Source: Parvibaculum sp.
GTDB taxonomy: Bacteria; Pseudomonadota; Alphaproteobacteria; Parvibaculales; Parvibaculaceae
Assembly (NCBI GenBank): GCA_019635975.1
Contig: JAHBYM010000011.1
Coordinates: forward strand, 1-38,740
Direction of reading: 5' to 3'
Length of the DNA: 38,740 nucleotides
This document shows, piece by piece, positions 1-38,740 of this stretch; the first letter of the stretch is position 1; every line of letters begins with the position of its first letter. The notes under the pieces are model-generated. The model saw only the letters and a program-made list of their open reading frames with translations, ran no database searches and had not been told where the DNA came from. The position numbers and the translations under genes were made by a program.

Positions 1-268
1 TGAGCCCGTTCTGCGGAAAGCGCACCGGCTCTTTCAGCGCAAGACCTTGCGCCGCGCAGAGGCGCGTCATGTCGCGCCACATATATTTGCCCTTGGCCGG
101 ATAGATGTTGAAGGGGCTGTCGTTCCAGCCCTGCGCGCCGAAAATCGGCCCGAGCAGGAAGGGCCGCCAGACTAGATCGACACCGGCCTCGGCGGCGGCC
201 CGCTCGACGCGCATCGCGGCCGGGTATGAATAGGTGCTCGCGAACTCGTACCAGAACTCGACCTGCAT
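1..268 (-). CDS. 2-hydroxychromene-2-carboxylate isomerase-like protein, DsbA/kappa-GST family (partial, C-terminus outside window)
   Basis: The first 89 codons are visible. The ATG at 268 is preceded by a purine-rich AGAAGAGGG ribosome site. The protein opens MQVEFWYEFASTYSYPA, the first strand of a thioredoxin fold in which the usual CxxC of DsbA is replaced by S-T-Y, as in the kappa-class glutathione transferase/HCCA isomerase branch. The following WRPFLLGPIFGAQGWNDSP stretch also fits that branch. Family members use glutathione to isomerise hydroxychromene carboxylates in aromatic degradation, but many genomic copies have no known substrate. The family call is fairly sure; the reaction is inferred. 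The stop codon lies before base 1. Confidence 0.75.
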   Translation of the reverse strand, partial: MQVEFWYEFASTYSYPAAMRVERAAAEAGVDLVWRPFLLGPIFGAQGWNDSPFNIYPAKGKYMWRDMTRLCAAQGLALKEPVRFPQNGL

Positions 269-352
269 GATGCCCTCTTCTGCGCTGCCGCGATTATTGC
301 CCCGTGACAGGTGGGGCGATAGCCCGCGCGGCGCAAGACCCTTTGCGCGAGC

Positions 353-1294
353 TCACACCGCCGTCTGCGCGTCGAGCTTCAACGTGGCCGCGATGTCGCC
401 GATCAGTTGGATGTCGTCGACAAAGGCGCGGATGTGATCGCCGCGCCCGAGATCGCGCCAGGGCGAGGGCTGCGCGAAGTAGCCGCGCCGCCCGTCGATG
501 GCAAGCAGCAGCTCGCCGCCGTCGAAGGCGGCCTGCAGCGGCGCACCGGTCAGTTCCGCAAGCGCAACCATACGCTCCATGAAGGCCGGCGTCAGCAGGT
601 AGCGCGCCTCGACCTGATCGCCGGAAAACACCTCGAACAGTTTTTCGAACCGCGAATCCTCGAGCCGCACCCGCTCGCCCGCGACGCCCGCATGGCCGAG
701 CGCATTCAGCATCCCCCTGTCGGCGCGGAGGATGGTGCGGCTCGAAAAGCGCTTCGGAAAACGGAAGCGGGCAACGATACCGCGAAAGACGAGATCGTAT
801 TCGTCGCGCTTGTCGCGCCGGACCTTGCGTTCGAGAAAGGCTTCGGCGAGTTCGAAGGGAACGCCGCGCACCTCGCCGCGCACATGGTCCTCCAGCGATT
901 TTCGGCTATAGGAGGGAAGCAGGTGGCAGCTTTCGAAGGCCGCGAGAAAATCCGCCGGCACATCCGGCGAATAGGCATAGCCGAAATGACCGAAGATTTT
1001 CGCCGACAGTTCCTCCGCAAACTTGCGGCCCCAAAGCAGCACCGATCCGAACGTCGCCGCACCGGCCACCATGATCGCCACGCTGACGAAAAGCGCGAAG
1101 CCGCGCATGTCCTCGCCCTCGATCGCTTGCGCGGATACGGCAAAGGCGAGAAGCCCGGCGCCAATGATGGGGGCGGCGTGCCACACCGTGCGGCGAAAGA
1201 CGGCGCGGCGCTCGATCTCCTTCTCCGCGATCCACGGCGCGATCTCGCGCGCAAAGAACGCGTCGAAGCCGGAGGGTGCGTCGGCGGCCGGCAT
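353..1294 (-). CDS. DUF3137 membrane protein
   Basis: The 313-residue product has a soluble N-terminal stretch, two close hydrophobic segments at about residues 38-58 and 66-88, and a long cytoplasmic C-terminal region (motifs such as YSPDVPADF and LPSYSRKSLEDHVRG). This layout and its place directly behind lemA match the DUF3137 family. The ATG lies 7 bases after the lemA stop, so the two genes are almost certainly cotranscribed. The function of DUF3137 is unknown; its regular pairing with LemA suggests a joint role at the inner membrane. The ribosome site is weak (GCGGCGCG), which fits translational coupling to lemA. Confidence 0.8.
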   Translation of the reverse strand: MPAADAPSGFDAFFAREIAPWIAEKEIERRAVFRRTVWHAAPIIGAGLLAFAVSAQAIEGEDMRGFALFVSVAIMVAGAATFGSVLLWGRKFAEELSAKIFGHFGYAYSPDVPADFLAAFESCHLLPSYSRKSLEDHVRGEVRGVPFELAEAFLERKVRRDKRDEYDLVFRGIVARFRFPKRFSSRTILRADRGMLNALGHAGVAGERVRLEDSRFEKLFEVFSGDQVEARYLLTPAFMERMVALAELTGAPLQAAFDGGELLLAIDGRRGYFAQPSPWRDLGRGDHIRAFVDDIQLIGDIAATLKLDAQTAV

Positions 1295-1301
1295 CGCGCC
1301 G

Positions 1302-1883
1302 CTACGACATCAGCTTGTTGACGTCGACGGGCTGGCGCGCCGCCGCGTCCTCGACCTCGTAGAAGGGAAAACTCCGCACCTTGGCGAAACCGGCGACGAT
1401 CGACCCCGGAAAAACCTCAACCGCATTGTTGAGCCGCGTCACCGCCGAATTGTAGAAGCGCCGCGCCGCCGCGATATTGCCCTCGACTTCCTCGAACGCC
1501 GCCTGCGCGCGGGTGATCGTCTCGGCGGAGCGAAGCTCGGGATAGTTCTCGGCCACCGCGAAGAGCCGCATCATGCCGGCTTCGAGCGCCCGCGAGGCGT
1601 CGAGATGCGCGGCGACCGCCGCGGGGTCGTCCTTTGCATAGGGTTCGGCGACCTTGGCCCTGAGCGCCGTCAGCCCTTCGAGCAACTCCTTCTCATGGGT
1701 CATGAATTTCTGCGCCAGCGCCACGATATTGGGCAGCAGGTCGAAGCGCTTGCGAAGCTGGACGTCGATGGAGCCCATCGCCTCACGCACCTCGTTGCGC
1801 CGCGTGATCAGCGCGACATACCAGGCATAGCCGCCGCCGAGAACAAGCCCCAGCACGATGAGCAGGATGAGCGACGAATCCAT
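1302..1883 (-). CDS. lemA: LemA family protein
   Basis: A 193-residue protein with one N-terminal membrane anchor (about residues 4-22, LILLIVLGLVLGGGYAWYV) followed by a helical, probably coiled-coil domain. The LemA hallmarks RRNEV, the LRKRFDLLPNIV stretch, ENYPELRS and the FYN.AV.RLN.AVEVFPGSIVA segment are all visible. The family's usual length is about 185-200 residues. The ATG at 1883 follows a GGGGGG ribosome site. The gene is divergent from argG across about 180 bases and leads a two-gene unit with the DUF3137 gene. LemA proteins are membrane-anchored helical bundles of uncertain function. Confidence 0.92.
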   Translation of the reverse strand: MDSSLILLIVLGLVLGGGYAWYVALITRRNEVREAMGSIDVQLRKRFDLLPNIVALAQKFMTHEKELLEGLTALRAKVAEPYAKDDPAAVAAHLDASRALEAGMMRLFAVAENYPELRSAETITRAQAAFEEVEGNIAAARRFYNSAVTRLNNAVEVFPGSIVAGFAKVRSFPFYEVEDAAARQPVDVNKLMS

Positions 1884-2065
1884 GGGAACCCCCCGAAATT
1901 GGCCTCATTCCGCGCGATTATGGCAGCGAAATCGCCCTCCGTCGCCGCCGAAGACGCCGCAGCCGCCGCCCCTTGCCGCCCGAACCGATTTCCCTATGAT
2001 GCGCCGCAAAATCCGGCGAACTCGCCGCAACGTTCAGCAAATTCACCGCACTGGAGCCTCAACAG

Positions 2066-3298
<1,233 letters not shown>

Positions 3299-3829
3299 AT
3301 GCGTATCGACGCCATTCCGATCGGCAGCAATCCGCCCGACGACATCAACGTGATCGTCGAGGTGCCGCATGGCGGCCATCCGGTAAAATACGAGATGGAC
3401 AAGGATTCGGGCACGCTTTTCGTCGACCGCTTCATGCACACGGCAATGCAGTATCCCTGCAATTACGGCTTCGTGCCGCACACGCTGTCGGAAGACGGCG
3501 ATCCGGTGGACGTGCTGGTCGTCAGCCGCATTCCGGTGGTGCCCGGTGCCGTCATCCGTTCGCGGCCCATCGGTGTGCTGATGATGCATGACGAAGCGGG
3601 ACAGGATGAAAAAATCCTCGCCGTGCCGGTCGAGAAGCTCAATCCCTATTACAAGAATGTCCAGAGCTACATCGACATGCCGGACATTCTGATCAAGCGC
3701 ATCACGCATTTCTTCGAGCACTACAAGGATCTCGAGGAAGGAAAATGGGTGAAGGTCGCCGGCTGGGAAGGCCCTGAGGTCGCGCGCGCGTTGATCGTCA
3801 AGGCCATCGCCGCGGCGAAAGCGAAATAA
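3299..3829 (+). CDS. ppa: Inorganic pyrophosphatase (family I)
   Basis: A 176-residue soluble pyrophosphatase that hydrolyses PPi to phosphate and so pulls biosynthetic reactions forward. The family signature DGDPVD, carrying metal-binding aspartates, lies at about residues 64-69. It is preceded by the conserved [12 protein letters not shown] stretch and by FVDRFM. Length is typical of bacterial hexameric family I enzymes (170-180 residues). The ATG immediately follows the argG stop with no gap, indicating coupling to argG, whose reaction makes PPi. It converges on the Tag-like gene with only three bases between stops, and no separate terminator is visible there. Confidence 0.97.
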
Positions 3830-3832
3830 GCC

Positions 3833-4504
3833 TCACCCGTCCGCCGACATCGCCAGAACCCGGCTGATCTCGGTCAGCGAGCGGCCGCTCTCCTTGCGCC
3901 ATTGCGTGAAGGCGGCTTGCACCGCTTCCACCGCCTTGCGCGAGGTCGGCGCCTTGTCGACGACCCCGGCATGAGTGAGCGCGGCAACGACCGACGGCGA
4001 CAGGATCCAGCTATCGACACCCATCTGCCGCAGGAAGAACTGCGCCGAGGCGCCCGACAGCCGGTTGCCGCGCTTCTTCAGAATATCGAGCAGACCCGCA
4101 AATTGTTCCGGCTTCGAACCGGCAAAGAAAGAGCCGGCGGACCCATGTTCCTTCGCCAGTTCAACGACGAAGCGCGCATTGTCGCGCGTCGCCATGATCT
4201 TCTGGCCGTTGCGCACGATGCGGGTATCGCTGGCAAGGCGTCCGATCTTCTCGTCGGTATAGAAGGCGACGCGATGCGGGTCGAAGCCGTCGAAGGCTTC
4301 CTCGAAACCCGGCCATTTGTTCTCGATGATCTTCCAGACGAAACCGGCCTGAAACACCGCCCGCGTCATCCCGGCAAGCCAGCGGTCGTCGGAAATCTTT
4401 TTGAGCGCCGCCGCGCTTTTCGGTCTGCCGAGGTTTGCCTCAACCGCCTTCGCGCCGCCATGACGCTTGGCAGCGCGCGCGAAAATCTTTTCGAATTTTT
4501 CCAT
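3833..4504 (-). CDS. DNA-3-methyladenine glycosylase I (Tag)-like protein
   Basis: The ATG at 4504 was chosen because GGGAG lies eight bases upstream; a GTG three codons earlier would sit inside that ribosome site. The product is 223 residues. The helix-hairpin-helix glycosylase fold of the Tag family is recognisable from FQAGFVWKIIENKWPGFEEAF, the GFDPHRVA segment, and IVRNGQKIMATRDNARF. Two features differ from E. coli Tag: the zinc-binding Cys/His residues near the N-terminus are absent, and the glutamate that recognises 3-methyladenine (E38 in E. coli) aligns with alanine. The aromatic tryptophan of the pocket is kept. It may recognise another lesion or be inactive. Family call good, substrate uncertain. 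Confidence 0.75.
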   Translation of the reverse strand: MEKFEKIFARAAKRHGGAKAVEANLGRPKSAAALKKISDDRWLAGMTRAVFQAGFVWKIIENKWPGFEEAFDGFDPHRVAFYTDEKIGRLASDTRIVRNGQKIMATRDNARFVVELAKEHGSAGSFFAGSKPEQFAGLLDILKKRGNRLSGASAQFFLRQMGVDSWILSPSVVAALTHAGVVDKAPTSRKAVEAVQAAFTQWRKESGRSLTEISRVLAMSADG

Positions 4505-4540
4505 GACGCACACTCCCGCGTTGCGAAGTCACGACCCCGA

Positions 4541-6016
4541 TCAGGGCAGCCGCCACGGCCCGTCGATGCCGAGCACGTGACTGGCGATTTCCTGCGTCAG
4601 CGTATCGCCGCTTTCGGCATTGGTCAGGATAACGACACCGGCGCGGCGCGACGGGTCGATCACCATAAGGCTTTTCGAACCGACATTGGACCCCCATTGC
4701 CAGGCGGTGAAGCTCGTCGCCGTTTCCCGTGTCCCGAAACCGAGGCCCCAACCGATGCTGGCGCCGTCGCGCGTGCCGATCTCGACCCGCTCCGTCACCA
4801 TGCGGGCGCGCCACTCCGGTCCGATCACCGCGCCGTCGATGAAGCCCGCCATGAAGAGCCCGAGATCGTGGGCGCTCGACCGCAGCGACGAGGCCGCATT
4901 GAGATCGTCGCCGTCCCGCATCGGCCCCGGCACCTGCCAGAACATGAAAAGAAGACTGGCGACAAAGGCGACACCGAGCATCGCCGGATCGAGACCGTGG
5001 CGGCGCATGCGGCCGCTGACGATGACGCGGTCGCTGCGGCCCTGATCGAGGACGACGCGAAGATATTGCAGCGACACGGCAACGGCGGCGAGCGCGGCCA
5101 GCCATGCAAGCAGATAGCCGAGGCTGAACAGCAGCGGCCAGAGACCGAAGCCCAGAAAAACGAAGCCCCCCGCCAGCAAGGGCGACAGTAGGATCGCCGG
5201 CAGCAACTCGACCGGCCGGATGCGCAGCCGCCCGAAACCGAAGCGGACGATGAGCAGCGTCAGAAATCCGAGGATCGCGAGAAAACACAAGGCAGGCCCC
5301 AGCAGCGCGACGATCGGCAGCCACAGCGGCATATGCGGCCGCGCCACCGTGTCGACCAGCGGCTGGGCCACGGTGTAGCCCGACGAATGCATACCGAGCG
5401 GTGCGAATACGCGCTCGCGCATCAGCCGGTCGAAACCCGTTTCCTCGATCCCGGCCATCGCGTCGGCGAGATACATGTAGCCGACGCCCGAATAGGAAAA
5501 TCGCGAGCCGGGCTCGAAGCCGGTACGGCGCGAGCCGAAACGCAGATTGTTGGAAAGGCCGGACCTGTGTGTCAGCAGATGGCGCGGCGTCACCGCTTCG
5601 CGGTCATGCGCATCCTCAAGCCAGGGCGTATCGAAACTTTCGATAACCGGTGCGTCGAGCGCGAGCTTCCGCTCGCGCGCCAGCAGCAGCGCCCCGAACG
5701 CCGCAATCGGCTTTCCAAGCGAGGCCGCCTCGAAAAGCGTGTGCTCGGTAACGGGCACGTCGCCATCGATATCGGCAACGCCGTAACCGCGCGCAAAGAC
5801 AAGCTTGCCTTCGACGACAATGGCGACCGCGGCGCCACGCACGTCGAGATCGCTCATCCGCCGCTCGATCAGGAAGTCGAGCGCACGCTCCATCTCGTGT
5901 TCGGGCCAGGCGATCATGCCGCCCTCGACCGCATGGGCATCGGCGCGAGCGTCGCCGGACGGCAACAGCGCGGCAAAAACGAACAGCGCCGCCGCCAGCG
6001 CCGGCCGTGCGGCCAG
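4541..6016 (-). CDS. Serine hydrolase of the class C beta-lactamase family with a transmembrane insertion; start codon unresolved
   Basis: The N-terminal half carries the SxxK nucleophile motif (SLGK, after FEAA) and the YSG motif (RFSYSGVGYMY), as in beta-lactamase-related esterases and peptidases. Three or four hydrophobic helices follow (from LWLPIVALLGPALCF to VAFVASLLFMFW). The fold then resumes with GWGLGFGTRE and WGSNVGSKSLMVIDP. The frame encodes an excellent signal peptide (LAARPALAAALFVFAALLPSGDARA region), but no ATG, GTG or TTG lies in frame just before it. The coordinate given starts at a CTG at 6016. An ATG at 6020 is one base out of frame; the next in-frame ATG, at 5917, would remove the signal peptide. 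Upstream in-frame starts overlap yjhX. Family call firm; start unsure. Confidence 0.72.
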   Translation of the reverse strand: MAARPALAAALFVFAALLPSGDARADAHAVEGGMIAWPEHEMERALDFLIERRMSDLDVRGAAVAIVVEGKLVFARGYGVADIDGDVPVTEHTLFEAASLGKPIAAFGALLLARERKLALDAPVIESFDTPWLEDAHDREAVTPRHLLTHRSGLSNNLRFGSRRTGFEPGSRFSYSGVGYMYLADAMAGIEETGFDRLMRERVFAPLGMHSSGYTVAQPLVDTVARPHMPLWLPIVALLGPALCFLAILGFLTLLIVRFGFGRLRIRPVELLPAILLSPLLAGGFVFLGFGLWPLLFSLGYLLAWLAALAAVAVSLQYLRVVLDQGRSDRVIVSGRMRRHGLDPAMLGVAFVASLLFMFWQVPGPMRDGDDLNAASSLRSSAHDLGLFMAGFIDGAVIGPEWRARMVTERVEIGTRDGASIGWGLGFGTRETATSFTAWQWGSNVGSKSLMVIDPSRRAGVVILTNAESGDTLTQEIASHVLGIDGPWRLP

Positions 6017-6233
6017 ACATGCAGATTGACGGGGCGTGCGCCCGTCGGCTAGAGATGTGGCACCACGCGCGATGGAGCGTTGATGTCTGTAGCCGGAGAA
6101 AAGCGCGGCCGCTGAGACGGGTTTTCCCTCTCGGACGGGCCATTTAAAAAGACGGGCCGCCGCCCGCGCAGCGCGATTGCCTGCGCCGGCCGAGCCGCCC
6201 GTCCCGCTTTGGCTTTTCTCCAGGTATCTTCCG

Positions 6234-6491
6234 ATGAACGTCTCGAAATTCGAGCAGCGCACGCTCCATGCGCTGGCGCGCGGTGGTACGATCCGCGTCG
6301 AAAAAGATGAAAAGGGAAAAATCCGCACCGTCATCTGCGTCACGCGCGAGGGTTGGGTTTTGAGCGATTGCTCATTGGCAACCTTCCGCCGCTTGCGCCG
6401 GCGCGGCCTGATCGCCTCGCGCGAGGGCAGCCCCTATCGCATCACACGCGACGGGTTGCATGCGGTCCGGGCGCAGCTCGACAACAGATAG
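6234..6491 (+). CDS. yjhX: YjhX family (UPF0386) protein
   Basis: An 85-residue protein matching the YjhX/UPF0386 family over its whole length: it opens [18 protein letters not shown] and continues through [17 protein letters not shown] and the [10 protein letters not shown] helix, ending with a winged-helix-like YRITRDGL. The ATG at 6234 was chosen over an upstream in-frame start because the family begins with MN.S..EQR. In E. coli YjhX is described as the toxin partner of the acetyltransferase YjhQ. No acetyltransferase lies beside it here, so a toxin role is not supported by context. It is divergent from the serine hydrolase and convergent with the aldo/keto reductase. Confidence 0.85.
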
Positions 6492-6511
6492 GCGCGCGGC
6501 GAGAAGCGGCA

Positions 6512-7528
6512 TCAGAGCATGTCCTCCCCGTCGATCGGCATGCGCGGCACCTGGAAATTGAGGCGCAGCGCATCGATGCGCTTGACGAGGTCGGCTTCAA
6601 GCGGCCCGCGCGCGGCGGCATCAACGATGCTTGCAAGTTCGCTACGGTTCTTGACGCCAAGCACCAGCGTGTCGACACCGGGGATCGCCAGCGCATAGCG
6701 ATGCGCGACGATGGCCGGGTCCTCACCGAGCTCGCGGCAGAGCGCGCGGAAGGGCGCGGCGCGGGCGTAGTCCCGCATCTCGGGCTCGTTGTCGTCCATC
6801 TTTCGGTCGATGGCGGCGGTCAGCGCCCCGGCTTGCACGGCGCGAATGCCCATCACGCCGACATCGTTGTTCCTGGCGGTGCGGATGATGTTGCGCGGTT
6901 CGGCCGGTTCTTCGTAACGGCGCATGCCGCCCGGCGAATCGAGCAGATTGGTCACCGCCTGCACGACGGCGGGGCGCGGGCCCTCGCGCAGCACATCCAT
7001 GATCGCGCGCGGCAACCCCGTGCCGGTGATGCCCCAGGCGCCGATCAGCCCTTGCGCCTTCAGCTTCTCGAAGGCGGGGACGACCACCTCGACAAATTGC
7101 GTGCGCGTGACGGCACCGAAATTCGGAAAATCGGGCTCGCGCTCATAGACATAATCGTCGGGGCAGATATTGGAGTGGAGCAGGAAGATATCGGCCTGTT
7201 CGCGCTGCATCGTCGCGAGACTGCGTGCCAGCGAGGTTTCGAGCCGCGCCGCGACATCGGGAAAATGCCGCTGGCCGATCATGCATTTGGTGGTGACGCG
7301 GATGCCATCCGGCCATTTGCCCTCGAAGGTCGCGCCCATCACCGCTTCGGCCTCGCCGCGGCCGTAAAGCGGCGCCATGTCGAACAGCGTGATGCCGGCA
7401 TCCGCCGCCGCGCGCACCGTGGCGACCGCCTCGTCGCGTGTCGTCGCGCCCCATATCTGGCCGAGCCCGCCCCCGCCAAGTGTCAGCGCGCTGACCGGCC
7501 ACAATTTTCCGAGCGGGCGCATTTCCAT
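6512..7528 (-). CDS. Aldo/keto reductase
   Basis: A 338-residue NADPH-dependent oxidoreductase of the aldo/keto reductase superfamily with a (beta/alpha)8 barrel. The catalytic tetrad is complete: D50 and Y55 in LFDMAPLYGRGEAE, K81 in TTKC, and H118 in FLLHSN. The C-terminal IPGVDTLVLGVKNRSEL segment binds the cofactor's 2'-phosphate side. It is the last gene of the yggT-DUF167-folD unit, nine bases after folD. The substrate cannot be told from sequence. The ATG at 7528 is supported by GAGG just upstream. Confidence 0.93.
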   Translation of the reverse strand: MEMRPLGKLWPVSALTLGGGGLGQIWGATTRDEAVATVRAAADAGITLFDMAPLYGRGEAEAVMGATFEGKWPDGIRVTTKCMIGQRHFPDVAARLETSLARSLATMQREQADIFLLHSNICPDDYVYEREPDFPNFGAVTRTQFVEVVVPAFEKLKAQGLIGAWGITGTGLPRAIMDVLREGPRPAVVQAVTNLLDSPGGMRRYEEPAEPRNIIRTARNNDVGVMGIRAVQAGALTAAIDRKMDDNEPEMRDYARAAPFRALCRELGEDPAIVAHRYALAIPGVDTLVLGVKNRSELASIVDAAARGPLEADLVKRIDALRLNFQVPRMPIDGEDML

Positions 7529-7537
7529 GGAGCGGCC

Positions 7538-8449
7538 TCAAATATTCTGCGGTGGCGCGATGCCGTGAATGCGCGCAGCGGCGAAAAGCGTGTTGCGCAG
7601 CAGGCAGGCGATGGTCATGGGGCCGACGCCGCCGGGCACCGGCGTGATATCGCCGGCGACCGCCTTTGCTTCGGCAAAGGCGACGTCGCCGACAAGCCGC
7701 ATCTTGCCCTCGCCGCGCTCGGGCGCCGGAATGCGCGTCGTACCGACATCGATGACGACGGCGCCGGGCTTCACCCAATCGCCGCGGATCATTTCGGCGC
7801 GGCCGGTCGCGGCCACCAGAATGTCGCCCAGGCGGCAGACCGCCGGCAGGTCGGCGGTTCGGCTATGCGCGATCGTGACGGTGCAGTTTTCGCCGAGCAG
7901 CAATTGCGCGACCGGCTTGCCGACGAGATTGGAGCGGCCGACCACGACGGCATGCTTGCCCGCCAGCGTTTCGCCGCGCGCCTTGAAGGCTTCGCGCGCC
8001 AGAACGAGGCAGCCGGTCGGTGTCGCCGGCACAAGGCCCGGCAGGCCGCTTGCGAGACGCCCGGCGCTGACCGGATGGAGCCCGTCGACATCCTTGTCGG
8101 GGTCGATGGTTTCGATGACCGCCTGCTGGGAAATCTGCGCCGGCACCGGAAACTGCACCAGAATGCCGTGCACGGCCGGGTCGGCGTTGAGCTCGCGAAC
8201 CTTCGCAAGCAGGGCATCCTGAGTCGTCGTCTCGGGCAGCTTGAACTCGAAGGAGTTCATACCCGCCTCTTTGGTCTGCAAGCCCTTGTTGCGGACATAG
8301 ATTTCGCTGGCCGGATCGTTGCCGACCAGAACGACGGCGAGGCCGGGCGTGAGGCCGTGATCTTTCCTGAGCCGCGCCACTTCGGCGGCGACGCGGGCGC
8401 GCAAGCCCTCGGCGATTGTCTTGCCGTCGATGATCCGCGCTTCGCTCAT
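7538..8449 (-). CDS. folD: Bifunctional methylenetetrahydrofolate dehydrogenase / methenyltetrahydrofolate cyclohydrolase
   Basis: A 303-residue cytoplasmic enzyme that interconverts methylene-, methenyl- and 10-formyl-tetrahydrofolate with NADP, feeding purine and formyl-methionine synthesis. The active-site YVRNK with catalytic lysine 55, the [10 protein letters not shown] segment, the nucleotide-binding [11 protein letters not shown] loop and the [13 protein letters not shown] signature near the C-terminus are all present. Length is typical. Its ATG overlaps the stop of the DUF167 gene by four bases (ATGA), so it is translationally coupled within the yggT operon. Confidence 0.97.
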
Positions 8450-8781
8450 GCCGCCCCGTTCTTTCCCGTCTCGCCCGGCAGCCCGTCGAGCCAGGCCGAA
8501 ATCCGCGCCTCAAGCGCCGCCGCATCGCCTGCGACCGTCACCACCTTGTTGCGGCCGGTCTCGCCCGCGGTAACCGAAAGCGAGGTCCGCGGCAGCCGCC
8601 ACGCCTTCGCCAGCAGCTTCAGCACCGCCTCGTTGGCCCGGCCCTTTTCGGCAACGGCCGAAACGCGCAGCCTGATAAAGCCATTGCCGTCGGGGTCGCA
8701 TGCCAGCCCCTCGATCCGGTCGGCGCCGCCGCGCGGCGTGACGCGCAGACGCACCGCAACGCCGCCCGCAAGCGCCTTCAA
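8446..8781 (-). CDS. DUF167 (YggU family) protein
   Basis: A 111-residue protein of the DUF167/YggU family, recognised from [14 protein letters not shown], the [21 protein letters not shown] core and the downstream [10 protein letters not shown] strand. Start is a TTG at 8781, supported by GGAGCGGGGG immediately upstream and by lying 14 bases after the yggT stop. The family is small and widespread, with a known fold but no assigned activity. The order yggT-DUF167 is common in proteobacteria, so cotranscription with YggT is expected. Confidence 0.9.
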
Positions 8782-8795
8782 TACCCCCGCTCCGC

Positions 8796-9101
8796 TCAGT
8801 ACCCGACCCCATAGCCGAGCCAGATCGGCACGTCGTAGACGATCAGGTTGCGCAGGAAGAAGAGCAGCAGGATCAGGATGACCGGCGAAATGTCGATGCC
8901 GCCGAGATTGGGCAGGATGTTGCGGATCGGCCTGAGCGCCGGCTCCGTCAACCGGTTGATCGTGTCGACGACGGTGTAGACGAAACGGTTATGCGTGTTG
9001 ACGACGTTGAAGGCGACCAGCCAGCTCAGCACCACCCCGATCACGATGATCCAGACATAGATGGTGATGGCCGAGGCGATCAGGTTCAGCAGCGCAATCA
9101 T
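8796..9101 (-). CDS. yggT: YggT family integral membrane protein
   Basis: A 101-residue protein with two hydrophobic helices (about residues 3-25 and 72-95) around a conserved loop, FVYTVVDTINRLTEPALRPIRNILPN, that defines the YggT family. The ATG at 9101 was chosen because it has GAGG upstream and gives the family's usual length; an upstream in-frame start would add a low-complexity Ala/Pro leader. YggT proteins are inner-membrane proteins, sometimes linked to osmotic tolerance or cell division. It leads a four-gene minus-strand unit with DUF167, folD and an aldo/keto reductase. Confidence 0.93.
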   Translation of the reverse strand: MIALLNLIASAITIYVWIIVIGVVLSWLVAFNVVNTHNRFVYTVVDTINRLTEPALRPIRNILPNLGGIDISPVILILLLFFLRNLIVYDVPIWLGYGVGY

Positions 9102-9261
9102 GGGGCCTCGCCATTGTTGATTGTTCGCGGCCGGAGCGGCAGGCCACGCGGAGAGCGGCGCGAAGGGTGCCGCGGCGAATCCGTTATCCAAGGTGTAAAC
9201 GGGCGCGGCACGGCGTTCAAGGACGGGTTTCGGCGCGCCGCCTCAAGGCCCCGCCGCTCAC

Positions 9262-9290
9262 TTGACACCTCGCCCGCCGCCGCCTAAGAA
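9262..9290 (+). promoter_or_regulatory. Sigma-70-type promoter for tRNA-Ala
   Basis: A perfect TTGACA at 9262-9267, a 17-base spacer and TAAGAA at 9285-9290. Transcription would begin near 9297, about 27 bases before the mature tRNA-Ala. Position and spacing make this a good candidate. Confidence 0.7.
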
Positions 9291-9323
9291 GCGGCTCCGG
9301 CGCTTGAAAAATCGCCGGGCTCC

Positions 9324-9399
9324 GGGGCCGTAGCTCAGTTGGGAGAGCGCCTCGTTCGCAATGAGGAGGTCAGCGGTTCGATCCCGCTCGGCTCCACCA
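9324..9399 (+). tRNA. tRNA-Ala (anticodon CGC)
   Basis: A 76-base cloverleaf with an encoded CCA end. The acceptor stem GGGGCCG pairs with CGGCTCC (one G-T pair). The D-arm is GCTCAGTTGGGAGAGC. The anticodon stem CTCGT/ATGAG encloses loop TTCGCAA with anticodon CGC, reading GCG alanine codons, and the T-loop contains GGTTCGATCC. A promoter lies just upstream. Confidence 0.95.
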
Positions 9400-9425
9400 T
9401 TTCCGGAGCATCCCTTCCCCCGAAT

Positions 9426-10139
9426 TCAGCCCTCACCGCCCGCGCCCGCTTCCGGCGGCAGCCAGTGGTCGAGAAAGCGCCCGAGCCACGCCCTGAGCGC
9501 CGCGTCATGGGCCTGACGGCCCTCGCGATGCGCCGCCGCCGGCTGGGCGCCGGGCTGCTTCAGCCGCTCGGCCGCCAGCGTCAGCCAGGCATCCATCATC
9601 GGCGTCGTCAGTTCGGGGTGGAACTGGATGCCATAGGCCTTGTCGCCATAGCGCATCGCCTGAACCGGGAAATCGCCGGCCCCCTCGGCAAGCTGCACGG
9701 CGCCCGAAGGCAGGTCGAAGCCCTCGCGGTGCCACTGGTAGACGAATTGGGGGTCGTCGAAGAGATGTCCGCCCTCCGACGTCGGCCGAATCGGATAATA
9801 GCCGGCCTCGACCCGCGCCTCCGGATGCGCCCAGACGCGGGCCCCGAGATGGCGGGCCAGCATCTGGCCGCCAAGGCAGATGCCGAGATAGGGCTTGTCC
9901 TCCTTCAGCGGCACGCCGATCCACTCGGTTTCGGCCCTGATGAAGGGCAGCTCGTCATTGGCGCTCATCGGCCCGCCGAAAATGATGGCGGCGTCATGGG
10001 CCTCCATCGTATCGGGCAGCGGATCGCCCAGTGCCGGCCGGCGGATGTCGAGTTCGCAGCCGCGCCGCAGCAGCGCCTGCGCCACCCGGCCGGGACTGGA
10101 CCGCTCCTGATGGAGCAGGATGAGAATGCGTTGGGTCAT
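9426..10139 (-). CDS. Class I glutamine amidotransferase-like protein (GMP synthase domain type)
   Basis: A 237-residue single-domain protein. The triad is intact: the nucleophile C88 in GICLGGQ, and H174 with E176 in GIQFHPE. IIFGGPMS at about residue 52 is the oxyanion strand. Free-standing proteins of this type resemble the glutaminase half of GMP synthase and include gamma-glutamyl hydrolases acting on small gamma-glutamyl compounds (PuuD-like roles), but no synthase partner is nearby. It follows tRNA-Ala tail to tail. The start ATG at 10139 lacks a strong ribosome site. Confidence 0.87.
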   Translation of the reverse strand: MTQRILILLHQERSSPGRVAQALLRRGCELDIRRPALGDPLPDTMEAHDAAIIFGGPMSANDELPFIRAETEWIGVPLKEDKPYLGICLGGQMLARHLGARVWAHPEARVEAGYYPIRPTSEGGHLFDDPQFVYQWHREGFDLPSGAVQLAEGAGDFPVQAMRYGDKAYGIQFHPELTTPMMDAWLTLAAERLKQPGAQPAAAHREGRQAHDAALRAWLGRFLDHWLPPEAGAGGEG

Positions 10140-10211
10140 GGTTGTTGACCGATATGGGACCGGTCCCGCCTCCCCGCAAGACCCGACGAAAGAGCCTAGG
10201 CGCCGAACCCC

Positions 10212-10997
10212 TTACATCGCGCTAATGCCGCCATCGATCTTGATTTCGGCGCCGGTGATGAATTTCGATTCGTCCGAGGCCAGATAAAGCACGCAATAGG
10301 CAACATCGTCCGGCTCGCCGACAATGCCGAGCGGCACCTGCTTGGCAAGCTTCTTCACCAGTTCTTCCTTCGACATGCCGCGCGCCATTCCGTCGAGGAT
10401 CGGCGTGTCGATGAAAGTCGGGTGGATCGAGTTGGAGCGGATGCGGTAGCCGCGCTTGGCGCAATGCAGCGCCACCGATTTCGACAGCAGCCAGACGGCC
10501 GCCTTGGCCGCGTTGTAGGCCGCCATGTTGTGACCGGCGATCAGGCCGGCGATCGACGATGTGTTGATGATCGATCCCGGCGCATGCGGCACCATGTAGG
10601 AGATCGCGTATTTGCAGCCGAGAAAGACCGAATCGACATCGACCGCCATGACCTTTTTGTAGGTTTCGAAATCGGTTTCCTCGACCGTCGTGCCGCCGCC
10701 GATGCCGGCATTGTTGAAAAGCACATTGATGCCGCCCATCGCTTTGTCGGCCTCGGCAAGCGCGGCCTTCCACTGGTCCTCGCGCGTGACGTCGAGCCCG
10801 ACGGCAAAGGCCGTACCCGGACGATCCGCGTTGATCTCGTCGGCGACTTCCTGCGCGCCCTTCTCGTTGATGTCGGCCAGCATCACTTTCGCGCCCTCGC
10901 GCGCCAGCATGATCGCCGACGCCTTGCCGAGCCCCTGCGCGCCGCCGGTGACGAACGCCATCTTGCCGGCGACCCGGCCTTTTCGTGCTTCGCTCAT
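10212..10997 (-). CDS. Short-chain dehydrogenase/reductase
   Basis: A 261-residue Rossmann-fold oxidoreductase of the classical SDR family: TGGAQGLG at residues 17-24, a D at the end of strand 2 (LADI) favouring NAD, NNAG at 95-98, catalytic serines near 147, and Y161 and K165 in YNAAK. It is the last gene of the crotonase/acyl-CoA dehydrogenase operon, 39 bases after the type-2 acyl-CoA dehydrogenase, and has its own good ribosome site (GGAGAC). By context it may oxidise a hydroxyl intermediate, for example a 3-hydroxyacyl-CoA or an alicyclic alcohol; that is inference. Confidence 0.92.
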   Translation of the reverse strand: MSEARKGRVAGKMAFVTGGAQGLGKASAIMLAREGAKVMLADINEKGAQEVADEINADRPGTAFAVGLDVTREDQWKAALAEADKAMGGINVLFNNAGIGGGTTVEETDFETYKKVMAVDVDSVFLGCKYAISYMVPHAPGSIINTSSIAGLIAGHNMAAYNAAKAAVWLLSKSVALHCAKRGYRIRSNSIHPTFIDTPILDGMARGMSKEELVKKLAKQVPLGIVGEPDDVAYCVLYLASDESKFITGAEIKIDGGISAM

Positions 10998-11036
10998 CGC
11001 GATTTGTCTCCAGAAATAAGTAAAAGATTCAATGTG

Positions 11037-12230
11037 TTAGAGCATCGCCGTATTGGTCGGCACGCCGAGCAGCAACCGGCCCGTCAGCTCGTAGGTCGCG
11101 TCCGACACCATCATGTGCTGGGTCGCCACATGCACGTCGCGGAACTGACGCTGCAAGGGCGAGCCGCGATAGACCGAGCTGCCGCCGGCCAGCGTGTACA
11201 TCAGATCGACCGCCCGCGCCGCCGACTGCACCGCATGTGTGGTCGCAAGACGAATATCGCGGCGATGCGCCACCGTCATCTCGCCATTCTTTTCCGCCGC
11301 CGCGTATGCCGTGCCGACCGTCTCCAGAAGCCAGCCGCGCGCCGAACGCGTCAGCGCCTCGGCTTGCGAAACGTCGAGCTGCGCCTTGGCGCGCAGCGCC
11401 AGCGGCTTCGACGATCCTTGCGGCGTCTTGCCGCCGGCAAGCTCGACCAGCGTGTCGATCGAACCGCGCGCGAGCCCAAGCGCCACCGCCGCGATGCCGA
11501 TGCCGAGCAGGCCGAAGGTCGGAAAACAATAGAGCGGCCGGGCAAGCGGCTTGTCGCTGACAAGGCTGACCGCGCGCGTGGCCGGCACGAACAAATCGCT
11601 CACTTCGAAATCGGTGCTGCCGGTGCCGCAAAGCCCCGACACGTCCCAGGTGTCGAGCAGCGTCACGTCCTTGGCGTCGAACATCATCATCCGGTTCTGC
11701 GGAATGCCTTCGGCCGCCATTTCCGGTTTGCCGTCCGGCCCGATGATCAGGCAGCCGCCGGAAATGTAATGCGCGTTGCGCGAGCCCGACCCCCATTGCC
11801 AGCGGCCGTTGACGCGGTAGCCGGCCACGCCCTTCTCGACCGCATGTACCGCCTTGCCGCGCGGCGCGAAGACGCCGGCCGTGATGGTCAACGGATCGCC
11901 GAACACGGCCTGCGCTTCCCCCGGCGCGAGAAAACCGGCGACAAGCCCCGATGTCGCGCCGATAAAGACGCACCAAGCGGCCGAGCCGTCGGCCCGCGCC
12001 AGCCGCTCCACGGTCTCGAAAAGAACGGCGGGATGCGCTTCCCGGCCGCCATAGGCGGCAGGCACGCAAAGCCGGTAGAGCCCCGCCTCGGCGAAACGCC
12101 GCGCGATATCCTGCGGCAGGAAACGGTTGGCCTCGATTTCGGCGGCGCGCGCGGCAACCTCCTCGGCAAATCCATCCGCTGCGGCAACAGGATCGGCCGC
12201 GCCGCCCGTGCGTATCTGCGTATCGCTCAT
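11037..12230 (-). CDS. Acyl-CoA dehydrogenase family protein, type-2 C-terminal domain (HsaA/DszC-like flavoprotein)
   Basis: A 397-residue protein starting at the ATG at 12230, supported by AAGGAGAT upstream. N-terminal helices (ARAAEIEANRFLPQDIARRFAEAG), the GSAAWC segment and the middle strand VNGRWQWGSGSRNAHY resemble the branch of the acyl-CoA dehydrogenase superfamily that includes flavin-dependent monooxygenases such as HsaA and DszC. These act with a separate flavin reductase; none is seen nearby. It follows the canonical acyl-CoA dehydrogenase by 11 bases. Dehydrogenase versus monooxygenase chemistry cannot be decided here. Confidence 0.85.
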   Translation of the reverse strand: MSDTQIRTGGAADPVAAADGFAEEVAARAAEIEANRFLPQDIARRFAEAGLYRLCVPAAYGGREAHPAVLFETVERLARADGSAAWCVFIGATSGLVAGFLAPGEAQAVFGDPLTITAGVFAPRGKAVHAVEKGVAGYRVNGRWQWGSGSRNAHYISGGCLIIGPDGKPEMAAEGIPQNRMMMFDAKDVTLLDTWDVSGLCGTGSTDFEVSDLFVPATRAVSLVSDKPLARPLYCFPTFGLLGIGIAAVALGLARGSIDTLVELAGGKTPQGSSKPLALRAKAQLDVSQAEALTRSARGWLLETVGTAYAAAEKNGEMTVAHRRDIRLATTHAVQSAARAVDLMYTLAGGSSVYRGSPLQRQFRDVHVATQHMMVSDATYELTGRLLLGVPTNTAML

Positions 12231-12241
12231 CGAGATCTCCT

Positions 12242-13429
12242 TCAGGCGCCGAGCTTCAGCCGGTTGGCGATATTGTTCTTCTGCATGTTCGACGAACCGC
12301 CGACGATCGGCAGGCTGATCGCGTCGCGCACATAGCGCTCCATGTCCATTTCGTCGGAGAGGCCATAGGCGCCGGTGACGCGCATGCAGGTCTGTGTGAC
12401 CTCCGCCGCGCCCTCGCAGCAAAAGAGCTTGGCCATCGACGTTTCGACCGAGCAGGGCCGTCCCCGGTCGGCGAGCCAGGCGGCGCTGTAGAGCATCAGC
12501 CGCATCGCGCGAACCTTCGTGCGCGCTTCGGCCAGCATGTGCCGGATCGCCTGATGCCCGGCAATGGCGCGGCCGAACTGCACCCGCTCTTCCGCGTAAG
12601 CCCAGGCATCGGCGACGGCGGCCTCGGCAAGCCCGAGCGCGCAGGCCGACAATTCGAGCTTCTCGACTTCGAGTGCGCGTCCCGCAAGCTGTTGCCAGCC
12701 CTTGTTCCACATTTCCTCGCCGCCGAGAATGTTGGCGGCCGGCACCCGCACATCGTCGAACGTAACGTCCTTGGTTTCGACGCCGCGAATGCCGAGATGC
12801 CCGAGCGGCGTGATGGTGATGCCGGGCAGCGTCGGCGGCACCAGCACGATCGACAGGTTCTTGTATTTGTCTTCCTTCGGGCCGGAGCGCAACAGGCAGA
12901 ATATATAGTCGGCGATATCGGCGCCCGTGCACCAGCGCTTGGCGCCGTTGATGACGATCTCTTCGCCCTCGCGCCGCGCCGTCGTTTCGACGGTGGCGAG
13001 ATCGCCGCCGACATTCGGTTCGGACAATCCATAGGCGAAGAGCAGATTACCCGCCGCGACTTTCGGCAGCAGTTCCTGCTTCTGTGCCTCGCTGGCGCTT
13101 TCGCCGAGATTCATGCCCGCATAACAGACCGCCATGATGTAGGGGCAGGCGACCGCGACCGAACGCTTGGCGATTTCCTCGATGACGGCCATGGTCGCGT
13201 AGATGTCGACGCCGGCCCCGCCATACTTCTCCTCGACGGTCAGGCCCATCATGCCCATCGCAGCGAGCTTTTTCATCACGTCGGCGGGATAGATATTGCC
13301 GCGATCCCATTCGCGCGCCCGCGCCCGCGGCATTTCCGCTTCGACGAAACGGCGCGTCGCGTCGCGCAGCATCCGCACATGCTCCGGCTCGTCGAAATTG
13401 AGCGGCATGTCGCTCATGGCAGCATCCAT
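12242..13429 (-). CDS. Acyl-CoA dehydrogenase
   Basis: A 395-residue FAD enzyme with the N-terminal helical domain, the FAD-binding FAYGLSEPNVGGDLATV strand, the KRWCTGADIADY segment and the C-terminal bundle with RVQFGRAIAGHQ. At the usual MCAD glutamate site the sequence is IVGGSSNMQ, so that glutamate is missing. A glutamate is present in helix G (EVEKLEL), where isovaleryl- and long-chain dehydrogenases keep their base, suggesting that subclass. Starts at 13429 (MDAAMSD) and 13417 (MSDMPL) are both possible; the first lies five bases after the crotonase stop. Likely role: alpha,beta-dehydrogenation of a branched or long acyl-CoA. Confidence 0.92.
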   Translation of the reverse strand: MDAAMSDMPLNFDEPEHVRMLRDATRRFVEAEMPRARAREWDRGNIYPADVMKKLAAMGMMGLTVEEKYGGAGVDIYATMAVIEEIAKRSVAVACPYIMAVCYAGMNLGESASEAQKQELLPKVAAGNLLFAYGLSEPNVGGDLATVETTARREGEEIVINGAKRWCTGADIADYIFCLLRSGPKEDKYKNLSIVLVPPTLPGITITPLGHLGIRGVETKDVTFDDVRVPAANILGGEEMWNKGWQQLAGRALEVEKLELSACALGLAEAAVADAWAYAEERVQFGRAIAGHQAIRHMLAEARTKVRAMRLMLYSAAWLADRGRPCSVETSMAKLFCCEGAAEVTQTCMRVTGAYGLSDEMDMERYVRDAISLPIVGGSSNMQKNNIANRLKLGA

Positions 13430-13434
13430 CGCCG

Positions 13435-14238
13435 TCACCGCCCCGTGAATGCCGGTTTGCGCTTTTCGAGAAACGCGTTGACCGCTTCTTTGTGATCCTC
13501 GGTCGTGAAGGTCAGCATCTCGTAGCCGATCGATGTGTCGAGAATCGTATGCGCGAGTTGCTTCAAGCCGATATTGACCGAGACCTTGCTGTACTTGACC
13601 GCTTGAATGGCACCGCCCGCAAGTTTCGCCGCGAAGGCATCGACACGGGCATCGAGCTCGGCGTCCGGCACCACATGATTGACGAGACCGATGCGCTCGG
13701 CCTCCGCCGCCGGCACCGGATCGCCGGTCATCAGATACTCCTTGGCCCGCGCATAGCCGACAAGCTGCGGCCAGATGATCGCGCCGCCATCGCCTGCCAC
13801 GATGCCGGCTCGCACATGCGGGTCGGCGAAACGCGCATTGTCGCTCGCGAAAATCACGTCGCACATCAGCGCGATGGTCGCGCCGAGACCGACCGCCGGT
13901 CCGCGCACTTTGGCGACGATCGGCTTTTCGAGATCGAGCAGCGAGAAGACGATGCGCTTCGCCTCCGCTGCGTCGGGGCCCTTGTCGCCAGCCTCGAAGC
14001 TGCGCTTCATCCAGTTGAGATCGCCGCCTGCCGAGAAGGCCGATCCTTCGCCGGTGAGAATGACGATATCGGAGTCGCGATCGTCGGCGGCGTCGAGAAA
14101 GATGCTCGAAAGCTCGCGGTGCATTTCGCCGTCAACCGCGTTCATCAGCGCCGGGTTGCTGAGCGCCAGCGTCAGCACGCGGCCCCGACGGCTGATCTTG
14201 ATCCTTTTGTAGCGGCTGAAATCGACACCGTCCGTCAT
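13435..14238 (-). CDS. Enoyl-CoA hydratase/isomerase (crotonase) family protein with atypical active site
   Basis: A 267-residue crotonase-fold protein: SAFSAGGDL forms part of the CoA pocket, and AVGLGATIALMCDVIFAS follows as the oxyanion helix. In true hydratases two glutamates occupy the positions that here read T (GLGATIA) and H (FADPHVRAG), so the hydratase pair is absent. A His and an Asp (HVRAGIVAGDGGA) are present instead, which recalls 6-oxocamphor-hydrolase-like crotonases. It is the first gene of the operon and lies five bases from the acyl-CoA dehydrogenase. The reaction may be ring or C-C hydrolysis rather than hydration; this is inference from residue changes. Confidence 0.88.
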   Translation of the reverse strand: MTDGVDFSRYKRIKISRRGRVLTLALSNPALMNAVDGEMHRELSSIFLDAADDRDSDIVILTGEGSAFSAGGDLNWMKRSFEAGDKGPDAAEAKRIVFSLLDLEKPIVAKVRGPAVGLGATIALMCDVIFASDNARFADPHVRAGIVAGDGGAIIWPQLVGYARAKEYLMTGDPVPAAEAERIGLVNHVVPDAELDARVDAFAAKLAGGAIQAVKYSKVSVNIGLKQLAHTILDTSIGYEMLTFTTEDHKEAVNAFLEKRKPAFTGR

Positions 14239-14333
14239 GCCTCGCGCTCCCTCACATTATTTTCGTTTCCGGGATTGTGACCCGCGCGACCGGCGATGAA
14301 AAGGGGACAATCGCCAGAGCGCACCGGCAAACG

Positions 14334-14359
14334 AAAAACCCCGGCCGCGATGGCCGGGG
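14334..14359 (-). terminator. Rho-independent terminator after the YCF48-like gene
   Basis: On the minus strand a perfect 8-bp stem CCCCGGCC/GGCCGGGG closes a 5-base loop and is followed by five Ts. It lies about 35 bases past the stop at 14395 and separates this gene from the crotonase operon. Confidence 0.9.
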
Positions 14360-14394
14360 TCTGTCGCATGCGGACACCTGGTTGTGTTTGTTTT

Positions 14395-15471
14395 CTAGCT
14401 CCCGCCTTCCGTCGCAGCGGTGATCCGCGCGCCAACGGCTTCGCGGGCCTTTTCGGGATCGTCCGGCATGATCTTGGCGCCGGGTTCGCCGAAGACGACG
14501 ATCTGACCTTCCGGGCCATCGGACACAGCCGCATAGCCGAGGCGATCGGCGCGCGTGACCTCGACGAAGCTCTTTCCGTTATCGTCGCTGTAGCCGACAT
14601 AGCCCTGAAGGCCGACCAGAACGATCTTGCCGCCGCCTAGCTGAACGCCGCCGGCAATCGACTTGTCGGTGCCTGTGTCGACTTTCGTCCAGCTCTGTCC
14701 CTTGTCCCAGGAACGGAAGGCATTGCCGCGCATGCCGAACACCATGACCGAGCCGTCGCTCATGCCGAAGCCGCCCCAGAACGAACCTTCATACTGCGTC
14801 TGAATGCTGTTGAAGGTGCGGCCCTTGTCGCTGGAGTGATAGACGATGCCGAATTCGGCGGCGATGTAGAGATCGCCATCCTTGTCCGCGAAAAGCTTGT
14901 TGAGGTGGTAATCGTCGAGCAGGCCGTCGCTGAGCGAACGCTCTTCCCAGCTGTCGGGCTCGCCGCCATCCTGCGTTTCGACCATGAAGGCGAAGGCGCC
15001 GAGCGCGAACCCGCGTTCCTCGTTTTCGAAATAGACGGCCATAAAGGCCATTTCGGATTCGGCGTCGTGATAGACGAGGTCCCAGTTCTCGCCGCCATCG
15101 CGTGTGCGGATGATCGTCGCGTCGTGGCCGACGGCGAAGCCGAGCTTCGCGTTGACGAAAGTCACGCCGGTCAGCGTCGCCTGTGTCGGAACGGAAGCGG
15201 CCTGCGTCCAGGTAACGCCACGATCGTCCGAATAGACGACATGTCCATATTCGCCGACGGCAACGAGCCGGCCGTTGGCATAGGTCGCATCGAGCAGCAG
15301 GGATTCCGGCGCCAGCGCCGATTGCATCGCATAGGACGGCTTGCGTTCGCCATCCATGTCCTGCGCGACGGCGGGCACGACGGCGGCGAAAGCCAGCGCG
15401 ATAAACACGGCGGCGGCGCGGCGAAGACGCGGCAAGCCGTTGAAAAGGGTCTCGATAAACGACGGTGACAT
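14395..15471 (-). CDS. YCF48/BNR-repeat beta-propeller protein, secreted
   Basis: A 358-residue protein. The ATG at 15471 follows CAGGAGCCCAAGG; an upstream GTG lies inside that site. A signal peptide (LRRAAAVFIALAFAAVVPAVA, cleavage near AVA-QD) is followed by repeats of the type YSDDRGVTW, RTRDGGENW, HSSDKGRTF, SWDKGQSW and YSDDNGKSF. These are BNR/Asp-box blades of a propeller like the photosystem II assembly factor Ycf48. In non-photosynthetic proteobacteria such proteins sit with DUF1302, DUF1329 and an MMPL-type exporter. Here the first two lie immediately upstream but no exporter follows. Probably a periplasmic partner of that envelope system. Confidence 0.88.
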   Translation of the reverse strand: MSPSFIETLFNGLPRLRRAAAVFIALAFAAVVPAVAQDMDGERKPSYAMQSALAPESLLLDATYANGRLVAVGEYGHVVYSDDRGVTWTQAASVPTQATLTGVTFVNAKLGFAVGHDATIIRTRDGGENWDLVYHDAESEMAFMAVYFENEERGFALGAFAFMVETQDGGEPDSWEERSLSDGLLDDYHLNKLFADKDGDLYIAAEFGIVYHSSDKGRTFNSIQTQYEGSFWGGFGMSDGSVMVFGMRGNAFRSWDKGQSWTKVDTGTDKSIAGGVQLGGGKIVLVGLQGYVGYSDDNGKSFVEVTRADRLGYAAVSDGPEGQIVVFGEPGAKIMPDDPEKAREAVGARITAATEGGS

Positions 15472-15585
15472 TACCTTGGGCTCCTGCACTCGGGCGTTTG
15501 GGTCGCCGCGGGCGGATTTGGGGCTCCGGCATTCCGCCGAAGTCCACCGGTCTCCCCCCGGACGAGCCTCCTGTTTGGTGGTCTT

Positions 15586-15616
15586 TTTATAGCGTTTTTT
15601 TCCTTATAGCGCATTT
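15586..15616. repeat. Short direct repeat TTATAGCG in a T-rich stretch
   Basis: TTATAGCG occurs twice within about 30 bases, each copy followed by a T-run, in the gap between the YCF48-like and DUF1329 genes. On the minus strand it reads CGCTATAA followed by AGG or AAAG, so either copy could serve as a -10 element for the YCF48-like gene. No clear -35 partner is seen. The rest of the 15472-15713 gap holds no recognisable gene. Confidence 0.35.
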
Positions 15617-15713
15617 TTCGGGCGCGGTCTTGGGCCTCGTGAACCTGCACGGCGAACCCTTTCGAACAGGGTTAAGACGGCGGCTGTGGCCGGGTCGCGC
15701 GGACGTGGCGCCC

Positions 15714-15748
15714 AAAAAGAAACCGGGCCCCGGTTTCCCGGAGCCCGG
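15714..15748 (-). terminator. Rho-independent terminator after the DUF1329 gene
   Basis: Minus-strand 11-bp GC stem (one G-T pair) closed by a GAAA tetraloop and followed by TTTCTTTTT. It lies 25 bases beyond the stop at 15774. Confidence 0.9.
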
Positions 15749-15773
15749 CCCTCAAATCCTCACGACTGCCGCT

Positions 15774-17129
15774 TTAGCGGACGCCGAGCTGACGGATCGA
15801 GTTCGGCGTGTAGCGCGCCTTGTCGATTTCGTCGGCGAAGTAGTTCACCGGCGGCTCTTCGTTCTGCAGCGCCAGGGCCAGATAACGGCCGGCCTGCAGG
15901 TCATAGACGATCTCGCCCGCCGAACCGCAAAGCGGCACGTTGTAGCGCTGGATCTGGTGCATTTCCTGCACGCGCCAGAGCTGGCCGCGGCCGTCGTAAA
16001 GCGCCACGGTCGACATCTGGTAAGCGTCTTCCTCGTTCGCATAGACGCGGCGGGAGTAGACGTGACGCGTATCGGCGCGAAGCTTGGCTTCGACTTCCCA
16101 GACGCGACGCAGCTCATAACGAACCCGATCCTGGTTTATATGCGACGGTTTCAGGTAGTCGCTGTAGGGTACCGATTCACCGTCATAGGCATTGGCCGAA
16201 ACGAGCTTCTTGGTCTTGCCGAGCACGGTCCAGTCGTAGCGGTCCGGCGCGCCGTTGTAACCGTCGAACGAGTCGGAGGTCGACAGACCGTCCGAGTTCG
16301 TGCCGGGGTTGTCGTAGGCGATGTTCGGCGCGCGGCGCACGCGGCGCGTGCCGGGGCTGTACTGCCAGGCCTGACGCGGCTGAACCTGCGCGTTCAGGGC
16401 TTCATACACCAGGATCACGCTGCCGGCGGCGCGGGCCGGCGCGATCGTGTTGGCGATGTAGTAGATCGAGATGTTCTCGAGATCCTCGGCCTTGCCCGCC
16501 GAAGGATCCGACCACTGCAGGATAGCTTCGTCCTGCACGATCTGCAGCGTGTAGTCGCCACCGCGCGTCACCGGCGCCGCCGCGAACTGACGCACCACCT
16601 TGAACGAGCGATAACGCAGTGTGTGGTTCCAGATGATCTCGAGCGCGCTGTTCGGGATCGGGAACGGCGAACCGAAGATCGCCTGGCTGATGCCGGCGCC
16701 GCCGCCGACAAGTTCGCCAACCTGGGCGTTGCGCTTGTTGGCTTCGTAGAAGCGGTCCGGGAACGCGCAGGTGCGGCGCGTCTCATAGACGTCCATCTTG
16801 TAGGTCGGATAGGCCTTCAGCATGGCCTTGTAACCTTCGGTCAGGATGTCGTCGTACTGACCGGCATTCGCGCCTGTGACCGTGTATTTGATCGGGTCGC
16901 TGGCGAACGGGTTCTGCAGCTTCTGACCGGGCGTGTAGGTGACATTGCTCGGCACGGTCGGCAGGCCGCCGGTCCATGCGGGGATGTCGCCATCGCCGGC
17001 CTTTTCCGAACCCATCGGGGTCAGATCCTGACCCAGGCGGTTCACTTGGGCATCCGGCACCTTGGCCAGCGCGCTCGTCGCGAGTGCGCTGATCGCAATT
17101 GCGGACACCAGCATGGTCGTCCTTTTCAT
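15774..17129 (-). CDS. DUF1329 domain protein, periplasmic
   Basis: A 451-residue exported protein. The ATG at 17129 has GGAGG eight bases upstream; a GTG at 17144 would be part of that ribosome site. The signal peptide MKRTTMLVSAIAISALATSA is cleaved near ALA-KV. DUF1329 features include the early Asp-Leu-Thr-Pro-x-Gly-Ser-Glu-Lys-Ala-Gly stretch followed by IPAWTGGL, then YKAMLKAYPTYKMDVYETRR, and a C-terminal region rich in YxxRRVWEVEA and YVRR-like strands. The LolA/LolB-like fold assigned to relatives suggests lipid or hydrophobe binding. It sits between DUF1302 and YCF48-like genes, the usual order, but each gene here has its own terminator. Confidence 0.9.
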   Translation of the reverse strand: MKRTTMLVSAIAISALATSALAKVPDAQVNRLGQDLTPMGSEKAGDGDIPAWTGGLPTVPSNVTYTPGQKLQNPFASDPIKYTVTGANAGQYDDILTEGYKAMLKAYPTYKMDVYETRRTCAFPDRFYEANKRNAQVGELVGGGAGISQAIFGSPFPIPNSALEIIWNHTLRYRSFKVVRQFAAAPVTRGGDYTLQIVQDEAILQWSDPSAGKAEDLENISIYYIANTIAPARAAGSVILVYEALNAQVQPRQAWQYSPGTRRVRRAPNIAYDNPGTNSDGLSTSDSFDGYNGAPDRYDWTVLGKTKKLVSANAYDGESVPYSDYLKPSHINQDRVRYELRRVWEVEAKLRADTRHVYSRRVYANEEDAYQMSTVALYDGRGQLWRVQEMHQIQRYNVPLCGSAGEIVYDLQAGRYLALALQNEEPPVNYFADEIDKARYTPNSIRQLGVR

Positions 17130-17338
17130 ATACGTTCCCTCCACTGGATTTCTTATCGGGCTTTCGATGATCAGACGCTTGAAAAGGCGTATTGCGACTG
17201 CGCACCGAGGCCGGTTTCCCCGCCTTACTCTCGCGGAATGATACCAAATTGCTTGGCCCGCGCAAATCGCCGCGCCGGCGATTGTGTGTCTTCCTTGTCG
17301 CTTTTCAGCCCGTTTTCACGGCCTTTTCGCCTTGGTTG

Positions 17339-17356
17339 CATTAAATCTTTTTAATG
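17339..17356. promoter_or_regulatory. AT-rich inverted repeat upstream of DUF1329 gene
   Basis: CATTAAA (17339-17345) and TTTAATG (17350-17356) form a 7-bp inverted repeat with a 4-base centre. It stands out in GC-rich surroundings about 210 bases upstream of the DUF1329 start. It could be an operator or part of a promoter. The remaining bases from 17130 to 17463 contain no gene that I can support. Confidence 0.35.
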
Positions 17357-17463
17357 TGCGGCGCGGCGGACTGCGCGGCGGCGAAAAGCCTGTCGATCCG
17401 TCTACGGACGATTCCCGCGGGCGGCGTCGCCTCTTGTGCGGCGCAACATGGACGGCGGTGGGC

Positions 17464-17497
17464 AAGAAAAAACCCGGCGGTGTTGCCACCGCCGGGT
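17464..17497 (-). terminator. Rho-independent terminator after the DUF1302 gene
   Basis: On the minus strand a perfect 11-bp stem (ACCCGGCGGTG/CACCGCCGGGT) with a 4-base loop is followed by TTTTTTCTT. It lies 28 bases past the stop at 17526. Confidence 0.92.
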
Positions 17498-17525
17498 CTC
17501 GTTTCGCGCTACGCGTTTCTGGAGA

Positions 17526-20231
17526 TCAGAAGGCGTAGGAGATGTTGGCCGACACGAAGTCCTGGTCCACGTTGCCCGCATACTTCTCGTTGCCGAAGAA
17601 GTTGGTGTAGGACACGCCACCGCGCCAGTTGCCGAGATAGTTGCCGTTGAGCTGGAGGCTCACCGACTTGGCGCCCTGACGGTAGTTGCCCAGCGGCGCA
17701 GGGCTGTTGCCGTTGACACCATGGTTCCAGGCGATCGTCGGCTGCAACGCGATCGGCGTGCCGAAGACGTTGTTGTACTGGAGCTGGCCGAGCAGCACGT
17801 AACCCCAGGACACCGTCGTCGGGCGGCAGCCACTGCGGTTTGCGAGGCCGAGTGCACCGCCGAGCGGCAGATCGGTACCGCCCGAGGCGCAGATATTCTG
17901 CCAGCGGGGGCCCAGAAACCCTGCGGTCGGAGCATCCGGTGCATACATTGCGCCGACTTCCGTCACCAGGATACCGAGATCGGCGCCCGACATCCCGATC
18001 AACTGGTTCGAGTTGGTGAAGGTCGCCGTGGTGCCAACCTGGGCCGTGAATATTTTGGTACGTTCAAACCCACGAATGTCCGAGGTTACGGCACCGACGC
18101 CCAGATCGCCACAAGCGGCACCATATGTATCGACGACCCCCAAGGTCGGAAGCACGGCCTGTGCAGTCGTCGAACTCAGAAGCCCATCGATGATGCAGCC
18201 CGTACTGAGCGACGCAATGCTCAGCTGGTCGGTGTCGAGCTGCACCGGCTGGTTCGGCCGGTAGGTGATGTCGCCCTGAACGCCCCAGGTGCCCAGCGTC
18301 GTGTTGAAGCTGAACCCGTACATCCGGATGTCTTCCGGATACTCGAAATACAAACCAATTCCCGGGTTTGTCGTATCCAAGCCGAGAATGATCTCAGAAC
18401 CATCCACAGCCGCGAATCCCACACCGGGGACGTCCGCGGACTGTTGCGCCGTCAGCGCACAGTTTATAATTCCCGCAGCAAGGCCGGAGTTGGGTTGCAC
18501 GACGATGGTGCCCGGAGCCTCACCGTAGAACAGCGAGAGGTCCGTGCCGACAACGCCGCCCGCCGGATTAGGATTGATCGCCGTGCCCGCGAGGAACGCC
18601 AATGCAGGCGGCAAGGTGGGACCGAAAACAGTGCCATATGTCGCACCGGCCGCGAACGGGCTTTGGAGCGGACCTGTCGGAGCGTTTACGACAGGAAAGA
18701 GCCCCACACCGTTGTAGAAATCGTTCGCAATGGCTTCGGCCGTGGCGAAGATGTTATTGGGATCATTTATCGATTGATTCATCTGCACTGCCGATGCAAC
18801 CGTTGTGCCCAACGGAACACCGTAATACATGCCAGGCTGCACCGTCGGATCGGAGCCCGTCGCGATATTGCACCCGATATAAGCAAGAGGGCGCGACGTC
18901 GCGATGCTGGTCGTATTGCCGGTGCCGAGATAGGTGGTGAATTCAGCAGTCGCCGGATTGGCCCTTACACGCTGGCTGACAAGAGGCAGGCGTGAATGCG
19001 TGTTGGTGAAGTAGAAACCGAACTCGGTGTTGTTCAACGTTTCAGAGTACCAGCGCGCGGCCAGGCCGTACTGGCCCGAATCGCTGGCAAGGCGATCGCG
19101 GTCGCGGGCGACGATGGATGTATCGCCCATCGCGAGACGGAATGCTTCCGTGCTCCCGCCCGTCAAGGCTGTCCAGCCCCCGAGATTGGCGAGCGTCGTA
19201 TTGTACGAGTTGAAATCGACAGCATTCTGACCGCAATCGCGGAATTGCGCGATCGGATCGGCAGATCCCGCCCAGGCAGCGTCAAAAGCCATCGAGACAA
19301 GGGTCGGCGAGCTACAATTACGCAGCATGTTGCCGCCGGGACCACCGGTCAGGAACCCGAAGCCCTGATTGCCACCGAGACCGCCACCCGAACCGGTAAC
19401 ATCGGAAGTCGAGAAGGGTGTGCCCGGCCGGTCGAGCTGATACTCGGCCTGCTGGAGCTGATAGAAAGCTTCGATCGACAGGTTGTAGGGCAGGCCGAGC
19501 GAGGCGTTGATCGCCCAGATCGGCAACAGGCCTTCCTTCACTTCGGCGCCCGGACGCCGGAACGCGTTGACGTCGATCGGCATCGAACCGTTGACGCCAT
19601 TGAGGAGGAAGGTGCCTTCACCCCAGTTGATCACCTGCTTGCCGGCGCGCACCGTCAGCGGCAAGCCACCGACGTCGAAATTGCCGGCGACGTAGAGGTC
19701 GAGCAGGCGGATATCGCGCGCCGCGTCGGCCTTGCCGTCGACCAGGTTCGAACGGGCATAGGAGCTGTTCTGGTCCAGCACCGCGTCGTAGTAGGAATTG
19801 ATACGGCTGAAGAACGTGAAGTTCTCCCACTTGACCTGGATGTCGTTGGTCATCTTGAAGATGCCGCTGGTCAGGTCGCCGCGGTCGAAATTGAGGCGGC
19901 CGTCATCGGTGTTGATCGAGCCCGCAACGGGAGTCGCCCAGCCGTTAAGATCCGCGGCACCGGCGTTTGTCGCGTAGCCGAGCGTGTTGCCGCTGTTGAA
20001 CGCACCGCCAAATTCCGGCGTCACAGTTAAAGGCCCGCCATTCGACGTTGGCAGATACTTGTGGTTCATTTTCGCCGTCCGCATCGACACGCCGGCACTT
20101 ACTGTGGTGTCGAAAAACACCTGAACGCTGCCGAAATTATATTCGAGAGCGTTGGCCGTGCCGGCCGATGCGATCAGCATTGCCGCTGCGGTGCTGCCAA
20201 GCAACGCCGTGCGCAAGCTTCCTTTTCTCAT
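17526..20231 (-). CDS. DUF1302 outer-membrane beta-barrel protein, extended form
   Basis: A 901-residue protein starting at the ATG at 20231 with GAGGAGGAT upstream. The signal peptide MRKGSLRTALLGSTAAAMLI is cleaved near ANA-LEY. DUF1302 hallmarks are LLDLYVAGNFDVGGLPLTVR, AGKQVINWGEG, the PIDVNAFRRPGAEVKEG segment, YNLSIEAFYQLQ and the terminal NISYAF with final phenylalanine expected of a barrel. Many relatives are nearer 550-650 residues; the excess is a long, less GC-rich middle and loop region with eight cysteines. A porin-like role in uptake of hydrophobic substrates is inferred from barrel features and from the acyl-CoA operon downstream. Confidence 0.9.
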   Translation of the reverse strand: MRKGSLRTALLGSTAAAMLIASAGTANALEYNFGSVQVFFDTTVSAGVSMRTAKMNHKYLPTSNGGPLTVTPEFGGAFNSGNTLGYATNAGAADLNGWATPVAGSINTDDGRLNFDRGDLTSGIFKMTNDIQVKWENFTFFSRINSYYDAVLDQNSSYARSNLVDGKADAARDIRLLDLYVAGNFDVGGLPLTVRAGKQVINWGEGTFLLNGVNGSMPIDVNAFRRPGAEVKEGLLPIWAINASLGLPYNLSIEAFYQLQQAEYQLDRPGTPFSTSDVTGSGGGLGGNQGFGFLTGGPGGNMLRNCSSPTLVSMAFDAAWAGSADPIAQFRDCGQNAVDFNSYNTTLANLGGWTALTGGSTEAFRLAMGDTSIVARDRDRLASDSGQYGLAARWYSETLNNTEFGFYFTNTHSRLPLVSQRVRANPATAEFTTYLGTGNTTSIATSRPLAYIGCNIATGSDPTVQPGMYYGVPLGTTVASAVQMNQSINDPNNIFATAEAIANDFYNGVGLFPVVNAPTGPLQSPFAAGATYGTVFGPTLPPALAFLAGTAINPNPAGGVVGTDLSLFYGEAPGTIVVQPNSGLAAGIINCALTAQQSADVPGVGFAAVDGSEIILGLDTTNPGIGLYFEYPEDIRMYGFSFNTTLGTWGVQGDITYRPNQPVQLDTDQLSIASLSTGCIIDGLLSSTTAQAVLPTLGVVDTYGAACGDLGVGAVTSDIRGFERTKIFTAQVGTTATFTNSNQLIGMSGADLGILVTEVGAMYAPDAPTAGFLGPRWQNICASGGTDLPLGGALGLANRSGCRPTTVSWGYVLLGQLQYNNVFGTPIALQPTIAWNHGVNGNSPAPLGNYRQGAKSVSLQLNGNYLGNWRGGVSYTNFFGNEKYAGNVDQDFVSANISYAF

Positions 20232-20587
20232 GGAGCGATCCTCCTCGATCCTCGATGGCTTCACTAACTTTGCGGGCTGGATCGGGAGGTGGTGCGGAAC
20301 GTATTCCGACTGGTCCCCCCGGCCAGTCAGCATCCCTCAAGCGCTAGCCCACCTTCATTGGCCTTCCGAGTCAAGGCTGCGCGCGGGCGCTGGCGCGCCG
20401 ATGCGTAACATTGCTGCGCACTATTGCAATTATGACACGGCTGTAATGAGGATATGGGAGAGTGTTAAAAAATATTGCGGCGCACACTGATTATATGCGA
20501 CGCAGCATTTCAGAAAAAAGCGAATCAATCCGCGCGTTTGATGCGGGTGCCGGCCTTTAACTTTCCTTCCCACCCCCAATTTCGTCT
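20232..20587. other. Intergenic region upstream of DUF1302 gene, no gene seen
   Basis: About 350 bases without a supportable coding frame. The part nearest the DUF1302 start must hold its promoter. AT-rich stretches at about 20405-20530 (for example GTTAAAAAATATTG) are the likeliest promoter area, but no convincing -35/-10 pair was found. Confidence 0.5.
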
Positions 20588-20608
20588 TTGCCGGGCTCGA
20601 CCCGGCAA
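20588..20608. repeat. Palindromic repeat (hairpin TTGCCGGG/CCCGGCAA)
   Basis: A perfect 8-bp stem with a CTCGA loop. Its core GCCGGGCTcgACCCGGC matches a hairpin often dispersed in alphaproteobacterial intergenic DNA. Together with the palindrome at 20710 it probably forms one composite repeat spanning 20575-20750. Other genome copies cannot be checked here. Confidence 0.6.
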
Positions 20609-20709
20609 CCCAGAAGGCGCGCAAGCGCCGTCTATCTTCGCAAAGACTCTTTCCTTCCGTCCGCCGACTGGAATTTTTACGAAGAGGGACGCCGCTGCGC
20701 GGCTTCTGG

Positions 20710-20733
20710 ACCCCCGGATCAAAGTCCGGGGGT
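20710..20733. repeat. Palindromic repeat (hairpin ACCCCCGGA/TCCGGGGGT)
   Basis: A perfect 9-bp stem with a 6-base loop, flanked by GGCTTCTGG and GACAAG. This form (CTTCTGGACCCCCGGATCA...) resembles a common dispersed palindrome in alphaproteobacteria. No coding frame here is credible; open frames through it are by-products of the repeat. Confidence 0.65.
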
Positions 20734-20775
20734 GACAAGTTGGGGGTGATGGAAAGGGGAAAACGCAGGCACCAT

Positions 20776-21234
20776 TCAATGCCCGCCGTGACCGCCGCCA
20801 TATCCGGCCTTGCGCACCGTGGCCGATATGCCGATCTCGCCGGCCCTCTCGAAAACCAGCGTCAGCGGCACGGCGTCGCCTTCCGCCAGCGGCCCGTGGA
20901 GCCGGATCAGCATGATGTGCAGGCCCCCCGGCGCAAGGCGCACGGTCTCGCCGGCCGGCAGCGCAAGCCGGTCGAGCTTGCGCATCCGCATCACCATGCC
21001 GTCCATCGTCATATCGTGAATCTCGACCTTTTCCGCCACATCCGAGCGCACCTCGACAAGCGCGTCGTCGGCTTCGCCAGTATTTTCGAGGGTCAGATAG
21101 GCCGCACCCGTCGCCGTCACGCTGGCCCGCGCCCAGGGGTCGGAAACGACAATGCTTTCGCCGGCCGTGGCGGGCGCGGCAAAACCGGCAAGGGCAAGAG
21201 TGAGGAAGGCGGCGCGAAGGAGGGACGACATCAT
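20776..21234 (-). CDS. Periplasmic copper chaperone PCu(A)C
   Basis: A 152-residue exported protein with a signal peptide (LLRAAFLTLALAGFAAPATAG). The copper site matches H-x10-M-x21-H-x-M exactly: H73, M84, H106 and M108. Relatives deliver Cu(I) to the CuA centre of cytochrome oxidase in the periplasm. A His/Gly tail (GYGGGHGGH) may bind extra metal. No Sco partner or oxidase gene is adjacent. The start has a weak ribosome site; two consecutive ATGs (21234, 21231) are possible. Confidence 0.93.
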   Translation of the reverse strand: MMSSLLRAAFLTLALAGFAAPATAGESIVVSDPWARASVTATGAAYLTLENTGEADDALVEVRSDVAEKVEIHDMTMDGMVMRMRKLDRLALPAGETVRLAPGGLHIMLIRLHGPLAEGDAVPLTLVFERAGEIGISATVRKAGYGGGHGGH

Positions 21235-21353
21235 CGGCAGGGCTTTCGGCTGGGGCTTCGGGACGCCGCCACCCTAGCCCCAAATCGCCGCCGCCGCACC
21301 CGCGCCAGCCGCCATTCGGCATGGACATTCGGTCGCGGGGGCGCGGGGGCGCC

Positions 21354-23084
21354 TCACGGCCGTTCGCGTCCCGCGTGGCGCCAGCGCGCGACGATAGCCT
21401 CGAGCCCCGCGCGGTCGAGATTGGGACGGCTCCAGGAATCGGAGAAGGCGCGGTTGAGATTGCGCGGCACGCCCTGATCGCCGACATCGTTGAAGCGAAT
21501 GCGCATCGGCATGGCGACGCCCTGCCCCAGCACGATCGCCTCGCGGTCGCCGAGCAGCGGCAGGAAGTCGAGCAGGTCGAGCGCACCGTCATGCGTGTTG
21601 GCGCGCATCACCTGCTGGTCGCGTTCGGTCGACAGCCGCATCGCGACCGCCGTGCTGCACTGTGAAAGGATTGTCGTGTCGAGTTCCGACGGACGCTGCG
21701 TCACGAGCGCCAGCGACAGCCCGTATTTGCGGCCCTCCTTGGCGATGCGCGACAGCGCCTGGCGCGTCGGCTCGAAACCCTGCCCCACCGATGCCGGCGC
21801 ATAGCGATGCGCTTCCTCGCAGACCAGCAGCATCGGCAAGCCGCCCTTGCTCCACACCGCAAGATCGAAGGCAAGCCGCGCGATCACCGAAATCACCACG
21901 TCGAGAATTTCCGGCGGCACCGTCGAAAGATCGATCACGGTGATCGGCCTTCCATCATTCGGTACACGGAACAACCGGCCGAGAATGTCGGTCATCGTGT
22001 CCTGCACGGTCAGGCTGCCGAACATGAAACTGTAGCGCTGGTCGCTGGCCAGCGTTTCGATGCGCGATTTGAGCCGCCGGTAGGGAAGCGTCTTCTGCGT
22101 GCGTTCGAGCTTGCCGAGCTGCTCGTCGAGAACGGCGAGCACATCGGAAAGCCGGAATGGCGTCGGCGCATCGACCGTCATGCCGCTGAGGTCGCCCGGA
22201 CGGCGCGCCAGTTGCCGGCTCGACGACGCATCCGAATAGCGCCGCTTCGCGGTCAGAACGGCGTCGCTGAGAATTTCGATTTCCGCATCGTGGTCGGCAT
22301 CGCCGCTGGTCAGCGCCGCGGCAAGTTCCTGGAAGTTCAAAAGCCAGAACGGCAGATGCAGATTGGTCGGATCGATCAGTTCCGCCTTGTCACCGAACGC
22401 CGTCGGATATTCGTTGTGCACGTCGAGTACGACAACATGCGCGTGACTGTGCTGCGTCAGCACGCGTTGCAGGATCGCCGTCAACGCGCAGGACTTGCCG
22501 CATCCCGTCGTGCCGACGACGATGAAATGCTTGGCAAGCAGATCGTCGGTCAGGAAGCGCGCCGGTACATCCGGATCCTGGTAAAGCGTACCGACTTCGA
22601 TGGTCGCGACATTGGGCTGCGTGTAGACGCGCGTCAGATCGTGGCGGTCGGCAAGCAGCACCCCGTCGCCGAGCGTCGGCAGATGCGTGACGCCGCGGCG
22701 GAAGCTCAACCGCCCGTCCTTCGGATCGAGAGCGACCTCGCCGGCGAGATTGATTTCGATGAGGCCGAGATCTTCGCCGCCGCTTGCGCCACCCATTGCC
22801 GGCGACGGCGCGCTGACCGCCGAGACAAGACCCACCACGGTCGCCGCCGGCGTCGGCACCTTGACGAGCTGACCGATCTCGACGCGAGGCTCTTCGGTGC
22901 CCGGCATCTTGTCGCGCTCGAGCACGGCGATCGCCTGCGATCCCGACACCGAAACAATGTGCGCGATGCGGCAGGGCGGCGCCGCCGGCACGCCGCGCCG
23001 TTCGATGAAGGGCGGCGCTTCCGGTTCGGCGGACCTGACCGGCAAACCGGCCTGCGGAGCGGGAGGAGGAACGGCGACACTCAT
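21354..23084 (-). CDS. HerA-type ATPase (DUF87, FtsK/HerA superfamily)
   Basis: A 576-residue ATPase. An N-terminal beta-rich domain (about residues 36-165, HAS-barrel-like) precedes Walker A GTTGCGKS at 191-198, Walker B LLVCEEAH at about 419-426, and the sensor region LALVTQRPSELDTTILSQC. HerA proteins form hexameric DNA-pumping motors, usually with NurA nuclease in archaea. No NurA or other nuclease gene is next to this one. The ATG overlaps the histidine kinase stop by four bases (ATGA), so the two are translationally coupled. A role in DNA processing controlled by a kinase is speculative. Confidence 0.88.
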   Translation of the reverse strand: MSVAVPPPAPQAGLPVRSAEPEAPPFIERRGVPAAPPCRIAHIVSVSGSQAIAVLERDKMPGTEEPRVEIGQLVKVPTPAATVVGLVSAVSAPSPAMGGASGGEDLGLIEINLAGEVALDPKDGRLSFRRGVTHLPTLGDGVLLADRHDLTRVYTQPNVATIEVGTLYQDPDVPARFLTDDLLAKHFIVVGTTGCGKSCALTAILQRVLTQHSHAHVVVLDVHNEYPTAFGDKAELIDPTNLHLPFWLLNFQELAAALTSGDADHDAEIEILSDAVLTAKRRYSDASSSRQLARRPGDLSGMTVDAPTPFRLSDVLAVLDEQLGKLERTQKTLPYRRLKSRIETLASDQRYSFMFGSLTVQDTMTDILGRLFRVPNDGRPITVIDLSTVPPEILDVVISVIARLAFDLAVWSKGGLPMLLVCEEAHRYAPASVGQGFEPTRQALSRIAKEGRKYGLSLALVTQRPSELDTTILSQCSTAVAMRLSTERDQQVMRANTHDGALDLLDFLPLLGDREAIVLGQGVAMPMRIRFNDVGDQGVPRNLNRAFSDSWSRPNLDRAGLEAIVARWRHAGRERP

Positions 23085-23968
23085 TGCAGCAGGCCTTGAC
23101 TGGACGATGGAGGTGTAGATGAAGCGGCTTGATCGGGTGTTTGCGGCGGCAAGGTAAAGAAGACCGTCGTGCCCTTGCCGGGCTCGCTGTGAACATGGAA
23201 TTCGCCGCCGTGAAGCCGCGCCAGCGCCGCCGCGATCGGCAGGCCGAGGCCGGTGCCCTCATGGCCGCGCGCATAGCTCGACTGCACCTGCCCGAAGGGC
23301 GTCATCGCATAGGCGAGCTGTTCGTCCGACATGCCGATGCCGGTATCGGCAACCGCGACCGTCGCGCCGCCATCCGGCGCCCGCGTCGCGACCAGAACGA
23401 TACGGCCGCCTTCGGGCGTGAACTTGTGGGCATTCGACAGAAGATTGATCAGCACCTGCTTGATGCGGCGGACATCGACCGGCACCTCCGGCAGGTTCTT
23501 GTCGGCCTTGACCTCGAGCACCTGGTTCTTCTCGCGCACGCGCGGCTCGATCAGAACCGTGCAGGCGTCGATCAGCTCGCGCAAGCCATACATCTCCGTC
23601 GACAGCGTGAAGGTGCCGCTCTCGATTTTCGAAATATCGAGAATGTCGGAAATGATGTTGAGCAGGTGGCGCCCGGCGCCGGCAATATGTTCGGCATATT
23701 CGCCGGTCTTTTCCGACGGCTTGCCGCTTGCGGCGATGTGCTGGATGAATTCCGAAAAACCGATGATCGCGTTCAAGGGCGTCCGGAGCTCATGGCTCAT
23801 ATTGGCGAGGAATTCGGATTTGGTGCGGCTCGCGGCGTCGGACTCGGTCTTGGCGGCCCGCAACGCGGCCTCCGACCGGCTTCGCGACATCAGCTGCCCG
23901 AGGTCCGTCGAATAATCCGCCAGCAGCGACTTGCGCCGCGCCGACAGCATATGTTTCTGGCCGTGCAT
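23081..23968 (-). CDS. Soluble sensor histidine kinase without an N-terminal sensor domain
   Basis: A 295-residue protein with only a short helical lead, a HisKA domain with phospho-accepting H59 (ANMSHELRTPLNAIIGFSE), and a HATPase domain: N box INLLSNAHKF at about 174-183, DTGIGM at 208-213 and GTGLGL at 238-243. No membrane segment, PAS or receiver domain is seen, and no response regulator gene lies nearby. It is cytoplasmic and probably takes its signal through the N-terminal coiled coil or from a partner. It is cotranscribed with, and overlaps, the HerA-type ATPase gene. The ribosome site is weak; M7 is an alternative start. Confidence 0.92.
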   Translation of the reverse strand: MHGQKHMLSARRKSLLADYSTDLGQLMSRSRSEAALRAAKTESDAASRTKSEFLANMSHELRTPLNAIIGFSEFIQHIAASGKPSEKTGEYAEHIAGAGRHLLNIISDILDISKIESGTFTLSTEMYGLRELIDACTVLIEPRVREKNQVLEVKADKNLPEVPVDVRRIKQVLINLLSNAHKFTPEGGRIVLVATRAPDGGATVAVADTGIGMSDEQLAYAMTPFGQVQSSYARGHEGTGLGLPIAAALARLHGGEFHVHSEPGKGTTVFFTLPPQTPDQAASSTPPSSSQGLLQ

Positions 23969-24090
23969 TGCGGTTTTCAGCGTCCTGCCCGAGGGAGAGA
24001 CCGGCCCTCAGCATACGCCCCGCCACCTTGCCCGGAAGTAAACGGAAAGAGGCGGGAAACCGCGATTTCGGCGGAGAACCGCCCGATGGA

Positions 24091-24588
24091 TCAGCCGAGT
24101 GCCGTCTCGTTGGTCTCGCCGGTGCGGATGCGCACGACCTGTTCGAGCGGCTGCACGAATATCTTGCCGTCGCCGATCTTGCCGGTATTGGCCGCCCGCT
24201 CGATCTCGCGCACCGCCTTCTCCACCAGCGCCGCCGAAACGGCGACATCGATGCGGACTTTCGGCACTTCGGCGACGCTGTATTCGGCGCCGCGATAAAT
24301 CTCGGTCTGGCCGCGCTGCCGGCCGAAGCCCGAAACCTGGGTCACCGTGATCCCCTCAATGCCGAGCGCGATCAGCGCATCGCGCAGTTCCTCGTATTTA
24401 TGGGGCCGGATAATCGCCGTGATCATGCGCATCGGATAGCTCTTTTCATATTCAAGACCGTGAAGGACAAGCCGGCGTATGGCCTCCGAGCGGGAGGGCA
24501 GGTCGGCCTGTTCCCGGCGCCAGCGGTCGACGAGATTGTTGAACTCGGTCGAGGCGACGAGCTGGATTCTCTGGTCGAGTTTTTCCAT
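24091..24588 (-). CDS. Ribbon-helix-helix / PII signalling protein fusion
   Basis: A 165-residue frame starting at the ATG at 24588 after AAGAAGA. Residues 4-47 look like a CopG/Arc ribbon-helix-helix domain: strand DQRIQLVAS, helix EFNNLVDRWRREQ, turn LPSRS, helix EAIRRLVLHGLEYE. Residues 53-165 are a full PII protein: MRMITAIIRPHKYEELRDAL, GFGRQRGQTEIYRGAEY with Tyr51 at its exact position, a PKV after the T-loop, TGKIGDGKIFV and RIRTGE. A second start at 24432, with AAGAG upstream, could also make free PII. PII senses ATP/ADP and 2-oxoglutarate; the fusion suggests direct DNA binding under that control (inference). No amtB or glnA is adjacent. Confidence 0.82.
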   Translation of the reverse strand: MEKLDQRIQLVASTEFNNLVDRWRREQADLPSRSEAIRRLVLHGLEYEKSYPMRMITAIIRPHKYEELRDALIALGIEGITVTQVSGFGRQRGQTEIYRGAEYSVAEVPKVRIDVAVSAALVEKAVREIERAANTGKIGDGKIFVQPLEQVVRIRTGETNETALG

Positions 24589-24707
24589 ATTCTTCTTTGT
24601 ACTCCGCTCGGCGCAGGGATGGCAGATCCGCCGGCGGCGCCGAAAACACAAGAAAACTCAAGCTGTTCCGCCTTTTTGTAGCAGGCGTCCGGCAGCCTGT
24701 CTAAGGA

Positions 24708-24750
24708 ATGTGTATTTGTTTGTTTTAAGCATATTGACAAACTTACACAT
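24708..24750. promoter_or_regulatory. Inverted repeat in the divergent region, candidate operator
   Basis: ATGTGTA (24708-24714) and TACACAT (24744-24750) are perfect inverted copies. Inside them GTTTG (24718-24722) and CAAAC (24738-24742) continue the symmetry with a two-base offset. The element covers the -35 box of the rightward promoter and lies between the RHH-PII gene and the YRG-repeat gene. It is the obvious candidate site for the RHH domain; binding is inferred. Confidence 0.5.
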
Positions 24751-24762
24751 CTTACTCATATT
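24734..24762 (+). promoter_or_regulatory. Sigma-70 promoter for the YRG-repeat protein gene
   Basis: TTGACA at 24734-24739, a 17-base spacer and CATATT at 24757-24762. It lies 43 bases before the ATG at 24805. The match is very good for a GC-rich genome and overlaps the inverted repeat. Confidence 0.7.
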
Positions 24763-24804
24763 GATGGGGACCGAGGGACACTGAAAGGCCAACAGGAGGC
24801 TTCA

Positions 24805-24975
24805 ATGACCGATCTCACCTACAGGGGTATCGCCCACCACGGCGAAAAGCAGGCCGGCGCCTCCGGCGGCGCGGCCCTGCGCTATCGAGGCGCCAGCTAT
24901 CGCGCAACGCCCCATGACAAGCCGAAGGCCGACCACACCGGGCTTCGCTACCGGGGCGTTCCGCAACACGACTGA
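24805..24975 (+). CDS. Small DUF4278-like protein with three YRG repeats
   Basis: A 56-residue product with a textbook ribosome site (AGGAGG, five bases before the ATG), an upstream promoter and a downstream terminator, so it is very likely a real gene. The sequence has three copies of a short motif: LTYRGIAHH, LRYRGASYR and LRYRGVPQH. This (L-x-YRG-x-x-Y/H) motif is what defines the DUF4278 family of tiny proteins, known mainly from cyanobacteria. The protein is basic and His-rich, without a signal peptide or membrane segment. Function unknown; divergent pairing with the RHH-PII gene suggests it is regulated by that protein. Confidence 0.78.
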   Translation: MTDLTYRGIAHHGEKQAGASGGAALRYRGASYRATPHDKPKADHTGLRYRGVPQHD

Positions 24976-25050
24976 CGGAAACCACCGCCCCTGCCAAATG
25001 TTGGAGGGTTGCCGTCCCCGACAGGCGTCCGGCGCGCGGTTCCGCAGGTC

Positions 25051-25088
25051 AAGGCCGTCCCTCGCAAAAGGGGCGGCCTTTTCCGTTT
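25051..25088 (+). terminator. Rho-independent terminator of the YRG-repeat gene
   Basis: An 11-bp stem AAGGCCGTCCC/GGGGCGGCCTT (one G-T pair) with an 8-base loop, followed by TTCCGTTT. It lies 75 bases past the TGA and just before the convergent homospermidine synthase stop. Confidence 0.8.
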
Positions 25089-25096
25089 CGCGGCCA

Positions 25097-26515
25097 TCAG
25101 ACGACGCGGAAATTCCGGAATTGCCAGGGATCGGCCTCGTCGAGTTCTTCCTCGAAAAGCAGGCCCCGGTCGAGCAGCGGCGTCCAGTCGCTATAGGCGC
25201 CGGCCATCTTGCCGAGGTAAGGCCGGCAGATTTCGAGAATGCGTTCGAAATCCATTTCCTCCGGCTCGACGATCCAGCGCCCCGGATTCTCGATCGCCCA
25301 GACGACACCCGCCAGCACCGCCACCGTCACCTGCAGGCTGGTTGCATTGTTGTGCGGCGCCAGCGCCCGCGCCTCCCCGATCGAAAGCTGCGAGCCGTAC
25401 CAATAGGCGCCGCGCGCATGACCCATCAGCAGCACGCCAAGCTCGTCCATGCCGGCGCTGATCTCGTCCATCATCAGCCGTTTCGACTTTTGCAGTTGCC
25501 AGTTCTTGCCGGCGAATTCATGCACCGACAAAACGGCATCGTCGCAAGGGTGATAGGCATAGTGAACGGTCGGCCGGTACTGCGCCTCGCCGTTCTGCCG
25601 CACGGTGAAATAATCGGCGAGCGAAATCGCCTCGCCATGCGTGATGAGAAAACCGTGATAGGGGCCCTCGTTCGGCGTCCAGCTTCGGACCCGCGTCGAG
25701 GCGCCCGGCCGCGTCAGATAGATCGCGCAGGCGGGGCCGCTCGCATGCCGGTGGCCGTCATCGGGAAAATGCCGTTCATGCGTGCCCCAGCCAAGTTCGG
25801 CCGGCTGGCAGCCTTCGCTGACGAAACCGTCGACCGACCAGGTGTTGACGAATTCGCCGATGCGCTTGGGTGTCGGCGACACTTGCGTATCCCGTTCGGC
25901 AATATGGATGACCTTGACGCCGAGCCGCGCCGAAAGCCGCGCCCAGTCCTCGCGCGTCTGCGGTTTCGCGACCGCCGTCTTCGTGTCCGCCGCGATATCG
26001 AGCAGCGCCTGTTTGACGAAATGCGACACAAGGCCCGGATTGGCGCCATGCGTCAGGATCGCGGTCGGCCCGCCCTCATGCTTCGCCTTCAGCGCCATCG
26101 CCTTCTCGCGCAATGCATAATTGGAACGTTGCGACGGCGGTTGCGATGCGTCCGTGTACTGACCGATCCAGGGCTCGATGCAGGTATCGAGATAAAGCGC
26201 GCCCTTCGCGCGGCAGAACTCGATGAGCGCGATGCTCGACACATCGACCGACAGATTGATCAGGAAGTCGCCTTCCGCCAGCAGCGGGTCGAGCACCGAC
26301 AGATAGTTGCCCCGGCGCAGCGGCGTCACGGCGAAGCCGACGCCGTGGCTTTCGGCCACCTCGCGCCCGCCCTCGTCGGCGGTCAGGATCGAGATTTGCG
26401 ACGGCGCGACATCGATATGCCGGAGCAGCAGCGGCAGCACGCCCTGCCCGATGCTTCCGAACCCGACAATGACGATGCGGCCCTCGAAGCGGGCGTGTTT
26501 GACGTCGGACGACAT
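25097..26515 (-). CDS. hss: Homospermidine synthase
   Basis: A 472-residue protein of the saccharopine dehydrogenase-like fold with an N-terminal NAD site (IVIVGFGSIGQGVLPLLL). It fits the alphaproteobacterial homospermidine synthases (about 470-480 residues), recognised by LYLDTCIEPW, ILTHGANPGLVSHFVKQAL, GTHERHFP and HYAYHPCDDAV. The enzyme makes sym-homospermidine from putrescine (with a second putrescine or spermidine) by NAD-dependent, redox-neutral aminobutyl transfer. The ATG at 26515 has GAGG upstream; the frame runs further up but would enter the tRNA-Thr area. No ornithine decarboxylase is nearby. Confidence 0.93.
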   Translation of the reverse strand: MSSDVKHARFEGRIVIVGFGSIGQGVLPLLLRHIDVAPSQISILTADEGGREVAESHGVGFAVTPLRRGNYLSVLDPLLAEGDFLINLSVDVSSIALIEFCRAKGALYLDTCIEPWIGQYTDASQPPSQRSNYALREKAMALKAKHEGGPTAILTHGANPGLVSHFVKQALLDIAADTKTAVAKPQTREDWARLSARLGVKVIHIAERDTQVSPTPKRIGEFVNTWSVDGFVSEGCQPAELGWGTHERHFPDDGHRHASGPACAIYLTRPGASTRVRSWTPNEGPYHGFLITHGEAISLADYFTVRQNGEAQYRPTVHYAYHPCDDAVLSVHEFAGKNWQLQKSKRLMMDEISAGMDELGVLLMGHARGAYWYGSQLSIGEARALAPHNNATSLQVTVAVLAGVVWAIENPGRWIVEPEEMDFERILEICRPYLGKMAGAYSDWTPLLDRGLLFEEELDEADPWQFRNFRVV

Positions 26516-26602
26516 GCCTTGCCTCAATCTTGTCCGGGACAGGGATTCCGTTCGTGACGACTTCACGACAGAATTTTGACAGCGCGGTGACAGTGGGGGG
26601 TA

Positions 26603-26678
26603 TGGTGCCGCTTGGGTGACTCGAACACCCGACCCCCTCATTACGAATGAGGTGCTCTACCAACTGAGCTAAAGCGGC
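26603..26678 (-). tRNA. tRNA-Thr (anticodon CGT)
   Basis: On the minus strand: acceptor GCCGCTT/AAGCGGC, D-arm GCTCAGTTGGTAGAGC, anticodon arm CCTCATTCGTAATGAGG with anticodon CGT reading ACG, T-arm GGGTGTTCGAGTCACCC and an encoded CCA. 76 bases. Confidence 0.95.
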
Positions 26679-26724
26679 GCCGGAGCGGCCCGGACCCTGA
26701 AAAAGCCCGGCCGCTCAAGGGCCT

Positions 26725-26753
26725 CAGATACCCCGCCCCGCCGCCTTTGGCAA
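26725..26753 (-). promoter_or_regulatory. Candidate promoter of tRNA-Thr
   Basis: On the minus strand TTGCCA (26748-26753), a 17-base spacer and TATCTG (26725-26730), about 45 bases upstream of the mature tRNA. A GC-rich inverted repeat (GAGCGGCC/GGCCGCTC) lies between promoter and tRNA. Confidence 0.5.
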
Positions 26754-26758
26754 CAGCC

Positions 26759-27775
26759 CTATTCGGCGCTTTCCGGTTCTTCCACCGCCGCGGCCGGCGC
26801 AGGCGCGGGCTCGGCCAGTGCCGCGCCGAGAAAAGCCGCCACCGCGCCGGCGCTCTCCACCGGCACCTCTTCCATCGGCACATGGCCGACATTTTCGTAG
26901 ATCACGAGCTCGGCATGCGGAATGCGTTCCTTGAACGTGTCGGCCGCCGCCACCGGAATGAGCAGGTCCTTGTCGCCCCAGATGATCAGGGTCGGCATCT
27001 CGATACCGCCGAGACGTTCGGAAAATGCCACTTCGTCGCGCGCCGAATAGCTGGCAAAGCGCATCCGCGTCGCGTCGCGATTGCCTTCATGGAGCGTCAT
27101 GTCGAAATAGCGCGCCACCATTTCGTCGGTCACTTTCGACTGGTCGACGAAAACCTTGCGCACACCCTCCTCGACCACCGAACGCGGCAGCACATAGCGC
27201 ATGATCTTGCTGAGCACCGGCATCCGCGCCAGCCGGAAGGCGAGCGGCGGGTCGGTGTCCTCGCGCACGACCGGCACGCCGGAGGAGTTGACGAGGATCA
27301 GCGCCGTGACGCGATCGGGATGCTCGAGCGCATAAAGCGCCGAAATGCCGCCGCCCATCGAATTGCCGCCGATCGCAAAGCGCGTCAGCCCGAGCGCTTC
27401 CGTCAGCTCGTGCACCGATGCAGCCATGCCTTCACGGCTGTAATCGTCGCCGGGCACGCGGCCGGTCAGGCCGTGTCCGGGCAGATCCATCGTGACGATC
27501 CGGTAGGTGCCGCCGAGCTCGGCGACCCAAGGTTCCCAGGTATGCAGCGAGGCGTTGGACCCGTGAACCAGCACCAGCGCCGGCCCCTCCGCATTGCCCT
27601 CGTCGCGGAAATGCACGCTGGCGCCCGATGGCAGCGTCGCGAATTGCGATGCGCCGCCGGCATATTTCCCGACAAGCTCCTCGCGCGGCACGTCGAACCG
27701 CATTACCGAAATGACGATCACGACAAACGCCAGCACGATCAGCGTCAGCGTCCCGGCCAATATCCGCTTCACCAT
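26759..27775 (-). CDS. Alpha/beta hydrolase with N-terminal membrane anchor
   Basis: A 338-residue protein beginning with a hydrophobic anchor (about residues 5-24) and followed by a typical alpha/beta hydrolase: LVLVHGSNAS oxyanion loop, nucleophile S139 in GGNSMGGG, the acid in IIWGDKDLL, and the histidine in NVGHVPMEE. An Ala/Pro/Glu-rich tail ends it. The ATG at 27775 has GGAGGGGGAA upstream and overlaps the hemY stop by seven bases, so it is the last gene of the hem operon. Likely a membrane-tethered esterase or related hydrolase; no heme link is evident. Confidence 0.9.
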   Translation of the reverse strand: MVKRILAGTLTLIVLAFVVIVISVMRFDVPREELVGKYAGGASQFATLPSGASVHFRDEGNAEGPALVLVHGSNASLHTWEPWVAELGGTYRIVTMDLPGHGLTGRVPGDDYSREGMAASVHELTEALGLTRFAIGGNSMGGGISALYALEHPDRVTALILVNSSGVPVVREDTDPPLAFRLARMPVLSKIMRYVLPRSVVEEGVRKVFVDQSKVTDEMVARYFDMTLHEGNRDATRMRFASYSARDEVAFSERLGGIEMPTLIIWGDKDLLIPVAAADTFKERIPHAELVIYENVGHVPMEEVPVESAGAVAAFLGAALAEPAPAPAAAVEEPESAE

Positions 27776-29298
27776 TTGCGTTCCCCCTCCTGCACTTCGT
27801 CGGCATCCTCCGGGCCCGGATCGTCGGGCAGCGGCGGCTGAAAGGCAAGCGGCTCCTTTGGCGCCGCCCGCTCCGGCAGCGAAACGACAGGCGCCGCCGG
27901 TGCCTCCGTCCGCTCTACCTGTTGTTCGGCGTCCTGCCCGGAAGCGTCCGGTCGCGGTTCCTCGCGGGCGAGCGCGATCGCCGGCGCCGTCCAGACCAGC
28001 GCATCGAAAGCGCCGGACATCGGATCGATCGGCGACCAGCGCGGCGAACGATAATTCTCGCCCGTCCATTGCGGGTCCTGCGGCGCGTGAAGCGCGCGCG
28101 CGAGCCAGCCGCGCGCCGCGCCACGGTCGCCGAACGCGCCTTCCTCGATTTCCGCCATCAATTCGCAGATGCGCTGCGTCGGTGTCTCGGAGGCATCCGG
28201 CCCCGCATAGACGGCGAGCGCCGCGCGGGCCGCCGCCCAGTCGCGCGCACCGATGGCGCCGCGCGCAACCAGAATGCGGCTTTCGATGTGGTCGGGATTG
28301 CGCGCCGCGAGGACCCGCGCGCGAACCGCCCGGTCATAACCGCTTTCACCCTCGGTCATGTCGAGCCAGACATCGGCGAGTTCGGGATGGGGCTCTGCGT
28401 CCCATGCCGTCTCGATCAGCCGTATTGCCTTGCGCGCGCGTCCCGTCTCGCTGCACAGCCGCGCGGCAAGCGCAACCGTCGGCGCGAAAGCCGGTTCGAG
28501 AGCGACGGCGTCGAGCGCCAGCGCAACGGCTTTTTCAAGTGCTACCTTTCGCGCCTCGCCAGCCTGTCCGCGAGCAGCTTCCACCGCAGTCATTGCCTTG
28601 GCGGTCAGCAGAACGGCGCGGCGGCGGCGCGCCTTGTCGCGCGAAATGACTTTCGCCGAGACCTCGCGGTCGAGCGTGGCGAGCGCCGCATCCCAATCTT
28701 CTTCCGCCGCCTCGATCTCGAACACCGCCTGCGCCGCCCAGGGCGTCTGCGGCCGAAGCTCGAAGGCCCGACGCGCATGGGCAAGCGCCTGTTCGCGGTC
28801 GCCGGCGCGGCGCGCCTGTATGAAGAGCCCGCGCAAGCCGAGAAACGCCGTTTCGGGCGCTTCCAGCATACGTTCGAAATAGCCGGTGGCCGATTTTTCG
28901 TCGCCTTCGAGTTGTGCGGCCTGCGCCGCGAGCAACAGCGTCAGCGGCGGCGCGTCGAGAAGCTTGTGCGCCTGCGCGGCATAGCGCTTTGCCTCCGTCG
29001 CATCGCCGGCCGCGACCGCCACCATGCCGCGCGACAAGGCCAGAAAGCCTTTCTGCTGGCGGCGCTTTTCGAGAAACGCCGCGACGCTGGCCGGCGTATC
29101 GATGAATCCCGAGACGATGCGATAGACGAGAAGCACCAGAAAAGCCGCCAGCGCCATGACGCCGACACCGACGACGAAACTGGTGCGGATTTCGTAGCCG
29201 CGCCAATGCATCGTCAGATCGCCGGGATTGTCGGCAAGCCAGATCGCAAGCGCGCTCAAAAGCGCGACGACGATGAAGATGAAAATGGCGCGCAGCAT
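27769..29298 (-). CDS. hemY: HemY-like TPR membrane protein
   Basis: A 509-residue protein with two N-terminal membrane helices (about residues 2-20 and 43-63) flanking LADNPGDLTMHWRGYEI, the HemY signature. Helical TPR-like repeats follow (FEIEAAEEDWDAALATLDR and similar) and a Pro/Glu-rich tail. This is the alphaproteobacterial HemY of the hemCD cluster, not the protoporphyrinogen oxidase that shares the name. It probably scaffolds heme enzymes at the membrane. It starts eight bases after the mitofilin-like gene with GAGG upstream. Confidence 0.92.
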   Translation of the reverse strand: MLRAIFIFIVVALLSALAIWLADNPGDLTMHWRGYEIRTSFVVGVGVMALAAFLVLLVYRIVSGFIDTPASVAAFLEKRRQQKGFLALSRGMVAVAAGDATEAKRYAAQAHKLLDAPPLTLLLAAQAAQLEGDEKSATGYFERMLEAPETAFLGLRGLFIQARRAGDREQALAHARRAFELRPQTPWAAQAVFEIEAAEEDWDAALATLDREVSAKVISRDKARRRRAVLLTAKAMTAVEAARGQAGEARKVALEKAVALALDAVALEPAFAPTVALAARLCSETGRARKAIRLIETAWDAEPHPELADVWLDMTEGESGYDRAVRARVLAARNPDHIESRILVARGAIGARDWAAARAALAVYAGPDASETPTQRICELMAEIEEGAFGDRGAARGWLARALHAPQDPQWTGENYRSPRWSPIDPMSGAFDALVWTAPAIALAREEPRPDASGQDAEQQVERTEAPAAPVVSLPERAAPKEPLAFQPPLPDDPGPEDADEVQEGERKW

Positions 29299-29306
29299 CT
29301 AGGGCC

Positions 29307-30533
29307 TCACTCCCCGCCCGGCGCGAGGCGCGTCGCGACACGCGCCGCAAGATCGCGCAGCAGCATGTCGGCTTCGAGACGCGCGCGGGCATCCGCGAGC
29401 CAGCCCGCCGCCGCTTCGCGCGCCGGTCCCTGAAGCGCATCGCCTTCGGCGACGGCGCCCGCGAGATCATCGGTTTCGAGACGCTCTTCCATGCGCGCGA
29501 CGATGGCCTCGGTCGTATCGCCGGAGATTTCGCCGGTGCGCCGGATCGTCACCAGCGATTTCGCATTGGCGACGAAGCGCGACCAGAGCCCGTCCGCGCC
29601 GGCGCGGCGTTCGGCATCGAAGATATTCTCGACCACCGAAGGGAACCGCGCCTTCAGCGCGGCGCGTGTCGCAACGCCGTCCGCCGCGACGCCGGACAAG
29701 GCATCGAGACCGGACTGACCAGGCAGGAAGCTTTCGACCGCATCGAGTTCTGTCTTGAACGGACCCGCCGTCTCGGCGGCGCGGGCGAGATTGGCGAGCG
29801 CCAGTCCGAGCGCCGCGCGCGCGGCCGCATCGGGATCGTCTTTCTTTTCTTCAAGCGCGACAATACGCCCTTCCATCGCCTCGGTCTGCGGTGCAAGCGT
29901 CGCGAGCCGCGCATCGAGCGCCTTCACCAACGCGTCGAGGCTGCCGACATGATCGGCAATGCCCGAAGGCGGCAGGCTGGCGGCCAGCGCATCGATCCGG
30001 TCCCGCGTCTCGCGCGCACTGCCGCGTGTGTCGTTGAGCGCGTCCTTCAGTGCCTGCTGCTCTTCGGCAAGCCGCGCGATTTGCGCGTCGGGCGCGGCGC
30101 CTTCGGCGGCAGTGATTTTTTCTTCCGCTGCATCGAGACGCGCCGCAAGAGATTGCGCGCGTTCGTCGAAGCCGCGCGCACTTTCGCCGTTACCGCTTTC
30201 GACCGCTTCAAGCCGCGCCGCGAGTTCGGCAAGCCTGTCGTCGGCGCCGGTGTCGGGTGCGGGCATTCCGAACCCGGCGAACCAGGCAAGCGCAAGCGCC
30301 AAGGCGGCGCCGCCGAAACCGGCGGCAGCGGCCAAGGCGAATCCACCGGCAGCGGACGCAGCGGATTTGCCCGGCGTATCGTCCGCCGCGTCGCCGCTGA
30401 CCTCCTCGGCCGTGCCTTCGAGCGTACGCGGCTCCTTGCGCGGCTTCTCACCGCGCTGTCGCGCTTCCGCTTCGGGCTTCAGAAATTCCGGCTCAGGCCC
30501 TTTGCCGGCGTCGCTATCGTTTGAATCGGACAT
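29307..30533 (-). CDS. Mitofilin-like inner-membrane protein (COG4223 type)
   Basis: A 408-residue protein: an acidic, Pro/Lys-rich cytoplasmic lead, one membrane segment (about residues 64-88, Ala/Leu-rich), a long coiled coil (ARLEAVESGNGE through EGRIVALEEKK) and a C-terminal helical domain with FPSVVENIFD. Position between hemD and hemY and this domain order match the alphaproteobacterial mitofilin/Mic60-like family. In relatives Mic60 shapes intracytoplasmic membranes. The ATG at 30533 has only a weak AGATGG ribosome site. Confidence 0.85.
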   Translation of the reverse strand: MSDSNDSDAGKGPEPEFLKPEAEARQRGEKPRKEPRTLEGTAEEVSGDAADDTPGKSAASAAGGFALAAAAGFGGAALALALAWFAGFGMPAPDTGADDRLAELAARLEAVESGNGESARGFDERAQSLAARLDAAEEKITAAEGAAPDAQIARLAEEQQALKDALNDTRGSARETRDRIDALAASLPPSGIADHVGSLDALVKALDARLATLAPQTEAMEGRIVALEEKKDDPDAAARAALGLALANLARAAETAGPFKTELDAVESFLPGQSGLDALSGVAADGVATRAALKARFPSVVENIFDAERRAGADGLWSRFVANAKSLVTIRRTGEISGDTTEAIVARMEERLETDDLAGAVAEGDALQGPAREAAAGWLADARARLEADMLLRDLAARVATRLAPGGE

Positions 30534-30618
30534 GAACAACCATCTGGGGGATCTGTATCGCTCCGGCGTCACTATAGAGGCTGAAACGCCGCCGGTCAGG
30601 ACGAAGTTCCGCGGAAAA

Positions 30619-31332
30619 TCAGGGCCCGAGCAGGTCGAGCAGCGCCGCCTGCTCCGGCCGGGCAGCTATTTTCACCGTAAGAAAGTTCGTATCGCCAAGC
30701 GCATCGGCGACGGCTTGCGACAGACAGAAGGCCGTCATGCAGGAAAGCGCCGCTTCGAGACCCGCCGTACGCACCAGCGACACGAACATTCGCGCCGTGC
30801 GCGGCGAATGAAGCAGGACGCCGTCCACGCCGCCTTCGGTCAAGGCCGTGCGCGCCGCCTCAGGCAGACGATCCGCCGCCACCGCCTCGTAAAGCACCAC
30901 GCGCTCGACCGTGAAACCTTGAACCGCCAGCACCGCCCGGAGGTCGCCGGCAACCACACGCCCCGCCACATGCAACAGCGGTCCACCATCCGGCGAGAGT
31001 TCAAGACAGACAAGCGCCGCCAGCGCGTCGACATCTCCCTCCGCCGCCTCGACCCAGCGGAAACCGGCGTCGATCATCGCCTGCGCGCTCGCCGGGCCAA
31101 CCGCGAGAACCCGCACATCCCTCAATGCCGCCGCCTGCGCCTGTCGCGCCAGCGCCCGCGCGCCATTGGCGCTGGTGACGAGCAGCGCCTGCCACGCGCG
31201 CATCGGCAATTCGGCATCGTCGAAGAACCGGACCGACATGACGGGCGCGGTGACCGCCTCATGGCCGCGTGCGGCGAGGAGCCGCGCGAGATCCGCCGCA
31301 TCCTCTTCGGGCCGGATGACGAGAAGCCGCAT
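30619..31332 (-). CDS. hemD: Uroporphyrinogen-III synthase
   Basis: A 237-residue enzyme that cyclises hydroxymethylbilane with inversion of ring D. HemD sequences diverge strongly; the call rests on RPEEDAADLARLLAARGHE, LLVTSANGARALA, VLAVGPASAQA, LYEAV and VLLHSPRTARMF, and on its place directly behind hemC. The ATG at 31332 is five bases after the hemC stop; a TTG at 31341 overlapping that stop is an alternative. Confidence 0.9.
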   Translation of the reverse strand: MRLLVIRPEEDAADLARLLAARGHEAVTAPVMSVRFFDDAELPMRAWQALLVTSANGARALARQAQAAALRDVRVLAVGPASAQAMIDAGFRWVEAAEGDVDALAALVCLELSPDGGPLLHVAGRVVAGDLRAVLAVQGFTVERVVLYEAVAADRLPEAARTALTEGGVDGVLLHSPRTARMFVSLVRTAGLEAALSCMTAFCLSQAVADALGDTNFLTVKIAARPEQAALLDLLGP

Positions 31333-31337
31333 CGGCT

Positions 31338-32264
31338 TCAAACCCCGCTGAAGAAATGCGGACTGGCGCGGGACTTCAGTTCGAGACCGGCGTCACGGCC
31401 GATGGCAACGGCATCCGCCGCAAGGCCCTCCCGCGCCGTTTCGAGCACTTCCGCGCCGTCCGGCGTCAGGATCATGCCGCGAAGCCGCATCCGCTCGCCC
31501 GAAATCTCGGCCAGCGCCGCGATCGGCGTCCGGCACGAACCGTCAAGCACGGCCAGCAGCGCACGTTCGGCGGCAACGCGCAGACCCGTTTCGCTGTGAT
31601 GGATCTTCGCCAGCAGATGCGCCGCCTCGTCGTCGCCCGCGCGGCGTTCGATGCCGATGGCGCCTTGCGCGACCGCCGGCAGCATCTCCTCGGGCGATAG
31701 CGGCGCCGTTACCTTTTCCTGAAGCCCCATGCGGATGAGACCGGCCATCGCCAAGAGCGTCGCATCGGCAACGCCGTCGGCAAGCTTCGCAATCCGCGTG
31801 TCGACATTGCCGCGAAACGGCACCACGCGAATGTCGGGCCTGAGGGCGCGCACCTGTGCGGCGCGGCGGAGCGAGGAAGTGCCGACGACCGCGCCTTGCG
31901 GGAGCGCGGCGAGCGTCGCGGCCTTCGGCGACAGGAACGCATCGCGCGGATCGGCGCGCTCCAGCAGACAGTCGATCGTCAGCCCGTCCGGCAGTTTGGT
32001 CGGCATGTCCTTCATCGAATGGACGGCAATGTCGATCGAGGCATCGAGAAGCCGGTCCTCGATTTCCTGCGTGAAGAGGCCCTTGCCGCCGATTTCGGAA
32101 AGCGCCCGGTCCTGTGTGCGGTCGCCTTCGGTGCTGATGACGACGATCTCGGCCGCATGCTCGGCCGACAGATGCTGCACCTGCGCGATCCGCCGCGCGA
32201 CCTCGTTGGCCTGGATCAGCGCGAGCTTCGAGCCTCTGGTGCCAATGCGGTAGCGGCGTTGCAT
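31338..32264 (-). CDS. hemC: Hydroxymethylbilane synthase (porphobilinogen deaminase)
   Basis: A 308-residue enzyme that joins four porphobilinogens. Intact motifs: GTRGSKLAL at the N-terminus, [30 protein letters not shown], and the cofactor cysteine C244 in [11 protein letters not shown]. Length is typical. First gene of the hemC-hemD-mitofilin-like-hemY-hydrolase operon, divergent from tsaD across about 125 bases. Confidence 0.97.
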
Positions 32265-32389
32265 GCGGGGTCTCTAAGGTTGTATGCCAGCGGGAAGATT
32301 TGCCGGGCGGCCAGCCGCCCGGGGCTCGTTATAGCCCGATTGTCCTCGCCGCGAGAGAGGAAAGCCGGGCTTTTTGGAATGCGAAACCC

Positions 32390-33475
32390 ATGACGAAACC
32401 GCTCACCCTGCTCGGCATCGAGACAAGCTGCGACGAAACGGCCGCCGCGGTCGTGCGCCGTGGCGCGAGCGCGGACGCCAAGGGCGAAATTCTCTCCAAC
32501 ATCGTTTTCTCGCAGATCGCCGAACATGCGCCCTTTGGCGGCGTCGTGCCGGAAATCGCCGCCCGCGCCCATGTCGAACATCTCGACGGCTTGATCGCTC
32601 GGGCGCTGAAAGATGCCGGCGTCGACTGGGACGATCTCGACGGCGTGGCGGCAACCGCCGGACCCGGCCTGATCGGCGGCGTCATTGTCGGCCTGATGAC
32701 GGCCAAGGGCATCGCGGCGGCGCGCGGGCTGCCGCTGCTGGCGGTCAATCATCTCGAAGGCCATGCGCTGACGGCCCGCCTGACCGACGGGCTGCCTTTT
32801 CCTTATCTGCTGCTGCTGGTCTCGGGTGGCCACAGCCAGCTTCTTGTGGTCGAAGGCGTCGGCAGCTATCGACGCCTCGGCACCACGGTCGACGATGCGG
32901 TGGGCGAGGCCTTCGACAAGGTCGCAAAGTTGCTCGGCCTCGGCTTTCCGGGCGGCCCGGCCGTCGAGCGCGCGGCGCGGGACGGCGACGCAACCCGTTT
33001 CCACCTGCCGCGACCGATGCTGAACCGGCCGGGCTGCGATCTTTCCTTCTCCGGTCTCAAAACCGCTGTCAGGCAGACGGCAGAAAGCCTCGGGCAATTG
33101 AACGACCGGGACCGCGCCGACATCGCCGCGTCCTTTCAGGCCGCCGTCGCAGACGTGCTGGCCGACCGCACCGAAAACGCGATGGCGCTGGCGAGCGAAA
33201 CGATCCCGCCCGGTCACCGCCATCTGGTCGTCGCGGGCGGCGTCGCCGCCAATATGATATTGCGGGAACGTCTGAAGGTTTCGGCCCATGCCTGCGGCTA
33301 CGAAATCGTCGTGCCGCCGCTGAAGCTCTGTACCGACAATGGCGCGATGATCGCCTGGGCTGGCGCCGAGCGGCTGGCGCTCGGCCTCACCGACCCGATC
33401 TCGGTGGGCCCACGCGCCCGCTGGCCGCTCGACCCGGAAGCGTTGCCGACGCGCGGCGCCGGCGTGAAAGCCTGA
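32390..33475 (+). CDS. tsaD: tRNA threonylcarbamoyladenosine synthase subunit TsaD
   Basis: A 361-residue protein starting [20 protein letters not shown] at the ATG at 32390; an upstream in-frame start would add a leader unlike the family. The metal-binding histidines H121 and H125 lie in NHLEGH, followed by [30 protein letters not shown] and [12 protein letters not shown]. TsaD transfers threonylcarbamoyl to A37 of ANN-decoding tRNAs. It is divergent from hemC and is followed 11 bases later by an esterase gene. Confidence 0.97.
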
Positions 33476-33486
33476 AAGGAATACGC

Positions 33487-34386
33487 ATGAGCCTGCAGCT
33501 CCCGTTGATCGACCTGCTGCTCCGCTGGCAGATCAAGCGCCGCTTCCGCAAGAACCCCGATGTGAACCTGCTGCGCCCGCTGATGCTGCAGATGGAGCCA
33601 AGGGCATCGAAACTGCCAACGGACATCGTTTGCGAACCGCTGGATCTCGGCGGCGTTCCGGCCGAGAAGCTTTCTCTAGCGGATAGCCGCTCCGACGCGG
33701 CCTTTCTCTACATTCATGGCGGCGGCTTCGTCGCCGGCTCGCCGCGCACGCATCGCCCGCTCACCTGGCGCCTGGCGAAAGACATTGGTGTGCCGGTCTA
33801 TGCGGTCGACTACCGGCTGGCGCCCGAACACCATTTCCCGGCAGGACTCGACGATTGCGTGACCGCCTACCGGGCGCTGCTGGAACGCGGACTGCCCGCC
33901 AAATCCCTTATTGTCGGCGGCGATTCGGCTGGCGGAAACCTGACGCTGGCGCTGGCGCTGCGTCTCAAGGCCGAGGGCCTGCCGATGCCGGCGGCGCTGG
34001 TCTGCCTGTCGCCCGCCACCGACACGACCGGCAGCGGGGCGTCGATGCGGTCCAACGCCGAGGCCGACGCGATATTCGTGCCGGAAATCATGGCCAGCCT
34101 GATGCCGGCCTATTGTCCGGGCGCAGAGGCGAAAAATCCCTATCTCTCACCGCTGTTCGGCGATGTATCCGGTTTTCCGCCGGTGCTCCTTCAGGTCGGC
34201 GAGCGTGAGATATTGAGGGACGACGCGGTCCGCATGGCCGCCGCGCTGAAAACCGCCGGCGCCGAGGCGACGCTCGAGGTCTGGCCGAAGGTCTGGCATG
34301 TCTGGCAGCTCAACGCCGACATGCTGCCCGAAGGCCGCGAGGCGATTACGCATATCGTGCGCTTCGCCCGCCAGCATCTCGGATGA
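33487..34386 (+). CDS. Alpha/beta hydrolase, hormone-sensitive lipase (HSL) family esterase
   Basis: A 299-residue esterase with the HSL oxyanion motif HGGG at 77-80, nucleophile S147 in GDSAGG, an acid in VGEREILRDD and the histidine in WHVWQ. AVDYRLAPEHHFPA is typical of the family. Expected to hydrolyse short- to medium-chain esters in the cytoplasm. The ATG at 33487 is preceded by AAAGGAA and lies 11 bases after tsaD, so they are probably cotranscribed. It separates tsaD from gpsA, which are close neighbours in many alphaproteobacteria. Confidence 0.93.
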   Translation: MSLQLPLIDLLLRWQIKRRFRKNPDVNLLRPLMLQMEPRASKLPTDIVCEPLDLGGVPAEKLSLADSRSDAAFLYIHGGGFVAGSPRTHRPLTWRLAKDIGVPVYAVDYRLAPEHHFPAGLDDCVTAYRALLERGLPAKSLIVGGDSAGGNLTLALALRLKAEGLPMPAALVCLSPATDTTGSGASMRSNAEADAIFVPEIMASLMPAYCPGAEAKNPYLSPLFGDVSGFPPVLLQVGEREILRDDAVRMAAALKTAGAEATLEVWPKVWHVWQLNADMLPEGREAITHIVRFARQHLG

Positions 34387-34489
34387 AAAAAGAACCCCGC
34401 CGCGGGGGAGGCGGCGGGGTCAAGCGACCCTTGGGGGGCAAGGGTCCTGGGATCGCCGGGCTCCCTGAGGGGGAGGGGGAGGAGCCCGG
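34385..34489 (-). ncRNA. Candidate RNA of three tandem hairpins with C-rich loops, ending in a terminator
   Basis: On the minus strand, in transcription order: a 9-bp stem (34481-34489/34456-34464) with a loop of mostly C (two CCCCC runs), an 8-bp stem (34439-34446/34426-34433) with a CCCCC loop, and a 10-bp stem (34411-34420/34394-34403) with loop CTCCCCC followed by TTCTTTTTT. All stems are perfect. The last is a clear Rho-independent terminator. The loops are complementary to Shine-Dalgarno-like GGGGGAG sequences, as in the CcsR or cuckoo small RNAs of Rhodobacter. It may be a 3'-derived regulatory RNA of the small genes upstream. Confidence 0.55.
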
Positions 34490-34498
34490 ACGGGGAAA

Positions 34499-34624
34499 TC
34501 AGACGATGGTGGCGACGCCCGAGGTCTGCACGATCAGGGCGAACGTGTAGGCCACAAGCAGCGCGGCGGCGGCTTTGGCGGCGACGCGCTCCACGAGGGG
34601 GGAGAAGTTCCGGTTCTGCGTCAT
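34499..34624 (-). CDS. Small 41-residue single-pass membrane protein
   Basis: The ATG at 34624 opens a frame of MTQNRNFSPLVERVAAK, a hydrophobic segment (AAAALLVAYTFALIV) and a short QTSGVATIV tail. Ribosome site is weak (GAAAGAAC). I do not recognise a family. Support comes from the membrane-protein pattern, the adjacent 34-residue gene of similar design on the same strand, and the terminator hairpins directly after its stop. Short length makes this uncertain. Confidence 0.55.
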   Translation of the reverse strand: MTQNRNFSPLVERVAAKAAAALLVAYTFALIVQTSGVATIV

Positions 34625-34684
34625 GGCGATGTTCTTTCGGATAGCGGGCGGCCGAGCCGCCCTCGATGGGGATGCCGTTCCCGC

Positions 34685-34789
34685 TCAGGCCGCGTACTGG
34701 GAGGCGATCTGAGCCAGGAAGACGAGCGAGTAACCGCCGACAGCGAGGGTGATGACGCGGTTGGTCAGCTTGCTGGAAATGTTGATCAT
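34685..34789 (-). CDS. Small 34-residue single-pass membrane protein
   Basis: The ATG at 34789 has a good AGGAG eight bases upstream. The product starts MINISSKLTNRVI and then has one hydrophobic segment, TLAVGGYSLVFLAQIAS, ending QYAA. No family recognised. It lies 60 bases upstream of the 41-residue gene and probably heads a two-gene small-protein transcript ending in the triple hairpin. Confidence 0.6.
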   Translation of the reverse strand: MINISSKLTNRVITLAVGGYSLVFLAQIASQYAA

Positions 34790-35052
34790 GGCTCTTGCTC
34801 CTGTGTTCCTTGCCGGCGGGTCGGGTCCGGTGTCCCGCTGACAGAGGGGAAATGGGAGCCCTCTTCCGAAAAACAATGAATGAAATAAAAAATATTCAAT
34901 CGTCAGGATTTATGTTGCTGCGGTGCAACAAATAACACCGTTCCAGCCTGTGTTTTGTTAACGAATTCAGTGTGATAGACGGCGCCACTGCAGCCTGGAC
35001 AGGCCGGCGCAATGAAATAAAAATAAAGCGTTGGGAAGTAGTTTGGAGAGAT
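34790..35052. promoter_or_regulatory. AT-rich intergenic region upstream of the small-protein genes
   Basis: No gene is seen. The stretch 34875-34975 is strikingly AT-rich for this window. It contains an inverted repeat TGTTGC/GCAACA (34913-34930, 6-base centre), which may be an operator. The promoter for the leftward small genes should lie here; no single -35/-10 pair stands out. The TetR gene's stop bounds it on the right. Confidence 0.4.
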
Positions 35053-35679
35053 TCAAGCTTCCGCGAGTTGCTTCAGCGGGTCGCAACAGGCGGCCCCGGC
35101 TTTCAATCCCGCGACGACGATTTGATAGACGCCTTCGAGTTCGCGCTCGAGCTTTTCAAGCGGCAGGCGCGTAAAAAGCTGCGGGTAGCTGAATTTCAGG
35201 GTAGCGGCCTGGATCATTTCGGCGGCAAATTCCGGATCGCTGACCTCGAATTCGCCGGACGCATTGCCGAGCTCGATGATCCGTGCAAGGACTTCGCGTT
35301 CCCGTTTCAGTCCCTCGTTGTGGAACTCTGGACGCTCGGCGGTGACGATCTGCGCCATCTCGACGATCTTCCGGTCCTCTTCGAGCTTGTGGAAAGTCTC
35401 GCGCAGATCCATGAAGAGAAAATCATGAAGGCGTTGCGACGCGGTGCGGCCGGGCATGGTCAGAATGCGCGCCAGATCGTCGGCGGTCTGCATCGACGCT
35501 TCGCGGCAGATCGCCTCGGCGATGTCGAGCTTGCCGGGAAAATAGCGGTAGAGATTGCCCGGCGACATTTCGCAATCGGCGGCGAGCTCGGCCATCGTCG
35601 TTTTGCTATAGCCGTAATGCGTGAAGCGCCGTTTGGCGGCCTGAATGATTTTTTCGTGCGTGGCATCGTGAGCGGTCAT
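35053..35679 (-). CDS. TetR family transcriptional regulator
   Basis: A 208-residue repressor-type protein. The N-terminal helix-turn-helix spans about residues 11-55, with FTHYGYSKTTMAELAADCEM and the recognition helix MSPGNLYRYFPGK. The C-terminal ligand domain (LRETFHKLEEDRKIVEMAQ...) resembles TetR_C regulators. The ATG at 35679 has no Shine-Dalgarno; a promoter places the transcript start at this ATG, suggesting a leaderless message. It is divergent from gpsA and convergent to nothing; the small genes lie downstream on the same strand. Targets unknown, but self-control via a nearby palindrome is likely. Confidence 0.9.
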   Translation of the reverse strand: MTAHDATHEKIIQAAKRRFTHYGYSKTTMAELAADCEMSPGNLYRYFPGKLDIAEAICREASMQTADDLARILTMPGRTASQRLHDFLFMDLRETFHKLEEDRKIVEMAQIVTAERPEFHNEGLKREREVLARIIELGNASGEFEVSDPEFAAEMIQAATLKFSYPQLFTRLPLEKLERELEGVYQIVVAGLKAGAACCDPLKQLAEA

Positions 35680-35686
35680 ACAAATG

Positions 35687-35714
35687 ATTGTAATGCGATC
35701 GAGTAAATAATCAA
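35687..35714 (-). promoter_or_regulatory. Promoter of the TetR gene, probably giving a leaderless transcript
   Basis: Minus-strand TTGATT (35709-35714), a 16-base spacer and TACAAT (35687-35692). Seven bases separate the -10 from the A of the ATG at 35679, so transcription should begin at or next to the start codon. Confidence 0.55.
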
Positions 35715-35725
35715 CGAACCGTTCA
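35711..35725. promoter_or_regulatory. Candidate TetR operator
   Basis: TCAACGAACCGTTCA is an imperfect palindrome (five of seven arm positions match) of the TGAACG/CGTTCA type used by several TetR-family proteins. It overlaps the -35 box of the TetR promoter and lies upstream of gpsA. Confidence 0.4.
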
Positions 35726-35766
35726 ATCGTTAGCGCCTGCAACAAAACGCAGGACGGAGGGCCCTG

Positions 35767-36780
35767 TTGGCCGGAAAACTTTCCAGACAGATCGAGAACA
35801 TCGGCGTCGTCGGCGCAGGCGCATGGGGAACGGCGCTGGCGCAGGTGGCGGCGAAGGCCGGACGGCGGGTGACGCTGTGGGCGCGCGAGCCGGAAGTCGC
35901 CGACCGAATAAATGCCCGCCACGAAAACGCGATGTTCCTGCCCGGCATCGCGCTCGACCCGAATATCCGCGCAACGACGGCGCTTGGCGACATGGCTGCG
36001 GCCGATGCGCTGCTGATGGTGACGCCGGCCCAGCATATGCGCCGTGTACTGATGGAACTCGGCCCCGCGCTCGCCGCCGGCACGCCGGTCGTGCTCTGCG
36101 CCAAGGGCATCGAACAGGAAACGGGAAAGCTCCTGACCGAAGTGCTGGCCGAAGCCGCGCCGCGCGCCACGCCAGCGGTTCTTTCGGGTCCGAGCTTCGC
36201 CGCCGAAGTCGCGCGCGGACTGCCGACCGCGGTGACGCTGGCCTGCGCCGACGAGGGAACGGCCGAAGCGCTCGCCCATGCGATCGGCCTGCCGACCTTC
36301 CGGCCTTATTATTCTGCCGACCTGATCGGCGCCGAAATCGGCGGCGCGGTGAAAAACGTTCTGGCAATCGCCTGCGGCATCGTCGAGGGCAAGCAGTTCG
36401 GCGACAGCGCCCGCGCCGCACTGACGACGCGCGGTTTCGCGGAGCTGACGCGGCTCGGCCTTGCGATGGGCGCGCATGTCGAAACGCTGATGGGATTGTC
36501 GGGCCTCGGCGATCTGATCCTGACCTGCAATTCGCCGAAGTCGCGCAACATGTCGCTCGGCATGGCGCTCGGACAGGGAAAGACGCTGGCCGAGATCATG
36601 GGATCGCGCAACTCGGTCAGCGAGGGCGTCCATTCGGCAACCGCCGTCGTCGCGCTGGCGAAAAAACACAAGGTCGAAATGCCGATCGCCGAGGCGGTAA
36701 CGGCCATCGTCACCGGCAAGGCGAGCGTCGACGAAGCGATTGCAGCGCTGCTGGCGCGCCCCGTCGGCCGCGAGGCTTGA
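35767..36780 (+). CDS. gpsA: Glycerol-3-phosphate dehydrogenase (NAD(P)+)
   Basis: A 337-residue enzyme that reduces dihydroxyacetone phosphate to glycerol-3-phosphate for phospholipid synthesis. [10 protein letters not shown] at residues 16-25 binds the nucleotide; K196 in [14 protein letters not shown] is the catalytic lysine, and [12 protein letters not shown] follows. Start is TTG at 35767, chosen because GGAGGG lies five to six bases upstream and no ATG fits before the Rossmann motif. Leads the gpsA-yciI-EVE unit. Confidence 0.96.
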
Positions 36781-36812
36781 GATTTTCTGGAAATGGAAAC
36801 GGAACAACGCCC

Positions 36813-37097
36813 ATGCTTTTTTGTCTGATCTGCACCGACAAGCCGAACGCGCTGGAACTGCGCCTCGCCAATCGCGACGCGCATCTGAAATACTGGGGTG
36901 CGGCGGGTTGCGTCAAAATCGGCGGACCCTTCACCAATGACGATGCGAGCGTGATGAACGGCTCGATGCTGGTGATCGACGTCGAAAACCGCGCGGCGGC
37001 CGAGAAGCTTGTCGAGAACGATCCCTACAACAAGGCCGGTCTCTTTCAACATACGGAAGTGCGCGCGTGGAAGTGGCTGCTCGGCCCCAAGGAATAA
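36813..37097 (+). CDS. YciI-like protein
   Basis: A 94-residue protein of the YCII-related dimeric alpha-beta barrel family: MLFCLICTDKP, the RLANRDAHLKYW helix with conserved histidine, the GGPF strand and DPYNKAGLFQHTEVRAWKW. Some relatives act as small hydrolases or dehalogenases; most have no assigned reaction. It lies 32 bases after gpsA and 19 before the EVE gene. Confidence 0.92.
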   Translation: MLFCLICTDKPNALELRLANRDAHLKYWGAAGCVKIGGPFTNDDASVMNGSMLVIDVENRAAAEKLVENDPYNKAGLFQHTEVRAWKWLLGPKE

Positions 37098-37116
37098 GGA
37101 CGAAGGAATAACGGCG

Positions 37117-37542
37117 ATGGCCTACTGGCTTTTCAAATCCGAACGCGAGACCTGGTCCTGGGACGAACAGAAGAAGAAGGGCGCCAAGGGCGAGCCCTGG
37201 ACCGGCGTGCGCAACTATCAGGCCAACAACAACATGAAGGCGATGAGGAAGGGCGACCTCGGCTTCTTCTATCACTCGGGCGACGAGAAGAGCGTCGTCG
37301 GCATCGTCCGCGTCATCGGCGAACACCGGCCCGACCCGACCGACGAGAAGGGAAAGTTCGGCCTTGTCGACATCGAAGCCGTTTCAGACATGCCGAAACC
37401 GGTGACGCTTGCCGACGTCAAGGCCGAACCGGCGCTTGCCGAAATGGTGCTGGTGAAAAACTCACGCCTCTCGGTGCAACCGGTGACGGCGGCGGAATGG
37501 AAAACCATCTGCAAGATGGGCGGCCTGAAGAAGGCGCCGTAA
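37117..37542 (+). CDS. EVE domain protein
   Basis: A 141-residue protein of the EVE/PUA-like fold: MAYWLFKSERETWSWD, WTGVRNYQANNNMKAMRKGDLGFFYHSG and VGIVRV. The aromatic cage of such domains binds modified bases in DNA or RNA. Stand-alone EVE genes next to gpsA/yciI are frequent in alphaproteobacteria. The ATG at 37117 has GAAGGAAT upstream. Substrate unknown here. Confidence 0.93.
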   Translation: MAYWLFKSERETWSWDEQKKKGAKGEPWTGVRNYQANNNMKAMRKGDLGFFYHSGDEKSVVGIVRVIGEHRPDPTDEKGKFGLVDIEAVSDMPKPVTLADVKAEPALAEMVLVKNSRLSVQPVTAAEWKTICKMGGLKKAP

Positions 37543-37670
37543 AACGATCTTTGTACGGAATGATCGGGGCCGAATGGGACAGCGCCACTGCCTCGAATCG
37601 GGGATAAATCGGCCGACTGTCATCGTACTGTCAAAAATCTGTCACGCACCGGAATCGCACATGCACGCGT

Positions 37671-37718
37671 GACGAAACGAGAGACGAATCGAGAGATGAA
37701 TTCGTCTCTCATTTCGTC
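37671..37718. repeat. 19-bp inverted repeat (hairpin)
   Basis: GACGAAACGAGAGACGAAT (37671-37689) and its inverted copy at 37700-37718 match at 18 of 19 positions around a 10-base centre. No T-run follows on either strand, so it is not a standard terminator. Confidence 0.75.
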
Positions 37719-37768
37719 GCGCCACCGCAACGCAACATCGACTTGTCCCCGCTGTGACGGAAATACAC

Positions 37769-37786
37769 CAGCGCAGCGCTGCGCTG
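37769..37786. repeat. Perfect 18-bp palindrome
   Basis: CAGCGCAGCGCTGCGCTG is fully self-complementary without a spacer. It could be a protein-binding site or part of a degenerate repeat; no adjoining gene explains it. Confidence 0.7.
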
Positions 37787-37960
37787 TGACGTTCGGGCGA
37801 CAGCTGAGTTTGGTTCGTCCAAACCAAAGCTACTTCGCGAGACGCCGGTAGAGCTCGGAGTTACACCTGAGGCTGTCGCGGAAGTGCGCCATGACGCGTC
37901 GGCGGAAATCGCTCCGACGCCGACGAATGAGAAAATGCCATGACCGGGAAAAATTGAACG

Positions 37961-38356
37961 TCACAACTCCACCGCATGCTTTCTAAACCAGGCGGCAAGT
38001 TCCTGCTCGCCGATTTCGCCCGCCGCGAGACGGATAAAGGTTTCGTATTTTTCGGTCTGGCCTGCCTCGATGCGAAAGCCGTTGACGCGCAGAAAGGTAA
38101 AAGCTGCGACATAGGCCGTTCGCTTGTTGCCGTCGACAAAAGGGTGGTTTGCCGCAATCCCGTAAGCATAGGCTGCCGCCAGATCAAAAAGATCGGGTGC
38201 TTCGTAGGCAAATTTGTTGAGCGGACGGTTGAGTGCGGAGTCGAGCAAGCCCTCGTCGCGCACCCCCGAGCCGCCGCCATGCTCCGCAAGCTGACGAAGA
38301 TGGAAACCGAGCACCGCAATGCGCAGAAGCCAGACGGGTTCCTTTCGATCCGCCAC
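37961..38356 (-). CDS. doc: Doc-type toxin (Fic/Doc fold)
   Basis: A 131-residue death-on-curing toxin with the Fic-type motif HPFVDGNKRTA and the family's upstream EGLLDSALNRP and AAAYAYGIAANH segments. Doc toxins phosphorylate elongation factor Tu and halt translation. It follows the AbrB-type antitoxin gene by six bases, forming a type II toxin-antitoxin pair. Active-site residues look intact, so it is probably functional. Confidence 0.93.
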   Translation of the reverse strand: MADRKEPVWLLRIAVLGFHLRQLAEHGGGSGVRDEGLLDSALNRPLNKFAYEAPDLFDLAAAYAYGIAANHPFVDGNKRTAYVAAFTFLRVNGFRIEAGQTEKYETFIRLAAGEIGEQELAAWFRKHAVEL

Positions 38357-38362
38357 GCCCGC

Positions 38363-38587
38363 TTACTTCGCCAACGCCTTCAGCACATCGCGATCCTCGC
38401 GCATGACGGCCTCGGCCGCCTCCATCTGGCGTGCAAGGTCGGGATCGTAGGGCGTCAGCATGAAGCCTTCCGGCGTTTCGACCAGAAATAGGCTGTCGCC
38501 CTTTGCAGCGCGCAAACGCTCAAGCACTGCCTTGGGCAGGGCGACGCCGACCGAGTTGCCGATCTGGGTGAGCTTGACCGAAATCAT
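38363..38587 (-). CDS. AbrB/MazE-type antitoxin
   Basis: A 74-residue protein with an N-terminal swapped-hairpin DNA-binding domain (ISVKLTQIGNSVGVALPKAVL) and a flexible acidic C-terminal tail that should bind the toxin. The ATG at 38587 is favoured by AAGG six bases upstream; an ATG at 38605 would lie within the putative operator. It comes before doc, in the usual antitoxin-first order. An AbrB-type partner for Doc, rather than Phd, is seen in other alphaproteobacteria. Confidence 0.9.
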   Translation of the reverse strand: MISVKLTQIGNSVGVALPKAVLERLRAAKGDSLFLVETPEGFMLTPYDPDLARQMEAAEAVMREDRDVLKALAK

Positions 38588-38603
38588 GGCTGCCTTCCGT
38601 TTC

Positions 38604-38632
38604 ATAACCGATGTTATTACGAATGTTATAAC
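38604..38632. promoter_or_regulatory. Candidate operator/promoter of the toxin-antitoxin pair
   Basis: Arms ATAAC and GTTAT flank CGAT at 38604-38617, and a direct copy ATGTTAT recurs 12 bases later at 38623-38629 ending in GTTATAAC. On the minus strand TATAAC can act as the -10. AbrB-type antitoxins usually repress their own operon at such repeats. Confidence 0.4.
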
Positions 38633-38655
38633 AAAAGCCGAACGCCGACAACCCC

Positions 38656-38740
38656 TCACGCCGCCTCGAATTTCCTGAAATCCTCGATCAGCCCCTTCGC
38701 CGAAAGCGCGAGGAGTTTTTCGCCGTCGGCGGGGTTGGCG
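38656..38740 (-). CDS. Unidentified protein, C-terminal fragment
   Basis: Only the last 27 or so codons are in the window, ending GEKLLALSAKGLIEDFRKFEAA before a TGA at 38656. The helical amphipathic end is coding-like, but too short to name a family. The toxin-antitoxin pair follows on the same strand after about 50 bases. Confidence 0.5.
   Translation of the reverse strand, partial: ANPADGEKLLALSAKGLIEDFRKFEAA

Follow-up and report, generated by a model that had tools for sequence, protein, structure and literature searches.

A conserved three-hairpin RNA with a C-rich loop follows two small membrane-protein genes in Parvibaculum and is probably regulatory

On the minus strand of a Parvibaculum sp. 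contig (JAHBYM010000011.1; the window, i.e., the whole stretch analyzed, comprises 38,740 nucleotides), three tandem hairpins follow two tiny open reading frames, which raises the question of whether they merely end an mRNA or constitute a regulatory RNA. A first-pass annotation, made from the letters of this DNA, had suggested a possible regulatory RNA resembling the stress-linked CcsR/cuckoo RNAs of Rhodobacter. The genome that contains the window is 3.26 Mb and 84% complete, and the locus is composed of the following features, listed by window position.

34386..34391, minus strand: terminator U-run, read from the sequence; T6 is invariant in the alignment. The stop codon of a convergent alpha/beta hydrolase gene adjoins this run.
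34393..34421, minus strand: hairpin 3, with CUCCCCC as its loop; by the terminator pattern, the stem of an intrinsic terminator.
34426..34446, minus strand: hairpin 2, loop CCCCC in the window, variable among relatives.
34456..34489, minus strand: hairpin 1, with a 16-nt pyrimidine loop, UCCCCCUCCCCCUCAG; candidate target-binding loop.
34499..34624, minus strand: sp2, 41 amino acids, one predicted membrane helix, MTQNRNFSPLVERVAAKAAAALLVAYTFALIVQTSGVATIV, judged by eye.
34688..34789, minus strand: sp1, 34 amino acids, one predicted membrane helix, MINISSKLTNRVITLAVGGYSLVFLAQIASQYAA, judged by eye.
34846..34900, minus strand: promoter-like block with the dyad TGAATATTTTTnnTTTyrTTCA, TTGTTTTTC and a CCTANAT-type -10; predicted transcript start.
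34913..34930, minus strand: PhaR-type dyad TGTTGCACCGCAGCAACA, upstream of the promoter-like block, matching the consensus TGCRNYGCASMA.
35053..35679, minus strand: TetR-family regulator gene (PF00440 and PF17935), upstream of the operon and on the same strand.

The three perfect stems and the terminal T-run that had been described were located on the minus strand, with arms at 34394-34403/34411-34420 (10 bp, loop of 7), 34426-34433/34439-34446 (8 bp, loop of 5) and 34456-34464/34481-34489 (9 bp, loop of 16). Hairpin 1 begins 9 nt past the sp2 stop codon. The minus strand folded at -60.3 kcal/mol, compared to -42.7 +/- 3.3 for dinucleotide shuffles (z of -5.3, with 0 of 200 shuffles as good), and folding of the plus strand was less exceptional (z of -3.45). 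Hairpin 3 has 11 pairs, 9 of them GC, and is followed by CTTTTTT, as expected for an intrinsic terminator; the minus strand reads TTCTTTTTT directly after it. No direct-repeat family was found in the region, and none of the three hairpins is a copy of another. When the window was searched against Rfam 15 at the gathering threshold, two tRNAs were the only matches and the three-hairpin element was unmatched. A search for a plasmid origin gave no match.

Such an arrangement might serve the sp1-sp2 mRNA in cis alone, as an elaborate terminator and stability element with no targets in trans, keeping 3' exonucleases off and insulating the convergent gene. Hairpin 3 is a canonical terminator, the hairpins lie directly 3' of the sp2 stop codon, and tandem hairpins are a common means of stabilizing 3' ends. 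We consider this explanation possible, on balance unlikely, in view of the conservation of loop 1 and the rarity of C-rich terminator loops described below.

The first-pass annotation had proposed a covariance search in related genomes, and had noted that conservation of the last hairpin only would indicate a plain terminator. A covariance model of the element, searched against the 27 genomes of the genus and relatives, recovered it in 24 of the Parvibaculum genomes. Two genomes from a second genus of the family also gave matches, with lower scores that were still clear. Each of the three hairpins is conserved and covaries; thus, a plain terminator is rejected as the whole story. The order TetR-sp1-sp2-RNA was seen in the loci read, with nearly all elements directly 3' of sp2, and in both second-genus genomes a TetR gene and two tiny ORFs precede the hairpins. 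The DNA past each sp2 stop codon contains all three hairpins, with differing stem sequences.

In an alignment of 26 loci, compensatory changes on both sides were found for 24 of 26 base pairs, in all three helices: 9 of 10 model pairs in hairpin 1 (where 96.2% of cells are paired), 5 of 5 in hairpin 2 and 10 of 11 in hairpin 3. Overall, 96.9% of cells were paired, versus 80.2% in shuffled versions and at most 53.6% when the partner was slid, in an alignment that leans towards structure because it was fitted to the covariance model; the gap to the slid versions and the stem replacements seen among loci (e.g., CCGGGCUCC, CCGGACUUC, CCGGGCCUU and GCCGCAGCUC) are beyond what model-fitting explains. 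Furthermore, G-U cells outnumbered A-C cells by 48 to 4 and, since an A-C cell is a G-U pair on the opposite strand, the minus strand is the RNA under selection. These results uphold the proposal of a conserved, structured minus-strand RNA located just past a pair of conserved genes for small membrane proteins. On inspection, the wider-class matches of the covariance model (L067-L070) and weak matches in three other genera (L084-L087; g3, g4 and g5) were rejected as ordinary terminators. In one locus (L054, G005:C315), the RNA is kept together with the end of sp2, and neither sp1 nor the PhaR dyad lies upstream; this is possibly a broken or chimeric contig.

The loops differ in what they conserve. 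CCCUCCC was found in loop 1 of all 18 distinct versions of the element while the stems vary, so that this motif is always exposed, in agreement with the anti-Shine-Dalgarno type of loop that had been described. Among 12 representative lineages, which were hand-picked and are not fully independent, CCUCCC was present in loop 1 of all 12, compared to 2.4 on average and 8 at most in 20,000 shuffles. Loop 3 is C-rich in all relatives, with a motif that differs from that of loop 1. The claim of C-runs in all three loops holds for the window; as a conserved property it fails for loop 2, which reads CUCGAA, CCAACU, GUAU or UUUCGG in relatives. In 800 kb of a complete relative (G014), only 1 of 150 terminator-like hairpins had a CCCC loop, and this one is the element itself, which rejects C-rich terminator loops as a habit of the genus. 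A separate scan of even stem-loop lengths, which did not pick up the element, agreed on the rarity of such loops. Protection in cis requires stems and no set loop sequence, so the fixation of CCCUCCC in loop 1 while its stem changes argues against a role in cis alone, as does the rarity of C-rich loops among terminators of the genus.

The two tiny upstream genes that had been described are real, since their proteins are conserved throughout the genus. Of the 27 genus genomes, 18 gave a sequence match to sp1; for sp2, 25 of 61 relatives matched at E<=0.1, including most members of the genus. Neither sp1 nor sp2 matched a Pfam family, and sp2 seems to be a distant paralogue of sp1. The RNA is linked to sp1-sp2 and not to the hydrolase gene on its other flank; linkage to the latter was rejected since the end of tsaD adjoins the terminator instead in two loci (L003 and L004). 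A similarly placed TetR gene is conserved in most loci of the genus and in the second genus.

To which known RNAs does the element compare? The CcsR1-4/cuckoo RNAs of the Rhodobacter sphaeroides CIN1 locus, which also contains ccaF1, derive from the 3' UTR of an mRNA for a small protein and consist of C-rich, anti-Shine-Dalgarno-like stem-loops with a terminal terminator. The element shares this placement, being located in the 3' region of sp2 and closed by an intrinsic terminator on the predicted transcript. Membership of this family, with RpoH-mediated stress induction, would fit the similar order of small protein gene, C-rich stem-loops and terminator (PMC10253847). However, the CcsR/cuckoo genes accompany DUF1127, whereas sp1 and sp2 are single-helix membrane proteins that are not DUF1127, and a search for DUF1127 (PF06568) found no match in the 84%-complete window genome while control matches were obtained in E. 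coli. Moreover, CcsR/cuckoo comprises four homologous RNAs and the Parvibaculum element three unlike hairpins that are not homologous repeats; CcsR/cuckoo is controlled by RpoHI/RpoHII; the promoter-like block of the Parvibaculum locus is compatible with this type of promoter and not diagnostic of it, and a PhaR-type dyad lies upstream. We regard membership as very improbable. The suggested kinship was not borne out, and the CcsR literature supports an analogy of layout only. Likewise, in place of the proposed link to stress, the upstream dyad would point to PhaR and polyhydroxybutyrate (PHB) metabolism.

Other families were similarly compared. The 6C RNA (B11; RF01066) of Actinobacteria also has C-rich hairpin loops, and gave no match at the three-hairpin element (cut-off of 47 bits); it is closer to a separate two-hairpin element (33.9 bits at L074, below this cut-off). 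The MmgR/alphaR8/SisA-D family (RF00519) shares an anti-Shine-Dalgarno-like pyrimidine core, UUUCCUCCCU, which is single-stranded beside a weak hairpin in alphaR8, whereas in Parvibaculum a strong hairpin presents it as its loop. The best of five loci scored 24.1 bits with this model (L063), under its cut-off of 41 bits, with none listed for the window locus, and a true mmgR was found elsewhere in the window genome (77.1 bits). The window locus scored 32.7 bits with anti-hemB (RF02837) and 24 bits with ar14 (RF02344), far under the cut-offs of 49.5 and 58.8 bits, respectively. Thus, CcsR/cuckoo, mmgR, 6C, anti-hemB and ar14 were rejected as identities, either on repeat features and DUF1127, as searched in the 84%-complete genome, or on scores under the cut-offs. 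No paper on small RNAs of Parvibaculum was found in the literature searched, and the element probably represents a type of small regulatory RNA that has been described in other organisms and is new for Parvibaculum.

The two-hairpin element is itself conserved (G000:C24:7746-7827, equivalent to L071:1501-1582, with relatives in L072-L079). It consists of two hairpins, whose loops include CGCCCCCC and CUCCCCCC, and a T-run, is similar to 6C RNA at a score under the threshold, and lies 6 nt past a conserved ORF that was judged by eye to resemble a transglutaminase-like cysteine peptidase.

Upstream of sp1, a conserved block consisting of TGAATATTTTTnnTTTyrTTCATTGTTTTTC and, 13-14 bases on, CCTANAT (CCCATTT in the window) looks like a promoter with an operator. 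This block was present in 22 of the 23 loci listed, including both second-genus loci. Its TTG...CCTANAT pattern is compatible with, and not diagnostic of, the TTG/TAT elements of RpoHI/HII promoters (PMC10673084). A conserved dyad, AACGATTGAACGATTCGTT, lies ahead of tetR (window 35680-35740) and shares ACGATTGAA with the block ahead of sp1; it could reflect autoregulation and an operator common to the operon, and TetR may also control sp1-sp2.

The dyad further upstream contains, at 34916-34927, an exact match to the PhaR consensus TGCRNYGCASMA / YGCRNYGCR; it fits the consensus of Bradyrhizobium, TGCRNYGCASMA (PMC6201568), and likewise that of Sinorhizobium (PMC12542648). GTTGC-N6-GCAAC was found in 22 of 24 genus loci; of the other two, one is truncated and one is without the dyad, and it is absent from both second-genus loci. 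Only 2 such dyads occur in 800 kb of G014. The PhaR gene is present in 25 of 27 genus genomes and the PHB synthase gene phaC in all 27, and the window genome contains phasin genes, one of which is preceded by two PhaR-consensus sites. Control of the operon by PhaR is plausible on this evidence. Two adjacent PhaR-type sites were also observed at window 20470-20510, ahead of a long ORF on the minus strand (17526-20333), which resembles an outer-membrane protein of the DUF1302 type; its leader, CGAGGATCGAGGAGGATCGCTCCATG, is nearly invariant across the genus. A previously undescribed regulatory operon that responds to PHB, in which one PhaR-controlled transcript encodes a pair of single-helix mini-proteins and also contains the three-hairpin, anti-Shine-Dalgarno RNA, is a tentative proposal that we hold to be doubtful.

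We hypothesized that the element is a 3'-UTR-derived anti-Shine-Dalgarno small RNA, free or attached to the mRNA, which pairs with ribosome-binding sites and is possibly linked to PHB, and we judge this reasonably likely. A regulatory RNA is suggested because the loop is constrained while the stems are free, because a terminator lies at the end, and because precedents exist: in Mycobacterium abscessus, either loop of B11/6C is able to repress a target whose 5' UTR contains a G tract (PMC10470900), and the C-rich element of the alphaR8 RNAs SisA-D acts on G-rich leaders (PMC12559287). Transcription would begin at the promoter ahead of sp1 and end at hairpin 3, so that a structured RNA of ~105-110 nt would form the 3' end of the sp1-sp2 mRNA, from which it may be processed or to which it may remain attached. 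Loop 1, with help from the C-rich loop of hairpin 3, would pair through CCCUCCC with purine-rich (GGAGG/GGGAGGG) ribosome-binding sites and block translation of other mRNAs, with hairpin 2 serving mainly as a structural spacer. Since its synthesis would depend on that of the sp1-sp2 mRNA, the RNA would appear whenever the upstream dyads, one of them PhaR-type, permit transcription, possibly during PHB accumulation.

The first-pass annotation had also called for a search of target ribosome sites. When 931 predicted starts in 800 kb of G014 were scanned for duplexes with the RNA, a DUF1302-type gene and other candidates emerged, with no convincing target among them; for the one candidate followed, strong pairing was not conserved in the relatives read. 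Mean duplex energies were -10.7 kcal/mol at ribosome-binding sites and -8.0 kcal/mol in stretches within genes, a modest preference that proves nothing because ribosome-binding sites pair with any anti-Shine-Dalgarno loop. The phasin leader contained AGGAG only, with no special complementarity to the RNA. Dispersed REP-like palindromes, ACCCTCCCC...GGGGAGGGT, were observed in the window genome (L088, L089, L090 and L091), and account for much of an excess of CCCTCCCC there (168 versus 81 for the reversed pattern).

Finally, the C-rich loops might bind a protein or a partner RNA and so titrate a regulator rather than block ribosomes. This sponge model, which we hold to be improbable, is consistent with a sequence constraint that falls on the loop, and has a precedent in Caulobacter, where CrfA sponges SisA-D, which carry UUUCCUCCCU (PMC12559287).

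For the anti-Shine-Dalgarno RNA that we favor, the locus has wider implications. In alphaproteobacteria, such RNAs associated with tiny protein genes were previously linked to DUF1127; a like layout with unrelated membrane mini-proteins suggests that small proteins and C-loop RNAs may have been brought together more than once. MmgR has a promoter controlled by PhaR (AniA) and a role in PHB accumulation (PMC8401924), and the PhaR-type dyad offers a concrete, testable link of PHB storage to a second small RNA besides it. If the operon does respond to PHB, the carbon storage state would govern a translational repressor as well as a pair of envelope or granule proteins, in an arrangement that would add to the classical MmgR and not replace it.
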